A stretch of 64,000 nt of DNA from Gemmatimonadota bacterium. GTDB lineage: Bacteria > Gemmatimonadota > Gemmatimonadetes > Gemmatimonadales > Gemmatimonadaceae. The translations under genes and the position numbers were made by a program. Positions 1 through 64,000 of the stretch are shown piece after piece. Below the pieces are notes generated by a model. It was not told the origin of the DNA. It saw only the letters and a list, made by a program, of their open reading frames with translations, and searched no databases. Numbering within the stretch: position 1 is the first letter of the stretch; the number at the start of each line of letters is the position of its first letter. Location of the stretch: the NCBI GenBank assembly GCA_040388625.1, contig JAZKBK010000001.1, positions 558,001 to 622,000 on the forward strand, in the 5' to 3' direction.

Positions 1-1
1 G

Positions 2-262
2 ATGCACTGCGTCCGTCACGATTCGCCACCCATCCCGCTGCGCGTCGGTGTAGATGCCCGGCGTGTCCTGATAACCCTGTCCGAGCGCACTGACCTGCGT
101 CCCTTCGGTGATGATCAGGCCCGCGGTCGCGCGTTGCGTATAGTACTGCGCCATCAGCGCGTTGGGGATCCCACCCGGCGCGCGATTACGCGTGAGTGGA
201 CACATCACCATGCGGTTCGACATCGTGATGGGCCCGAGATGATATGGTTCGAGAAGAAGCAT
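2..262 (-). CDS. Old Yellow Enzyme family flavin oxidoreductase (partial, 3' end outside window)
   Basis: Only the first 87 codons are inside the window; the gene continues leftwards. The N-terminus runs MLLLEPYHLGPITMSNRMVM, followed by CPLTRNRAPGGIPNALMAQYYTQRA and a GLIITEGTQVS segment, the usual opening of the NemA/OYE TIM-barrel enzymes that use FMN and NAD(P)H to reduce activated C=C bonds. The PLTRxR and ITEGT segments lie near the FMN in this family. The start is ATG at 262, 19 nt downstream of the FNT gene's end, so it is probably the last gene of ferritin-FNT-OYE. The substrate cannot be predicted. Confidence 0.85.
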   Translation of the reverse strand, partial: MLLLEPYHLGPITMSNRMVMCPLTRNRAPGGIPNALMAQYYTQRATAGLIITEGTQVSALGQGYQDTPGIYTDAQRDGWRIVTDAVH

Positions 263-281
263 CGGTGATTTCCTGTGATTG

Positions 282-1151
282 TTACTGTGCGTCGGACGTT
301 ACCTGTCCGTGATTCAACATCGCAACGAGCACGACGCCGCCAATGACGTTCCCGATTATTGCCGGAACGAGAAAGCCGCCGAGCATCGCGCTCCAGCTGG
401 CCGCACCGATCAATGCAAGGTAGAATGCCTCGACCGCACCTGCAATCGAGTGACGAAACCCGAACGCCGCAATCGGAGCGGTCGTTATCCAGATGTAAAG
501 CACCTGCGTTCCGGTCGCACGCGTCGACGATACCAGCCACGCCATGAGCGCGATGAGCCAGCCGCCGAATATCGCGCGGTATATGACCAGAGCGAAGCCG
601 CCGTTGGTACCGTACTTCGCCACATCGAGCAGTGCGCGCTGCATCGGGTCGTCCAACAGTGGTGTTCTGGCGGCGAGCGTGGCGAATATCGCTGCGCCAA
701 TGAGATTGCCAACCAGTACGATCACCCACAACCGCAGCAAGCGCCCAAACGTCCTTCTGTCGCGTCGTTGCAGAAAGGGTATGACCGGCTCGAGCGTGTT
801 CTCGGTGAATAGCTGATTGCGTGCCTGCACGACGAAGATGAACCCGAGCGGATATCCCACAGCGATCGCAGCGGGTGCATACGCCGCCGGAACCCAGAGC
901 GTGAGGTATGCTGCTGCGAGAAAGCTGAAGCCGATTGTAAGGCCGGCCGCCAGTGCCGACCATCCCAGGTCGCGCGCAGGTCGCCGCATTTCCTCCTCCG
1001 CGACAACGCGAACGTTCTCGTGGATTTCCGCCGCGGAGAGGCGAGTGCCGGTCGCCGGAGTCGTGGTGTCGAGGGGCTGCTGCGGCGCGTGAGTCTGCGC
1101 CGCTTCGTCATCCTCCGACGGCTCGGATTTTGGCTCCGGCGTGGCGCTCAC
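282..1151 (-). CDS. formate/nitrite transporter (FNT) family channel, YfdC-like
   Basis: 289 residues. A hydrophilic, acidic and proline-rich N-terminus of about 65 residues precedes six hydrophobic segments (from about residue 66 LGWSALAAGLTIGFSFLAAA to a C-terminal segment ending GNVIGGVVLVAMLNHGQV). The GNxxGG element near the end and the ENTLEPV motif after the second membrane segment fit FNT proteins, pentameric inner-membrane channels for small monovalent anions. The long N-terminal tail and the E-N-T motif resemble the YfdC branch more than FocA or NirC, so the substrate is uncertain. The start is GTG at 1151, sharing one base with the TAG of the ferritin-like gene upstream, which implies coupled translation. 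Confidence 0.85.
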   Translation of the reverse strand: MSATPEPKSEPSEDDEAAQTHAPQQPLDTTTPATGTRLSAAEIHENVRVVAEEEMRRPARDLGWSALAAGLTIGFSFLAAAYLTLWVPAAYAPAAIAVGYPLGFIFVVQARNQLFTENTLEPVIPFLQRRDRRTFGRLLRLWVIVLVGNLIGAAIFATLAARTPLLDDPMQRALLDVAKYGTNGGFALVIYRAIFGGWLIALMAWLVSSTRATGTQVLYIWITTAPIAAFGFRHSIAGAVEAFYLALIGAASWSAMLGGFLVPAIIGNVIGGVVLVAMLNHGQVTSDAQ

Positions 1152-1672
1152 TACTTACTGCCGCGTTTTGCTGCGGAGGTACCCTTTCTCTCCTGCTCGT
1201 TCGGCACGACGCCGAGCGCGGTGGCGAGATCGATCTGGTGATCCTGTTCCTGCTTCACGATCTCACGCAATATCTCGCCCAGCGCATATTCGCCGAGGGC
1301 ATCCGCCTGCCTGATTCGTTCGCGGTAATTGCGAATTGTGTCATCTTCAGCCTGAAGATCCAGGCGCAGCATTCCCTCGTTGTCTTCTGACACTTCGATC
1401 GGTTTGGGCTCGTGTACCGGGTACGCGCCGAAATAATCCAGCTGCCGTGCGATCGCCAGCGCGTGATCGAGCTCCTGATGTGCGTGCTCAGTGAGCTGAT
1501 CCGCGATGTTCATGAACCGCGCCGAGTCGAGTTTCTGACTGAAGATCACGTACTGGATGATCGCCTTGTACTCGCGGGCGATGTCGTCCTGCAGCCCCTG
1601 GATCAGCTGCTCTCTGGTTACCTGCGTCGGCTGCGCGCTGGACGCAGTTGCGCTTGCTCTTTTTGTCGCCAT
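1151..1672 (-). CDS. ferritin-like / bacterioferritin-type diiron protein
   Basis: 173 residues, mostly helical. Diiron ligands can be read in a four-helix pattern: E near residue 34 (AREYKAIIQYVIF), an ELDH motif near 67, an E near 108 (AEDDTIRNYRERI) and EQDH near 146. Two ExxH motifs plus two single Glu are what a ferritin-like domain needs to bind two irons, so iron storage or peroxide detoxification is likely. The N-terminal 17 residues (Ala/Ser/Thr/Lys-rich) and the C-terminal KRGSK tail are basic, as in some DNA-associated Dps-like proteins. No bacterioferritin heme Met was identified. ATG at 1672; short 9-nt repeats lie just upstream. Confidence 0.8.
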   Translation of the reverse strand: MATKRASATASSAQPTQVTREQLIQGLQDDIAREYKAIIQYVIFSQKLDSARFMNIADQLTEHAHQELDHALAIARQLDYFGAYPVHEPKPIEVSEDNEGMLRLDLQAEDDTIRNYRERIRQADALGEYALGEILREIVKQEQDHQIDLATALGVVPNEQERKGTSAAKRGSK

Positions 1673-1690
1673 TTTGGAATTACGTTGGAG

Positions 1691-1717
1691 TGAGTTGGAT
1701 GAGTTGGGTGAGCTGGA
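1691..1717. repeat. three tandem 9-nt repeats between divergent genes
   Basis: TGAGTTGGA, TGAGTTGGG and TGAGCTGGA lie head to tail, with a partial copy (GTTGGAG) just to the left. They sit 19 nt upstream of the ferritin-like start, in its probable leader or promoter, and about 100 nt upstream of the DUF488 start. Confidence 0.8.
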
Positions 1718-1736
1718 TTACTGATCAGTGGATGAA

Positions 1737-1749
1737 GCAGGAATCCTGC
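1737..1749. repeat. 13-bp palindrome in the divergent intergenic region
   Basis: GCAGGA-A-TCCTGC is a perfect 6-bp dyad with a one-base centre, located between the ferritin-like gene (minus) and the DUF488 gene (plus). It could be an operator for a dimeric regulator, but there is no independent support. Confidence 0.35.
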
Positions 1750-1814
1750 CGGCAGCGAGCCCGGAGCGGACAGGGAAGGCAGGCCGCGCCATACTTGTGC
1801 ACTGGAGCAGTGTG

Positions 1815-2171
1815 ATGGTAGCCACCAAGCGGGCGTACGAACCCGCGGTCGAGGCGGACGGTTATCGCGTCCTGGTCGACCGCCTCTGGCCGCGCGGAGT
1901 GTCAAAGAGCGCGGCGCGGATCGACGCGTGGGAAAAGGAGATCGCTCCATCGAAGGAGCTACGGGAGTGGTACGGACACGAACCGGCGAAATGGCCGGAA
2001 TTTCAGAAGCGCTATCGCAAGGAGCTGAAGACGGCAACTGCTTCGGCAGTTCTGGAGGATCTGGTGCATCGTGCCCAGCGCGGACCTGTCACCCTCGTTT
2101 ACGCGTCGCACGCGGGCGAAATCAGCAACGCCGCGGTGCTTGCGAAAATCATCAGTCGGAGAGCTTCCTGA
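1815..2171 (+). CDS. DUF488 family protein (YeaO-like)
   Basis: 118 residues. The characteristic family segment DGYRVLVDRLWPRGVSK occurs near residue 15, followed by AWEKEIAPSKELREWYGHEPAKWPEF and a C-terminal GPVTLVYASHAGEISNAAVL, all matching DUF488 in order. No biochemical function is established for this family; some members lie near redox or stress genes. An upstream in-frame ATG at 1728 exists, but ATG 1815 is preferred: GGAG lies 7 nt before it, and family members begin with a similar short strand before a conserved basic-aromatic pair. The last 20 nt overlap the 3' end of the convergent DUF2945 gene. Confidence 0.85.
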   Translation: MVATKRAYEPAVEADGYRVLVDRLWPRGVSKSAARIDAWEKEIAPSKELREWYGHEPAKWPEFQKRYRKELKTATASAVLEDLVHRAQRGPVTLVYASHAGEISNAAVLAKIISRRAS

Positions 2172-2373
2172 GCGCGGATCCCTTGTGCATTGCGATGTGA
2201 TCGGTTGTGTCGCTCTTGATCTCGTACTGCGGCTCGTCCTTCGTTGCGTGGACGGTGTAGCCCTTGAACTGGATGTTGGAGGTCACGACGCGTGTGATAT
2301 GGCCCCGAACTCTGCCGGCCTCAGAGTTCCAGCTGACGTGGTCGCCGCGCTTGAATTGCGTGTGGGAAGTCAT
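2152..2373 (-). CDS. DUF2945 / hypervirulence-associated TUDOR-domain small protein
   Basis: 73 residues beginning MTSHTQFKRGDHVSWNSEAG, followed by GRVRGHITRVVTSNIQFKGYTVHATKDEPQYEIKSD and a C-terminal HKGSALRKL. The F-x-x-G-D-x-V-x-W start and the YEIKSDKT...AxHKGSALRKL-like end are diagnostic of DUF2945, a small beta-barrel. Family function is unknown. It converges with DUF488 and shares 20 nt at the 3' ends. A 9-bp inverted repeat with a 29-nt loop lies 19-65 nt upstream of the start, where it would fall in the leader of this gene. Confidence 0.85.
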   Translation of the reverse strand: MTSHTQFKRGDHVSWNSEAGRVRGHITRVVTSNIQFKGYTVHATKDEPQYEIKSDTTDHIAMHKGSALRKLSD

Positions 2374-2391
2374 GGATGTGGTTGGTCAGTT

Positions 2392-2438
2392 GCCCGATAG
2401 GCCAAGGCTCGCAATCCCGGTGCCGTCCGCTATCGGGC
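2392..2438 (-). repeat. 9-bp perfect inverted repeat upstream of the DUF2945 gene
   Basis: GCCCGATAG (2392-2400) and CTATCGGGC (2430-2438) are perfectly complementary with a 29-nt spacer. Read on the minus strand they could form a stem about 19 nt before the DUF2945 ATG, close to its ribosome-binding region. There is no T-run, so it is not a classical terminator. Confidence 0.6.
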
Positions 2439-2526
2439 GCAGCCGGTCAAGGGCTATATTTGACGTGCTTCGACCCGTTGCATGCCGGAATGGCCGCCAG
2501 GCCGTCCGACGCGGCTGCAGATGTGC

Positions 2527-2556
2527 TTGCAGTAGGGGCGAGATGCAGTGCATAAT
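2527..2556 (+). promoter_or_regulatory. possible sigma-70-type promoter of the TPR gene
   Basis: TTGCAG at 2527-2532 and CATAAT at 2551-2556 are 18 nt apart, 18 nt before the ATG at 2575. The leader would be only about 10 nt and has no good Shine-Dalgarno sequence (AT-rich CTATAAAATC precedes the ATG). Assigned by eye only. Confidence 0.4.
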
Positions 2557-2574
2557 ATGTAAACCTATAAAATC

Positions 2575-3234
2575 ATGACAAAAACTGGAACGCTGGCGCC
2601 ATTCGACGGAGACGTAGCCGAGGAGCGCTTTTCGGAGCTCTTCGACCGCTACAAGCAACACCTCGCGTGGGTGGGCGTGGTGATAATCCTGGCGGGTGTG
2701 GGCGTCTGGTTCTATCTAAGGTCGGAATCGATCAAGTCGCAGCGCGCGGAGGCGGCTTACGAGGCCGCGGTCCAGAGCGTGTCATCGGGCAACCTGCCAC
2801 TGGCGCAGTCCGATCTCAAGAAGGCGGCGGTTCGGTATGCCGGCACCAACGGCGGCACCGAGAGCTCCATGGCGCTGGCCAAGATCTACTACCAGCAGGG
2901 GAAGTATCAGGACGGTATTTCGGCGCTCACCGATCCGGCATCGAAAAAGGGAGACCTGCAGTACGAGGCTCGCCTCCTGACCGCGTCGGGATATGAGGGT
3001 CTGAACAAGTGGCCCGAGGCTGCCAAGGAGTACGAGGCAGCCGCCGAGGTCGCACGGTTCGACGCCGACAAGGCCAGTGCCCGAGCGATGGCGGCACGCG
3101 CCTATCAGGCAGCCGGGAACAAGGCGGCCGCGACGAAGATCTGGACCGATTTGCTTGCCGATCCCAAGAGCACCTTCGCGACCGAAGCGAAGATCCGCCT
3201 GGGCGAACTCGAAGCAGCACCTATCAAAACCTGA
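2575..3234 (+). CDS. YfgM-like tetratricopeptide-repeat membrane protein
   Basis: 219 residues. A cytoplasmic N-terminus (about 30 residues) precedes one membrane segment at about 31-48 (LAWVGVVIILAGVGVWFYLR) and an outside domain of Ala/Tyr-rich helical pairs resembling TPRs (AEAAYEAAV, SSMALAKIYYQQGKY, AKEYEAAAEVARFD, ARAYQAAGNKAAATKIW). This architecture matches YfgM/DUF2133-like proteins, which associate with SecYEG and periplasmic chaperones. Here it stands alone with its own terminator, unlike the yfgM-bamB pairing known elsewhere, so the role is inferred. ATG 2575 is the first in-frame start. Confidence 0.7.
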   Translation: MTKTGTLAPFDGDVAEERFSELFDRYKQHLAWVGVVIILAGVGVWFYLRSESIKSQRAEAAYEAAVQSVSSGNLPLAQSDLKKAAVRYAGTNGGTESSMALAKIYYQQGKYQDGISALTDPASKKGDLQYEARLLTASGYEGLNKWPEAAKEYEAAAEVARFDADKASARAMAARAYQAAGNKAAATKIWTDLLADPKSTFATEAKIRLGELEAAPIKT

Positions 3235-3259
3235 CCTGACTTCACAAAGTGGATGAGGA

Positions 3260-3286
3260 GGCCGCCCGAATCGGGGCGGCCTTTTT
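3260..3286 (+). terminator. rho-independent terminator of the TPR gene
   Basis: GGCCGCCC (3260-3267), loop GAATCG, GGGCGGCC (3274-3281), then TTTTT (3282-3286). It is a perfect 8-bp GC-rich stem with a U-tract, 26 nt after the TPR stop codon. Confidence 0.95.
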
Positions 3287-3289
3287 CGT

Positions 3290-3693
3290 AGGTGGCGGCT
3301 GAGGCCGGCACGTCTGCGGGAAAACCATCGTTGTGAAGGAGACGACACCGGCCGCCTCGCACGTCGCCATGCAGCCGAAGACCGGGGCGCATGGTGGACC
3401 GGCGGCTGGCGTGGCTCGCGGGCGAAGGCGTCCAGCGACCCGCACGGAGAACGTGGCGGGTCATGTGTGGGTCCAGCCATCGCCGCATCACTACACACGA
3501 CATCGGGGGCTTTCCATCGGCTCGTGTTGGCACCAGCGGCGCGACCGAGATATGGGCCACTTGCCGGAGAAGGCACCTCGATCAGGCGTTCGAGATCCAT
3601 CAGCAACTAGCCAGTAAAGCGCCGGCATCTGTAGAAGATATGCGTATAATATGGATTATGTAAACTAGATAATGTGGGAAATGTGGGAAAACC
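3290..3693. other. gene-free stretch of about 400 bp
   Basis: No family-like ORF is visible on either strand. The left part (to about 3620) is GC-rich with several self-complementary blocks, for example GGCGGC/GGCCGG near 3294-3310 against CCGGCCGCC near 3349-3358. The right part (3625-3690) is AT-rich with TATAAT at 3645-3650 and two copies of ATGTGGGAA. I found no match to RNase P RNA, tmRNA, SRP RNA or tRNA signatures. A structured ncRNA or remnant sequence is possible. Confidence 0.4.
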
Positions 3694-4518
3694 CTACAAA
3701 TCCACCAGCACCCCCTCGAACACCAGCCGCCCTTCGCCCCTCAACGAGGCCGTCCAGGAGCCGTCAGCGCCGCGTATAGACCGAATCCCCAGCCGACCGC
3801 CCGATGCAGTCTCGAGCTCCACGTCGTCGCCAGCTTCGCCCCACAGCCTGAGCAGAATCGCCGTCGCAACGCTCCCGGTGCCGCACGCCAGCGTCTCACC
3901 CTCCACGCCGCGCTCGAATGTCCGGATGTGCCACCCGCGCTCATCCTGGCTCACGAAATTCACGTTCGCACCCGCTTCGAGCGATCCATGATTTCTGACG
4001 TATCGCCCACGCCCCAGCACATCGCACAGCGCGACATCCGGCACACGGATCACCACGTGCGGGATTCCAGCCACGGCGAACCCGAGCCGCTCCTCGCCGC
4101 GACCGCGCTCGATGGCAGCCACGTCGGCCTCTGTCTCACGTATCGCCGGCAGGTCGAACTCCGGCAGGCCCGCCTGGATTCGGGCCCGCAGAACCCCCGT
4201 GCCGGTCTCGATGGCGAAGCCCGAACGGTCCACTGCCCCCAGCTTCGCCGCCAGGCTCGCGGTGCACAGCGTCGCGTTGCCGCAAAGGTCCGCAAGCGTG
4301 CCGTCCGCGTTGAAATACGTCAGCTCGATATCCGCAGCGGCGTTCCGGGGCTTGGTGAGGATCACGAGACCATCAGCTCCGACACCCGTCCCGCGGGCGC
4401 AGATGCGCTGGATCACGGCCGCACCCTCGAATTCGCCTGCCGCCTCGTTCCGGCCGTCGATGAAGACGAAGTCGTTGCCCGACCCCGTCATCTTCCAGAA
4501 ACGCCGCCCCTCGACCAT
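3694..4518 (-). CDS. dapF: diaminopimelate epimerase
   Basis: 274 residues from ATG 4518. DapF interconverts LL- and meso-diaminopimelate for lysine and peptidoglycan. Visible motifs are MTGSGNDFVFIDGRN at the N-terminus (family GLGNDFV), the first catalytic Cys in DLCGNATLCTASL and the second in ETLACGTGSVATAI. The first motif departs from the usual CGNGxRC. An in-frame ATG at 4569 would add 17 residues but would lie inside the upstream glycosyltransferase gene; ATG 4518 is 2 nt after that gene's TAG, with AGGAAG upstream. It is the last gene of the envelope operon; no hairpin terminator is evident after it. Confidence 0.92.
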   Translation of the reverse strand: MVEGRRFWKMTGSGNDFVFIDGRNEAAGEFEGAAVIQRICARGTGVGADGLVILTKPRNAAADIELTYFNADGTLADLCGNATLCTASLAAKLGAVDRSGFAIETGTGVLRARIQAGLPEFDLPAIRETEADVAAIERGRGEERLGFAVAGIPHVVIRVPDVALCDVLGRGRYVRNHGSLEAGANVNFVSQDERGWHIRTFERGVEGETLACGTGSVATAILLRLWGEAGDDVELETASGGRLGIRSIRGADGSWTASLRGEGRLVFEGVLVDL

Positions 4519-4520
4519 CG

Positions 4521-5288
4521 CTAGATCTTCCTGGTTATCGCCTGCCATCTGAGTCGCCAGACCATCCATATGGCCTCGCGGACTATCTGCTTGGACATCT
4601 TGCTCTCGCCAAGCGTCCGGTCGTGGAAGACGATCGGTATCTCCTTGATCTTGAACCCGCGCTTCCAGGCCCTGTAGCTCATCTCGATCTGAAACGCGTA
4701 ACCATTTGAGTGGACAGCATTTAGATCGATCTCTTCAAGTACTTTCCGCCTGAATGCCTTGAAGCCGCCAGTAGCGTCGAAGACTGGAAGACGGGTCACG
4801 GCACGAGCGTAGATGTTGGCCAGGTAGCTCATCACCAACCGGCCGATCGGCCAGTTGACCACCGTTACCCTGCCGTCCTGGTACCGCGACCCCAGTACGA
4901 TATCGGCGTCATCGATCGCCCTGAGAAACTGGGGAATGTGCTTGGGGTCGTGCGAAAAGTCGGCGTCCATCTCGAAGGCCACATCGTAATGGCGCTCGAT
5001 CGCCCACCTGAAGCCGGCGAGGTAGGCGGTGCCGAGCCCCATCTTGGAGGCGCGCTCGACGAGGTGGATGCGAGGATCGGCGGCCGCCATGTCGGCGACC
5101 ACCTGCCCGGTACCGTCCGGCGAGCCGTCGTCGACGATGAGCACGTCGATGCGCGGATCCTGATCCAGGATCAGCGGGACGATGCGTGTGACGTTGTCGC
5201 GTTCGTTGTACGTCGGCACGATGACGAGGACGTGCCGGATTGGCGGCCGGTGCTCAGGCAACGCGTCGTCGCTCCATAATGACACCAC
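4521..5288 (-). CDS. family 2 glycosyltransferase, polyprenol-phosphate mannosyltransferase (Dpm1-like)
   Basis: 255 residues, a single GT-A domain without C-terminal membrane helices. Motifs: VIVPTYNERDNV near 22, VLIVDDGSPDGTGQV near 49, the catalytic metal-binding EMDADFSHDP near 106, LGSRYQDG near 131 and an ATGGFKAFRR segment near 174. This pattern is that of dolichol/undecaprenyl-phosphate mannose or glucose synthases, which charge a lipid carrier with one sugar. The adjacent YfhO-like and flippase-like membrane proteins could use such a donor. Its 5' end overlaps the YfhO gene by 35 nt. Confidence 0.88.
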   Translation of the reverse strand: MVSLWSDDALPEHRPPIRHVLVIVPTYNERDNVTRIVPLILDQDPRIDVLIVDDGSPDGTGQVVADMAAADPRIHLVERASKMGLGTAYLAGFRWAIERHYDVAFEMDADFSHDPKHIPQFLRAIDDADIVLGSRYQDGRVTVVNWPIGRLVMSYLANIYARAVTRLPVFDATGGFKAFRRKVLEEIDLNAVHSNGYAFQIEMSYRAWKRGFKIKEIPIVFHDRTLGESKMSKQIVREAIWMVWRLRWQAITRKI

Positions 5289-7698
5289 CGGCCAGGGCGA
5301 TCAGCGCGATGACGATGGCGATCCAGGTAACGGTCTTCCCCGTTTCGTACGGCGCACTGGTAAAGGCGAGTTCGATCTTCCGTGCTCCGGGCGGCAGCTC
5401 CACCCCGATCATGCTGTACTGCGCTCGGCCGATGTGCCCCGGCTTGCCGTCGACCGTCGCATGCCAGCCTGGATAATAATTCTCGGAAACTACCAGCGCC
5501 GAGCCCGACGGCGCGCCACGGTCGAGTGTCAGAGACATCCTGCCGGGCGCATACGAATCGACGTGAGCTACGATCCCGGTCGGCGCCGGCAGTGTCGTCA
5601 CCGGCGGTCCTGCGGTCACAGGCGCTGCAGGATCGAAGAGCGCCGCTGTCTCGACGTCGAAGCGGGGGTTCATGATGGTGGCAAGCACCGCGTCGTCCTC
5701 AGCCTTCACGATCACCGGGGCAACCCACGCGAACGGCGCGGAGCCCGGCAGCCGGTACACGTAATTGCTCTGCCCGCTCGCGTCTTCCGTCGACGGGCCG
5801 GCTACCTGGACGACGCCCGGCAGCACGGTAGCGAGCTGGTGGCTGTTGGCCAGTACGTATTGCGTGGCAGTGAGCTGGCGGATGTTCGTGTTGGTAATTA
5901 TCTGACGCGTAGTTTCAGGACCTGGACCGCCGCCCTGCTCGATCGCTACAAGCGTGTTGTACCGCGCGAGCTCGTTGCCGTGATAGCCGATTGCGTCGAG
6001 CGCGCGATGCGTCATGAGCTCCGCGCCCGAATACAATGCGTCGTCGCCACCATTCTGCATCTCGATCGGCAGCACGCGGCCCGGCTGCGGCAGGCTGCCG
6101 AGGTATTTCGTTGCAGCGTCGGAGGCGTAGAGCTGGCTTGCCGGCGGCGAAAACACCCAGTACTGCTTGTTCACGACAAAGAGGTCCAGCGCGACCAGGA
6201 GCGCAATCGCCACGACGGGTCCGAATCGGCCCGCCGCCTTCCGGATCTCCGGCGCCCTCAGCATTGCAAGGCCTGCAAGTATCACGAAGATGAGCGAGCG
6301 AATCGCACCGATCACGAGCGCCGTATTGTTGGCGTCCACCGCTTCGAGCCGGCTCTCGGGAGCCACGCTTCGAGCGAATGCGGTCAGCACCCCCGTCGCA
6401 GCGAGCAGAACAACGGCAGCCGCGGCGATCCCCCAGCCCAGCACGTACTTGCGCGTCGTCTCGGACAAGAGCGCCTTCTCCACTCCACGCGCGGCGAATA
6501 TCGCGATACCCATCGTTCCGACGAAGAACACCGAGTCGGGGGCACGGAAATATCTGGTACCGGGCACGAGGTAGAACGGAATGTTGTAGAATGGCGTGTT
6601 GCCGCCCAACGCCCAGAGCAGCGCTATCACGACCGTCACCGCCCAGAACCACAGCTCGCGCGACCGCCTGTCGCGCCTGATCCCGCTCAGGCCGAGTCCG
6701 CCGAGCATGAGCACCACGACTCCGACGTAATCGCCCTGGAAGTGGATGCCGTTGGGGCCCCAGTAGTGATCCAGGATGCCCGTGAACTCGGGCAGATACG
6801 CATTGAGAATCTCCTGCGGGTTCTTGGCGTACGACGTCGCTCGCTCGTAGGTCCCGATGCCGGACGCGCGTGGGGACCAGGCTACGTATTCGCGCACGGG
6901 GAGATACTGCACTGCGCCGATGGCGAGTCCGACCCCGACGGCGATCAGCGCGGCTGCGAGCCGCTTGACCGCGAGCTTACCGTCACCCGTTCCGTCCCGC
7001 ACCAGGCCCACGGCGAGGACGACCGCATACGCGCCGGCAGCGAGCAGCGAATACTCGAGCAGCTGAGGATGCGGCGCGAGGATGTCCAGGCCAACCGTCG
7101 CGGCGATCGCACCGAGTGCCCAGAGACGTCCGTCACGGACCCACGCGACGATGGTCCACAGCAGCAGCGGAAACAGCGCGGCGACAAAGAGCTTGCCGTC
7201 GTGACCCGGGTTCACGTAGGTCGCGATGTGGCCACTCAGCATGTACGCGAGACCACCCACGAACGCGCCGGCGAAACCGAAGTTTGCGCGTCGCATGAAC
7301 ATGTAGGTAAACGCGCCGGCCAGGAAAATATGAACCATGAACCCCCACGTCATGGCGACGTCCGTGGGGAGAACCATTCTGAGCAGAAATGTCGGGTAGA
7401 AGATGTCGCCGTGCATCGCGGCGACGAACGGCATGCCGCCAAACTGGTACGGGTTCCACAGCGGGAATGACCCGGTCGCCTTGAGCGTGCTGGCCGCGAA
7501 TTCCCTGAAGGCGTAACCGGCGATATACTGGTCGCTGTGCGGGCCGACGAGAAACTGTCCGGCGAGTGCGGGCAGACCGAGTGCCAGCGTGGCGATTGCG
7601 TACGTGACAGTCGCCCACAGGCCGGCAAATCGAGGCTCGTAGGAGCCGATCACCGGATCTGAGGTAAGCACTCTCTTCGCGCCAGCGGCTGCCGTCAT
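5254..7698 (-). CDS. YfhO-family multi-spanning membrane protein
   Basis: 814 residues from ATG 7698. The ORF stays open a further 143 codons upstream, but that part is arginine-rich antisense-like sequence inside the next gene; ATG 7698 forms a 4-bp ATGA overlap with it. About a dozen membrane helices follow GPHSDQYIAGYAFREFAAS; then SFPLWNPYQFGGMPFVAAMHGDIFYP and YFRAPDSVFFVGTMG, signature stretches of YfhO proteins, GT-C-like enzymes proposed to add sugars to cell-wall polymers or lipids. A soluble region (about 480-750) precedes a final helix. The Dpm1-like partner fits a lipid-linked sugar donor; the acceptor is unknown. Confidence 0.82.
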   Translation of the reverse strand: MTAAAGAKRVLTSDPVIGSYEPRFAGLWATVTYAIATLALGLPALAGQFLVGPHSDQYIAGYAFREFAASTLKATGSFPLWNPYQFGGMPFVAAMHGDIFYPTFLLRMVLPTDVAMTWGFMVHIFLAGAFTYMFMRRANFGFAGAFVGGLAYMLSGHIATYVNPGHDGKLFVAALFPLLLWTIVAWVRDGRLWALGAIAATVGLDILAPHPQLLEYSLLAAGAYAVVLAVGLVRDGTGDGKLAVKRLAAALIAVGVGLAIGAVQYLPVREYVAWSPRASGIGTYERATSYAKNPQEILNAYLPEFTGILDHYWGPNGIHFQGDYVGVVVLMLGGLGLSGIRRDRRSRELWFWAVTVVIALLWALGGNTPFYNIPFYLVPGTRYFRAPDSVFFVGTMGIAIFAARGVEKALLSETTRKYVLGWGIAAAAVVLLAATGVLTAFARSVAPESRLEAVDANNTALVIGAIRSLIFVILAGLAMLRAPEIRKAAGRFGPVVAIALLVALDLFVVNKQYWVFSPPASQLYASDAATKYLGSLPQPGRVLPIEMQNGGDDALYSGAELMTHRALDAIGYHGNELARYNTLVAIEQGGGPGPETTRQIITNTNIRQLTATQYVLANSHQLATVLPGVVQVAGPSTEDASGQSNYVYRLPGSAPFAWVAPVIVKAEDDAVLATIMNPRFDVETAALFDPAAPVTAGPPVTTLPAPTGIVAHVDSYAPGRMSLTLDRGAPSGSALVVSENYYPGWHATVDGKPGHIGRAQYSMIGVELPPGARKIELAFTSAPYETGKTVTWIAIVIALIALAGGVIMERRRVA

Positions 7699-8624
7699 TC
7701 GGAACGGGTTGGAGGTCGTAAGTGGCCCGCCGCGAGCGCGATGAGACCGGGTATTACTTCCAGTATGGTAAGCCACAATCGGCTCATGATAGCGACGATT
7801 ACTGCGTCGCCGTACGTGGTGAGCCCCAGCAGTGGCAGTCCTTCCCAGATCCCCGCCTCGCGTACTCCTATGCCCGCAGGGGCGATCAGGGTGATGAATC
7901 CAACAATATACGCCGCAGTGTATGCGGCAATGTAGAGTACGACTCCGCCGTGCACAGCGCTGCGCCCGAGGATCGCGATGGCGAACAGGCGGAAGGCTTC
8001 CCCGTAGGCGCACCACGCGAACGCTGTTCCTGCGAGCGACCACCAGACGGTGCTCGACGGAATCACGGGAAGTCGAATATCCCGCTTCGTCAGCTTGCAG
8101 GCAAGGCGGACGGCGGCCGGAAGCCACATGGGCGCGGCGAGAACTCCACCAACCGACACGGCGGCGACTATCGCAAACACTGCGGCATGCGGCACCAGCC
8201 GCGAAGCGAAGATGAGTACGAGCGCGAGACCGGAGACGAGGTTGAAGACGTTCACGATGATCGACGAGCCGGCGGCCGCAACCGACGACGCTCCGGTTTC
8301 CTTCGCCATCACCCCCAGTGCGGCAAGTGACCAGAGGTTACCGGGGATGTACTTGCCGAGACTCGCCGCGAACCAGATGCGCGCCGCGGTCCACCATGGA
8401 AGCTGCGTGTCCCACGCCGCAAGGACTCGGCGCCATGTCTCGACAAGGACTGCGTAAGCGAGAAAGACGAGCAGCGAAGCCTCTATCAGCGCCAGCCACT
8501 CGATGTTGATCGTGGCGACGCGGTCGCGAATCATGTCCCAGCGCCTGGAGATCGCGATGCTCGCGAAGATCACCACGAGAACAGCGAACACCACCTGGGC
8601 AATACGCATCCACCTACTTCGCAT
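7695..8624 (-). CDS. LPG_synthase_TM (UPF0104/AglD-like) membrane protein
   Basis: 309 residues with about eight hydrophobic segments. The segment WWTAARIWFAASLGKYIPGNLWSLAALGVMAKETG near residue 77, followed by SSIIVNVFNLVSGLAL, is the hallmark of the lysylphosphatidylglycerol synthase membrane domain family (PF03706), whose stand-alone members are linked to glycolipid or polyprenol-phosphate sugar handling. The soluble aminoacyl-transfer domain of MprF is absent. It overlaps the GT4 gene upstream by 11 nt and YfhO downstream by 4 nt, so the three are probably translated together. Confidence 0.82.
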   Translation of the reverse strand: MRSRWMRIAQVVFAVLVVIFASIAISRRWDMIRDRVATINIEWLALIEASLLVFLAYAVLVETWRRVLAAWDTQLPWWTAARIWFAASLGKYIPGNLWSLAALGVMAKETGASSVAAAGSSIIVNVFNLVSGLALVLIFASRLVPHAAVFAIVAAVSVGGVLAAPMWLPAAVRLACKLTKRDIRLPVIPSSTVWWSLAGTAFAWCAYGEAFRLFAIAILGRSAVHGGVVLYIAAYTAAYIVGFITLIAPAGIGVREAGIWEGLPLLGLTTYGDAVIVAIMSRLWLTILEVIPGLIALAAGHLRPPTRSE

Positions 8625-9777
8625 CGTCGCTCACTGCATCACGGTAAATCCCTGCGTAGCGCTCGGCAACACTCTCCGGTGAAAAACGGGCCAGTGCGGC
8701 AACCCTGCCGGCCTTGCCGAGTCGTTCGCGAAGCGCTGAATCCTCCACAATTCGTTCGACGGCCAGGGCCAGCGCAGCCACATTACCCGGAGCGACGAGT
8801 GCACCGGTGACGTCGTTCTCGATGACGTCGAGCAGTCCGCCTGAGGCGAACCCGACTGGCGGTGTCTCGCACAACTGCGCTTCAGCGGCGACCAGTCCGA
8901 GGCCCTCGTCGATGAACGGCGCGATGAGCGCGGACGCACGCGAGAGCAGCTGCGGTAGCTCACCGTGCTTCACGTGACCGCGCCACAGAATCCTGTCCGC
9001 GACTCCGAGCTGGGCAGCAAGCTCCATCGACGCAGCCCGGTCCGGCCCGTCGCCGATCACGTCGAGTACTATGCTGCGCTTCATCGATGCGAGCGCGCGG
9101 ATCGCGGTTTCTATTCCCTTCTGCGCCGAGAGACGTCCGACGAACACGATCCGGTTCGCGTCGCGGTCGCTGGTCGGTCCGAACAGCGATGTCGCGACTG
9201 GCATCGGAGCGACTACGGGTGCCGTGCGACACAGCGGGGCCGCCTGCGCGGCCAGCCAGCTTGAAACGCATGTGACGCGCGCGGAGCGCTGAAATACATA
9301 GCGCGCAAGCGGCCGCGCCGCGGGTTTTTGTCGTAGTAATCGGAGGTCCGATCCGTGCGACGTAGTCACCAGTGGCACGCGCGACAGCCGGCTCGCAGTC
9401 GATGCGGCGACTCCGTTGGGAAACCACCAGTGCGCGTGAAGCACGTCGGGCTTCCACCTGGACGTCTCGGACAGGATCGCTCGCGTTTCCGATATGATAA
9501 ACGAGCCGAGCGCCAGCTTCGCGATCACCGACTGCGCGACGTCCTCGGCCATTGTGCCGCGGTATGCGAGTGTCTCACGAGCGCGTGGCGCGTAACGGAA
9601 GCGCCTCACTTTGATTCCACGAATCACGCTCGTTCCGTCGAGTCCGGCCGCCGACGGTGCGATGACGCGCACATCGACGCCGTATTGTACGAGCGCTGTC
9701 GCGAGGCCGAGGATGAACGATCCAGCGGCGTCTCCTTCGAACCGTGGAAATGAATGCGCTACGAAAAGTGCTTTCAC
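8614..9777 (-). CDS. family 4 glycosyltransferase (GT-B fold)
   Basis: 387 residues, two Rossmann-like halves. The N-half opens MKALFVAHSFPRFEGDAAGSF and includes VLHAHWWFPNG (about 129) and TTSHGSDLRLL (about 158). The C-half has NRIVFVGRLSAQKGIETAIRA (about 227), a DVIGDGPDR segment and the EX7E donor-binding motif in DEGLGLVAAEAQL (about 310). No membrane segment. It probably adds a hexose in LPS or another glycoconjugate; the sugar cannot be named. It begins 3 nt after the stop of the neighbouring GT2 region (9781) and overlaps the next gene. Confidence 0.88.
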   Translation of the reverse strand: MKALFVAHSFPRFEGDAAGSFILGLATALVQYGVDVRVIAPSAAGLDGTSVIRGIKVRRFRYAPRARETLAYRGTMAEDVAQSVIAKLALGSFIISETRAILSETSRWKPDVLHAHWWFPNGVAASTASRLSRVPLVTTSHGSDLRLLRQKPAARPLARYVFQRSARVTCVSSWLAAQAAPLCRTAPVVAPMPVATSLFGPTSDRDANRIVFVGRLSAQKGIETAIRALASMKRSIVLDVIGDGPDRAASMELAAQLGVADRILWRGHVKHGELPQLLSRASALIAPFIDEGLGLVAAEAQLCETPPVGFASGGLLDVIENDVTGALVAPGNVAALALAVERIVEDSALRERLGKAGRVAALARFSPESVAERYAGIYRDAVSDDAK

Positions 9778-9780
9778 GCC

Positions 9781-10746
9781 TCAGCGCAGTGAGTCCGTGT
9801 CGCGACCGACCAGCTCTTCGACCCGTCTCCTCAATTCGGCGATCTCGGCGCGCTGTGCAGCCATGAGCTCCGCCAGCAGACCGGTCGCGAAAAATACACT
9901 TCCAAGCAGCAGACAGACTTCCACGAGCGTGAGCAGAGGGCGGAATCCAACGCCCGCGATGATGCGGTACAGCACTGCGACGATGCCGGTCAGCACGCCG
10001 ATGAAGAACAGCGCCGCGCCAAGTATGCCGAAGAACAGCAACGGCTTGCGCGCGAAACGCAGCTCGAACCAGACCGCCAGCATGTCCAGCACGCCCACGG
10101 GAATCCGGCTGAGTCCGAACTTGGATTTGCCCGCCATTCGTGGATACAGCGGGATCGGTGTCTCGCCAACCGTGAAGCCGCGGTGTGCCGCCACGACGAT
10201 CATGTAACGATGCCAGTCCGGACGGACCGGAAGCGCCGCCATCACTTCGCGCCGATACGCCTTGACCGAATTGAGATCACGAACAGGCACGTCGAACAAC
10301 TTCCGGCTCAGTCCGTTGTATATGCCCGACACGAACGCCTTATCGTAGTTGCCTTCCTTTCTGCCCGTCATCATGTCGAACTCACCAGCCAGGATGGGCT
10401 CGACGAGCTTGGGGATATCCTCAGGCTTGAATTGCAGATCCGCGGGATAGAATACGAGCACGTCTCCGCGCGAGTGGACGTATCCCGTGCGCAACGCATC
10501 CGCGATCCCGCGACGGGTGCGATGTCTCACGGAACGCAGGAACGGGTATTGTGCTTCCAGTTCCGCGAGAACCGTCGCCGTTGCATCCGTCGAACCGTCG
10601 TCGATAACGACGACTTCGTACTTGCCAGGATCGGCGGCAAACACTTCCGCGGCCTGACGCATGAACTCCGGTAAATTCTCGGCTTCGTCCTTTGCGGGGA
10701 CGAGCACACTCACCTGCGGAAGTTTCGCCGCCGGCAGAGAGGTCAT
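9781..10746 (-). CDS. family 2 glycosyltransferase with two C-terminal membrane helices
   Basis: 321 residues. GT-A domain: VSVLVPAKDEAENLPEF (about 13), VVVIDDGSTDATATV (about 46), the metal-binding YPADLQFKPEDIP (about 100) and a MAGKSKFGLSRI segment near 208 typical of DPM1/GtrB/ArnC-like enzymes. Two membrane helices (about 236-300) are followed by a short coiled-coil-like tail (ELMAAQRAEIAELRRRVEEL). This fits an undecaprenyl-phosphate glycosyltransferase, such as GtrB. It overlaps rpoN by 4 nt (ATGA), which makes sigma-54 and surface glycosylation genes co-transcribed. Confidence 0.87.
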   Translation of the reverse strand: MTSLPAAKLPQVSVLVPAKDEAENLPEFMRQAAEVFAADPGKYEVVVIDDGSTDATATVLAELEAQYPFLRSVRHRTRRGIADALRTGYVHSRGDVLVFYPADLQFKPEDIPKLVEPILAGEFDMMTGRKEGNYDKAFVSGIYNGLSRKLFDVPVRDLNSVKAYRREVMAALPVRPDWHRYMIVVAAHRGFTVGETPIPLYPRMAGKSKFGLSRIPVGVLDMLAVWFELRFARKPLLFFGILGAALFFIGVLTGIVAVLYRIIAGVGFRPLLTLVEVCLLLGSVFFATGLLAELMAAQRAEIAELRRRVEELVGRDTDSLR

Positions 10747-12206
10747 ACGCGCTTGCGCATGCGCGCCGGCAGCACCCCGAGCTGATCGCGATACTTGGCA
10801 ACAGTGCGACGAGCGATCTGAACGCCGCTCTCTCGCAGGATGTTGACTATCGCCTGATCGGTCAACGGGTGCTTCGGATCCTCATCCTCGACGAGCTTCT
10901 GGAGCTGCGCCTTGATGCCGCGGGCTGAAACGTCCTCGCCGTCGGCGGTTGCGAGGCCTGACGAGAAGAAGAACTTCAACGGCAGCACGCCGCGCGGCGT
11001 CTGCACGTACTTCTCGTTAGTCACGCGACTCACCGTCGATTCGTGCATGTTGATCACTTCCGCGACCTCGCGAAGCGTGAGCGGCTTGAGGAACTGCACG
11101 CCCTTCTCGAAGAACTCGCGCTGACGTTCGACGATGTAGTTCATCACCTTGAGCATGGTCTGACGGCGTTGCTCGATCGCCTGGATCATCCAGTTGGCCG
11201 AGTTGAGCTTGCTGGAGATGAACTCCTTGTTCTCGCCGTCGAACTTCTTCTTGTCGCGTGCGATGTCCTGATACGCCTTGCTCAGCTTGAGGCGCGGAAG
11301 GTTGGCGTCGTTCAGAAATACGTGATACTGCTCATCGATCTTGTCGACGACCAGATCCGGAATTATGTAGTTGTCCGAGCGCGCGCTGTAGCGCAGACCA
11401 GGTTTCGGATCCAGCTTGGCGATCTCATCGGCTGCGGCCTGCACGTCCGTCGCACTGATCCCGAAGCGCTTGGAGATCTCGCTCCAGCGGTGATTGATCA
11501 GTTCGTCGAAGCAGTCGCGCACGAGGCGGTACGGTACAGACTGTTGGAGGCCCGCCTCTCGAAGCTGGAGCAGCAGGCATTCCTTGAGATCGCGCGCGGC
11601 AATTCCCGGTGGATCCAGCGTCTGCACGATTGCGAGCATCTCTTCGCCTTCGGCCTGCGTGTACAACATGCCTTCACCGATCTCACGGCCGGCCGCCTCC
11701 GCGGCGCTCCTAGCCATGTCGTTCAACGCCACCACAATCTCCGAGACCGACGCGGCCAGATAGCCGTCATCGTTCACGTTGCCGATGAACTCGTCTGCGA
11801 TGAGCGCCTGGCGTGGCGTGAGCTCGAGCAGGGCGACCTGATCGCGCAGATGGTCGCCGAGGTCGCGCGTGCCTACGGTGATCGGCTCGAAGTGCTCGCG
11901 CTCCTCACGCTCCTCACGATGACCACCGGTGTCGAAGCCGTCGAGTAGGATCTCTTCCCAGTCGATCTCGTCCTTCTCGGGAGTCTGCGGCTCCTCGACG
12001 GCGGTTTCCGCAGCGTCTTCGGTCTCGTCTTCCTCTTCCTCGTCGTCTTCGACGAGATCGAGGAACGGGTTGTTGAGCAGCTCCTGCTTGAGATGCTGCT
12101 GGAGGTCCAGGAGCGGCATGTACAGAAGATCCATCGCCTGATACAAGCGCGGATTGATCTTCAGGTCCTGCCGCATCTGGGTAGACTGGCTGAGGCTTGA
12201 TCTCAT
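10743..12206 (-). CDS. rpoN: RNA polymerase sigma-54 factor
   Basis: 487 residues, full length. Region I is Gln/Leu-rich ([40 protein letters not shown]), region II is acidic ([17 protein letters not shown]), the core-binding region holds [22 protein letters not shown], and a DNA-binding HTH appears as [25 protein letters not shown]. The RpoN box is [17 protein letters not shown] near the C-terminus. It directs bEBP-dependent transcription from -24/-12 promoters. As in many proteobacteria it directly follows lptB (4-bp overlap); the genes after it here are glycosyltransferases instead of hpf/ptsN. No -24/-12 promoter was identified in the window. Confidence 0.97.
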
Positions 12207-13423
12207 ACGTGTGCTCCGGTGCCGCCGCCTGCAAATCGTTCGCGTAGGCGAGCGGTTAGCGTGGGGCCCAAGTAAATCTTCGCGACTGTGTCGTCGAAGA
12301 CCAAGTCACGAACCGTGCCGGAAACCTTCACCTGTCCGTCGAACATTATGTAGGCCCGGTCCACGATATCGAGTGTCTGCTCTACGTTGTGATCGCTTAT
12401 CAGAACTCCAATGTTACGCTGCCGGAGGCCCGACACGATCGTCTGGATGTCGTGGACAGCGATCGGGTCCACGCCAGCGAACGGCTCATCGAGCATCATG
12501 AACTTGGGGTCCGTGACGAGAGCACGAGTGATCTCGAGCCGCCGCCGTTCGCCTCCCGAAAGTGCGTACGCCTTGCTCTTGCGCAGGCGCTTGATACTGA
12601 GCTCGTCGAGCAGCCGCTCCAGGCGTTCTTCCCGCTGAGACTGCGACAGTGGCAGCGTTTCGAGAATGGCGAGGATGTTGTCCTCGACCGACAGCTTGCG
12701 GAAGATCGACGGTTCCTGAGAGAGATATCCGATGCCCTTGCGGGCACGCTTGTACATCGGCATCTCGGTAATATCCTGACCGTCCAGCTTGATAGTACCC
12801 TCGAGAGGCTGGATCAGTCCAACGATCATGTAGAAAGTCGTGGTCTTGCCGGCGCCATTCGGCCCCAGGAGGCCAACGATCTCACCCTGCCGTAGATGTA
12901 TCGCGACGTCGTTAACCACCTTGCGCCGCCGGTAGACCTTCACGAGCCCTTCTGCCTCGAGCGTACTCCTCCCGGGGCTGCGATCCTCGGGCGCGATCTG
13001 TCCCGTGGCCGGCCGCGGAAACTCTCCCGTCTGTCGCAACATGTCTGCGACCTGCGCACGTAGCGGCGCTATGTCGCTCCAGAGGCTATCCGAAAGTCTG
13101 ATCTTGGTGTAATCGCCGACGTCGCCCGGCGGAATTATGAGCACTTTCTCCGTGGCGAGCCGCGGGAGTACCCACGTCGTGAGGTACGATCGCACTTCGT
13201 CCAGACTGAGACGCCCCGCTTCATGCTGTGCATCCTTGCCTTCGTCGCGCAACGTCCTGAGATACTCGTCGCGGTATCCTATCGCGATGTCGTTGAGCGT
13301 CGCCGAACCGGTGTCGTCGGCGCACCGGACCAGCGCTTCGAGCGCAAGCACGGACGAGCGCTCGTCGCCCGCCGCGTGCGCGAGCAGCGACGCGATGACA
13401 TCGGAATAGATCGGGGCCGTCAA
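12203..13423 (-). CDS. lptB: LPS export ABC transporter ATPase LptB with a long N-terminal extension
   Basis: 406 residues; LptB is normally about 240. The ATPase starts near residue 153: Walker [11 protein letters not shown]-loop region [21 protein letters not shown], signature [10 protein letters not shown], Walker [14 protein letters not shown] and switch His in [10 protein letters not shown]. It powers LPS extraction from the inner membrane by LptFG and handover to LptC/LptA. The first 152 residues are not part of known LptB: soluble, mixed alpha/beta with a [20 protein letters not shown] segment, not recognised. No stop separates the parts, though an internal start could also yield a short form. 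Overlaps lptA and rpoN by 4 nt each. Confidence 0.92.
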
Positions 13424-14805
13424 TGTATTATTCCCCGGCGCGGTGCCGGCGGCCTGATAGTCCTGGGCGCGGCGGGCTTCTTCACCAGCGTCGTATCGAC
13501 CGCCTCCACGTAGACGCCGCTCGCCTTGTCGCGAACCTTGACCGTGTCGATGCCGCCGTTGCGGAAGTTGATGTCGATGTCCCTGCCCGTGACGTAATTG
13601 ACCCCGGGCCTGTCCTTGAACTTGTCGTTCTTGACGTGATAGTACGCGCGCGCATTGGTGCGCGACACAATCGTCTTGACCGGCGGCGTGCGCCCGCTGT
13701 CAGCCCGCGCGACGGTGTCGAACGTCGCGATCAGCGTATCTCCTCGCATCCAGTCGCGCTCGTCGGTCTTCATCGTCGCCGTATCCGGAATGCTCGTCGC
13801 GTAAGCATTGCCAACCGAGATGATCTCGTGGATCCGCTGGTTCGGAAGCAGGGCGTCGATTGAATCAGCGACGATGTCGCGATCCGGCGATGTCGCGTGT
13901 GCGCGCGTCTTGCCCCACGCCATCGCTCGCTCCAGCTCGTTGTTGCGCACCCGGAGGTCGACCGAGTCGGCGTACAGTTGAAGGTCCTGACTCGTTGCAT
14001 GACCATTCGGTGTTGCAACCACGCGATTCACCAGGCGATTCTTGGAGAAGACGTCGATAACGCCGCCCGTAAGCGTGAACGGCCGAGTGCGACGGGCTTC
14101 CACGGTCGGCTTCTTCATGAGCCGCGCCGTTCCAGATCCCTGATCCATGAATGCGGAATCTCCGGTCGCGAACAGCTGTGGACGCGTGATGCGGACGTCA
14201 CCGCCGGCGTAGACCAGACTGTCGGCGACGCTCGTGATGCGATCCGCAACGACGTCCACCGTATCGCTCGGCTTGTGCGTCAGCGTATCGATTTGAACTA
14301 CCTTCAGCCTGGGCCGGCCAGTCGAAACGAGAATCGCCTCCGTGCGGATAGGCGCCACTGCGCGGTAGTAATCCGCGACGGGACCGCGCATCGTGCTCCC
14401 ACTAGCCATCACGGCGAACACATTTCCTTCGGCTCGAATGTGTTCCTCTTCCATCCAGTACGTCATGTGATCGGCGTCGACCTTCGCGCGCGGGTCGCTG
14501 TAGTGAACGTTGCCGATGAGATACATGAGCCGCTGATCACCGTAGTACTCGGTGCTGTCGGAAATGAGCGTGACATCCTGCCCCTGACAGCGAGCGATCG
14601 AACCGCCCCCGACATACGTGTTGCGCTCGCCGCTTGGCAGCTTGATGCTGTTGAATCGTGTCGTACCCGCAGTCGAGCCCTCGATCTCGATGACACACTT
14701 GCTGCCCGGTGCCGGGCCGACGCGCTGCGCGAGCGCGGCCGGTGCGATGCACACCATACCGAGCGCGAAGAGCAGCGCGACAGTCGATTCCAGGCGTCGG
14801 TTCAT
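13420..14805 (-). CDS. lptA: OstA/LptA-like periplasmic LPS transport protein
   Basis: 461 residues, longer than E. coli LptA (185). A signal peptide ([21 protein letters not shown], cleaved near AQR) precedes several beta-rich repeats typical of the OstA/jellyroll fold: [52 protein letters not shown], then [22 protein letters not shown] and [24 protein letters not shown]. LptA filaments bridge LptC and LptD across the periplasm, and the extra repeats would allow a longer bridge or resemble the LptD N-domain. The C-terminal 25 residues are Pro/Arg-rich. It lies between lptC and lptB with overlapping ends, so the symbol rests on position plus fold. Confidence 0.82.
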
Positions 14806-15371
14806 CAGTGAGTCGGGATGATCACGGCGCCGCCCGTTCCGGACAGCACCTTGAGCACGTGAACGTTCTGAAGATTCGGATCTGACCGGAACCCGATTCC
14901 TGCCAGGCGCCTGTCGGGCTCGGTAATCACGAACGCGCTATCGCTCGAAATCTCGTTTCTGCTCTGATCGTATTTCAATTCCTCCGACGTGAGGTGACGG
15001 CCGTCTTCGGAATTCACCACTACATTCCCACGCGCCACCATCTGGCCCGTGTTGGTGTGATACGTCCCACGCCGAGAGGTCAGCACTGCGCTCTTGACGC
15101 CAGCGGTCGTGTAGAAAGTGGAGTTGACATGCATCAGCTCGACGCGCGTGTTGTCGTCAAAGAAATACGCGGTATCTGCAACGAGCTGGGCGTGCATCAC
15201 GCCCTGATCCGTGAGATTGAACTTCGCTCCATACATCACCTGACCCGCGGAATCCGCAAGCGCCGAGCGTGCGGAAACCGGTGGGGTGGTCTTGTCGCTC
15301 TTGCAGCCGGACGCGACAAGTGTCGCCACCAGAATGGTGGTCGTCACCGTCTTTCCAGAGCCAACGTTCAA
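14805..15371 (-). CDS. lptC: LPS export protein LptC (lipoprotein-type)
   Basis: 188 residues. The N-terminus MNVGSGKTVTTTILVATLVASGC has a lipobox (VASG-C) instead of the plain membrane anchor of enterobacterial LptC. The rest is beta-rich, with MYGAKFNLTDQGVMHAQLVADTAYFFDDNTRVELMHVNSTFY and LTSRRGTYHTNTGQMVARGNVVVNSEDGRHLTSEELKYD, the LptC/OstA signature strands. It should receive LPS from LptBFG and pass it to LptA. Position immediately upstream of lptA and lptB supports the call. The start overlaps kdsD by 4 nt. Confidence 0.87.
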   Translation of the reverse strand: MNVGSGKTVTTTILVATLVASGCKSDKTTPPVSARSALADSAGQVMYGAKFNLTDQGVMHAQLVADTAYFFDDNTRVELMHVNSTFYTTAGVKSAVLTSRRGTYHTNTGQMVARGNVVVNSEDGRHLTSEELKYDQSRNEISSDSAFVITEPDRRLAGIGFRSDPNLQNVHVLKVLSGTGGAVIIPTH

Positions 15372-16326
15372 GCCACCCCCGCGCGCATGAGATCGTGCAG
15401 GTGCACCACACCGACGAGCGAACCATCCTGCGCTACAACCGGCATCGCCATGATGCCGTGCTCTTCCATTCGATGCACCGCGGCACTCCCGAGCTCCTCG
15501 GGATCGGCAACCCTTGGAGACCGGTTCATCACGTCGGACACGCCAACGCGCAGAACATCCATCTCGCGCTCCATCAGACGCGTCAGATCGCCGGCCGTCA
15601 TTATGCCGCTCACGTGCCGCACCTCGTCGATGATCATCACGATTCCACGCCTCTCGGCCAGCTCAACGATCGCCTGGCGCACTGTCGCCGTCGGAGGTAG
15701 CGTCGGCAGCGAGTCGGTCAGCATCACGTCGCGAACGCGTGTGAGAAGCTTGCGACCCAGCGCGCCGCCAGGATGAAAGCGCGCGAAGTCGTCTGCACCG
15801 AATCCCTTCTCCTCGAGCAACGCAACCGCGAGCGCGTCGCCGAGCGCGAGCGCAACAGTGGTGCTCGTGGTCGGGACGAGTCCATGCAGGCAGGCCTCCT
15901 CGCGTACCCACGCGTCGAGCGTCTCGTCGGCGTGGGAAGCCAACGTCGATTCCCGATCGCCCGTGATCGCGATCGTCCGCACTCCGAGTCGCTTGAGATG
16001 ATCCAGCAACGGCAGCAGTTCATCCGATTCGCCGCTCTTGGAGATGAGAATCGCGACGTCCGCCTCTCCCACGATTCCGAGATCGCCGTGGATGCTGTCC
16101 GCAGCGTGCAGAAAAACCGCAGGGGTTCCTGTAGATGTGAGGGTCGCCGCGATCTTTCTTCCGATCAATCCCGACTTGCCGACGCCACACACGATCACGC
16201 GACCGCGCGCAGTGGCTATCATCTCGACGGCGCGCACGAACTCGTCGCCCAGGCGCGACTCGGCCTCGGAGATCGCCTCGGCTTCGAGGCGGAGAACGCG
16301 ACGGCCGCGCGCCGCGACACCGGCGT

Positions 16327-16348
<22 letters not shown>
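15368..16348 (-). CDS. kdsD: D-arabinose 5-phosphate isomerase (KpsF/GutQ family)
   Basis: 326 residues: an SIS isomerase domain (about 35-170) followed by two CBS domains (about 205-325). Motifs: GRVIVCGVGKSGLIGRKIAATLTSTGTPAVFLHAADSIHGDLG (active-site His within ADSIHGDLG), ILISKSGES, and VPTTSTTVALALGDALAVALL; CBS segments DVMLTDSLPTLPPTATVRQAIV and IMAMPVVAQDGSLVGVVHLHDLM. It converts ribulose 5-phosphate to arabinose 5-phosphate, the precursor KdsA uses. It is co-directional with kdsA, overlapping its 3' end by 22 nt. The next step, KdsC phosphatase, is not in the window. Confidence 0.95.
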
Positions 16349-19567
<3,219 letters not shown>

Positions 19568-19667
19568 CGCGGTCGAAAAATTGGGGTGCTGGACGCAACT
19601 TTCACGCCACCAAAGTTACCATTTGCTGAGTGGCGGCGCAAAGGGGAATTAAGCGCGAATGGTGTTC

Positions 19668-19681
19668 CGAACGAGCGTTCG
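19668..19681. promoter_or_regulatory. LexA-like palindrome upstream of kdsB
   Basis: CGAAC-GAGC-GTTCG is a perfect 14-bp palindrome matching the GAAC-N4-GTTC core of Gram-positive-type SOS boxes. It lies about 100 nt upstream of the kdsB start and 18 nt left of the outer-membrane gene's stop. The core is expected about once by chance in a window of this size, so regulation is speculative. Confidence 0.3.
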
Positions 19682-19698
19682 ATAGCTATGGGCCCGCC

Positions 19699-20829
19699 TC
19701 ACGGCCCCAGCGAGATTCCAGCGCCGAAATCGGATTTGTGCGTCCTGGGATTCACGACGTAGTCGAGCGTAAAGATCGAAAGGCCAAGCCGTGCTCCGAC
19801 GTTCTGGACCGGACGCCCGAATCCACCGACCGCTGCGGCGCCCATCGCAAAGTGCGGAGCGATGTAGGGGCTGCCCAGGATCGGGACATCGACGTTGTTG
19901 ATCGGAACGACATACAGCGCATCGAGAAAGTACAGGTGGTCGCCACCCATGTTCAGCAGGTCGACTGTCGCGAGTGACCCCGACCCGCCCACATAGGCGT
20001 ATCGCTGGCGCGGCGTGAAGGAGCTCGTTGCGGTAGCGACGAGATGACCCCGAACATCGAGGTGTTGCCCCGCCACCGTCCTGACGCTCGCGCCCTCGTC
20101 GAGCGTGACCTGCTGGAAATTGCCGCCGAGCGGCGTTTTGCCTGCAGCCTCGATCAGCACATTCGCCATGAGGGAAGCAGGCAGCCCTGCGTACTCCAGA
20201 TGCCCGCCGCCGATGATTGACGTGATGTGGCCTGCGTCGATCTCAGGGTTCGGGCGCTGAATCCCGTTGGCCGTATCGCTGCGATTCAAAAAGCTGAACG
20301 GACCGTTGCCGGTCCCGCTTCGCCACCCTGTGGACCAGTCGCGCTCGGCGCGCGCTCCGACGAAAATTGTCGCTGCCTCGACGTCACCCGGCAGATGCAA
20401 CGACGATGTGAGACGGGCTTCGCCGCGATCGCCGCGGAAATAGTTTCGTGAATCGCTGCCAAGGCCAAGCGAGGTCAGCGAGTTGATGATGTTCGCGCGA
20501 ATCCAGCTGTCGTTGGTAAACGTGCCGCGCGACCCCGTGAGCGTGAAGCCTACGCTCGAATCGGCGGTGAACTGTCCCACTATCGAGAGTGAAGGATCGA
20601 TCTTGCCGAGGTGCGAGCGGTACGTAATCGCAGGACTCACGACCAACCTGTCGTCACCGACCGTGAGGGTCGGAGTGAGCGGTACGGACAACCCGTTCAC
20701 ACGATTGTAGGTAGGCAGGTTGTCGAGCGTCAGCGGGAACTCGACGGCAACCTGCGCGTGTGCAGCAGGCGCAGCAATAAAGACCGCTCCGAGTGCAGTC
20801 AGTACTCGCGTCAGCAACGATCGGGTCAT
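19699..20829 (-). CDS. predicted outer-membrane beta-barrel protein, function unknown
   Basis: 376 residues. A signal peptide ([19 protein letters not shown], cleavage after AHA) is followed by alternating amphipathic strands rich in Gly, Ser, Thr and aromatic residues, for example [25 protein letters not shown]-like [10 protein letters not shown], and a C-terminal strand [12 protein letters not shown] that lacks the usual terminal Phe. I do not recognise a named family. It overlaps pabA by 4 nt at its start and is the last gene of the long fab-mqn operon; nothing suggests an LPS role beyond proximity to kdsB. Confidence 0.65.
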
Positions 20830-21401
20830 CGGGTAAGGTCCAGGAAGTTGCGCAGCAGCTGCTTGCCTCCGTCCGTGAGGACGGACTCGGGATGAAACTG
20901 CACTCCGTAGACAGGATGCTTACGATGCTGCATCGCGTGAACCTCGGTGCGGTCGTCGTCGCTCCATGCGGTAATCTCCAGATCGGACGGAAGCGACTCC
21001 CGATCCACCGTCAGCGAATGATATCGCATCACACGCAACGGATCGGGAAGGCCTGCAAAAAGCCCCGCTCCGTTGTGCCTGACATCCGATGTCTTGCCGT
21101 GCATCAATCTGGTCGCGCGAACCACGCGGCCGCCATACGCGGCGCCGATTGCCTGCTGGCCAAGACATACACCGAGTATCGGAATCGACGATCCGTAAGC
21201 GCGAATCACGTCAAGCGTGATTCCGGCCTCGGCGGGTGTCCTGGGACCGGGCGACAATACTATCGCACTCGGTGCGAGCACCCCAACCTCGGAGGCCGGA
21301 ATCTCGTCGTTGCGCCGCACCATGACCTCGGCTCCGAGCTCGCCGAGGTACTGAACGAGATTGTAGGTAAAGGAATCGTAATTGTCGATTACGAGGATCA
21401 T
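20826..21401 (-). CDS. pabA: glutamine amidotransferase component of anthranilate / 4-amino-4-deoxychorismate synthase
   Basis: 191 residues, class I glutaminase. N-terminus [31 protein letters not shown], catalytic Cys in [18 protein letters not shown] (about 78), and catalytic His-Pro-Glu in [20 protein letters not shown] (about 169). It supplies ammonia to TrpE (tryptophan) or PabB (folate); many bacteria share one amidotransferase for both. No trpE or pabB is nearby, so trpG is equally possible. Its start overlaps the Xer recombinase by 4 nt. Confidence 0.9.
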
Positions 21402-22390
21402 TTCTGTGTCACATCTGAAAGCCGCTCGCGCGGATGGAACTGCTTGTGAACGGAGCGCAGATACTCACGATCGACGTGCGTGTAGATCTGCGTCGTCGAG
21501 ATGTCGGCGTGGCCAAGCATTTCCTGTACCGCGCGCAGATCCGCGCCGCCTTCGAGAAGATGCGTCGCGAACGAATGACGTAAGGTATGCGGTGTCACGT
21601 GCTTCGTGATACCACTCGCCTCGACGTGCTTGCGAAGGATCTTCCACGCACCCATCCGCGTCATCGGCTCGCCACGCGCGTTGAGAAACAGGATTCCCTC
21701 GCCCGATCCCTTCTCCAGCTTTGGCCGCAGCTCGCGCAGGTAGATGGCGACAGCACCCACTGCCTTCCGTCCGATCGGCACCAGTCGCTCCTTCGCCCCC
21801 TTGCCGAAGACGCGTACGAGCGACTCGTCGAGCATGAGGTCGCGCACGCCCAGCGTGATCCATTCACCCACGCGGAGACCGGCGCCGTATGCGAGCTCGA
21901 GCATCGCGCGATCGCGGAACGCCATGGGCTCGTCCAGTGTCGGAGTCTCTATCAGCTTCGCGACCTCTTCGGCACTCAATACGTCCGGCAGTTCGCGCCA
22001 GCGCTTGGGTGTCTCGAGCCGTTCGCTCGGATCGCGCACAACGTGGCCTTCGTTGAGAAGGAACTTGTAGTAAGTGCGTAGCGCCGAGATGTTACGCCGT
22101 ATCGACGATGGTGCGAGCCCGAGGTCCTTCAGATGATAGATGTACGAGCGGAGCGTCGTCGAGCCGACCTCTTCGGGCGCGTGCGCGCCTTTCGTGAGCG
22201 AGTAGTCAGCAAATCGCGCCAGATCGCGGCCGTAGGCCTCGACGGTACGCGGCGACGCACCGTCTTCGAGAGTCAGGAAGTCCGCGAACGGAGCCAGCCA
22301 GAAGGCACGCGCGAGGGTCTCTCGCGCCGGTTCAACGCTCACTTGTGAGCGTGGCGACGGCGATGCACGCGATTCCCTCTCCCCGCCCAA
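21398..22390 (-). CDS. xerD: tyrosine recombinase of the XerC/XerD type
   Basis: 330 residues. The N-terminal core-binding domain ([26 protein letters not shown], then [16 protein letters not shown]) and the catalytic domain with [15 protein letters not shown] (Arg), [14 protein letters not shown] (Lys), [15 protein letters not shown] (HxxR), [16 protein letters not shown] (His and nucleophile Tyr). This is the chromosome-dimer resolution type, and nothing around suggests a mobile integrase; it is embedded in a housekeeping operon. Start is unsure: ATG 22390 overlaps ispF by 59 nt, while an in-frame GTG at 22342 would overlap by 11 nt. Whether it is XerC or XerD cannot be decided from sequence alone. 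Confidence 0.85.
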
Positions 22391-22820
22391 TCCATCCCAT
22401 TCCTTCGTTCGTCTTTCCCTTCACACTCACCGCTGGCGCCGCCACGTCCAGTGCATCCGCAAGCCGCGCGCGAATGGCCGGAGCGTGCGGCCCGATGCGT
22501 GGAAATTCAGCGATGACCGTAACGTCGATGTTCGTGACGACGAATCCGAGTGCGTGCACGGACGCGACGGCGCTGCGCAGCATCTCGATCGAATCACGAC
22601 CACTGTTCGCGTCGTCACTGTCCGGAAAGAGCGAGCCGATGTCGCCGGCTGCGGCTGCACCAAGAACCGCGTCGGTAACGGCATGCGAGATCGCATCCGC
22701 GTCGGAGTGGCCGATCAGCGAGACATCGGCCGGAATGCTCACGCCGCCGAGTATCAGCGGACCACCGGGTGCGAAGCGATGCGAGTCGTAGCCGATGCCG
22801 ATACGCGTGCTCGCACCCAT
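22332..22820 (-). CDS. ispF: 2-C-methyl-D-erythritol 2,4-cyclodiphosphate synthase
   Basis: 162 residues from ATG 22820. The open frame extends to 23543, but the extra part is the antisense shadow of mqnC. It forms the cyclic diphosphate of the MEP isoprenoid route. The Zn ligands read in RIGIGYDSHRF (Asp, His) and LIGHSDADAISHAVTDAVLG (His), followed by DIGSLFPDSDD. The C-terminus [21 protein letters not shown] is also typical. The start lies 2 nt after the mqnC stop. Isoprenoid supply fits the menaquinone genes just upstream. Confidence 0.95.
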   Translation of the reverse strand: MGASTRIGIGYDSHRFAPGGPLILGGVSIPADVSLIGHSDADAISHAVTDAVLGAAAAGDIGSLFPDSDDANSGRDSIEMLRSAVASVHALGFVVTNIDVTVIAEFPRIGPHAPAIRARLADALDVAAPAVSVKGKTNEGMGWIGRGEGIACIAVATLTSER

Positions 22821-22822
22821 AG

Positions 22823-23845
22823 TCACGCCGCGGTTGTCAGAAGCGAGTAGTCCTGCCGCCTGCGAGACGGAACGAAGCCGGCGTCGCGGATGAGCCGCTC
22901 CATCTCGGCCGTGCTCGTGCGATGCGTCGTGTTGGCGGCGGAGACGACGTTCTCCTCGATCATGAGAGAGCCGAAGTCGTTGCAGCCGAAGCGTAGCGCC
23001 AGCTGACCGATCTTCATCCCCATCGTGACCCAGCTGGCCTGGAGATTCGGAACATTGTCGAGCACGATGCGCGAGATCGCGACAGTGCGCAGATACTCGG
23101 TAGAATCGGTCTTGGGCTGATTGGACATGCGCGGCGTGTTCTCCGGTTGGAGGGGCCAGCAGATGAACGCGGTGAAACCGCCAGTCCGCGCCTGCACTTC
23201 GCGTACGCGCTCGAGATGCTCGATGCGCTCTTCCAGTGTCTCGCCGATGCCGTACATCATCGTGACGGAGGTTTTCATTCCTTCCCCGTGTGCGATCTCC
23301 ATGATCTCGAGCCAGCGATCCGCGCCCGCCTTCTTTTTTGCCACGATATCGCGCACGCGCTGCACGAGAATTTCGCCGCCGCCACCGGGAATGGAATCGA
23401 GCCCCGCCGACTGCAGCTCGCGGATCACATCGCGTGCATCCATGCGAAACACCGTCGAGAAGAAGTCGACTTCGCTCGGACTGAATCCGTGAATGTGGAT
23501 CGGATGGTTGCGCTTGATGTAGCGCATCAGCTCCAGATACCACTCGAACGGGATGTACGGGTTGTGGCCGCCCTGAAGCAGGATCTGAACGGCGCCGAGC
23601 GCCTTTGCCTCCTCGATCTTGGCACCGATCTGCTCGAACGAAAGCGTGTAGCCCTCATTGTCCTTGGGCCGGCGGTAGAACGCACAGAATCCGCAATCGG
23701 CGACGCAGACGTTGGTGTAGTTGATGTTTCGGTCGACGATGTATGTCACTACGTTGCCCGGGTGCAGCTGTCGCCGGACTTTATCTGCTTCCGCGCCGAG
23801 CTCGAGCAGCGAAGCGTTGCGGTAGAAATCGATTATGTCGCGCAT
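22823..23845 (-). CDS. mqnC: cyclic dehypoxanthine futalosine synthase (radical SAM)
   Basis: 340 residues. The radical-SAM cluster motif is CVADCGFCAFYR (CX3CX2C), near residue 47, preceded by RNINYTNV. Other family stretches: ILLQGGHNPYIPFEWYLELMRYIK, IHIHGFSPSEVDFFS, GLDSIPGGGGEILVQRVRD, and SVTMMYGIGETLEERIEHL. MqnC closes the futalosine ring in the futalosine menaquinone pathway. Together with mqnA and mqnE directly upstream, three of the pathway's early genes are contiguous; the nucleosidase (mqnB) and mqnD are not in this window. Confidence 0.95.
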   Translation of the reverse strand: MRDIIDFYRNASLLELGAEADKVRRQLHPGNVVTYIVDRNINYTNVCVADCGFCAFYRRPKDNEGYTLSFEQIGAKIEEAKALGAVQILLQGGHNPYIPFEWYLELMRYIKRNHPIHIHGFSPSEVDFFSTVFRMDARDVIRELQSAGLDSIPGGGGEILVQRVRDIVAKKKAGADRWLEIMEIAHGEGMKTSVTMMYGIGETLEERIEHLERVREVQARTGGFTAFICWPLQPENTPRMSNQPKTDSTEYLRTVAISRIVLDNVPNLQASWVTMGMKIGQLALRFGCNDFGSLMIEENVVSAANTTHRTSTAEMERLIRDAGFVPSRRRQDYSLLTTAA

Positions 23846-23848
23846 TGA

Positions 23849-24664
23849 TCAGGCTGCGGTCAGGAATGAGAGAGTGCCGTTGGGGACGCGTCCCTGCTTG
23901 ACGAGCCGGCGGAAGAATTCAGTCAGGCCGGCAAGGTGCGGGTAGGAAAGTCTGTAGTCGAGACCCGAGAGGTATTCATCGCAGACTTCGGTCGCGACTC
24001 CCGTAGCGTCGTGGGCCTGACGGGCGAGGATCGCGCGATGCGCCACGCCCCAGTCGCGCGACTCGATCAGTCGTGCGTGAACCGCAAGAGCGCGGGACAC
24101 CTCCACACCGCGCCGCGCAACCCAGACGGCGAAGACGAACGGCAGGTCGGTCCAGCTCTTCCACACCTCGCCGAGATCGTACACGTACGGATAACGGCCG
24201 CTGTCGCCGAGGACGAGTGCGGCGTCGCCGATGACGAGACGTGCGTCGTGCGAGTCATCCGCCTGAATGTCGCAGATCTCAGCATCGCCCGGGACGAAAT
24301 CGGGCAGCGTGTGCCACACATTCTCGAACAGGAGTTGAAGGAGCGCGACGCTCGTCATCGAGCTGCGGGAGACGACGACACTACGCGAGCCCAGCCGCTC
24401 GGCGGGCAGCCGCGAGAACAGCATCACGCTGCGAACCGGTCCGTCACAGGAGATCGCAAGATCCGGCAACAGCAGATACCGCTCGGAGTCGCGCGCGTAC
24501 TCCACGGCGGAGACGACGCTGATGTCGAGCGCGCCGTTCGCCATCATGCCGTTCAGCGCAGTCGGGATACCGTCGACCAGCTCGCCATCGAGCGGGACGA
24601 TGCCGCGGTCGATCGCACCGTAGACCGGATAGCAGTTGATGTACGGGATGCGTCCGATCTTCAT
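23849..24664 (-). CDS. mqnA: chorismate dehydratase (futalosine pathway)
   Basis: 271 residues with a periplasmic-binding-protein-like fold. It opens MKIGRIPYINCYPVYGAIDRG, the MqnA signature, continues with VDGIPTALNGMMANGALDISVVSAVEYARD and a VVSRSSMTSVALLQLLFENV segment, and ends in a WxxLPFVFAVWVARRG stretch. It dehydrates chorismate to 3-[(1-carboxyvinyl)oxy]benzoate, the substrate of MqnE. It lies between mqnE (15 nt gap) and mqnC (3 nt gap), so the cluster order is E-A-C in transcription. Confidence 0.93.
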   Translation of the reverse strand: MKIGRIPYINCYPVYGAIDRGIVPLDGELVDGIPTALNGMMANGALDISVVSAVEYARDSERYLLLPDLAISCDGPVRSVMLFSRLPAERLGSRSVVVSRSSMTSVALLQLLFENVWHTLPDFVPGDAEICDIQADDSHDARLVIGDAALVLGDSGRYPYVYDLGEVWKSWTDLPFVFAVWVARRGVEVSRALAVHARLIESRDWGVAHRAILARQAHDATGVATEVCDEYLSGLDYRLSYPHLAGLTEFFRRLVKQGRVPNGTLSFLTAA

Positions 24665-24679
24665 GCGCTCTTCATGCGG

Positions 24680-25840
24680 CTACGCCGCGCGCTGCGATGA
24701 ATCGTCGCCGAACGTGCGGACGACGTTGTACAGCGAGTCGCGCTCGACCGGTACGCGACGCGCACCGCGTATCAGCCTGATCAGGTCATCCAGCGACATT
24801 CCCTGCGCGGTGTGCGCACCCGCTTCGTGGTAGATCTTCTCCTTCACCACGGTGCCTTCGAGATCGTTCACACCGAACGAGAGCGAAGCCTGCGACAGGC
24901 CTGGCGTCACCATTATCCAGTGACTCTTGATGTGATCGAAATTGTCGAGAAAGAGCCGGCCAACCGCGAGGTTGCGGAGATCGTCGAAGCCTGACGTGGC
25001 TGTTCCCTCGCGTCCGAGCTCGATCCCGAGCTCGTTGTTGTCCGGGTGATAGGCCAGCGGAACGTACGCGAGAAAGCCCCCCGTCTCGTCCTGCAGATCG
25101 CGCAACAGCATGAGATGATCGACGCGATCCTGCATCGACTCCACGTGACCGTAGAGCATCGTGCAGTTGCTGCGGATGCCGAGCCGGTGCGCAGTGCGGT
25201 GCACCTCGATCCAGTCCTCGGCAACCAGTTTCTTTTCCGCGATGCTGGCCCGAACCGCCTTGCTGAATATTTCCGCGCCACCGCCAGGCAGCGTATCGAG
25301 CCCCGCATCGCGTAGCGTCACGAGCACGTCTTCGATTGACATCTTGTCGATGCGTGCGATGTGGGCGATCTCGACCGCGGTCAGCGCCTTGATGTGAATG
25401 TTGGGATGGCGCTGCTTGAGGCCGCGGAACATGTCGGCGTAATACTGCAGGCCGGCCTTCATGTCGAGTCCGCCCACGATGTGGAATTCCCGGGTCAGGC
25501 CACCAGTCGAATCCGACTCTTCGAACACTTGTTCGAGACTGTAGTGGTAGGCTCCGTCTTCCTTGGGCAGTCTGGCGAAGGAGCAGAAGACGCAGGTTGT
25601 CCGCAGGTAGCAGACGTTGGTCGGATTTATGTGTTGGTTGGAGGCGAATGTCACACGATCGCCGTTCTTGGCGCGATTCACCTGGTCTGCGAGTGAACCG
25701 AGTCCGATAATGTCGGGACTCTCGAACAGCGCGAGGCCGTCAGCTGAGTCGAGTCTCGTGCCTGAGGACAGCTTGTCGCCTGCAGCGCGCAGTGCGGGAT
25801 CGGTGACGAGCGACAGGTCCAGCGTCATTCCCGCGAGCAT
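24680..25840 (-). CDS. mqnE: aminofutalosine synthase (radical SAM) with unusual CX5CX2C cluster motif
   Basis: 386 residues. MqnE joins the MqnA product to adenosine in a radical-SAM reaction. The cluster motif is NVCYLRTTCVFCSFARLPKE (near residue 74), so Cys are spaced CX5CX2C instead of the canonical CX3CX2C seen in its neighbour MqnC. The codons read cleanly on the minus strand. Other stretches fit MqnE: FASNQHINPTN, EFHIVGGLDMKAGLQYYADM, IHIKALTAVEIAHIARI, GLDTLPGGGAEIFSKAVR, SNCTMLYGHVESMQDRVDH. The start overlaps nothing and is 8 nt after fabF's end. Confidence 0.92.
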   Translation of the reverse strand: MLAGMTLDLSLVTDPALRAAGDKLSSGTRLDSADGLALFESPDIIGLGSLADQVNRAKNGDRVTFASNQHINPTNVCYLRTTCVFCSFARLPKEDGAYHYSLEQVFEESDSTGGLTREFHIVGGLDMKAGLQYYADMFRGLKQRHPNIHIKALTAVEIAHIARIDKMSIEDVLVTLRDAGLDTLPGGGAEIFSKAVRASIAEKKLVAEDWIEVHRTAHRLGIRSNCTMLYGHVESMQDRVDHLMLLRDLQDETGGFLAYVPLAYHPDNNELGIELGREGTATSGFDDLRNLAVGRLFLDNFDHIKSHWIMVTPGLSQASLSFGVNDLEGTVVKEKIYHEAGAHTAQGMSLDDLIRLIRGARRVPVERDSLYNVVRTFGDDSSQRAA

Positions 25841-25848
25841 GCAGTGTA

Positions 25849-27099
25849 TTACCCCTCGAAGCGACGGACAGCCAGGCTGACGTTGTGACCGCCGAAGCCG
25901 AAGCTGTTGCTCAGCGCAGCGGTTACAGCCCGCGTGACCGCGACATTAGGCGTGAAGTTGAGATCGAGCTCCGGATCCGGATGCTCGTAGTTGATGGTCG
26001 GTGGAATCACGCCTTCGCGGACAACCAGTGCGGAGACGACGAATTCAACGGCACCAGCGGCGCCCAGCATGTGGCCGGTCGCAGACTTGGTGGAACTGAC
26101 GTTGAGACCCTTCGCATACTCGCCGAACACGGCCTTGATGGCGCGCGTTTCGTTGAGATCGTTGGCCGGCGTGGAGGTGCCGTGTGCGTTGATGTACTGG
26201 ATATCGCGTGGCTCGAGCCCGGCATCGCGCATCGCACGCTTCATTGCGCGCTGAGCACCTTCGCCGTCCGGTGCCGGTGCGGTGAGGTGATACGCATCAC
26301 CGGTCGCACCATAGCCGACGATCTCGGCGTAGATGGTCGCACCGCGCTCACGCGCGTGCTCGAGTTCTTCGAGTATGACGATGCCGGCGCCTTCACCCAT
26401 GACGAAGCCGTCGCGTGTCGCGTCGAACGGACGGGACGCGGTGGACGGGGAATCGTTGCGCTCCGAAAGCGCCTTCATGTTGGCAAAGCCGCCAATCGCC
26501 ATCGGCGTAACCGTGGCTTCGGCGCCGCCGGTGATCATCACGTCGGCGTCACCGTACTGGATCGTTCTGTACGCGTCGCCGATCGCGTGCGCGGACGTCG
26601 CGCATGCGGAAACGGTCGCGTAGTTCGGTCCCTTTGCATTGAACTGCATCGAGACTATCCCGGCGGCGATGTCCGCGATGAACATCGGGATGAAGAAAGG
26701 GCTGATCTTGCTCGGGCCCAACTCCCGATACACGTCGTGCTGCTCTTCGAAGCTCTTCAGGCCGCCGATTCCGGATCCTATGATGACGCCGATCCGGTCC
26801 GGATCGATTCCGGCCGCCGCAGGGTCGCTGAGCCCGGCATCCGCCATCGCCATTTTAGCGGCGGCGACGGCATACTGAGTGTACACATCGGAGCGTTTGA
26901 CTTCCTTGCGCTCCATGTACTCGCCAGGGTTGAAATCCTTGACCTCGGCTGCAAACCGCACGGGAAACTTGCTCGCGTCGAATTTGGTGATCGGCGCGAC
27001 GCCGGACGTGCCAGCCTTGAGAGCTTCCCAAGTCGCCGCCACGGAGTTGCCGACGGGCGTGACAACGCCCATGCCGGTGACGACGACCCTACGCGCCAT
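25849..27099 (-). CDS. fabF: 3-oxoacyl-[acyl-carrier-protein] synthase II
   Basis: 416 residues, the usual length. The catalytic Cys lies in ATVSACATSAHAIGDAYR (about 166); the two active-site His are in YINAHGTSTPANDLNE (about 305) and SSTKSATGHMLGAAGAVE (about 341). It elongates acyl-ACP in fatty acid synthesis. Its ATG shares one base with the acpP stop codon (TAATG), as expected for a tightly coupled acpP-fabF pair. Confidence 0.97.
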   Translation of the reverse strand: MARRVVVTGMGVVTPVGNSVAATWEALKAGTSGVAPITKFDASKFPVRFAAEVKDFNPGEYMERKEVKRSDVYTQYAVAAAKMAMADAGLSDPAAAGIDPDRIGVIIGSGIGGLKSFEEQHDVYRELGPSKISPFFIPMFIADIAAGIVSMQFNAKGPNYATVSACATSAHAIGDAYRTIQYGDADVMITGGAEATVTPMAIGGFANMKALSERNDSPSTASRPFDATRDGFVMGEGAGIVILEELEHARERGATIYAEIVGYGATGDAYHLTAPAPDGEGAQRAMKRAMRDAGLEPRDIQYINAHGTSTPANDLNETRAIKAVFGEYAKGLNVSSTKSATGHMLGAAGAVEFVVSALVVREGVIPPTINYEHPDPELDLNFTPNVAVTRAVTAALSNSFGFGGHNVSLAVRRFEG

Positions 27100-27338
27100 T
27101 ACGCAGCGACCTTTCCGTTCAGATACGCGAGCGCATCACCAACGGTGCGCAGTTTCTCTGCGTCTTCGTCGGGAATTTCGATGTTGAATTCCTTCTCGAA
27201 TTCCATCACCAGCTCGACGATGTCGAGGCTGTCAGCACCGAGATCGTCGATGAATGACGCGCCATCGGTCAGCTTCTCGCGCTCCACGCCAAGCTCGTTG
27301 GCGATAATGTCCTTTACCTTCTCCGAATTGTCGGCCAT
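27099..27338 (-). CDS. acpP: acyl carrier protein
   Basis: 79 residues, acidic. The Ser that carries 4'-phosphopantetheine lies in [23 protein letters not shown] (about Ser 38). It carries acyl chains for FabD, FabH, FabG, FabF and PlsX encoded in the same operon. An 80-nt gap with two palindromes precedes it, unlike the overlapping joints of its neighbours, and AGGA lies 6 nt before the ATG. Confidence 0.98.
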
Positions 27339-27361
27339 GCGGATCCTCGTACAGTTTGGGG

Positions 27362-27371
27362 GTAACGTTAC
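27362..27371. promoter_or_regulatory. 10-bp perfect palindrome in the acpP leader
   Basis: GTAACGTTAC is an exact palindrome 24-33 nt upstream of the acpP ATG, in the only sizeable gap of the fab operon. It could be an operator or part of an RNA signal. No known fatty-acid repressor consensus (e.g. FapR's long site) matches. Confidence 0.35.
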
Positions 27372-27380
27372 AATTTAACC

Positions 27381-27397
27381 CTGGCCCGGTGGGCCAG
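27381..27397 (-). terminator. intercistronic hairpin between fabG and acpP
   Basis: CTGGCCC-GGT-GGGCCAG has a perfect 7-bp GC-rich stem with a three-base loop. Read on the minus strand it is followed by GGTTAAATTG, a poor U-tract, so it is more likely a processing or partial-attenuation hairpin than a full terminator. It lies 43 nt upstream of the acpP start. Confidence 0.45.
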
Positions 27398-27418
27398 GTA
27401 GAGAGTGTGACACAGGGG

Positions 27419-28159
27419 TCAGATCATCCCGCCGTCCACGACCAGGACCTGTCCTGTGATGTACGATGCCAGGTCGGACGCGAGAAAAGCGACCGCTCCG
27501 GCGACATCCATGGGAGCCCCTAGGCGTTCCAGCGGGATCTGGCCGGCCATCGCCGACCGCGCTTCCGGCGTCATCGCGGCGGTCATCTCCGTGTCGATGA
27601 AGCCGGGTGCTACAGCGTTCGCCAGGATGTTGCGTGAGCCAAGCTCCCTGGCGACCGATTTGGTGAGGCCGATCAGACCGGCCTTGCTGGCAGCGTAGTT
27701 CGCCTGCCCCTTGTTGCCGTTGATTCCGACGATGCTGGTGATGTTGATCACCCGCCCCCAGCGACGCTTCATCATGCCGCGCGTCGCCGCGCGGATCGCG
27801 ACGAAAGCGCCGCGCAGATTTGCGTCGATGACCGTGTTCCAGTCGTCGTCCTTGATGCGCATCAGCAGGTTGTCGCGCGTGAGTCCGGCGTTGTTGACGA
27901 GAATGTCGATCCCGCCGAACGCCGCCTCCACATCCGCCACGAGCCTTGTGACGGCTGCAATGTCGCCGACGTCCGCGGCGAAGCCCAGCGCGCCGCCACC
28001 GATCTCCGCGGCAACCGACTGACTTCGCTCCAGGTCACGGCCCACCACCGCGACACGCGCTCCGCACTCGGCGAGCGTATTCGCGATCGCACGGCCGATG
28101 CCGCGCGTGCTGCCAGTGACCAGCGCATTTCGCCCGGTAAGATCGATCTGAATGGTCAT
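27419..28159 (-). CDS. fabG: 3-oxoacyl-[acyl-carrier-protein] reductase
   Basis: 246 residues, short-chain dehydrogenase/reductase. NADPH-binding GSTRGIGRAIA near residue 16; NNAGLTRDNLLMR near 88; catalytic Ser-Tyr-Lys in NITSIVGINGNKGQANYAASKAG (Ser about 139, Tyr about 152, Lys about 156); C-terminal VAFLASDLASYITGQVLVVDGG. It reduces 3-oxoacyl-ACP in each fatty acid elongation cycle. It overlaps fabD by 4 nt. Confidence 0.96.
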   Translation of the reverse strand: MTIQIDLTGRNALVTGSTRGIGRAIANTLAECGARVAVVGRDLERSQSVAAEIGGGALGFAADVGDIAAVTRLVADVEAAFGGIDILVNNAGLTRDNLLMRIKDDDWNTVIDANLRGAFVAIRAATRGMMKRRWGRVINITSIVGINGNKGQANYAASKAGLIGLTKSVARELGSRNILANAVAPGFIDTEMTAAMTPEARSAMAGQIPLERLGAPMDVAGAVAFLASDLASYITGQVLVVDGGMI

Positions 28160-29094
28160 CCCAGAGCCTCCGCAAGCTTGTCGACGTCTGCGGGCGCGCC
28201 GACCGCGATGGTGCGTGCGCCCGGCACGAGATGCGATACGAGCCCGCCGAGAACCCTGCCCGGCCCCAGTTCGACATACAGCGAATCAGGATGCGCAGCG
28301 GCCATGGCGCGAACCTCGGTCGACCAGCGCACGGGAGAGGTCAACTGCCGAAGCAGCAGCGCGCGGGCTTCGTGGCCGCTCGTGCACGCGTCGGCTGTCA
28401 CGTTGGTGTAGACGGGGAATTCCGGATCGGTGAGTTCGGTAGTGCGAAGCGCGCCGCTGAATGCGATCTCCGTAGGCTCCATCAACGGCGAGTGAAATGC
28501 GCCACTCACCGCTAGTCGCAGCGATCGCTTGGCGCCCGCTTCCTTCGCCAGCTCCATTACGCGCTCGACGCCGGCTGGCTCGCCGGAAACGACCACCTGC
28601 TCGTCGTTGTTGTAATTGGCTGGCACGACGAGGCCGGCATCGCGCGACGCCTGCTTGCAGAGTTCGTCGATCGGCGTGTTCAGGTGGCCGAGTATGGCTG
28701 CCATCGTGCCTGGACGCTCCGATCCGATGTCGAACATGATCTCGCCACGTTTCCGGACGAGCGTCGCTCCGGGTTCCAGCTCGAGCGATCCGGCAGCATG
28801 GTAGGCTGTGAACTCGCCGAGCGAATGGCCCGCAGCCGCAACCACCCGGTTGGCGAGCATGTCGCGCACGGCGGCCCACGCAGCAGCGCCATGCGCGTAC
28901 AGCGCAGGCTGCGCGTTCTTGGTGAGTGTCAGCTCTTCCTGCGGTCCCTCGAAGCAGAGCGAGCTGAGTGCGAAACCGAGCGCATCGTCGATGCGCTGAA
29001 ACGTCTCGCGCGCTGCGGGGAACGCGGCTGCGAGATCCTTTCCCATTCCTTGCTTCTGTGATCCCTGTCCGGGAAAAAGCAGGATGACGTTCAT
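28156..29094 (-). CDS. fabD: malonyl-CoA:ACP transacylase
   Basis: 312 residues. LFPGQGSQKQGMG at the N-terminus, the nucleophile Ser in AAGHSLGEFTAYHAAGSL (about 92), Arg near 117 (LVRKRGEIM) and the catalytic His in VSGAFHSPLMEP (about 201). It loads malonyl groups onto AcpP for FabH and FabF. It lies between fabH (24-nt gap) and fabG (4-nt overlap). Confidence 0.96.
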   Translation of the reverse strand: MNVILLFPGQGSQKQGMGKDLAAAFPAARETFQRIDDALGFALSSLCFEGPQEELTLTKNAQPALYAHGAAAWAAVRDMLANRVVAAAGHSLGEFTAYHAAGSLELEPGATLVRKRGEIMFDIGSERPGTMAAILGHLNTPIDELCKQASRDAGLVVPANYNNDEQVVVSGEPAGVERVMELAKEAGAKRSLRLAVSGAFHSPLMEPTEIAFSGALRTTELTDPEFPVYTNVTADACTSGHEARALLLRQLTSPVRWSTEVRAMAAAHPDSLYVELGPGRVLGGLVSHLVPGARTIAVGAPADVDKLAEALG

Positions 29095-29118
29095 TGGTCG
29101 CTTGCGGTTCTTGCGGGA

Positions 29119-30114
29119 CTACAGGCGAACGATCGCGGAAGCCCACGTGAAGCCCGCACCGAATGCAACCATCATCACGGTCGAGCCGGGTCCCACGATC
29201 TTCTTCTCGATCACCTCGTCGAGCGCGATTGGAATCGACGCGGACGAAGTATTGCCGAAGCGATCCACGTTCACGTACACCTTGTCCATCGAGATGTTTG
29301 CGTGCTTCGCTGTCGCTTCGATGATGCGCGTGTTGGCCTGGTGCGGAATGAGAAGGTCGATGTCGGCGGCGCGAAGCTTAGCGGAGTCGAGCGCGCGGTC
29401 GGCGGCTTCACTCATCTCGCGCACTGCATGCTTGAACACTTCGCGGCCGGCCATCTTGACGAGATGGCTGCGGTTCTCGAGAATCTCGGGCGTCATCGGA
29501 TGCGCGGCGCCGCCGTCGGGACGGTACAGCAGGTTCGCGAGGCAACCATCGCTGCGCATGAATGTCGACAGAATACCGGCGCGCTCGCCCGACTTGTTGC
29601 GCTGCAGCACGACTGCGCCGGACCCATCGCCGAACAGGACGCACGTGGAGCGGTCCTTCCAGTCGATGATCGCGCTCATCTTCTCGGCGCCTACCACGAG
29701 CGCCGTATCGATCGCACCGGAGGCAATCATGCCTTCTGCGACGGTGAGTCCGTACAACCAACCCGAGCACGCCGCCGAGATATCGAATGCGGCCGCGCGC
29801 GTTGCGCCGAGCTCGGCCTGAAGATCGACAGCAGTTGCTGGCAGCAGGCGATCGGGCGTCGCGGTGCTCAGAATTATTGCATCGATCTCACCGGCTGTGA
29901 CTCCTGCGCGAGCCATCGCCTGTCGGGACGCCGTGGCGGCCATCCAGCATGTCGTCTCGGTGTCGGAAGCGATGCGACGCTCATGGATTCCGGTGCGCTC
30001 CATGATCCATTCATCGGACGTCTCGATGCCGATCGAGGCGAAGTCGTCGTTGGTGAAGATTCTGGAGGGAAGACCGCGCCCCGTCCCGGTAATACGTGCG
30101 ACCGTTGGGATCAT
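29119..30114 (-). CDS. fabH: 3-oxoacyl-[acyl-carrier-protein] synthase III
   Basis: 331 residues from ATG 30114. The frame is open to 30678, but the upstream part is Arg-rich shadow of plsX; ATG 30114 overlaps the plsX TGA (ATGA). The catalytic triad reads: Cys in DISAACSGWLYGLTVAEG, His in LLIPHQANTRIIEATA, Asn in VDRFGNTSSASIPIALDE. It starts fatty acid synthesis from acetyl-CoA and malonyl-AcpP. C-terminal VMMVAFGAGFTWASAIVRL is the usual family end. Confidence 0.96.
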   Translation of the reverse strand: MIPTVARITGTGRGLPSRIFTNDDFASIGIETSDEWIMERTGIHERRIASDTETTCWMAATASRQAMARAGVTAGEIDAIILSTATPDRLLPATAVDLQAELGATRAAAFDISAACSGWLYGLTVAEGMIASGAIDTALVVGAEKMSAIIDWKDRSTCVLFGDGSGAVVLQRNKSGERAGILSTFMRSDGCLANLLYRPDGGAAHPMTPEILENRSHLVKMAGREVFKHAVREMSEAADRALDSAKLRAADIDLLIPHQANTRIIEATAKHANISMDKVYVNVDRFGNTSSASIPIALDEVIEKKIVGPGSTVMMVAFGAGFTWASAIVRL

Positions 30115-31148
30115 GATGCGATCGCGGCTGAATGTTTCTGGTCGGATGCGGTGAGACGCTGGCCCATGAGATCGTTCATCTTGCTCTCCACTGCCCGCAC
30201 GCCGACCTTCACTGCGTTCTTGATGGCGCGCGGTGATGACTTGCCATGTGAGATGATGCTGACACCGCGCACGCCGAGTAGCGGGGCGCCGCCGTGTTCC
30301 GAATAATCCAGCTGGCTGAGCGAGCGCGCGAGTGTTTCGGGCTCGATGCCGGCTGACTTCCTGATGAGGCCGACGATCATCGGGGTGACGGCCTCGTAGA
30401 ACTTGAGTACGACGTTGCCCACGAATCCGTCGCACACCACAACGTCGAGCAGTCCTGCGTCGGTCCTGCCGGCGGGCAGGTCGCGTCCTTCGACATTGCC
30501 CACGAAATTGAAATCCGCGGCGGCGAACAGCGCATTGGCTTCCTTGACGACCGCGTTGCCCTTCTCCGGCTCCTCGCCGATGCTCAGCAATCCGATCGCC
30601 GGGTTTTCGCGGCCCAGGATGCATTCGGCGTAAACGCCGCCCAGCCAGGCGAACTGGAGCAGCTCGCGGGCGGAGCAATCGACATTGGCGCCGGAATCGA
30701 GCACTACTACCGGTCGCTGAGCGGTCGGAAAGAGTGTCGCGATGGCAGGACGGTGAAGGCCGGGCAGGAGCTTGAGGATCAGCGCGGAGGCCGCCATCTG
30801 GGCCCCGGTACTGCCAGCCGAGACGAAAGCATCGGACTCACCTTTTACTTGAAGTGTGAGGCCTATCGTCATGGAGTTATTGGGCTTAGCGCGCAGCGCG
30901 GCCACCGGCTTATCGGACATGTCGATGATGTCTGGGGCATCGACGATGGATATGCGGCTGCGTTGCGGCGCAAGCGAGGCGTGCTCACCGGCGAGCAACG
31001 AGTCGAGCGTGCTCTGGATGAGGTCAGCGCGCCCGACGAGTTGGATACTGTGTGACTGGTCCAGCTCGGCCAGCGCGAGGAGCGCGCCCGCGACTGGAGC
31101 GGCGGGGGCAAAGTCGCCCCCCATCGCGTCTAACGCGATGCGGGCCAA
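30111..31148 (-). CDS. plsX: phosphate acyltransferase
   Basis: 345 residues. It opens MARIALDAMGGDFAPAAPVAGAL and contains FVSAGSTGAQMAASALILKLL, VVLDSGANVDCSARELLQFAWLG, ENPAIGLLSIGEEPEKGN, and VCDGFVGNVVLKFYEAV, the PlsX family blocks. It turns acyl-ACP into acyl-phosphate for phospholipid synthesis. The rpmF-plsX-fabHD order is the common bacterial arrangement. Its ATG follows the rpmF stop with no gap. Confidence 0.96.
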   Translation of the reverse strand: MARIALDAMGGDFAPAAPVAGALLALAELDQSHSIQLVGRADLIQSTLDSLLAGEHASLAPQRSRISIVDAPDIIDMSDKPVAALRAKPNNSMTIGLTLQVKGESDAFVSAGSTGAQMAASALILKLLPGLHRPAIATLFPTAQRPVVVLDSGANVDCSARELLQFAWLGGVYAECILGRENPAIGLLSIGEEPEKGNAVVKEANALFAAADFNFVGNVEGRDLPAGRTDAGLLDVVVCDGFVGNVVLKFYEAVTPMIVGLIRKSAGIEPETLARSLSQLDYSEHGGAPLLGVRGVSIISHGKSSPRAIKNAVKVGVRAVESKMNDLMGQRLTASDQKHSAAIAS

Positions 31149-31331
31149 CTAGGCGCCCTTAGCGGCTACTCTCTGTTTGCCGCCGTAGTAGCCACATTCC
31201 TCGCACACGTGGTGCGGGCGTTTGATGGCTTGGCACTGCGGACACTTCTGGAGCGCAATTGCAGGAGCTCCCTTCGCGGTGTTGCGGAGGCGCTTGCGCT
31301 GCTTGGATATACGGCGTTTGGGGACGGCCAT
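31149..31331 (-). CDS. rpmF: 50S ribosomal protein L32
   Basis: 60 residues. MAVPKRRISKQRKRLRNTAKG is the universal L32 start; a zinc ribbon follows (CPQC near 29, CEEC near 44). Co-transcription with DUF177 (yceD) upstream and plsX downstream is the classic yceD-rpmF-plsX arrangement. Confidence 0.97.
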   Translation of the reverse strand: MAVPKRRISKQRKRLRNTAKGAPAIALQKCPQCQAIKRPHHVCEECGYYGGKQRVAAKGA

Positions 31332-31354
31332 GGGACGGCTTCTAGGTCAGGTTT

Positions 31355-31882
31355 TCAGGCTTGGAAGTCGTCGCGCGCGACGTTAGTCTGGCGCAGCGAA
31401 TCCCATCGGGCATCGGCGGTGACGGGCTCGCAGTCGCAAGCCCCTTCGTTCAGGTTGGCGCCGCACTTGAGGCAGAGCCCCTTGCAGTCCTCCCTGCAAT
31501 CGACGAAGGCTGGCACCGAGAGGAGCCATCCTTCGCGTACAGCTGGTCTAACGTCGAGCTGGTGAGCGCCGGGATCGTACGTGAATACGTCCGGATCGTC
31601 TTCGGTCGTCGGATCGCCGGCGGGAGCGAAGATGAAATGTGCATCCTCACTCACTTCCCGCGTAACCTCGACCAGGCACTTCCGGCACTCCAGGGTCACC
31701 TGTCCGGACAGCTTGCCGCTGAAGTAGAAACGGCCCGCACCGGCACTTGAAAGCCGTCCCTCGACGTGAACGGCGTCATTTGGACGCGTATCGGCCGCAC
31801 TCCAGATGGGATCGTCAGCCGGAAGGTCTCCAACGACCTGTGCGGCAGTCGACTCCAGCGCGCGGATGTCGAAGGACAGCAT
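31355..31882 (-). CDS. DUF177 / YceD family protein
   Basis: 175 residues from ATG 31882. A GTG at 31888 would add two residues but would lie upstream of the likely transcription start (see the promoter). Family blocks: VEGRLSSAGAGRFYFSGKLSGQVTLECRKCLVEV and, at the C-terminus, a Cys-rich VDCREDCKGLCLKCGANLNEGACDCEP with paired CxxC-type Cys. YceD proteins are needed for normal 23S rRNA levels in E. coli and plants. It precedes rpmF, which supports the call. Confidence 0.88.
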   Translation of the reverse strand: MLSFDIRALESTAAQVVGDLPADDPIWSAADTRPNDAVHVEGRLSSAGAGRFYFSGKLSGQVTLECRKCLVEVTREVSEDAHFIFAPAGDPTTEDDPDVFTYDPGAHQLDVRPAVREGWLLSVPAFVDCREDCKGLCLKCGANLNEGACDCEPVTADARWDSLRQTNVARDDFQA

Positions 31883-31890
31883 AGCCACGT

Positions 31891-31919
31891 AAGATAGCCA
31901 GATGGGGGGCGGGGTGCAA
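31891..31919 (-). promoter_or_regulatory. sigma-70-type promoter of the DUF177-rpmF-fab-mqn operon
   Basis: On the minus strand, TTGCAC (31914-31919) and TATCTT (31891-31896) are separated by exactly 17 nt. The -10 lies only 8 nt from ATG 31882, so transcription would start at or beside the start codon, giving a leaderless or nearly leaderless message. Confidence 0.6.
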
Positions 31920-31969
31920 CGGGACGGGGTAGCGAGCGTGAAGGAGTGGCTAAGCCCTAGCCCCGTCGA

Positions 31970-32335
31970 TCACGACTGCGATTGCATGAACGCCCGCAAA
32001 ACGGCGTTCATTCTTCCCTGGTATCCTGGCCCGTGGCGCTTAAAAAACTCCAGTACGTCAGGATCGACACGAAATGCTATGGGCTTCTTTGCACCGACCG
32101 GAGGCATGAGAATGGCCGCGCGGGCAAAAAATCCACGATCGAAGGGCGGCGCGGAGTCTGGATCGGACGCTATGGCGGCATCGATCTCTTCATCCGTCAG
32201 CGCATCGACCCGCGCCCAGTCGGTGCGGCCACTCATTCGACGCGCTTCCTCGCTCGTCACAGAGGTGACTCGCTCTGAGCGGCGCACCTTGTTACGCTTC
32301 GTGCTCGATGCTTTGGTAGTGGCTTTTTTCTTCAT
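31970..32335 (-). CDS. brnA: BrnA-type antitoxin
   Basis: 121 residues. A Lys/Thr/Ser-rich N-terminus is followed by RMSGRTDWARVDALTDEEIDAAIASDPDSAPPFDRGFF (the toxin-binding part, with the characteristic DWARVDALTDEEI) and a C-terminal ribbon-helix-helix DNA-binding part VGAKKPIAFRVDPDVLEFFKRHGPGYQGRMNAVLRAFM. BrnA binds BrnT to neutralise it and represses the operon. Here it follows and overlaps brnT by 44 nt, so translation is coupled. The palindrome upstream of brnT is the probable operator. Confidence 0.9.
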   Translation of the reverse strand: MKKKATTKASSTKRNKVRRSERVTSVTSEEARRMSGRTDWARVDALTDEEIDAAIASDPDSAPPFDRGFFARAAILMPPVGAKKPIAFRVDPDVLEFFKRHGPGYQGRMNAVLRAFMQSQS

Positions 32336-32567
32336 CGGTACGAGCCCTCCTCGCAGAGATAATCCGTCTCACATCGTCTCGATCGTGGTATATCACCGTT
32401 ACGACCCGACCGTGGACAAGGCCGACAGCGCCAAACCGCTTCTCACCCTCACGGTCTGATCGAAATACGGAGTGCGTGCTGTCGAAGAGACGGATTGCGT
32501 CCACAAAATCGATTCCATGCTTTTCGATATTGGAGCGGCGTTTGGTTTCCGTCCATTCGAAACGCAT
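32292..32567 (-). CDS. brnT: BrnT-type ribonuclease toxin
   Basis: 91 residues from ATG 32567. A TTG three bases upstream (32570) is in frame but unlikely. It matches BrnT: RFEWTETKRRSNIEKHGIDFVDAIRLFD, then RFGAVGLVHGRVVTVIYHDRDD and RRIISARRARTDEEKSHY. BrnT is an RNase E/ribonuclease-like toxin whose Lys and Glu residues around the KHGIDF region and the SAR-R motif are needed for RNA cleavage. It sits upstream of brnA in the family's standard order and reads from its own promoter. Confidence 0.92.
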   Translation of the reverse strand: MRFEWTETKRRSNIEKHGIDFVDAIRLFDSTHSVFRSDREGEKRFGAVGLVHGRVVTVIYHDRDDVRRIISARRARTDEEKSHYQSIEHEA

Positions 32568-32571
32568 CAAG

Positions 32572-32591
32572 TAATATACGTTTGTATACTA
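32572..32591 (-). promoter_or_regulatory. palindromic operator-like site overlapping the brnTA promoter
   Basis: TAATATAC (32572-32579), GTTT, GTATACTA (32584-32591): 7 of 8 positions pair between the arms. It sits on the -10 and spacer of the brnT promoter, where BrnA autorepression would act. Ribbon-helix-helix antitoxins usually bind such AT-rich dyads. Confidence 0.65.
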
Positions 32592-32601
32592 CTACTATCA
32601 A
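32573..32601 (-). promoter_or_regulatory. brnTA promoter, apparently leaderless
   Basis: On the minus strand, TTGATA (32596-32601) and TATATT (32573-32578) are separated by 17 nt. The -10 ends 5 nt before the brnT ATG, so transcription should start at about the first base of the start codon. There is no Shine-Dalgarno sequence. Spacing and hexamers are close to the sigma-70 consensus. Confidence 0.7.
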
Positions 32602-32710
32602 GTCCGAGCATTTATCTCTCCCTGCCTAGCCTCCCACAAATCCCGGTTGTACTGCATGGCGAGCCAGCTTTCCGGAGAGCGGCCGATTGTGCATGGTCAT
32701 GAGGATAGTC

Positions 32711-33694
32711 CTATGGACGAATGGCAAAAGTGCGATGTACGAACCCCGGATGTCCACGCGCATCTTGGATATCGAACAGCATCACGTATGAGCCGGGCGT
32801 GAAGTTGGCCGTCATGGAAGCCTTCTGGCCGGCATACATGCCGCTCACGCCGCCGATGGCAGTCGCGGCGGGCGCAACTGTAGCGCGGTTGGCGTACCAC
32901 GTGAGCGCATCCTGAGATGAGCGTCCGGGCAGCAGCTTCAAAAGCTGAAAATCCCGGAAATGCGGACCATCGCTCAGCACGCGAAGGGTGCGCACGCCGC
33001 TCTTGAGGGGAGTGCCGGTCAGGTCAATGTTGTTGCGGCTCATGGTCGCGACCGCATCGCTCACGGGAGCCAATCCAGTATCGGCCGCCGCAACCACGTC
33101 GAAGGAGCCGGCCATTCCCTTCGCCACGTGAAGCGCTCCATCCGGTGATTTCACAAAGCAGCCAACGGCGTATTGTCCGGGCGGAAAATACGCGGAGATA
33201 ATCGCGGTGTCGCCGGGACTCACAACGTCGACACCGGCCCAGCCTTTCACGTCCGGCGGTATGTGCTGATGGACGAGTGAATCCACAAACGCTGCAGGCG
33301 TATATCCGACCGGGACTGCCAGGACGCCCAGCATGTGCTGCTCACTGCCGCGATTCGCGAGACGGAGGGTAACCCAGCCGGACGGGGCGTGCTTCGGGAG
33401 ACCGGTGTACGCGTAGTCCGTCGCAGTAACGAGATAGTCGCGCGTGGCGGCCGCCACAGCGGAGCCGTGCGGTGCACCCATCGGTAGCTTCGCTCGCTCG
33501 TTGCGACTGCACCCTGCCCACGCAATTGCAAGAACGGCGATCGTAGCGGTCGATCCGAGGCTGCGTATGAGGGGGGCGACCGCCTTGGCGCGCCAGACGC
33601 GTGCTGTCCCGATTATGGTCCAACCAGCGATCCCCAGGCTGAGCACCACTGCGAGGCTGGAAATCGCGTTGTTGATGAGGTAGTCAGGGTCCAT
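32711..33694 (-). CDS. membrane-anchored protein with two cupredoxin-like domains
   Basis: 327 residues from ATG 33694 (GGAG 8 nt upstream; an in-frame GTG at 33730 is less likely). Two N-terminal membrane segments (about 7-33 and 48-64) precede two related beta-rich halves. The first half has candidate type-1 copper ligands: His in SEQHML, then Cys, His and Met in GCFVKSPDGALHVAKGM. The second half (PHFRDFQLLKLLPG and LFDIQDARGHPGFVHRTF) lacks the Cys. This is structure-based recognition of spacing, not a family match; a copper or electron-transfer role is inference. It lies alone, with no operon partner. Confidence 0.55.
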   Translation of the reverse strand: MDPDYLINNAISSLAVVLSLGIAGWTIIGTARVWRAKAVAPLIRSLGSTATIAVLAIAWAGCSRNERAKLPMGAPHGSAVAAATRDYLVTATDYAYTGLPKHAPSGWVTLRLANRGSEQHMLGVLAVPVGYTPAAFVDSLVHQHIPPDVKGWAGVDVVSPGDTAIISAYFPPGQYAVGCFVKSPDGALHVAKGMAGSFDVVAAADTGLAPVSDAVATMSRNNIDLTGTPLKSGVRTLRVLSDGPHFRDFQLLKLLPGRSSQDALTWYANRATVAPAATAIGGVSGMYAGQKASMTANFTPGSYVMLFDIQDARGHPGFVHRTFAIRP

Positions 33695-33721
33695 CGTCAG
33701 ATCTCCGGTGGTTGCATAGAC

Positions 33722-33761
33722 GTCTGGCACGCTCCGTTTCTAAACGGCTTACGTGCCAGAC
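33722..33761. repeat. 40-bp nested inverted repeat between ndk and the cupredoxin-like gene
   Basis: Outer arms GTCTGGCACG (33722-33731) and CGTGCCAGAC (33752-33761) are a perfect 10-bp inverted repeat. Inside them CCGTTT-CT-AAACGG (33734-33747) forms a second perfect 6-bp hairpin. No U-tract follows on either strand, so it is not a standard terminator. It lies 31 nt after the ndk stop. Confidence 0.85.
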
Positions 33762-33792
33762 TCATAACGATTACTCGTGCTGGGATTACACG

Positions 33793-34221
33793 CTACCGCG
33801 CGCGAATTATCTCGCTCTCCGAAAAGAAGAACCGTGCTTCGCGCGCCGCGTTATCATCGGAATCGGATGCATGGATCGCATTCCGCTCCTTGGACTCGGC
33901 GAACAACTTGCGAACCGTGCCGGCATCGGCTTCAGCTGGATCGGTTGCGCCGATCGCGACACGCAGCGCTGCAACCGCATCTGCCTTCTCAAGAACCATC
34001 GGCATGCACGGTCCCGATGTCATGAAGCTGCAGAGCGACCCATAAAATGGCCGCTCGCAGTGTACTGCGTAGAACTCCTTCGCCTCGGCGTCGCTGAGAT
34101 GCATGACTCGCGCTGCGCGAACCTTGAAGCCCTGCTGCTCGAGGTGGGCGATTACCTTGCCCGCCTTTCCCGAGTTGAATGCGTCGGGCTTGATGATCGT
34201 GAGTGTGTAATCGCCAGCCAT
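33793..34221 (-). CDS. ndk: nucleoside diphosphate kinase
   Basis: 142 residues. TLTIIKPDAFNSGKAGKVIAHLE at the N-terminus, FYGSLCSFMTSGPCMPMVLEKADAV in the middle, and the phosphorylated His in ERNAIHASDSDDNAAREARFFF near the C-terminus. It balances nucleotide triphosphate pools by phosphate transfer through that His. It follows sucD directly (ATG after its TAA with no gap), as the last gene of the nuo-suc operon. Confidence 0.97.
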   Translation of the reverse strand: MAGDYTLTIIKPDAFNSGKAGKVIAHLEQQGFKVRAARVMHLSDAEAKEFYAVHCERPFYGSLCSFMTSGPCMPMVLEKADAVAALRVAIGATDPAEADAGTVRKLFAESKERNAIHASDSDDNAAREARFFFSESEIIRAR

Positions 34222-35094
34222 TTACTTCATGCGCTCCTTTAGAAGTCCAACAACGTCGATCGGCCGCTTGGCGACGCCAAGGCCGTTTTCCTCGAATGCC
34301 TGCATCTTTTCTGCTGCGGTTCCGGCGGAGCCGGAGATGATCGCACCAGCGTGGCCCATGCGACGGCCCGGCGGTGCTGTCTGACCGGCGATGAATCCAA
34401 CTACGGGCTTGGTCATCTTCTCCTTCACGAACTTGGCTGCTTCCTGCTCATCGGTTCCGCCGATCTCGCCGATCATTACGACCGCCGTAGTATCAGGATC
34501 GCGCTCGAATGCTGCGAGGCAGTCGATGAAGTTGGTTCCGTTGATCGGATCGCCGCCGATGCCGACGCACGTCGTCTGGCCCATTCCTGCGCGCGTCATC
34601 TGATAGACGAGCTCGTAGGTGAGCGTTCCGGAGCGACTGACCAGACCGATCGGTCCCGGTGTGCAGATACGGCCGGGAATGATTCCAACCTTGGACTTCC
34701 CGGGCGAGATGAGTCCGGGGCAGTTGGGACCGAGCAGCCGAACTCCCTTCTCCTTCATGAAGGGATAGACGAAGGTCATGTCGAGCACGGGAACGCCTTC
34801 GGTGATGCAGACGACGAATTCGATCCCCGCGTCCGCGGCTTCCATCATTGCATCCGCGGCACCCATTGGCGGAACGTAGATGACGCTCGTATTGGCGCCC
34901 GTCTCACGCACTGCGTCATAAACGGTGTTGAACACCGGCACCGTGTTCTCGAACTTCTGGCCACCCTTGCCCGGAGTCACGCCGGCGACGACGTGCGTGC
35001 CGTACTCCATCATCTGCTTGGTGTGGAACGATCCGTCGCGTCCTGTGATTCCCTGCACGACGAGCTTGGTGTTGTTGTCGATGAAGATGCTCAT
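34222..35094 (-). CDS. sucD: succinate-CoA ligase subunit alpha
   Basis: 290 residues. [27 protein letters not shown] (CoA-binding), [52 protein letters not shown], and the phospho-His in [20 protein letters not shown]. It catalyses the substrate-level phosphorylation step of the TCA cycle with SucC. It overlaps sucC by 4 nt and precedes ndk, which would use the nucleotide produced. Confidence 0.97.
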
Positions 35095-36233
35095 GCTGCC
35101 TTCCCCGTCGCGAGCGCGACTGCTTTCTTCACCGCTTCGTCCATGTCGGTCATCGCGCTGAATCCGTTCTCGGTAAGAATCTTCACCGCAATCTCTTCAT
35201 TGGTGCCGGTGAGACGAATGACTATCGGCACCTTGAGCGGATTTGCTTTGGTTGCCGTGACGATTCCATTTGCAACGTCGTCGGTGCGCGTGATGCCGCC
35301 GAAGATGTTGAACAGGATCGCCTTCACGTTGGGATCGCTCGTGATGATCTTGAGCGCGTTGACCACTTTCTCCGGGTTGCTCGAGCCGCCGATGTCGAGG
35401 AAGTTGGCGGGATCGCCTCCGTAATACTTGACGAGATCCATCGTTGCCATCGCGAGACCAGCACCGTTCACGACACAGCCGACGTTTCCGTCCAGCTTGA
35501 TGAACGTGAGGTTCGCCTCGCGCGCCTTGACTTCGCTCGGCGCTTCGGACGACTCGTCGCGCAATGCGGCGATGCTCGGACGACGATCGAGCTCGTTGTC
35601 GTCGATCACCATCTTGGCGTCGAGCGCGAGCACTTCGCCTTCGGGTGTCGTCACGAGCGGGTTGATCTCGGCGAGCGAGGCCCCGCTATCCATGAATGCG
35701 TGATACAGATCCTGCATGATCTTCGCTGCAGCGCGAACCTGCTTCACATCCTTGTAGAGGAAGAAGCCGAGTTCCATCGCCTGGAAGCCGCGCAAGCCGT
35801 ATCTCGAGTCGATCGGCAGACGCATGATCTTCTCGGGCGTCGTGGCCGCGACTTCCTCGATGTCGATCCCGCCCGCGGGGCTCACCATGAAGACGGGCTT
35901 CTTGGAAACGCGGTCGAGGATGATACCGGCGTACGCCTCGGTGGCGATGTCGGCAGCTGGCGTGACCAGCACCTTCTCCACCGTGATGCCCTTGATCTGC
36001 ATGCCGAGTATGCGCGACGCGACTTCCTTCGCTTCCGCTGGCGTCTTGGCCAGCTTGACGCCGCCCGCCTTGCCGCGGCCACCCGCATGCACCTGTGCCT
36101 TGACGACCACAGTCGTCCCAAAACGGCGTGCGATCTGCTCGGCTTCATCGGCCGTAGTGGCCACGTCGCCCGGCGGGATCGGGACCCCGTGTGCGCGAAA
36201 GATCTCTTTCGCCTGATATTCGTGAATATTCAA
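35091..36233 (-). CDS. sucC: succinate-CoA ligase subunit beta (TTG start)
   Basis: 380 residues starting at TTG 36233 ([21 protein letters not shown]). GGAG lies 5 nt before it; the longer frame to 36482 contains non-family sequence and would run into arcC. ATP-grasp core: [81 protein letters not shown], and [18 protein letters not shown]. Family length is about 388. It binds nucleotide and succinate and partners SucD. Confidence 0.95.
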
Positions 36234-36255
36234 GTTGGCTCCGGTAATTAATGCA

Positions 36256-37206
36256 CTATGCGGGAACGATCTCCGTCCCCGCCTTTCCCGCGACGGCATT
36301 GCTGCCCCGCGAAAGCTCTGTAATAATGGCACGGCCGCCGGTCTGGCGCACGTACTTTGCGGCCGCACGGACTTTTGGCGCCATACTGCCCTCTCCGAAC
36401 GCCTTGTTGCCGTCGAGGTCGGCCACTTCCTGAATCGTAAGGCGAGACAGCGCTCGCTGTGCAGGCGTGCCCCAATCGGCATAAACGGCGTCCACGTCTG
36501 TGAGAATCATGAACAGATCGGCGCCGATTCCGGCGGCAAGCACCGCGGCGGCGAGATCCTTGTCGACGACGCAATCGACGCCTTCGAGTGCGCCTGACGC
36601 GTCGCGAAACACGGGAATGCCTCCGCCGCCACAGGCGACAACGAGTACACCGGCGCCGAGAAGCGACTTGATCACGGACTCTTCGTGAATTTCGACCGGG
36701 GTGGGACTCCCGACGACGCGGCGCAGTCTCCCATTGCCGTCTGTCGCGGTTGCGATACCCTGCTCTGCCAACTCCCGCGCACGGGCGGCCGGTAGCTCAT
36801 GGCCCACGAATTTGGACGGATGCTCCAGAGCCGGATCGTGCTCGTCGACCACTACCTGGGTGAGCACGGTGACGACGCGCCTGTCGCTTCCAGCTGCGCG
36901 CAGCGCATTCTCCAGCGATTGCTGGATCATGTAGCCGATCCATCCCGCCGTTGCAGCTACGAGCACGCCAAGTGGAAGCGGCTCGACCGTAGCGCGCGCT
37001 TCCTCGTTGCGAACGAGCTCGTCTCCCACCTGCGGTCCATTCCCGTGAACGATGCACACGTTCCAGCCGTCCTTGGCCAGTGCGACGATCGGGCCAAGGC
37101 TCTCTCGCGTATGCCTGAACTGATCGAAGATGGTAGATCGCTCGCCGGCCGGTGACAACGCATTACCGCCGAGCGCGATAACAGCGGTCCTGCTCGATGT
37201 CGGCAT
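36256..37206 (-). CDS. arcC: carbamate kinase
   Basis: 316 residues. AVIALGGNALSP, VCIVHGNGPQVGDELVRNE, TVLTQVVVDEHDPALEHPSKFVGH, VEIHEESVIKSLLGAGVLVVACGGGGIPV, GIGADLFMILTDVDAVYADWGTP and EGSMAPKVRAAAKYVRQTGGRAIIT are all ArcC blocks. It reversibly makes ATP from carbamoyl phosphate. No arcA (arginine deiminase) or arcB accompanies it, so its substrate source is unclear; agmatine or purine-derived carbamoyl phosphate is possible. It overlaps the UPF0182-like gene by one base, and sucC follows after 22 nt. Confidence 0.93.
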   Translation of the reverse strand: MPTSSRTAVIALGGNALSPAGERSTIFDQFRHTRESLGPIVALAKDGWNVCIVHGNGPQVGDELVRNEEARATVEPLPLGVLVAATAGWIGYMIQQSLENALRAAGSDRRVVTVLTQVVVDEHDPALEHPSKFVGHELPAARARELAEQGIATATDGNGRLRRVVGSPTPVEIHEESVIKSLLGAGVLVVACGGGGIPVFRDASGALEGVDCVVDKDLAAAVLAAGIGADLFMILTDVDAVYADWGTPAQRALSRLTIQEVADLDGNKAFGEGSMAPKVRAAAKYVRQTGGRAIITELSRGSNAVAGKAGTEIVPA

Positions 37207-38924
37207 CAGCGCCGCCCCCGAATGATGACACCGAGCGAGTCGAATGCTGCTCCGAAAGCGCGCAGATCACCGGAGTCCAGAGTCGCGCGCATGCGCTCGT
37301 AAATCCGTCCCACGTTTTCGCGGAAGAGCTGATCTTCTGCGGATGAGCCGGTAGGTGCCACGGGCGCGACCGGAGGCGGCGTGACCATGTCGCGCGGCAC
37401 GCCGGGCATGATGTAACTGCCAGGATGCGCGTTGAACCATGCGCGCGCTACAGGATCCAGTGCGGAGTCGGGAACGATAATCGTGGCTGCAGTGCCACCA
37501 CTTACGTACGCCGTTGCCGCGTGATGCCTGTACGTGAGGCGCGTCCCGTACACGGAGTGCGGTGCACTGAGCGGGTACGTCTGGCTGACGGTATAGAGGT
37601 CGACCACCCACAGCACTCCCCGCGAGGTGGGAATCGCACCGATGCTACCCGACAGTGCAAATACGGGAGCAAGCGCGGCAACTCTGCTCTTGATGTCGCG
37701 CTCGCGAATGAATGCTGCATTCGACGGAATTGCGCCGGACATCAGCCGCGGATTCTGCTCCGACCACGCATGCATCAAACGTGCGAAGCCGTCGCCGAGT
37801 CTTGGCGCAGTGATCATGCGTGGAACGTCAGGCACGACGGCGGCGCCGCGGGCACCGGGAAAGACGACGTCGGTCAGCGCGCCTCGGATCTGCACTTGTC
37901 CCGCGTTCGCGAGCAGTGTCGAGTCGGCGATGTACCTCATCGATGGCGGGATGGGTTCGTGCGGAAACGCGCGCGCATCGAAGTCGGATCGTGTTTCGCT
38001 GTACGGTCGCTCCATCGCTGCATTCGCGGGCGAGGCTGCTATTCGCGCAGAGACCCATGGCCCCACGATCTGGGCTGCAATCGTGCCGACTATGATTACG
38101 GTGACGCTGGCAAATGCAGTCGCGGTCTGGCCCATCCATCCTGCAACGAGCAGCACGACAGCGGCGCCGAGCGTGACGAGCGAGAGCGCAAGATCGCTCG
38201 GGATCAACCAGACGTGATCGATCCGCGTAAGTAGCCCGTCCGGGCCGCTGCCCTGAATCAGGTCACGAAACGCGTCTAGTCGGAAGCCCCATGCCGCGAA
38301 CAGCAGAAGGATCGCGCCGAGCACCGTGATGTGCCGACGCGCGTACGGCGTGACGTGAATGCCGCGAGAATCCCAGCTCAGGCTCGGTGTGAGCGCGTAC
38401 AGCGCAACCACGACGATCGCGGTCATCGCGAACAGCGCGAGGCACCACTGGTATGCCTCCGTTTCGAGCGGGAGCCACGTAACGAAGTGGCTGAGATCGA
38501 GCGTGAAGTAAGGATCCGTCTCGGCGAAGCTGACGTTGGCACGCCACAGCGCGAGTGTCGTCCAGGACGGCAACGCAACGAGGCTCACTGCAGTGATGCC
38601 GAGGCTCACCGCGGCAGTCAGCGCGCGTAACCTCGTTGACGGCACTTCCTCGCCGAACTCGACGTTGCCGAGCCGTTTGGGAACTATCAACGCGGCTACC
38701 GATCTGCGCACTGCGGATATGTTGATCCATGTGAACGCGATCCCGACGACGAGCGCGCAGCCATACAGCCACAGGACGTTGGACACGTGCGCGCCCCACA
38801 CCGACAGCGCGCCAAGATTGGCGAACCACTCCTGATCGGAGTAGACGATCGCCGCGGCGCGGCCGGCGAGAAGTATCGCCGCGGCCAGGGCGAGGGCGGC
38901 GCTGAGCCGCTGGCCGCGCGTCAC
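37206..38924 (-). CDS. UPF0182-like membrane protein (short form)
   Basis: 572 residues. Seven or so hydrophobic segments in the first 290 residues, then a soluble C-terminal half. VSFAETDPYFTLDLSHFVTWLPLE (about 126) and YARRHITVLGAILLLFAAWGFRLDAFRDL (about 195) match the UPF0182 (PF03699) signature for transmembrane segments and the interhelical loop. Classic UPF0182 proteins have about 900-1000 residues, so much of the extracytoplasmic C-terminus appears shortened, though domains cannot be measured here. Function unknown. It is inserted between the phosphohexomutase and arcC with no gap, hence in the nuo operon. Confidence 0.72.
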   Translation of the reverse strand: MTRGQRLSAALALAAAILLAGRAAAIVYSDQEWFANLGALSVWGAHVSNVLWLYGCALVVGIAFTWINISAVRRSVAALIVPKRLGNVEFGEEVPSTRLRALTAAVSLGITAVSLVALPSWTTLALWRANVSFAETDPYFTLDLSHFVTWLPLETEAYQWCLALFAMTAIVVVALYALTPSLSWDSRGIHVTPYARRHITVLGAILLLFAAWGFRLDAFRDLIQGSGPDGLLTRIDHVWLIPSDLALSLVTLGAAVVLLVAGWMGQTATAFASVTVIIVGTIAAQIVGPWVSARIAASPANAAMERPYSETRSDFDARAFPHEPIPPSMRYIADSTLLANAGQVQIRGALTDVVFPGARGAAVVPDVPRMITAPRLGDGFARLMHAWSEQNPRLMSGAIPSNAAFIRERDIKSRVAALAPVFALSGSIGAIPTSRGVLWVVDLYTVSQTYPLSAPHSVYGTRLTYRHHAATAYVSGGTAATIIVPDSALDPVARAWFNAHPGSYIMPGVPRDMVTPPPVAPVAPTGSSAEDQLFRENVGRIYERMRATLDSGDLRAFGAAFDSLGVIIRGRR

Positions 38925-38925
38925 G

Positions 38926-40290
38926 TTAGATCTGAACGCCGTGCTGCGTGAGCCATCCCTCTATCTCTGCGCGAATCGCATCCAGCTGATCACGGGTCCG
39001 CGCCTCGAACCGGAGCACGATCACCGGCTGGGTGTTCGATGCGCGAATGAGCCCCCATCCATCAGGATACTGGATTCGCACTCCATCGACGTCGATCGTG
39101 GTGTATCTGGCGCTGAAGTACTTCACGGCGTCGCTCACGATACCGAACTTGGTGTCGTCGGAGCACGTGACTCGAATCTCCGGAGTGGATACGAAACGCG
39201 GGACGTCCGCGAGCAGCTCGTGAATCGACTTTCCGGAGTCCGCAACGATCCGGAGGAGTCGAGCTGCGCCGTACAGAGCGTCGTCGAAACCGTACCAACC
39301 TTCATCGAAGTACATGTGCCCGGACATCTCGCCCGCGAGCGGTGCGTGCATCTCGTGCATCTTCTCTTCGATGAGCGAGTGCCCCGTCTTCCACATCACC
39401 GGTACGCCGCCAGCCTTCTGAATCGCATCGGGCAGCGCCTGCGAGCACTTCACATCGAAGATTATCGGTGCGTTCTTCACGCGAGTGAGGACATCGCGCG
39501 CATAGAGAAGCAGCAGATAATCTCCCCATATCACGTCACCGTTCCGCTGAACGACGCCGATCCGATCCGCGTCGCCGTCGAATGCAACGCCGAAATCGTA
39601 GCCGCCCTTGTACATCTCGTTGATGAGATCCTCGAGATTCTCCGGAACGGTAGGGTCCGCATGGTGGTTGGGGAACGTGCCGTCACTCTCGCAGAACATG
39701 CACGTGACGTCGACACCGAGCTTCGCGAACAGCTTTGGTGCGACGAGGCCACCGACGCCGTTACCGGCATCGACCGCAATCCGGAGTGGACGCGAGATCT
39801 TGCCGATTCGACCGACTACATCGTCGATGTACCGATCGATGACCGTTTCATCGCGCCTGCTGCCCTTCCCTTCTGGAAAAACGGCAGCGGCGGCGAGCTG
39901 GTAAATGCGTTGAATGTCGTTGCCGTAAATCGAGGCTCTGCCGATGCCGAGCTTGAATCCGTTGTACTCGGGCGGGTTGTGCGATCCGGTGATCTGGATA
40001 CCCGCAACGACGTCGAGATTGTGCTGCGTCCAGTAGGCCACCGGGGTCGGAACGACGCCGATGTCCACGACGGCAATACCGCTCTCGATCAGGCCTGCAA
40101 TCAGTGCGTCGTGGAGACCAGCGCCGCTGGGTCGGTTGTCGCGCCCGACCGCGACGGATCCGTTGACCCCGCGCTCCTGCAGTAATGCCGCGAACGCGCG
40201 TCCAACCACGCGCGCGACGTCCGGTGTCAGCTCTGTCCCTGTAATTCCACGAATGTCGTACTCGCGAAAGATGTCGCGAACGAGATTCAC
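38926..40290 (-). CDS. phosphomannomutase / phosphoglucomutase
   Basis: 454 residues from a GTG start at 40290 that overlaps the nuoN TGA (GTGA). The frame is open to 40422 into nuoN. Start: NLVRDIFREYDIRGITGTELTPDVARVVGRAF. The phosphate-carrying Ser lies in VAGIQITGSHNPPEYNGFK (about 108), the Mg-binding loop in GVAFDGDADRIGVV (about 250), and the sugar-binding loop in LAGEMSGHMYF (about 337); phosphate-binding RASNTQPVIVLRFEA follows. AlgC/ManB-like enzymes interconvert hexose 6- and 1-phosphates for polysaccharide synthesis. Its placement after nuoN is unusual. Confidence 0.92.
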   Translation of the reverse strand: MNLVRDIFREYDIRGITGTELTPDVARVVGRAFAALLQERGVNGSVAVGRDNRPSGAGLHDALIAGLIESGIAVVDIGVVPTPVAYWTQHNLDVVAGIQITGSHNPPEYNGFKLGIGRASIYGNDIQRIYQLAAAAVFPEGKGSRRDETVIDRYIDDVVGRIGKISRPLRIAVDAGNGVGGLVAPKLFAKLGVDVTCMFCESDGTFPNHHADPTVPENLEDLINEMYKGGYDFGVAFDGDADRIGVVQRNGDVIWGDYLLLLYARDVLTRVKNAPIIFDVKCSQALPDAIQKAGGVPVMWKTGHSLIEEKMHEMHAPLAGEMSGHMYFDEGWYGFDDALYGAARLLRIVADSGKSIHELLADVPRFVSTPEIRVTCSDDTKFGIVSDAVKYFSARYTTIDVDGVRIQYPDGWGLIRASNTQPVIVLRFEARTRDQLDAIRAEIEGWLTQHGVQI

Positions 40291-41810
40291 CGGGGCACGA
40301 CCTGGCTCACTTGTGGCGTCGGCGCACGCAGGTACGATCCCTTGCCCTGCGTCAGACTCACGAGCGCGTTGGGATAGACGCCGAGGACAAGAAGAATCAC
40401 GGTGGAGAGCCCGATGACCCAACGCGTGGCTGCTCCCACGCTGCGTGGATCGCTGACTGTATTCACCTCGCGCCGCGGCTTCATGAACATGACGAGAACC
40501 ACGTACATGTAGTAGCCCGCCGATATGACACTGGTGAGCACCAGCAACACCGCGAGACGCGTCTGCGGTTCAGGCGCATACAGCGCGGACTGAATCACGT
40601 ACCACTTGGCGAAGAAGCCGGCCCCGCCAAAGATCGGAAAGCCGAGCAGCGACAGCATGCAGACCGCCATCGAGACGCTGAGCCACGGACGCACGATCCA
40701 CAATCCCGCGTAATCATCCACGTTGAGATACGGCTCGCCGCTCTGGCCGAGCGCGACCACGACGCCAAAGGCGCCGAATGTGGCAAGCGTATATGCGACT
40801 ATGTAGAAGAGGAATGCCGAGCTTCCAAGCGCCTGTCCGGATGCAAGCACGACGAGGATGTATCCCGCATGTGCGATGCTGGAGTAGGCCAGCAGCCGCT
40901 TGATGTCCTTGGACGCAAGCGCAATCAGATTACCGACGACCATCGTGATCGCAGCAAGCCACCAGACTGCGACGTGCCAGCTCGGGATCTCGCCCCCAAA
41001 GGCTTCGAGGAATACGCGCAGGAAGGCGGCAAATGCGGCGGCCTTGACTGCAGCAGCCATGTACGCGGTGATCGGTGTCGGTGCACCCTCATAGACGTCC
41101 GGGGCCCACATGTGGAACGGCGCGAGTGCGACCTTGAAGCCAAAACCGATCAGCATGAGGCCGATGCCCGTCAGCAGCATCGGCGCCGACATGATCTGGT
41201 GCGCCGCGACGCGCTCGCCGATCAACGTGAGACTGGTCGTTCCTGTGGCGCCGTATACCAGCGCTATTCCATAAAGCAGGAAGCCGGTCGAGAATGCGCC
41301 GAGCAGGAAGTACTTGATCGCGCCCTCGGCGGACTTCTCGCTGCGGCGATTCATGCCTGTGAGGATGTAAACCGCAATCGACATCAGCTCGATGCCGAGG
41401 AAGACAATCGTGAGATCGCGCGCGGCGGCGAGTATCATCATACCCGACGTCGCGAAGATGACGAGGACGTGCGACTCGGCAGGAAGAATTCCTTCCCGCG
41501 TGTTGTAATCGAGTCCGAGTGCGATCGTGCCGGCAGTAGCCGCAAGCAGAACGAGATCGACGATCCAGCGGAAGTTGTCGACCGCGATCACGCCCGCGCC
41601 TGCTGTGGCGTGCACCGACATGAAATACACGACGAAGACGGCGGACACGATGCACACGCCGATCGCGGCCGTGCCAACCCGGCGCTGCCGCTCCACCGAT
41701 TCAGTTCCCCATGCAGAGACAAGCATCAGAACCATGCCGCCGACCATCATGATGATGTCGGGGGTGAGCGCTGCGATCAGCTGCATCGATTGCGAAAGAT
41801 CGAACGCCAC
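40287..41810 (-). CDS. nuoN: NADH-quinone oxidoreductase subunit N
   Basis: 507 residues, about 14 membrane helices. AILPAESHVLVIFATSGMMILAAARDLTIVFLGIELMSIAVYILTGMNR and FKVALAPFHMWAPDVYEGAPTPITAYMA are the antiporter-like half-channel segments; ASKDIKRLLAYSSIAHAGYILVVL holds the key Lys/His region. A proton-pumping antiporter-type subunit, the last of the nuo set. It has 3 nt before nuoM's end. Confidence 0.96.
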   Translation of the reverse strand: MAFDLSQSMQLIAALTPDIIMMVGGMVLMLVSAWGTESVERQRRVGTAAIGVCIVSAVFVVYFMSVHATAGAGVIAVDNFRWIVDLVLLAATAGTIALGLDYNTREGILPAESHVLVIFATSGMMILAAARDLTIVFLGIELMSIAVYILTGMNRRSEKSAEGAIKYFLLGAFSTGFLLYGIALVYGATGTTSLTLIGERVAAHQIMSAPMLLTGIGLMLIGFGFKVALAPFHMWAPDVYEGAPTPITAYMAAAVKAAAFAAFLRVFLEAFGGEIPSWHVAVWWLAAITMVVGNLIALASKDIKRLLAYSSIAHAGYILVVLASGQALGSSAFLFYIVAYTLATFGAFGVVVALGQSGEPYLNVDDYAGLWIVRPWLSVSMAVCMLSLLGFPIFGGAGFFAKWYVIQSALYAPEPQTRLAVLLVLTSVISAGYYMYVVLVMFMKPRREVNTVSDPRSVGAATRWVIGLSTVILLVLGVYPNALVSLTQGKGSYLRAPTPQVSQVVPR

Positions 41811-41813
41811 TTG

Positions 41814-43403
41814 CTATTCTCCGCCCGGAAGGGCTGCTGTCTGCGACTCCGAGAGCGCCGCATTTGTCTGTACGGTACGAACGACCTTCTCAGCCGATGC
41901 TTCCATGCGCCGGAGCACTGGCGCGGGATAGACACCAAGCCAGATGATGCAGGCGAACAACGGAACGAGCAGCCCGATCTCACGCCAGTTCAGATCCGGC
42001 ATGTGCTCGTTCTGCGGCTTGTCCAGCTTGCCGAACAGAATACGCTGTATGGCCCAGAGCAGATAGCAGGCGGCGAAAATCACACCGGTCGTCGCTATCG
42101 CGGCGAAGATGGGATACGTCCGGAAGGCTCCGAGCAGCACGAGGAACTCGCCCACGAAGCCGTTGAGACCAGGCAACCCGATGCTGCTGAACGAAACCAG
42201 CGTAAGCGCGGCCGCAAACATCGGCACCACTCTCGCAATCCCGCCGTAATCCGCGAGCATGCGCGTGTGGCGCCGCTCGTACATCATGCCGATCAGCAGG
42301 AAGAGCGCGCCGGTCGAGATTCCGTGATTGATCATTACGAGCATCGCACCCTGCACGCTCTGCACCGTCAGTGCGAAGATGCCGAGCATCACGAATCCAA
42401 GGTGACTGACCGACGAATAAGCAACGAGCTTCTTGAAGTCAGGCTGAACCATCGCGACCAGTGCGCCGTAGATGATTCCTATCACCGCGAGCGTCAGTAT
42501 GATCGCTCGCACTGTTGGGTTCATCGCCGAGCCGGGGAAAAGAGGCAGCGCGAAACGCAGAAAGCCGAAGGTTCCCATCTTGAGCATGATGCCGGCAAGA
42601 ATCACGGAGCCTGCGGTCGGTGCTTCGGTATGCGCGTCGGGCAACCACGTATGGAATGGAAAGACCGGCACCTTGATCGCAAACGCGAGGAAGAACGCGC
42701 CGAACAGCCAGAGCGCAGTCACAGGCGTGAGCGCGCCCGATGCCAGCATCGCGTCATAGCTGAAATTCGGGATCCCCGTCAGTGCGTCGCGATTGTGAAT
42801 ACCGAGGTAGATGATCGCCACGAGCATGAGCAGCGATCCTACCATCGTGTAGATGAAGAACTTGAGGCTGGCGTACACTCTTCGCTGACCGCCCCAGATG
42901 CCGATGACGAAGTACATCGGAATCAGCATCACTTCCCACATCACGTAGAACAGGAACAGATCGCGCGCGAGAAACACGCCGAGCATTCCGGAGGTGAGTA
43001 TGAGGAGGAAGGCCAGGTAGGCGTGAACTCTGGTCTTGATCGCGGTCCATCCGCCGAGCACCGCGAGCGGCATCGTGAGCGTGGTGAGCAGCACGAGCAT
43101 GAGCGATATGCCGTCGACGCCCAGTGAGAAGCGCGCCCCCCACGCAGGGATCCACGCGTAGTCCACACCGGCCTGCCAGCCGGCGACTCCGGGGACGAAC
43201 GACCACCAGAGCCCGCACGAAACGACGAACTCGATGATGAGGGTCCAGACCGCTATCTGTCGCGCGGGCTCCGCATTCGCGTCGGCATCGTCGCGGTGGG
43301 CGCCGCCCTGTGCCCACACCAGCAGCGCGCCGACGAGCGGAATGATCAGCAGAGCCGGAAGGATCCACGAGTTGTAGTGGATGCCGTTGAGGAAGTCTGT
43401 CAT
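41814..43403 (-). CDS. nuoM: NADH-quinone oxidoreductase subunit M
   Basis: 529 residues, about 14 membrane helices. FLARDLFLFYVMWEVMLIPMYFVIGIWGGQRR, AFFLAFAIKVPVFPFHTWLPDAHTEAPTAGSVILAG, and VAMVQPDFKKLVAYSSVSHLGFVMLGIFAL fit the antiporter-like core (conserved Glu in MWEVM and Lys in KKLVAYS). It pumps protons in complex I. A 9-nt gap separates it from nuoL. Confidence 0.96.
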   Translation of the reverse strand: MTDFLNGIHYNSWILPALLIIPLVGALLVWAQGGAHRDDADANAEPARQIAVWTLIIEFVVSCGLWWSFVPGVAGWQAGVDYAWIPAWGARFSLGVDGISLMLVLLTTLTMPLAVLGGWTAIKTRVHAYLAFLLILTSGMLGVFLARDLFLFYVMWEVMLIPMYFVIGIWGGQRRVYASLKFFIYTMVGSLLMLVAIIYLGIHNRDALTGIPNFSYDAMLASGALTPVTALWLFGAFFLAFAIKVPVFPFHTWLPDAHTEAPTAGSVILAGIMLKMGTFGFLRFALPLFPGSAMNPTVRAIILTLAVIGIIYGALVAMVQPDFKKLVAYSSVSHLGFVMLGIFALTVQSVQGAMLVMINHGISTGALFLLIGMMYERRHTRMLADYGGIARVVPMFAAALTLVSFSSIGLPGLNGFVGEFLVLLGAFRTYPIFAAIATTGVIFAACYLLWAIQRILFGKLDKPQNEHMPDLNWREIGLLVPLFACIIWLGVYPAPVLRRMEASAEKVVRTVQTNAALSESQTAALPGGE

Positions 43404-43412
43404 TCGCTCGTC

Positions 43413-45608
43413 TTACCTGAAGGAGAAGGCACTGAGTACAACGATGGCTCCGACGACGATGGCCCAAGCGTACACGCCGGTGCTTCCGGTCTGTATGCGG
43501 GCGCCGATCCAGCCGAGCCCGCGCGCAAGTGCCGCGGATCCGTTTACGAAGAGATTGTCGATGATGCCCGCGTCGAGACCGCGCCAGAACACGTTCTTGG
43601 AAAGCCCGTACACGGGGCGCACGATCGCGTCGTCGTAGGCCTCGTCGACATAGTACTTGTTGGCGAGGACCTTTTCGAATCCGTGCTCCGCTGGCGACTG
43701 CGCCTTCGGTACCAGCGACGCCGGCTTGAGCGCGAGTACCGCGACGGCGATTCCAAGCACTGCGATCACGATTGCGGCTCCGATGAGCAGAGCCTCAGTA
43801 CTGTGCGATGCTTCGAGCGCGACCCCGTTGGTCACGGTGCGTGTCGCAGTGCCGACGACGGGCTCGAGCCAGTGATCCAGTCCGCCGACAGGCCCGAGGA
43901 ACGACATGATCGAGGGAAGATTCAACCAGCCGCCGGCCAGGCTGAGTGCGCCGAGCACCACGAGGGGCCCGGTCATCAACCACGGCGCTTCGTGCATGTG
44001 CCGCTGCTCATCCGCCGTCGCCCTGCTCGGCCCGTGGAATGTGTAGAGCATGAGGCGCGTCATGTATATCGCCGTGAGGAAGGCGCCCGCCAGACCGATC
44101 ACGTAGACGGCGAGTAGAACTGTGTGGCCGGACATCCCGAGCCACGTGGCGTTCGTCAGCACGGAATCGCCGGCGTGCTCGTACACGGATCCGAGAATCG
44201 AATCCTTGGAGAAGAATCCGGCGAAAGGCGGAATTCCGGAAATCGCAAGCGTTGCGATCCACATGACGATCCAGGTAATCGGCATCGCCTTGCGCATGCC
44301 GCCCATGTTGCGCATGTCCTGCGCATCGTCGTGACTGCCGCTGTGATGATATGCAGCGTGCATGACGTGGATCACCGAGCCGGCGCCCAGGAACAGCAGC
44401 GCCTTGAAGAAGGCGTGCGTCGCCAGGTGAAAGATACCGGCCGTATATGCGCCGACGCCCACGCCGACGAACATGTAACCCAGCTGTGAGATCGTAGAGT
44501 ACGCCAGAACCTTCTTTATGTCCCACTGCTTCATCGCGATCGTCGCGGCGAAGAGTGCGGTGACAGCGCCAACCACGGCAACCGTGATCGATGCGATCGG
44601 TGACATGGCGAACAGGAACGAGCTGCGAACTATGAGATAGACGCCGGCGGTAACCATCGTCGCCGCGTGGATGAGCGCAGATACCGGCGTCGGGCCGGCC
44701 ATGGCATCCGGCAGCCAGACATACAACGGCAGCTGCGCGCTCTTGCCCGTGCAGCCGAGGAACAGGAAGAGACAGATGGTGGTGACCAGCGCACCGCCAA
44801 ATGGCAGTCCGGCGGCACCGGCCGCAACGCCGGTGAAGTCGAGCGTTCCGAGATTCGCGAAGATGAGGAACATCGCGATGAGCACGCCGACGTCACCGAT
44901 TCGGTTGACGATGAATGCCTTGAGGCCCGCGGATGCGTTCGCCTCGTCGGTGAACCAGAATCCGATCAGCAGATAGGAGCAGAGTCCGACACCTTCCCAG
45001 CCGACGAAGAGAATCGGGTAGTTGGCGCCGAGCACCAGCATCAGCATGAAGAAGACGAACAGATTCAGATACGCGAAGAATCGCGCGAACCCCGGATCCT
45101 CGCTCATGTAGCCGACGCTGAATATGTGGATCAGAGCACCGATGCCGGTAATGATGAGGACCATCACCATCGACAGCTGATCCAGCTGGAACGCCATGTC
45201 GATCTTGAGATCGCCGACCGGCATCCAGCTCCAGTAACGCTGAATGAATGGCGCCGACATGTCGACACCGCGCATTGCAAGGAAGATCGAGGCAGCCAGC
45301 AGGAACGAGAGTATGAGAACACCCGGACCGATGATCGCCGTGAGCGCGCGGAACCTGGGCACTGCCTGGGCGTGTGAATCGCCGCCATGCGCGTGGGATG
45401 CCTGATCCGAGGCTACCGGGGACGCGTCGTGGTCGTCGTGACCCATATCCGGATCGGACGGGCCGACGTGCGAACTCCCCAGAATGCTGAGGGCGCCGTT
45501 GATGAAGAAGCCAAGCAGCGGAAGAACCGGCAGCAGCCACATCCACGCGGCGATGGTTCCGGCCAACGGGTGACTGCTCGATAGAGCCATACTTTGCGCT
45601 TGTATCAC
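43413..45608 (-). CDS. nuoL: NADH-quinone oxidoreductase subunit L, with His/Asp-rich loop
   Basis: 731 residues, about 16 membrane helices. The GTG start (45608) overlaps the nuoK TGA; ATG 45590 is an alternative. Family stretches: [84 protein letters not shown]; a long C-terminal lateral helix region follows. Between the first and second helices (residues about 46-81) a hydrophilic loop has six His and seven Asp, longer than usual. Total length exceeds the common 610-620 residues. Confidence 0.95.
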
Positions 45609-45898
45609 CCTTTCATCACGTTGATGTTACGAAGGTCGACCGTCTGTCGGTGACGGAAGATCGATATGATGATGGCGAGTCCCACCGCAGCTTCCGCGGC
45701 GGCGACGGTCATCACGAAGAGCACGAATACCTGGCCGCCCATCCCGTAATAACGGGAAAGGGCGACGAAGGTGAGGTTCACTGCATTGAGCATCAGCTCG
45801 ACGCACATGAAGATGATGATCGCGTTCCGGCGGGTGAGAACACCCACCACACCGATCACGAACAGTATCGCGGAAAGACCCAGCGACTCAGCGAGCAC
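45605..45898 (-). CDS. nuoK: NADH-quinone oxidoreductase subunit K
   Basis: 97 residues from GTG 45898 ([21 protein letters not shown]). AAGGAG lies 7 nt upstream. A longer ATG-type frame to 45931 adds 11 non-family residues and a 44-nt overlap, so it was not used. Three membrane helices; the two conserved Glu are in [16 protein letters not shown] and [15 protein letters not shown]. Overlaps nuoJ by 11 nt. Confidence 0.93.
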
Positions 45899-46445
45899 TC
45901 GACGACTCCTTGCGTCCGAGTATGACGGCACCCGCGATCGCGACGAGCAGCAGAACGCTGGTCAACTCGAATGCGAGCGAATAGTCGCGATACAACGGCC
46001 GCGCCACGGCGCCCACGGCGCCGTACGTAGCAAGCTGCTGGCTCAGGAAGTCACGCGCTACTACATACTTCCCCGACGGGATACCCGTTCGCGAGAGGAC
46101 GCCGACTTCGGCGATCAGGATCAGTCCGACGAAGCCGGCGAGAAGCTTGCCCCCGATGCCGCGAACGTCGGTGATGTCGGAAGCCTCGCCGAGATTGAGC
46201 AGCATTATCACGAAGAGGAAGATCACCATTATCGCGCCGGCATACAGCAACACCTGCATCGCGGCGATGAACTGCGCGTCGAGCATCACGTATTCCGCTG
46301 CAAGACAGAACATCGTGACGATCAGCCACATCGCCGCGGCAACGGGACTCCGCCGCGTCACGAATGTCACCGCTGACACGATCGCGATTATTCCGAAAAG
46401 GTAGAAGTGGAACTGGTAGAAGAGACCGAAGTTATCCATGCTCAT
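45888..46445 (-). CDS. nuoJ: NADH-quinone oxidoreductase subunit J
   Basis: 185 residues from ATG 46445 ([13 protein letters not shown] overlap with nuoI); ATG 46439 would shorten it by 2. Five membrane helices, with [35 protein letters not shown] as the family core. Upstream frame continuing to 46982 is the shadow of nuoI. It forms part of the proton-coupling path. Confidence 0.94.
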
Positions 46446-46936
46446 TCGCCCTTGGGATCGGTGGCGTCCCAGAGCGTGGAGACGGGATGCGTCTGCGCCA
46501 TCAATCTTTCCAGATCGTAGACGTGCCCCTCTCTGCTGTACTCCGAATTTTCGTAGTGCTGCCCCACGTGGATCGCGTCTTCGGGGCACACTTCCTGACA
46601 GTATCCGCAGAATATGCAACGAAATTCGTCGATCTCGAACACGAGCGGATAACGGTTTCCGTTCTCGTCCTCGCCTGGCACCAGCTTGATGCAATTGGAC
46701 GGGCAGACGCTCGGACACAGGCCGCATGCGACGCAGCGCGCCTTGCCATCCTCCTTGGTGAGCATTCTGTGCGTCCCCCGCCAGCGGGGCGACAACTCCC
46801 ACCTTTGCTCGGGATACTGAATGGTCACCTTCGGCTCGAACATCTGCTTCAGCGTCAACGCCATGCCCTGAAGCGTTGCCTTGACGTAGCTCGTCTGTTC
46901 GACGTGCCGGCTGACCCGCTTGACGGTTATCGCCAT
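46442..46936 (-). CDS. nuoI: NADH-quinone oxidoreductase subunit I (two 4Fe-4S clusters)
   Basis: 164 residues from ATG 46936 (TAATG joint with nuoH). Two ferredoxin-type motifs: CVACGLCPSVCP and CIFCGYCQEVCP, preceded by MFEPKVTIQYPEQRWELSPRWRG. The N-terminal part lacks the longer helix of mitochondrial TYKY. Holds clusters N6a and N6b for electron transfer from NuoG to NuoB. Confidence 0.96.
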   Translation of the reverse strand: MAITVKRVSRHVEQTSYVKATLQGMALTLKQMFEPKVTIQYPEQRWELSPRWRGTHRMLTKEDGKARCVACGLCPSVCPSNCIKLVPGEDENGNRYPLVFEIDEFRCIFCGYCQEVCPEDAIHVGQHYENSEYSREGHVYDLERLMAQTHPVSTLWDATDPKGE

Positions 46937-48219
46937 TATTTCCCTGCTCCTTCGGTAACTGCCCGGCGTGCGCTGCGTGCACGTAGCCGGACTATGCGGG
47001 CCTGCTGCGCGCGCCCATATGCAGGACTCACGATACGGCCTTCGTCCACCATGACGAAGAGCACCAGCAGGATGCAGATGTTCTCCATCAATAGAATGAA
47101 GCTGTGCACGGGTCCGGGATTGATGCCGATTGCCTGCAGAACGAGCAGTGTCGTCGCGAGCAGCGCGATGTATCCCAGCGCCACCGGCAGCATCACGCGC
47201 CACCCAAGTGACATGAGCTGGTCGTAACGGAACCGGGGCAGAGTCCAGCGGATCCAGATGAAGACGAATACGAAGAAGCCCGTCTTGGTGAGGAAGCAGC
47301 CGAGCGTGAGAATCGTCTTGAGAACTGTAAACGGCGCAGCGTTGTCCCAGCCGGTGAACGGTATATCCCAGCCGCCGAGGAACAGCGTCGCCATCAGAGC
47401 GCCCGCGGTCACCATGTTCGCGTACTCTGCGATGAAGAACAACGAGAACTTCATCGCGCTGTACTCGGTGTGGTAACCGGCGATCAACTCCGATTCAGCT
47501 TCGGGCAGGTCGAACGGCACGCGATTGTTCTCGGCAAGCGCAGCGACGAAGAATACGACGAACGCGGTCGTGAGATTCAGCACGTTCCACATGCTGTGCG
47601 CCTGCTGTCGGATGATCTCACTCATCGTGACGTTGCCGGCGAGCAGAATGATCGGAATCGTGGACATTCCGAGCGCGACTTCGTACGAGACCATCTGCGC
47701 GCTCGATCGGAGCCCGCCGAGGAAAGAATACTTGTTATTCGAAGCCCAGCCGGCGAGCACGATGCCGTACACACCAAGCGACGCGATTGCGAGAATGAAC
47801 AGGAAACCGACGGGGAGATCCGCAACTACCAGATCGACCCGTCCCCACGGCGTCGGGAGCGGCGATCCAAACGGGATGACGCACCAGACCAGCATTGCGG
47901 GGACAAACGAAAGGGCCGGCGCAATGCTGAACAGGGGATGCGACGCATTCCCCGGCTCAGTCTCCTCCTTCATGAAATTCTTTACGCCGTCCGCAGCGGG
48001 CTGGAGCCAGCCGCCCCGTCCGCCGACGCGATTCGGGCCATGGCGGCCCTGAATCCAGGCGGAGATCTTTCGTTCCGCGAGCGTGAGCAGTGCCGCCGAC
48101 AGCATGTAGATCGTGAAGACGATGATCAGCTTGATGATCGAGAACACGATGTACGTGGTGTAGCCCGTGATCGGCGCCTGCCGATCTACCACCTGGAGCA
48201 GCGCGTGCACTGGAATCAC
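46936..48219 (-). CDS. nuoH: NADH-quinone oxidoreductase subunit H
   Basis: 427 residues from GTG 48219 (GTGA overlap with nuoG). Eight or nine membrane helices. LLTLAERKISAWIQGRHGPNRVGGRGGWLQPAADGVKNFMKEE and NNRVPFDLPEAESELIAGYHTEYSAMKFSLFFIAEYANM are the quinone-site segments with the conserved Glu/Asp. The C-terminus has a longer basic tail than typical (about 45 residues after the last helix). Confidence 0.95.
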   Translation of the reverse strand: MIPVHALLQVVDRQAPITGYTTYIVFSIIKLIIVFTIYMLSAALLTLAERKISAWIQGRHGPNRVGGRGGWLQPAADGVKNFMKEETEPGNASHPLFSIAPALSFVPAMLVWCVIPFGSPLPTPWGRVDLVVADLPVGFLFILAIASLGVYGIVLAGWASNNKYSFLGGLRSSAQMVSYEVALGMSTIPIILLAGNVTMSEIIRQQAHSMWNVLNLTTAFVVFFVAALAENNRVPFDLPEAESELIAGYHTEYSAMKFSLFFIAEYANMVTAGALMATLFLGGWDIPFTGWDNAAPFTVLKTILTLGCFLTKTGFFVFVFIWIRWTLPRFRYDQLMSLGWRVMLPVALGYIALLATTLLVLQAIGINPGPVHSFILLMENICILLVLFVMVDEGRIVSPAYGRAQQARIVRLRARSARRAVTEGAGK

Positions 48220-49799
48220 TTTGCGCCTCCGGAAACAACCAGACCGCGCATGCCAAGTGCGTCGTACGTCATGCCGGCGAACGCCGATACGTCGGACGCC
48301 ATCGCCGCGAACACTTCGCTGGCGAGATAGTAGGCGTTGCCCTTGCCCAAGGCGGCGAGCACGTCGCCGACGACCCACCAGCTGGGGCGCGCCATTCCGG
48401 GCGCTGCCTTGGCCTGGAAGAACCGCTGTACACGTCCGCGCAGGTTGGTGAAGGTGCCGTCCTCTTCCGCATGATTCGCAATGGGAAGAACGATGGCTGC
48501 GGTGCGCAGATTTTCGGGAAGCGTCGTGCCGATGACGATCACCGCAGCCGCAAGCGCGAGCTGCGCCGGAGTGATATTCGCAGCATCAGCGTCGGCAACG
48601 ATCAGCACGTCACCAGCGGCGAGACCGTCGAGCAACGAAGCGGTGCGTTTGAAGCCGAGCAGCGTGGCGCCATCACCGTTTGCCGCGCGATCCGCACGGA
48701 GCGAGAGATCGGGAACTCCCGGAAGCGGTGCTTCGGGTCCCGTTGGAACCGTGAACGCACCCGTGCCGCCATTGGCGCGAATGAGCTGCGACAGCAGATA
48801 CAGCGTTTCGTTGGAGAGATTGGGCGATGCGGCGACGAAGACGCGATGTCCATCCAGCAAAGCCGCTGTTGCAGGAATGGCGACGTCCCAGTCAGCTGCA
48901 GCGAGCGACTCGCCACGCCGCACGAGCGGAACCTCGACGCGATCCTGCCGGTTGATCCAGCGATAGTCGAGCCGTCCGGTGTCGCACATGAAGTACTTGT
49001 TGACGTGCTCGTTGGGGCGCGGACGGAACCGAATTACCATGTTGTCGCGCGTGTCGATCGAGATGTTGCAACCCTGGCTGCAACCGGTGCAGATGGACGG
49101 TGCGTGATCGAGCTCCCACGAGCGCGCCTTGTTGAGCGAATCCTTGGAGAGGAGCGCGCCGACCGGGCACAGGTCGATGACATTTCCGGCCCATTCATGC
49201 GTCAGGTCCTTGCCCTCGAACTTTCCGATCAGCGCGCGATCGCCGCGCTCGGTGACATTGAGCACAGTGTCCTGTGCCATCTCGTCCATGAAGCGGACGC
49301 AGCGCGTGCAGAGGATGCAACGACTGGTGGTGTAGAGAACGTCACCGCCGAAATCCTCGACAGGATTGAACCGCTTGGGGTCGCGCAGGCGCGACTCCGC
49401 GGGTCCTTCCTGGTACGTGAAGTCCTGCAGCTCGCACTCGCCGGACTTGTCACAGATCGGGCAGTCGAGCGGATGATTTATGAGCAGCATCTCGAGCACG
49501 CCCTTGCGCGCTTCGAGCGCCTTCTCCGTATAGATGTGCACCACCTGACCTTCGGCTGCAGCGGTCGCACAGGCAGGCGCTAGCTTGGGTGCCTTCTCGA
49601 CGTCCACCAGGCACATGCGGCAGTTGCCGGCGATCGAAAGAGCCGGGTGATAGCAATAGTGCGGGATGAGAACACCCGCGCGCTTGCCAGCCTCGAGAAT
49701 CGATGTCCCTTCGGGAACCGAAACCGGACGCCCCTCGATGGTGAGATTCACCATCTTCGGCTGCGTTACCGCCGTGGTCGGCTCCGCGGTTGTAGCCAT
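48216..49799 (-). CDS. nuoG: NADH-quinone oxidoreductase subunit G
   Basis: 527 residues. Fe-S ligands: N1b in HYCYHPALSIAGNCRMCLVDVEKAPKLAPACAT; N5/N4 in NHPLDCPICDKSGECELQDF and SRCILCTRCVRF with LCPVGALLS; an N7-type set CTGCSQGCN plus CDTGRLD downstream. The C-terminal half is short (about 250 residues) compared with molybdopterin-type NuoG (about 700-900 total), so the oxidoreductase-like domain is reduced. N7 is present only in some bacteria. Starts ATG 49799, directly before the nuoF stop. Confidence 0.94.
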   Translation of the reverse strand: MATTAEPTTAVTQPKMVNLTIEGRPVSVPEGTSILEAGKRAGVLIPHYCYHPALSIAGNCRMCLVDVEKAPKLAPACATAAAEGQVVHIYTEKALEARKGVLEMLLINHPLDCPICDKSGECELQDFTYQEGPAESRLRDPKRFNPVEDFGGDVLYTTSRCILCTRCVRFMDEMAQDTVLNVTERGDRALIGKFEGKDLTHEWAGNVIDLCPVGALLSKDSLNKARSWELDHAPSICTGCSQGCNISIDTRDNMVIRFRPRPNEHVNKYFMCDTGRLDYRWINRQDRVEVPLVRRGESLAAADWDVAIPATAALLDGHRVFVAASPNLSNETLYLLSQLIRANGGTGAFTVPTGPEAPLPGVPDLSLRADRAANGDGATLLGFKRTASLLDGLAAGDVLIVADADAANITPAQLALAAAVIVIGTTLPENLRTAAIVLPIANHAEEDGTFTNLRGRVQRFFQAKAAPGMARPSWWVVGDVLAALGKGNAYYLASEVFAAMASDVSAFAGMTYDALGMRGLVVSGGAK

Positions 49800-51113
49800 C
49801 TACGCCACCGCCGCGGTAACGGGGTGGAACTTCGGCTTCTTGATCAAGGCTTCGAACTCCGAACGGAACTTGTTGATGCCGGATACAACTGGAACAGCAC
49901 AGGAATCGCTGAGCACGCAGATCGTCTTGCCAGTCATGTTGTCGGCGATGCTGAATAGCGTATCGAGATCTTCGTGGGTGCCCTCGCCATCCCGAATCCG
50001 CTCCATGATCTTCGTGGTCCACGCGGTGCCTTCACGACACTGCGTGCACTGGGCGCAGCTCTCGTGCGCGAAGAATCTTGCTGCGCGCGCGATCTGCTTC
50101 ACCATGTTCTGCTGATCGTCGAAGACGATTACACCGCCGGAGCCCAGCATCGAGCCCTGCTCGATGAAGCCCTCGTAATCCATTTTGGTGGCTTCGGCTT
50201 CTTCCATCGTCTGGATCGGAACCGAGATTCCGCCCGGAACGACAGCCTTGAACGTGCGACCCGGAAGCGGACCGCCGCACAGGTCGTAGAGGAAATCCTT
50301 GAACGGGAAGCCAAGCGTCACTTCGTAGTTGCCGGGCTTCGCGATGTTGCCGCATACGGAGAAGAGCTTGGATCCGGTACTCTTGGGACTGGAGAGCGAC
50401 AGGCCCTTGTACCATTCGGCGCCGCGTACGATGATGTGCGGAACGGCTGCGAGCGTCTCGACGTTGTTGATCGTCGTCGGCTGCCCAAAGACGCCGGACA
50501 CCGCTGGGAACGGAGGCTTGATGCGCGGATTGCCGCGCCTGCCTTCGATGGAGTTCATCATCGCGGTCTCTTCACCGCAGATGTACGCGCCAGCACCCTT
50601 GTGAATCACGATGTCGATGCGCTTTCCGCTTCCCATCGCGTTCTTGCCGATGATGCCCGCGTCGTACGCCTCGCGAACTGCCTGGCGCATGCGAATCAGC
50701 GGCTCCGTGAACTCACCGCGAATGTAGATGTACGCAGTCTCGGCGCCGATCGCGTAGGCACCGATCGCGCAACCTTCGACGAGCGCGTGCGGAGTCCAGC
50801 GCATGATCTCGCGATCCTTGAACGTGCCGGGCTCCGACTCGTCGGCGTTGCAGCACAGATAGTGCGGCTTGCCGTCGCCGGGCTTCATGAAGGACCACTT
50901 GATTCCCGTCGGGAAGCCCGCGCCGCCACGTCCGCGCAGCCCCGATGCCTTGACCACGTCGACGATTTCCGCCGGCGACATCGAAAGCGCCTTCTGAAGT
51001 CCGTTGTAACCACCGCGCTTGCGCCAGCCGTCGAGCCCGATCCCGTCCTGATCGCCGAAGTACTGCGACAGCACGGGAGTCTCGCCAGCGTGGGACGGAT
51101 GCGGATATCCCAT
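49800..51113 (-). CDS. nuoF: NADH-quinone oxidoreductase subunit F (FMN, 4Fe-4S)
   Basis: 437 residues from ATG 51113 (TAATG joint with nuoE). SGLRGRGGAGFPTGIKWSFMK and YLCCNADESEPGTFKDREIM form the FMN/NADH site; GAGAYICGEETAMMNSIEGRRGNPRIKPPFPA precedes the cluster motif ESCAQCTQCREGTAWT (CxxCxxC) with a fourth Cys in KTICVLSDSCAVP. Oxidises NADH and passes electrons to N3. Confidence 0.97.
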   Translation of the reverse strand: MGYPHPSHAGETPVLSQYFGDQDGIGLDGWRKRGGYNGLQKALSMSPAEIVDVVKASGLRGRGGAGFPTGIKWSFMKPGDGKPHYLCCNADESEPGTFKDREIMRWTPHALVEGCAIGAYAIGAETAYIYIRGEFTEPLIRMRQAVREAYDAGIIGKNAMGSGKRIDIVIHKGAGAYICGEETAMMNSIEGRRGNPRIKPPFPAVSGVFGQPTTINNVETLAAVPHIIVRGAEWYKGLSLSSPKSTGSKLFSVCGNIAKPGNYEVTLGFPFKDFLYDLCGGPLPGRTFKAVVPGGISVPIQTMEEAEATKMDYEGFIEQGSMLGSGGVIVFDDQQNMVKQIARAARFFAHESCAQCTQCREGTAWTTKIMERIRDGEGTHEDLDTLFSIADNMTGKTICVLSDSCAVPVVSGINKFRSEFEALIKKPKFHPVTAAVA

Positions 51114-51622
51114 TACTCGAGCCCTGCCAGAATCTCGGGAACGCGAGCGGCCGTAACCGATTCGACGAATCCCTCGTTGATCATCACCGGCGTCGCAAAG
51201 CCGCACGCACCGAGGCATTCGACCTCGATCACCGTGAATTTCCCATCCGCTGACGTGATTCCGAGCTCGCCACAACCGGTGTGCTCGAGGAATGCGCCGA
51301 CCACGTCCTCTGCGCCGCAGATGTTGCATGGCGTCGTGGTGCAGACCTGAATCAGGTATTTGCCGACCGGATGCGTGTTGTACATCGTGTAGAACGTCAC
51401 CACACCCTTCACGTATGCGGGGGTGAGTTCCAGCACTTCGGCGACCTCGGCCATTCCCTCGTCGCTTATCCAGCCGCGATCTTCCTGCACCATCCACAAC
51501 GCCGGAAGTATGCAGGCCATCTTGGTTGGATAGAGCGGGAACAGCGCGTCCAGCTCCTTGCGTCGCTCGCCGACGAACACCGGCTGATATGGAGCGTCGT
51601 GGTCGTGCGTCACGGCCGTCAT
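51113..51622 (-). CDS. nuoE: NADH-quinone oxidoreductase subunit E (2Fe-2S)
   Basis: 169 residues from ATG 51622 (ATGA overlap with nuoD). The thioredoxin-like domain carries 2Fe-2S Cys in VCTTTPCNICGAED and VECLGACGFATPVM. Forms the NADH-dehydrogenase module with NuoF and NuoG. Confidence 0.96.
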   Translation of the reverse strand: MTAVTHDHDAPYQPVFVGERRKELDALFPLYPTKMACILPALWMVQEDRGWISDEGMAEVAEVLELTPAYVKGVVTFYTMYNTHPVGKYLIQVCTTTPCNICGAEDVVGAFLEHTGCGELGITSADGKFTVIEVECLGACGFATPVMINEGFVESVTAARVPEILAGLE

Positions 51623-52932
51623 CGGTCGATCTCTCCCAGCACTACGTCGATGCTTGCGTTGATGGCGATGACATCTGAAAGAAGATGGCCTTCGACCATC
51701 TTCGGGATCGCCGAAAGATTGAGGAATGACGGCGGACGAATGCGCCACCGCACCGGTTTGGCAGTGCCGTCGGAAACCATGTAGTAGCCCTTCTCGCCGC
51801 GCGGACTTTCCACCGCGACGTAAGCCTCGCCAACCGGCGGCCGCGGGCCTTCCATCACCTGCTTGAAGTGGTGGATCATGGATTCCATTCCACTCGTCGA
51901 CTTGGTCTTGGACGGGAGAATCACGCGCGGATCGTCGACGTTGATCGGTCCGTCCGGAAGACGGTCGAGCGCCTGGCGCACGATGCGCGCGGACTGGCGC
52001 ATCTCCTCGACGCGGACGAGATAGCGATCGTACACGTCACCGTTGACACCGACGGGCACTTCGAAATCGTAGGTCTCGTAGTCGAGATACGGAAAGTCCT
52101 TGCGCACGTCGTACGAGACGCCGGATGCACGCACCATCGACCCGGACAGTCCCCAGTTGATCGCCTCTTCCGGGCTCATCACACCGAGCCCGACCGTGCG
52201 TCCGACCCAGATGCCGTTGTTCGTGAGAAGCTTCTCAACGTCATCCAGCACCTTGTCGAAGCCGGCAAGAAAGCTTCTGGCATTGTCGGTCCAGCCGTCC
52301 GGAATGTCCGCCATCAAGCCGCCGACGCGTGTGAGCGACGTCGTGAGACGCGCACCGGTCCACGCTTCGAGCAGCTGATAGATCAGCTCGCGCTGATGGA
52401 ATGACCAGAGGAACGGTGTGTACGCGCCGATATCGATCGACGTTGTGCCGAGCCACACGAGATGCGACATGATGCGCGACAGCTCGCATGCGATCACGCG
52501 AAGCACCTTGCAGCGCTCAGTTATCGTGATGCCGAACAGCCGCTCCGCACCGAGCGCCATTGCAACGTTGTTGCCCGGCGCATTGAGGTAGTCCTCGCGA
52601 TCGGTCCACGGGATTATCTGATTGTACTGACGATATTCGCCCGTCTTCTCGAAGCCGCAGTGCAGGTAGCCGATGTGTGGAATGCAGCGCACGACAGTCT
52701 CGCCGTCCAGCTCGAGCACCAACCGGAGCACACCGTGGGTCGCCGGATGCTGTGGACCCAGGTTGATGAGCATGTGCTCACCGTCGAGAGCCGGCTCGAG
52801 CGCGAGAGGCTCGGGGATTCCAATCGATACGCCGCCGTCGTTGGTCACGAGCGGAACGCGCTGTGGCTTACCCGATCGATCGAGGCCGCTGGTCGAGAGT
52901 TCTACTTCTATTGTTCTTGTCTTGGTCGCCAT
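51619..52932 (-). CDS. nuoD: NADH-quinone oxidoreductase subunit D
   Basis: 437 residues. INLGPQHPATHGVLRLVLELDGE (quinone-site His region), HIGYLHCGFEKTGEYRQYNQIIPWTDREDYLNAPGNNVAMALGAE, RIMSHLVWLGTTSIDIGAYTPFLWSFHQRELIYQLLE, and C-terminal SFLNLSAIPKMVEGHLLSDVIAINASIDVVLGEIDR. Hydrogenase-like 49-kDa subunit at the quinone site. N-terminal extension of about 45 residues is modest. Confidence 0.97.
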   Translation of the reverse strand: MATKTRTIEVELSTSGLDRSGKPQRVPLVTNDGGVSIGIPEPLALEPALDGEHMLINLGPQHPATHGVLRLVLELDGETVVRCIPHIGYLHCGFEKTGEYRQYNQIIPWTDREDYLNAPGNNVAMALGAERLFGITITERCKVLRVIACELSRIMSHLVWLGTTSIDIGAYTPFLWSFHQRELIYQLLEAWTGARLTTSLTRVGGLMADIPDGWTDNARSFLAGFDKVLDDVEKLLTNNGIWVGRTVGLGVMSPEEAINWGLSGSMVRASGVSYDVRKDFPYLDYETYDFEVPVGVNGDVYDRYLVRVEEMRQSARIVRQALDRLPDGPINVDDPRVILPSKTKSTSGMESMIHHFKQVMEGPRPPVGEAYVAVESPRGEKGYYMVSDGTAKPVRWRIRPPSFLNLSAIPKMVEGHLLSDVIAINASIDVVLGEIDR

Positions 52933-52937
52933 GATTC

Positions 52938-53657
52938 TTACTCTCCCGTCCTTTCACCCGACGCGAGCCGGCGCCGCATGTCGTCCGGGATCTCGCTGAA
53001 TGCCTCGGCGACAGTCAGCTCTTCCATCGAATAACGTGATTCGGGGTTCGCTGCCAGGGCCTGACGCAGCTGCTCGGACCGGCTGAAGCGACCACGGAGC
53101 GGGAAATCCTTGCGCAGCGGATAGCCTTCCTTGTACTGCTCCCACATCAGCAGCCGACGCAGATCCGGGTGCCCGATGAACTTTATGCCGAACATGTCGT
53201 AACATTCGCGCTCGAGCCAGTCGGCGCAGCGGTAGATACTCCAGACGCTGTCGACTTCGAGCGGTGCGTCCTTCGGCAGCTCTGTCTTGATGCGGAGAAA
53301 GCGGCGATACGGAAGCGAGCGGAGATGCCAGACCACTTCCATCGGAACTTCGGTCTCTCTGTATTCGACAGCCGTGACGTCCGCGAGGTAGTCGTACTGC
53401 TGTGACGGATCGTCGTGCAACCAGCGAATGATCTCACCGGCCCGGTCATGTGCGACGAAGACTGTCGTCTCGCCCCAGCCGACCGACACGCGCAGGATTG
53501 CGTCTCCGAACTGTTGCTTCAACGCCTGGGCTGACGGATTCTCGTCTCCGCCGCGGTGCGGCAAATTCCTTGGCGTTGTTGCCGGCTTGGCATTCGTGAG
53601 CGCGCTGCCAACGGATACGACGTCAAACGATTCAGTTGGTTCGGTTAGTCCGGTCAC
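52938..53657 (-). CDS. nuoC: NADH-quinone oxidoreductase subunit C
   Basis: 239 residues from GTG 53657 (overlaps the nuoB TGA); the frame upstream is a shadow. After a disordered N-terminus of about 45 residues come DYLADVTAVEYRETEVPMEVVWHLRSLPYRRFLRIKTELPKD and ADWLERECYDMFGIKFIGHPDLRRLLMWEQYKEGYPLRKDFP, the 30-kDa subunit signature. Separate from NuoD, unlike the E. coli CD fusion. Confidence 0.95.
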   Translation of the reverse strand: MTGLTEPTESFDVVSVGSALTNAKPATTPRNLPHRGGDENPSAQALKQQFGDAILRVSVGWGETTVFVAHDRAGEIIRWLHDDPSQQYDYLADVTAVEYRETEVPMEVVWHLRSLPYRRFLRIKTELPKDAPLEVDSVWSIYRCADWLERECYDMFGIKFIGHPDLRRLLMWEQYKEGYPLRKDFPLRGRFSRSEQLRQALAANPESRYSMEELTVAEAFSEIPDDMRRRLASGERTGE

Positions 53658-54286
53658 GGCGTTGAACGCGTCTGATTGATCGAGTTGCCGAACGGCTCCG
53701 AAATCTCGTCGATCGCCGGCGGTGGGATGTACAGCTGGGTGGTGGGATCGGGTTCCATCTCGTCCCGCAGCACGCGGTCGGACATGCGCTCGCTCATGAC
53801 TTTCTTCTGGAGCATCTGGATCCCGTACAGCAAACCTTCGGGACGCGGCGGGCAACCGGGTACGTAGACATCGACTGGAATGATCGTGTCGATTCCCTGC
53901 ACCACTGCGTAATTGTCGAACATGTTGCCGGTGGATGCGCACGCGCCCATCGCGATCGCCCACTTGGGCTGGGCCATCTGCTGCCAGATGCGGCGGATGA
54001 TCGGCGCCAGCTTGAACGGCACTCGTCCGGCGCAGATCAGCACGTCGGACTGGCGCGGCGAGAACGACATTCGCTCCATGCCGAATCGTGCAAGGTCGAA
54101 GTCGGCGGCTGCTGTCGCCATGAACTCGATAGCGCAGCATGCGGTCCCGAACGGCATGGGCCAGAGAGAGTTTGCCCGGCCCCAATTGACGAGGAAATCG
54201 AGCCGCGTTGTGACCCAGCCGTCCTGCGACTGGGGATCGTACTCGACGCGCTTGAGCGCCGAATCCGGGCGAGCGGTCAATCCCAT
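53654..54286 (-). CDS. nuoB: NADH-quinone oxidoreductase subunit B (cluster N2)
   Basis: 210 residues from ATG 54286, with AAGGAG 8 nt upstream and a 10-nt overlap with nuoA. N2 ligands: the tandem Cys in PFGTACCAIEFMATA, plus MGACASTGNMFDNY and VPGCPPRPEGLLYGI. Passes electrons to quinone. The C-terminal extension beyond QMLQKKV (about 45 residues) is longer than in many NuoB. Confidence 0.97.
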   Translation of the reverse strand: MGLTARPDSALKRVEYDPQSQDGWVTTRLDFLVNWGRANSLWPMPFGTACCAIEFMATAAADFDLARFGMERMSFSPRQSDVLICAGRVPFKLAPIIRRIWQQMAQPKWAIAMGACASTGNMFDNYAVVQGIDTIIPVDVYVPGCPPRPEGLLYGIQMLQKKVMSERMSDRVLRDEMEPDPTTQLYIPPPAIDEISEPFGNSINQTRSTP

Positions 54287-54681
54287 CTGAGTGCTCCTTT
54301 CTTCCACACGTACACGAAGCCGACGACGAGGATTGCCATGAATATGAGCATCTCGCCGAGGCCAAAGAACGACGTCGAGCCCGCGGGGCACATGCCGCCC
54401 ACGAGCTCCGCGCTGCATGACAGCTGGCGGAATGCGGCCGCCCAGGGAATCATGAAGACGGTTTCGATGTCGAATATGATGAACAGCATCGCGATCATGT
54501 AGAACGCGACCGAGAAGCGCTCTCGCGCGTCTCCGATTGCCGGGATTCCGGATTCGTATACGGCACGCTTTACCGGGGTCGGCCGCTTGCGAATCGTAAG
54601 GGCTGAAACTCCGATAATGAGGACGGCGTTCATGACTACGAAGCCGAGCAACAGCAGGACTGGAAAGTATTCTCGCGCCAT
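54277..54681 (-). CDS. nuoA: NADH-quinone oxidoreductase subunit A
   Basis: 134 residues, three membrane helices. YESGIPAIGDARERFSVAFYMIAMLFIIFDIETVFMIPWAAAF is the family core, with the conserved Asp/Glu in FDIETVF. First gene of the operon, 72 nt downstream of a near-consensus promoter. Confidence 0.96.
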   Translation of the reverse strand: MAREYFPVLLLLGFVVMNAVLIIGVSALTIRKRPTPVKRAVYESGIPAIGDARERFSVAFYMIAMLFIIFDIETVFMIPWAAAFRQLSCSAELVGGMCPAGSTSFFGLGEMLIFMAILVVGFVYVWKKGALRWD

Positions 54682-54752
54682 GCCGAATTGAGAGCAGGCG
54701 GCCGTTCTAGGCCAACCCGCATGTGAAAAATTTCACTAATGCGTCTTGGGAG

Positions 54753-54781
54753 ATTTTAGCGTATGTTAAGTCTCTTTTCAA
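54753..54781 (-). promoter_or_regulatory. promoter of the nuo operon
   Basis: On the minus strand, TTGAAA (54776-54781) and TAAAAT (54753-54758) are exactly 17 nt apart, an excellent sigma-70-type match. It lies in the 124-bp gap between nuoA and the divergent dcd, giving a leader of about 65 nt. Confidence 0.8.
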
Positions 54782-54805
54782 CGGAAACGATTTACTCGGA
54801 ATTGA

Positions 54806-55357
54806 ATGTCCATTCAGTCTGATCGCTGGATCATCGAGCAAGCCGCGAAGGGGATGATCGAACCATTCGAGAACAGCCAGGTTCGCTCAGGGGTCATCTC
54901 CTACGGCGTGAGCTCCTACGGTTACGACATGCGCGTGTCGAACCAGTTCAAGATCTTCACCAACGTTCTCAACTCGATCGTGGATCCCAAGCAGTTCGAT
55001 CCCAAGTCGTTCGTGGAGTTCGAGGGTGATGTCTGCATCGTCCCGGCCAACTCCTTCGCGCTGGCGTGCTCGGTCGAGTACTTCCGCATCCCGCGCGACG
55101 TGGTAACGCTCTGCGTCGGCAAATCGACCTACGCGCGCTGCGGAATTATCACAAATGTGACACCGTTTGAGCCCGAATGGGAAGGCTTCGTCACGCTCGA
55201 GATCTCCAACACTACCCCGCTTCCGGCCCGGATCTACGCCAACGAGGGGATTGCGCAGGTGATGTTCTTCAAGGGCGACGAGCCGCCCATCACGTCCTAC
55301 AAGGACAAGAAGGGCAAGTACCAGGGGCAGTCGGGGGTGACGCTGCCGAGGCTGTAG
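54806..55357 (+). CDS. dcd: dCTP deaminase
   Basis: 183 residues, the usual length. [92 protein letters not shown] (Glu catalytic in FVTLEISN). It converts dCTP to dUTP for thymidylate synthesis. It reads outward, away from nuo, with GGAA before its ATG. Confidence 0.96.
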
Positions 55358-55369
55358 GCGGTGAGGTGC

Positions 55370-55397
55370 GGCTTGGGAGCGTTTCTTCTGCCAAGCC
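55370..55397 (+). repeat. weak hairpin after dcd
   Basis: GGCTTGG (55370-55376) and CCAAGCC (55391-55397) pair perfectly across a 14-nt loop, 13 nt after the dcd stop. No U-tract follows, so termination is only possible. Confidence 0.35.
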
Positions 55398-55490
55398 ACA
55401 CCCCGTCTGCCGCAATTCAAGATTTCGCGCTGAGCGTGTGCCTAGCTTCAGATTGCCAACCACTCCTGGAATTCAAGCCCGTGTGTCGCG

Positions 55491-55949
55491 TTAGCGCGGC
55501 AGTGTGATCGCCTGATCGGCGATGACATGCGGGAATCCAGCAACGGCACCAGCCTGCACCACGCGAAGGTACGACACCGTCGGAGGCACGCCAAGAGATT
55601 TGACTGTGAAGGCAAAGGTTGCCAAAGCCTGCTCACAGGAAGCGCCTTTAGGAACCGCAGACTGAGCGACCAGGCTAATCGTTAACGTATCGGCGGCGAC
55701 TGCATCGGTTGCCCCAATTTCATAGCACGGCGTTGGTGTCATCAGTGTGCTCGATACGGTCACCGTTGATCGAGTCAATTGGACAACAGGAGCACTGGGC
55801 GTGAAACTTGATGATGATGGTTGCGGCGTAAATGAAATCGTTGGCGAATGTGGATCTGTTATTCCCGAGCATGCAACAAGACCCGCCACCACAAGCGCGG
55901 CACGGCAACAGACCGGCAGCGCAGTCGTCGTATGATACGCTTTGTTCAT
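55491..55949 (-). CDS. small putative lipoprotein, function unknown
   Basis: 152 residues from ATG 55949 (GGGGG 5 nt upstream, against an unsupported ATG at 55961). The signal has a lipobox, VAGLVACSG, so it is probably lipid-anchored. The mature part is Ser/Thr/Pro-rich, then a beta-rich domain containing PTPCYEIGATDAV and ASCEQALATFAF, two Cys that could pair. It resembles no family I know. It lies downstream of the decayed protease gene with its own start. Confidence 0.55.
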   Translation of the reverse strand: MNKAYHTTTALPVCCRAALVVAGLVACSGITDPHSPTISFTPQPSSSSFTPSAPVVQLTRSTVTVSSTLMTPTPCYEIGATDAVAADTLTISLVAQSAVPKGASCEQALATFAFTVKSLGVPPTVSYLRVVQAGAVAGFPHVIADQAITLPR

Positions 55950-55993
55950 TGAGACCCCCATGCAAGGAAACGACTTCGTACTAAAGACCTTCC

Positions 55994-56996
55994 TTAGGGA
56001 ACAACGGCGTATAGGAGCCGATTGTTATTACCACTCGGCAAACCGATGATGACGTTCTGAGTGCTGCCGTTCAACGTTTGGCTATACACCGCAGACGATG
56101 ACATCGTAGGGTATTTCGAGAGCAACGCCGCTATAAATCCGGATACATAGGGCGCGCTGAATGATGTACCATTAGCTTGTTTCCCGTAACCGGGATTGAG
56201 CTGATCGGCCACCGATACCCGCACGCCCGGTGCCCAGATGTTGATCGTTGATCCAGAGTCGGAAAACGACGCATACGTGTCGTTGGTTGGATCGGTCGCG
56301 CCGACAACCAACTCGAGGTTGGCACGGTTACCGCGATCCAAATAGGCATTGGCTGAATCGTTGCCCGCCGACTTGACGAATGGGATGCCAGCTCCGGTTA
56401 CGTTATTGATTGCGTCGCGAACTGCGAATGCGCTCGGTATACCTCCGAAGCTCATGTTCGCTACTGCTGGCCGCACTCCAGAGTCGATGATGTAAACGTT
56501 AACACCGTAACCGTCAAACGAACCCGCAAATGTAAAGGTCGAATCGAGCGGCAAATACTGTTGGTCGATCCGATCGAGGCCGACTCCTGGATTGTACTGC
56601 GCGTTATCAGGACGCACAATCATATCCGGTTCGACGTACGCCACGGCGGGATCCGCTCTAACCTTACCTACCCCTGCCGCCGTTAGACCGTCCACGGCGT
56701 AGCCGTGCAGTGCGTCATAGACGAAGTGTAATCGACCGCCGCCTATCGCCAGTAAATGACTCACGTGTCGCGTCGTCGCCGCGGCGCTGGGCGCCGAGTC
56801 TGACCGGAACACAATGATGTAGCTCCCCGGGATCGTATCGCCGCGAGCGGCCTGGATCGACGCAGAAGGCACTGGCGGAGCTAAAGGCGATGACGGGTCC
56901 GTACACGCTGTAGCCAGAACGATGACGCCGCCGAAAAACGAAACTTCGTTGCCTGCTGGATTTACGACCTCGGGTCGTTGCAGAAGTGGTAAACAT
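55994..56996 (-). pseudogene. decayed S8 subtilisin-like lipoprotein protease
   Basis: An I9 inhibitor-like propeptide (IPGSYIIVFRSDSAPSAAAT... to AYVEPDMIV) is followed by GLDRIDQQYLPLD and the Asp strand VNVYIIDSGVR, which runs directly into PAVANMSFGG. In S8 enzymes about 70-80 residues with the catalytic His motif GHGTHVAG lie between these strands; here they are absent. The oxyanion Asn (KSAGNDS) and the Ser motif (GTSFSAPYVSG) remain. Reading from ATG 56996 gives MFTTSATTRGRKSSRQRS, but the lipobox stretch GGVIVLATAC is in the next frame; one base too many or too few in the A5 run at 56934-56938 (T5 on the coding strand) would join them. The remaining ORF starts only at GTG 56872 and lacks a signal. 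Confidence 0.78.
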
Positions 56997-57000
56997 ACGG

Positions 57001-57369
57001 TCAGCGTGCCGTTTGGCGAGAGGAGTCAATTATTCCAGAGCTGCGTGCGTGAAAAAAAAGTATCTCCGCCAGTATCGAACGAAATTCCCTTTCCTTGGCG
57101 GTGTGCCAGAAATCGTCGAATCGGCCTAGCTTGCCGCCAAGCGCGTACACAACAACGAGTAACACGATTATCCCGGCTATGAGCCAGGCCGCCGGACTCG
57201 ACAGACGCTTATGTACATCATCCTGGTGGCGCGAGGGCGAGAGCGCGTTGGGATCTGTGCCCTCTCCCACGACGTACGTCGTCTTCTCGACCGCATCGGC
57301 GCCGCCCAACGCCGTCTCCGAGTCCACGAATTTCGGATCGGGATGATCGTTCGTGGACCCTGTTGCCAT
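57001..57369 (-). CDS. small single-span membrane protein, function unknown
   Basis: 122 residues. A charged, acidic N-terminal half (PDPKFVDSETALGGADAVEKTTYVVGEG) precedes one membrane helix at about 59-80 (AWLIAGIIVLLVVVYALGG) and a basic C-terminal tail. I recognise no family. It lies 37 nt after the sdhB remnant's original stop and just before the protease gene, so it may have been part of a succinate dehydrogenase cluster. Whether it is still functional is unclear. Confidence 0.55.
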   Translation of the reverse strand: MATGSTNDHPDPKFVDSETALGGADAVEKTTYVVGEGTDPNALSPSRHQDDVHKRLSSPAAWLIAGIIVLLVVVYALGGKLGRFDDFWHTAKEREFRSILAEILFFHARSSGIIDSSRQTAR

Positions 57370-57406
57370 CTTGCCGCCCCGTGTGGAGGCTAGGGTGTTC
57401 TCATGC

Positions 57407-57820
57407 TCAGTCGATACCCGAAGTGCGTGCCGACGCGGCGACGTAATCGCGGTCGATCTGCTTGATCACGTCGAGGCTGATCTCCTTGGGGGCACGCTTC
57501 CTGACACTCACCGAACCACGAGCAATTTCCGAACCCTTCGACATCCATCTGCTCGACCATGTCGATCACGCGACGGTCGCTCTCGGGCTGACCCTGCGGC
57601 AGCTTGCCAAGATGGGTGATTTTGGCTCCCGTGGACAACGACGATGACGCGTTGGAGCAGGCCGCGACGCATGCCCCACAACCTACGCAGGCCGCGGCAT
57701 CCATTGCATGGTCGGCGCTGGACTTGCCGATCGGGATGTCGTTGCCATCCGGCGCACCACCGGTGCTCAGGCTCACGTAACCACCGCGCTGGATGATGCG
57801 GTCGCGTTGGAGCCGCACGC
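57407..57820 (-). pseudogene. sdhB: truncated and frameshifted succinate dehydrogenase iron-sulfur subunit
   Basis: The fragment opens with [24 protein letters not shown] and contains [16 protein letters not shown] (4Fe-4S) and [14 protein letters not shown], the second half of SdhB/FrdB. The N-terminal 2Fe-2S domain is missing; the DNA ends at about 57820. After ECQEACP the frame runs into [11 protein letters not shown], but one fewer G in the G5 run at 57488-57492 would restore [20 protein letters not shown], ending at TGA 57407. Two independent lesions suggest a remnant. No sdhA or sdhC is in the window. Confidence 0.82.
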
Positions 57821-57837
57821 ATTGGACCGATAAGGAG

Positions 57838-57870
57838 TCCGTCCCTACTCCGTCCCTATCCCGTCCCCCA
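57838..57870. repeat. three tandem 11-nt repeats at the sdhB/oxidase boundary
   Basis: TCCGTCCCTAC, TCCGTCCCTAT and CCCGTCCCCCA in a row, immediately before the stop codon of the small membrane gene and about 18 nt from the broken end of the sdhB fragment. Position suggests a recombination or slippage scar. Confidence 0.75.
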
Positions 57871-58272
57871 TCACGTCATCACGCACGAATTCACGTACAG
57901 CACTGGAATCCACTGGGACAGGATGACCAGCGCGCCCAGCGCGCTGAGTCCGACGGCGACGAGTCCGATGAATGCGCGATTGCTGCGGGCGGCGTCCATC
58001 CGGTGACCGTCCCCCGCGAGGCTCCCTAGCCTCGCTGCACGCCAGCCCACCAGCGCCGCGACGATGCAGAGAACGATCAGCGCCGCGGGTACGGCGTGCA
58101 ACAGGATTCGCGATACACTGTCGAACCGGCCGCACGACCACGAAACGAGCACGTACTCGACGGCCTCGTTGGTCAGCGCCGCGAGCGGACCGCAGAGAAA
58201 GCCGAACCAGAGTGCGCCCGCACGTACGGGATGGTCCTGCAACGAACGCGACGATGCGCGGATGATCTCCAT
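57871..58272 (-). CDS. small membrane protein of the cytochrome oxidase operon
   Basis: 133 residues from ATG 58272 (shares a base with the TGA of the subunit III gene); longer frames upstream are rejected. About three hydrophobic segments: [47 protein letters not shown], and [31 protein letters not shown]. No family recognised. Its operon position suggests an oxidase assembly or accessory role, by context only. Confidence 0.55.
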
Positions 58273-58880
58273 CACGTCCACCGCGGATACAGGAACAACA
58301 GCACGAACAGCGGCACCCACGCCGCAACGGTGAAGTACCAGTACAGCACGTCATCGACGACGTCGGACATCGTCCGCGCTCGTGCGCGCCCCGTCCACAA
58401 TATCAGCGCGAACCCTGCATCCTCGGCGACGTCGAGAATCAGCAGAGTCGTGTGAAATCCCATCACGATCCACGCGGCCGACCCGTACGCGTCACTGTTC
58501 CATTGCGTGTTGAGAGCAGGAAATTCGTACCAGCGAAGCACGAGAATCGCCAGCTTGATCACCAGAGCGATCAGAAGCGCGATGCGCGTACCGTTCACGT
58601 CGAGCCGCCGGGCGTACCGCGCCGCGAAGAACATCGGAATGATGCTGAGCAGCATCACGATCAGTTGAATGACCGGAATGCCGAGACTCGGCAGCCGCGT
58701 TCCCTCCGGCGGATAGTGGTAGAAGTTCTTGCGCAGATAGAGATACGCAAACGCGCAGATGACGAGTGTGAGTCCTTCGGTGACCATGAAGCCGACCGTA
58801 CCCCACCACGTAGTGCTGCGCGGCCCGAACGTCACGTCGGGCAGCTGAGAGACGTCGGCGACGACACGTATCGGCTTCAT
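58272..58880 (-). CDS. ctaE: cytochrome c oxidase subunit III
   Basis: 202 residues, about five membrane helices. STTWWGTVGFMVTEGLTLVICAFAYLYLRKNF and AWIVMGFHTTLLILDVAEDAGFALILW match the CtaE/CyoC family (conserved Glu in MVTEG). Shorter than the seven-helix form. Overlaps ctaD by 4 nt. Confidence 0.82.
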   Translation of the reverse strand: MKPIRVVADVSQLPDVTFGPRSTTWWGTVGFMVTEGLTLVICAFAYLYLRKNFYHYPPEGTRLPSLGIPVIQLIVMLLSIIPMFFAARYARRLDVNGTRIALLIALVIKLAILVLRWYEFPALNTQWNSDAYGSAAWIVMGFHTTLLILDVAEDAGFALILWTGRARARTMSDVVDDVLYWYFTVAAWVPLFVLLFLYPRWT

Positions 58881-60811
58881 CGTACGTCGTCCACCATTGC
58901 GGGCCCTTTCGGCGGGTCGGGCCAGGCCCAGCCGAGCGCAATGGGAAGCGCGACGATCGTGCCGATGACAAGACCGATCGGGGCGTACACGGCGCCGATG
59001 AACGCACCACCTACCGCAAGTGCGAGCAGCAACGGCCAGATGGTATCGCCGGGCATTTCGTGCCTGCTCTCCGGCTCCGCGTTGTGAATCGTCGTTACGA
59101 GCACTTCGCGACGGTCGGTCCGAAGCCCGGTCATCACAGGTACGTCATCGCGTTGTTCCCACAGACCGTCGCGGCTCGTGACAACGGGAATGTCCGGAAA
59201 GCTGCACGGGCCTGGCGGTGACGTCGTCGCCCACTCGAGTGTGTCGGAATCCCACGGATTGTTGCCAGCGATCGCGCCTGCACGCAGCGACCTGACGACG
59301 TTGACGAGAAACACTATCACGCTGCTCGCGATTATGACCGCGCCGATGCTCGCGAGCAGGTTGAGAGTACCCCATCCAGTCGCCGCGAGATACGTGTAAA
59401 CGCGTCGCGTCATCCCTTCGAGTCCCAGGATATGCATCGGAAAGAACGTCACGTTCACTCCGATCAGGAAGAGCCAGAATTGCCATTTGCCGAGCGTCTC
59501 GCTGAGCATTCGCCCGGTGACTTTGGGAAACCAGTAGTAGAATGCGCCGAAGAGAGGGAACACCGCTCCGCCGAGCAGTACGTAGTGGAAGTGGGCGACG
59601 ACGAAATACGTGTCGTGTACCTGCAGATCGAACGGCACCGACGCGACCATCACTCCCGTGAGGCCGCCGATAATGAATACGATGAAGAAACCGAGCACGA
59701 ATAGCATCGGCGTAGCAAGTCGCACGCGGCCGGACCACAGCGTCGCGATCCAGCAGAATATCTGCACACCGGTCGGAATGGCGATAGTGACGCTTGCCGC
59801 CGTGAAGAAACTCTCGCCGAGTTGCGGTAGCGGGGTTGCGAACATGTGATGCACCCAGAGTCCGAACGCGAGCACCGCGGTCGCCACGAGCGACAGCACC
59901 ATCGCGGGATATCCGAATATCTGTCGTCGCGTGAAGGTCGTGATGATGCTGGAGATCATCCCGAGTCCGGGGATGAAGATGATGTACACCTCCGGATGCC
60001 CGAAGAACCAGAAAAGGTGCTGCCACAGTATCGCGTCGCCGCCTTCCGCGGGATTGAAGAGGTGCGTGTCGATCGCGCGGTCCATCGCGAGAAACTGGCT
60101 CGCGACAGCGACCCAGGGCATCGCGAACACGATCATGAATGACACGACGACCATCGACCAGACGAACAGCGGAATACGATTGAGCGACATTCCAGGTGCG
60201 CGCTGCTTGAACGCGGTCACGATGATCTGGATGGCGGCGATGATGCCGGCGATCTCAGTGAACGTCACGGTCTGCGCCCACACGTCGGCGCGTTTGCCCG
60301 CGGAGAATTGCGGACCGGCAAGCGGTACATATGCGAACCAGCCGACGTCGATTCCGGTGTTCATCAGGAACTCGACGTACAGAAACACGCAACCGATCAG
60401 ATATGTGTAATATCCGAACGCGTTCAACCGCGGAAACGCGACCTCGCGAGATCCTACCATCAATGGGACGAAATAAAGTCCCATAGCGGTCATCATCGGA
60501 ACGGCGAAGAGAAACATCATCGTCGTTCCGTGCGTGGAAAAGAACTGATTGTACAGATCGGGGCCGAGTATGTGGTTTTCCGGCCGCGAGAGCTGAAGCC
60601 GCATCATTGCGGCGTCGATCCCGCCGAGCAGGAACATCATGAACGCGGTGATGATGTAGCGCTTCGCGATACTCTTGTTGTCGGTCGTGGTCAGCCAGCC
60701 CCACAGGCCTGTGTGACTGCTGCGCCAGGTTCGTTCGAGTTCAGCCATCGCGTCGGGGTCCGCGCTCAATGGCGTGAGCGGAGCTGAAACCGGTAGCGGC
60801 GCGGCGCTCAC
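58877..60811 (-). CDS. ctaD: cytochrome c oxidase subunit I
   Basis: 644 residues. Heme and CuB ligands: STHGTTMMFLF, WQHLFWFFGHPEVYIIFIPGLGMIS (His-Tyr link), HHMFATPLPQ, and HDTYFVVAHFHYVLLGGAVFPLF (heme His). The HPEVY Glu of the D-channel is present, so a type A oxidase. The C-terminus has an extra part (after SLRAGAIAGNNPWDSDTLEWATTSPPGPCSFP) with one or two more helices near 590-625, resembling fusion with a subunit IV. Overlaps ctaC by 4 nt. Confidence 0.95.
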   Translation of the reverse strand: MSAAPLPVSAPLTPLSADPDAMAELERTWRSSHTGLWGWLTTTDNKSIAKRYIITAFMMFLLGGIDAAMMRLQLSRPENHILGPDLYNQFFSTHGTTMMFLFAVPMMTAMGLYFVPLMVGSREVAFPRLNAFGYYTYLIGCVFLYVEFLMNTGIDVGWFAYVPLAGPQFSAGKRADVWAQTVTFTEIAGIIAAIQIIVTAFKQRAPGMSLNRIPLFVWSMVVVSFMIVFAMPWVAVASQFLAMDRAIDTHLFNPAEGGDAILWQHLFWFFGHPEVYIIFIPGLGMISSIITTFTRRQIFGYPAMVLSLVATAVLAFGLWVHHMFATPLPQLGESFFTAASVTIAIPTGVQIFCWIATLWSGRVRLATPMLFVLGFFIVFIIGGLTGVMVASVPFDLQVHDTYFVVAHFHYVLLGGAVFPLFGAFYYWFPKVTGRMLSETLGKWQFWLFLIGVNVTFFPMHILGLEGMTRRVYTYLAATGWGTLNLLASIGAVIIASSVIVFLVNVVRSLRAGAIAGNNPWDSDTLEWATTSPPGPCSFPDIPVVTSRDGLWEQRDDVPVMTGLRTDRREVLVTTIHNAEPESRHEMPGDTIWPLLLALAVGGAFIGAVYAPIGLVIGTIVALPIALGWAWPDPPKGPAMVDDVR

Positions 60812-61788
60812 TTGAGGCCCTCCAGGTAGGCTGTCACTGCGCGAAGATCAGCGCGAGAGAGATGGGTCGCCGGCATGTTCGCGCCGGGCTTGACGCGCTG
60901 CGGGTCCGCGATCCACGACTCCAGGTTGGAGGGAGTGTTGGGAAGGACCCCCGCCGCCAGCGTCATTCGGCTTCCCACATGTGTGAGGTTCGGGCCCATA
61001 GTCGCTCCCGCAGGCGTCCCGCCAATGGCGTGGCACATGACGCACGGCGCTGACAGAAAGACTTTCTGACCCGCCAATCGAAGCGAATCGGTGGGCAGCT
61101 GTGGTGGCTGGAGTTGGGCGTTGTACCACGCGCTGTACTGTTCCGGAGTTTCAGCCACGATGACGATCGCCATCTTCGCATGCTCCAACCCGCAGAACTC
61201 GGCGCACTGACCGCGATACACCCCTGCAGTGTCGGCCTCGAACCATGCATCGTTGTGATGGCCGGGAATGAGGTCCTTCTTGCCGTTGAGGTTCGGAATC
61301 CAGAAGCTGTGGATCACGTCGTTCGACGAAAGGTCGATCAGCACTGGACGGTGAATCGGGACGTGAATCTCGTTTGCCGTCGCAAGAAGTCGCTGCGGCG
61401 CAGTGTCCTGATACTGGACTTCCCACCACCACTGGTGGCCCACGACGTCGATCTGCAGCGCATTCGCTGCATCGCGCGGTGCGGCGACCGCGCGGCCGAC
61501 ACCGAAGTCGTAGAGGAGATACGCGAAGAGTATCAGTACGGTTGCCGCGGTCGCGGCGGTGACAGCGCGATGCAACGACCGCTCGCGATCCTGCGTCGCG
61601 GGGGCGGCTCCGGAGCCACGCGAGCGCCGGACCGCAGTGAACGTCGCAACGATTACGACGACGTAGACGATGACCGAGACGGTCATCATGAAGGTAAAGA
61701 GACCGAACACCGCATGTGCCGGCTCGCTCGACGGCCGAAAGACCGACTCGTGGCCTGCCCATGCCGGCGGAATCTGCAGCTGCATCAC
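60808..61788 (-). CDS. ctaC: cytochrome c oxidase subunit II with fused cytochrome c domain
   Basis: 326 residues. Two membrane helices (about 27-54 and 76-95), then a cupredoxin domain with the CuA motif VYRGQCAEFCGLEHAKMAIV, then a C-terminal cytochrome c domain with APCVMCH and a distal Met in GANMPATHL. This is the caa3-type layout, which takes electrons directly from soluble cytochrome c or reduced donors. Start ATG 61788 overlaps the cytochrome c gene by 4 nt. Confidence 0.94.
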   Translation of the reverse strand: MMQLQIPPAWAGHESVFRPSSEPAHAVFGLFTFMMTVSVIVYVVVIVATFTAVRRSRGSGAAPATQDRERSLHRAVTAATAATVLILFAYLLYDFGVGRAVAAPRDAANALQIDVVGHQWWWEVQYQDTAPQRLLATANEIHVPIHRPVLIDLSSNDVIHSFWIPNLNGKKDLIPGHHNDAWFEADTAGVYRGQCAEFCGLEHAKMAIVIVAETPEQYSAWYNAQLQPPQLPTDSLRLAGQKVFLSAPCVMCHAIGGTPAGATMGPNLTHVGSRMTLAAGVLPNTPSNLESWIADPQRVKPGANMPATHLSRADLRAVTAYLEGLK

Positions 61789-62330
61789 GGCATCTCGGAC
61801 GCGGACGCCGGGCCCGTCGTTTTCGGTTTTCCTGTTTTGGTGTTTTGCTCCGACGACCGCCCGTACATCTCATCCGCGCGTCCGCTTCGAACGTCGCGCC
61901 TGCCGATGCCACTCATCGACCGCACGTACGCGACAAGCTGCCAGATCTGATCGTTGGTGAGCTTGCCGCGGAATGATGGCATGCCGTTGGGGCGTCCTTC
62001 CTGAATCGTCGCGAATACCTGGTCCGGATTGCTGCCGTAGATCCAGGTCATGTCCATGAGCGCCGGCCCCATCGCCCCGCCACCGTGCGCGTGACATCCC
62101 ACGCAATTCATCTGCGTGAAGAGCTGTTTGCCCTGCGACATTCCGTACGCGTTTCCACCGTAGGGCCCCGGTGCACTGTCGGTCACCACCACCGGTCCGG
62201 GCTCGAGTGAAGTCACGCGAACCGCCGGTGTCGCGTTGGACGCCGGCGTTCCGTGAAATGTGCGATGCTCTCGCTCGCACGCGATCATACCGACCAGTGT
62301 GAAAAGACCAACGGTTGCGATTCGCCACAT
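61785..62330 (-). CDS. cytochrome c, probably lipid-anchored
   Basis: 181 residues from ATG 62330 (GGAGG 8 nt upstream; a start at 62384 is rejected). The N-terminus WRIATVGLFTLVGMIACERE carries a lipobox, and the heme motif is MNCVGCHAHGGGAMGPAL with a distal Met in PNGMPSFRGKL. It probably shuttles electrons from the PQQ dehydrogenase encoded upstream to the caa3 oxidase. 4-bp overlap with ctaC. Confidence 0.9.
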   Translation of the reverse strand: MWRIATVGLFTLVGMIACEREHRTFHGTPASNATPAVRVTSLEPGPVVVTDSAPGPYGGNAYGMSQGKQLFTQMNCVGCHAHGGGAMGPALMDMTWIYGSNPDQVFATIQEGRPNGMPSFRGKLTNDQIWQLVAYVRSMSGIGRRDVRSGRADEMYGRSSEQNTKTGKPKTTGPASASEMP

Positions 62331-62432
62331 CGCCGTGACCTCCATTGCTACTGGACAGTTGGAGCGTCTGCGCAACGTGCGCATGGCGCGAGTGTCAGCG
62401 CGACGATCGCGCAGCCGAGCGGCGGCCTGATG

Positions 62433-64000
62433 CTACTTGATCCCGAAGACATAGAGCGCGCCGCCCTTGGTCGTGTATTTCGGGAGATCCTTCATCGCGT
62501 TGGCGAGGCCGCCGCCGGCGGTTGAATCCTTTGGATCGAGGTCGCCCGCCACAATCGCCCCCGCCCAGCCACCGACGCCGATCAGAATTGCGACGTATTG
62601 CTTGTGATCGGGCCCCACGAACGTCGTCGGTTGCCCGACGATGCCGGATGCGGTCTTGGCCTTCCAGAGAAGTCTGCCGTTCCGTGCATCCACCGCCTTG
62701 AACCAGCCATCCATCGTGCCGTAGAAGACGACATCCCCTGCTGTAACGAGCGCTCCGCTCCAAACGGGGAAACGTTCAGGAAGCGACCAGACCTCGCGCG
62801 CATGAACGGGATCCCAGGCGGAGAACACACCGCCGTTCCCACCCGCACCAGCGTAGATCTTCTCGTTCATCCCGACGTACGGAGTTCCCTCGATGTAGCT
62901 CGCAGGAACCGCCTCCGCGTCGTAGCATAGATTGTTGTGCGGCACGTACAGCAGACCGGTACGCGGTGAATACGCGGAAGGCTGCCAGTCCTTCCCGCCG
63001 GGTGGCGCAGGACAGATGTCGCGCACGGTTACGTTGAGATCCGGGTGCTTCTGCGGATTGTTGGCCGGCCGGCCGGTCTTCATGTTGATGCTGTCCACCG
63101 CGTTCACCGGTGCAAAGGCCGCGGTCGATAGAACCTCTCCGTTGGTTCGATCGATCACGTACATGTAGCCGTCGCGATCCGGATGCACGAGCACCTTTCG
63201 CGTCGTGCCGTCGATCGGAAGATTCAACAACACGTTCTCGTTTACGGCGTCGTAGTCGTGCAGGTCGTGCGGGCTCACCTGGTAGGCCCATACCGCCTCA
63301 CCTGTGTCGATATCCCGCGCAAAGATCGTCGACGTCCACTTGTTGTCGCCGGGACGCTGATTCGAATTCCACGGACCAGGGTTGGCGGTACCGTAATAGA
63401 TGAGATTGAGCGACGGATCGAACGACACCCAGCCCCACGCGCCACCGCCGCCAGTCTTCCACTGATCGCCCTTCCACGTGTTGACGCCGAGGTCGGTCCC
63501 GCGATCGCTAGCGTAGAACGGCTTGAAACGAGGACCGATGAGCACGTCCTTGTCGGGGCCGGTAGCGTACGCCTTCCAGATCGTGCGACCCGTTTTTGCA
63601 TCGAGCGCCTGAATCCAGCCGCGCACTCCAAGCTCGCCGCCGCTGTTGCCGACGATGACCTTTCCCTTCGCAACGAGGGGCGCCATCGTCAGCGTTTCCC
63701 CGGTGTTGATATCACCGACCTTGACGTTCCACCGCTCGGCGCCTGTGTTGGCGTCGACGGCGACGACGTGGTCGTCGAGCGTGTTGTAGTAGAGCGCGCC
63801 GTCATAGTATGTCGCGCCGCGATTTACAACGTCGCAGCACGCCACCCCCTGAGCGGCGGATGCGGGGTTTGGTTTGTAGGTCCACTTCACCGGCCAGCCA
63901 GCCTTGGTGAGGTCGATGGCGTACAGGATGTCCGGGAATGGTGTTACGACGTACAGCGTGTTGTTCACGACCAGAGGCGCAGCCTCGTGTCCGCGCAAGA
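62433..64000 (-). CDS. PQQ-dependent (quinoprotein) alcohol dehydrogenase, XoxF-like (partial, N-terminus outside window)
   Basis: 521 codons inside the window, beginning beyond 64000. Visible beta-propeller repeats such as DANTGAERWNVKVGD and DAKTGRTIWKAYATG. The active site reads: vicinal Cys in GVACCDVV (fragment residues 54-55), Glu in NSGGELGVRGW (122), Asn in GTANPGPWN (206), and DYD in HDLHDYDAVNE (Asp 248 catalytic, Asp 250 extra). The second Asp is the residue found in lanthanide-using XoxF-type enzymes where calcium MxaF has Ala. Electrons would pass to the cytochrome c encoded downstream. The signal peptide and N-terminus could not be seen. Confidence 0.9.
   Translation of the reverse strand, partial: LRGHEAAPLVVNNTLYVVTPFPDILYAIDLTKAGWPVKWTYKPNPASAAQGVACCDVVNRGATYYDGALYYNTLDDHVVAVDANTGAERWNVKVGDINTGETLTMAPLVAKGKVIVGNSGGELGVRGWIQALDAKTGRTIWKAYATGPDKDVLIGPRFKPFYASDRGTDLGVNTWKGDQWKTGGGGAWGWVSFDPSLNLIYYGTANPGPWNSNQRPGDNKWTSTIFARDIDTGEAVWAYQVSPHDLHDYDAVNENVLLNLPIDGTTRKVLVHPDRDGYMYVIDRTNGEVLSTAAFAPVNAVDSINMKTGRPANNPQKHPDLNVTVRDICPAPPGGKDWQPSAYSPRTGLLYVPHNNLCYDAEAVPASYIEGTPYVGMNEKIYAGAGGNGGVFSAWDPVHAREVWSLPERFPVWSGALVTAGDVVFYGTMDGWFKAVDARNGRLLWKAKTASGIVGQPTTFVGPDHKQYVAILIGVGGWAGAIVAGDLDPKDSTAGGGLANAMKDLPKYTTKGGALYVFGIK

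Follow-up and report, generated by a model that had tools for sequence, protein, structure and literature searches.

A probable recent pseudogene of a secreted S8 protease, lacking its catalytic His segment and its in-frame export start, in a Gemmatimonadota genome

Introduction

When a gene recognisable as a member of a protease family is found without the segment that should carry one of its catalytic residues, it has to be asked whether the gene is broken, whether its product has been turned to some other use, or whether the sequence itself is at fault. This question is raised by an open reading frame on the minus strand of a Gemmatimonadota bacterium, at positions 55994–56872 of the 64,000-nucleotide stretch of contig JAZKBK010000001.1 that was analysed (here called the window, in whose numbering all positions are given unless stated otherwise). 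The original prediction, made from the letters of the sequence, was that a subtilisin-like gene had lost its catalytic His segment by an apparent in-frame deletion and its signal peptide by a change of frame, and that these two lesions argued for a pseudogene; a deliberate pseudo-protease inhibitor and a sequencing error at a homopolymer were named as alternatives.

Gene layout and domain content

The frame opens at a GTG and encodes 292 residues, comprising an I9 propeptide and the remnant of an S8 catalytic domain (as judged from the ORF, Pfam and alignment). Without a stop, the same frame reaches back to 57025, making 344 codons including the stop, and is bounded on its 5′ side by a TGA at 57028–57026; this upstream extension (56873–57025, minus strand) contains a lipobox (LATAC) but no ATG, GTG or TTG start. 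Downstream of the remnant lies a small ORF for a lipoprotein of 156 residues (55491–55961, minus strand). The idea of a conserved S8–lipoprotein pair was rejected, as distant relatives of the lipoprotein elsewhere do not adjoin S8 genes.

The Inhibitor_I9 propeptide domain occupies residues 17–87 (56612–56824, minus strand) and is complete, the Pfam match covering profile positions 1–80 of 82 with a score of 25.8 bits. Relationship to peptidase family S8 is given by a significant match to PF00082 (Peptidase_S8), which scores 66.2 bits (cut-off 21.8), although the match covers profile positions 111–269 only. The catalytic Asp is present in its DSG/DTG motif (VYIIDSGVR, aligned with relatives), and the C-terminal part of the S8 domain (55994–56473, minus strand) retains both the oxyanion Asn (SAGND) and the catalytic Ser (GTSxxxP, here GTSFSAP), just as had been predicted. 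What the remnant does not contain is the catalytic His in a GHGTH-like motif that would be expected of an active S8 peptidase. A single-sequence AlphaFold model of the remnant had a mean pLDDT of 30.4, and no conclusion as to fold is drawn from it.

Among known systems the closest is the proteinase K/aqualysin-like type of S8 protease with an I9 propeptide (PF00082 plus PF05922), the best solved match being aqualysin I (4dzt). The remnant shares with this type the I9 propeptide, the VYIIDSG Asp strand, the PAVANMS strand and the SAGN and GTSxSAP motifs, and its C-terminal part can be aligned with aqualysin I through to the end; it differs in being without about 80 residues, including the catalytic His (GHGTH), and without an in-frame signal peptide.

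The missing His segment

In the remnant the Asp strand VYIIDSGVR abuts PAVANMSFGG with no interval between them, and this direct join, on which the original prediction had rested, is confirmed both by the ORF and by alignment of relatives. The alignments place the junction approximately at 56471–56475 (minus strand), within DSGVR/PAVANMS. When 48 non-redundant full-length relatives were aligned with the remnant, the missing stretch, with the catalytic His inside it, came to 77–91 residues (median 80) and appeared as one clean gap, with the retained parts aligning well on each side; an in-frame deletion is thus what alignment to S8 relatives finds, as had been supposed. These 48 were drawn from related genomes and picked for carrying the His motif, so the presence of the His was checked separately, by way of the spacer between the flanking motifs. 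Both flanking motifs were readable in 34 relatives, and in every one of these the spacer measured 78–92 residues and contained a GHG[ST] His motif, including three that the regular expression missed, where the residue following HGT/HGS differs but the His motif is there all the same. L110 and L112, the intact relatives nearest to the remnant, keep the His interval and match PF00082 from end to end. In the alignment with 4dzt the gap begins immediately beyond the Asp strand and closes at about chain position 120, GHGTH lying inside it near position 70.

As to how such a deletion might arise, the nearest intact relative (L037/L110, in genome G130) has the sequence ATCCG at both of the sites equivalent to the join, which lie 246 bases apart and share a codon phase. 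This observation belongs to a relative at about 45% identity rather than to the parent gene. A collapse between short direct repeats of this kind at the ends of the interval may have produced the deletion; it would give an in-frame join of exactly the form DSG(I/V)RPAVAN(L/M)S, and with the loss in frame of some 80 codons the stretch bearing the catalytic His has gone, along with part of the S8 core.

The lost start and export signal

At the 5′ end, the probable former start codon is an ATG at 56994–56996 (minus strand), which no longer shares the frame of the protease; its frame parts from that of the lipobox and protease near a run of five T (56934–56938, minus strand), and here too the original prediction, which had put LATAC and the ATG at 56996 in different frames across the T run, proved accurate. 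Over the 51 codons that precede the GTG at 56872, the protease frame offers no ATG, GTG or TTG. From base composition alone such a lack has P = 0.14, and only the lipoprotein signal that relatives have at that place gives the missing in-frame start any weight: a loose motif search found a start made up of Met and a lipobox in 36 of the 48 relatives. The open frame from 57025 also contains VIVLATACTDPSSPLAPP, similar to the lipoprotein start seen in relatives (e.g. LAACVDPSAP in L040). In an exported lipoprotein the lipobox would share a frame with the start codon and the n-region, and in the remnant it does not. A one-base frame difference, separate from the deletion, severs the start codon and the n-region of the signal peptide from the lipobox and from the rest of the frame.

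With the in-frame start for the signal gone, and the His segment lost together with some of the S8 core, it is very unlikely, to judge from the sequence, that either protease activity or export remains.

Search for the short form in relatives

No intact short His-less relative was found among 60 near-relative, 179 family-level and 395 phylum-level genomes (these samples partly overlap), and no short I9 form without a protease was found conserved among relatives in the same samples; in the congeners G001, G002 and G003 there was no ortholog of the remnant at the thresholds used. A scan of genome contigs yielded one distant full-length relative, from Chloroflexota, while S8 genes in plasmid records were only distant ones, at under 60% identity. 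The genome that carries the remnant has further S8 genes with recognisable triad motifs.

The only hit found to span the gap was an S8 relic in another genome (L038:1380-2430, in G199). It resembles the remnant in having a deletion between the propeptide and the C-terminal half, and in having a nearby position, with long branches, in the tree; it differs in that its deletion is another one, with the Asp strand lost as well as the His segment, and in that its frame is interrupted by an in-frame TAA. As a candidate for the same short form it was rejected on both these grounds, and going by its sequence it is a separate S8 gene, broken independently, in a divergent part of the family. The tree, which was built from the C-terminal half, places the remnant in this divergent part together with L038 and the intact L110 and L112, the long branches leaving the exact branching order unsure.

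Age of the lesions

Some indication of age comes from the strongly conserved positions, at which the remnant deviates in 26 of 88 cases, as against 29 of 88 for L110 and 32 of 83 for L112. Since the retained parts are no more eroded than in these intact sisters, the damage is read as recent, which refines the idea of a pseudogene as it was first put forward. In a neutral-decay simulation, the probability that 292 codons stay free of stops was 0.55 at 0.03 substitutions per site and 0.07 at 0.15; the stop-free frame only bounds the age, and would fit neutral drift of as much as a few percent. It must be remembered that the comparison of conserved positions offers no positive evidence that selection has long been relaxed, which fits a recent loss but fits continued use too. 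Either the lesions are recent or the remnant is under some constraint, and it is recent lesions that we favour.

Genomic surroundings

The remnant lies in a segment of about 9 kb (55357–64419; G000:C1:613357-622419) that here splits dcd from a small minus-strand ORF and the sdhBA operon. In the congener G001 and in G005 dcd directly adjoins the small ORF and the sdh operon, and the segment is absent at that place; in G002 the contigs end exactly at the dcd/small-ORF junction (end of L080 and start of L081; C25 and C21). Both of these contig breaks fall within copies of the GTCATTCCCGCGAAAGCGGGAATCCA repeat.

On one side the segment is bounded by a degenerate duplicate of 548 bp (57257–57804, minus strand), which takes in the 3′ end of sdhB and the beginning of the small ORF that follows, and matches G000:C1:622548-623071 at 84.7% DNA identity; its sdhB part is truncated at the 5′ end and contains a one-base frameshift. 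Beside this duplicate, at 57834–57869, there is a sequence of about 35 bp (gggacggagtagggacggactcc-like) that is dispersed widely in this genome and in those of congeners. The segment also holds the small lipoprotein ORF, a divergent cytochrome oxidase cluster, only 64–68% identical to the clusters of congeners, and a large ORF that, by eye, looks like a PQQ-dependent dehydrogenase. The S8 frame has a GC3 of 0.62, compared with 0.76–0.85 in the core genes that were measured, in keeping with an accessory gene.

Weighing the explanations

The best explanation of this locus is a recent pseudogene of a secreted, lipobox-bearing S8 protease of the proteinase K/aqualysin-like type with an I9 propeptide, for which we would put the probability at roughly 0.83. 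At least two inactivating lesions absent from relatives were looked for, and the deletion and the frame difference are two such; in what order and by what cause these came about, and that function was lost with them, we infer. Also counting in favour of a pseudogene are the lack of an ortholog in the three congeners searched, the other S8 genes of the genome with their triad motifs, the adjoining sdhB duplicate, itself truncated and frameshifted debris, and L038, an instance of independent breakage in another divergent relative; counting against it are the facts that the deletion is in frame and that 292 codons contain no stop. That the lesions are artefacts of the assembly, a homopolymer error having arisen at the 5′ end and a collapse of consensus or of mixed strains having produced the deletion, is unlikely. 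The genome is admittedly a draft in 22 contigs, and the lesions were called from the assembly. However, only 18 indels separate the window from the congener G002 over the roughly 53.6 kb where the two align, at some 95% identity. Two patches, at 3290–3543 and near 33.7 kb, hold 14 of these in DNA that does not code or aligns poorly; the other four comprise three of 9 bp and one of 2 bp, at 25847, near the 5′ end of a gene. With hardly any gene-breaking indels over this distance, a homopolymer sequencing error in the S8 gene is improbable, and the original suggestion of one was rejected on this count, the more so as such an error leaves the deletion of about 80 codons unexplained: the deletion, within a contig of 781 kb, brings two aligned blocks together with the frame preserved, which a homopolymer error cannot do, and a single gene would need to have suffered two unrelated errors.

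Somewhat more unlikely again is a functional pseudo-protease or I9-type inhibitor, in which the I9 domain and the catalytic remnant would bind proteases or other partners. The complete I9 domain would suit this, as would the in-frame deletion, the stop-free 292 codons and conserved residues eroded no further than in the intact sisters, and functional S8 pseudoproteases are known, for example CspC of C. difficile (PMC6636752). What CspC and CspA have in common with the remnant is membership of the S8 family with an incomplete triad, but in CspC the subtilase fold is complete, triad residues being substituted (T170, G485; PMC6636752), and its role is conserved, whereas the remnant has had a core segment of about 80 residues excised and belongs to no conserved family. 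The deliberate inhibitor of the original prediction has in fact fared poorly, its short architecture having been sought in the 60, 179 and 395 genomes and found in no relative; moreover start and signal peptide are out of frame, and the Asp, Asn and Ser motifs, useless to an inhibitor, are better read as leftovers. A subtilase form without a signal peptide is also known in SBT5.2(b) of Arabidopsis, which resembles the remnant in this respect; it is made from a different transcript of one gene and, unlike the remnant, retains the full set of Asp, His and Ser (PMC5074803). There is a very slim chance that a His-less S8 protein was newly born and put to use in this one lineage, with its I9 domain inhibiting, say, the cell's own S8 proteases. 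Hardly credible, finally, is a rescue by recoding, in which slippage on the T run, during translation or transcription, would link the ATG and lipobox frames and so yield an exported His-less lipoprotein; the frames do part near the run, and the rejoined N-terminus would be plausible as a lipoprotein signal, but five T make a short run, the arrangement occurs in no relative, and the product would still be without its His segment.

What the locus represents

Read as a recent pseudogene, the locus represents no protein of a new kind, only the ordinary loss, within an accessory segment, of a gene for a secreted protease. It also carries a warning, in that annotation pipelines would label the frame of 292 residues an S8 peptidase despite the absence of both its His segment and its export signal.
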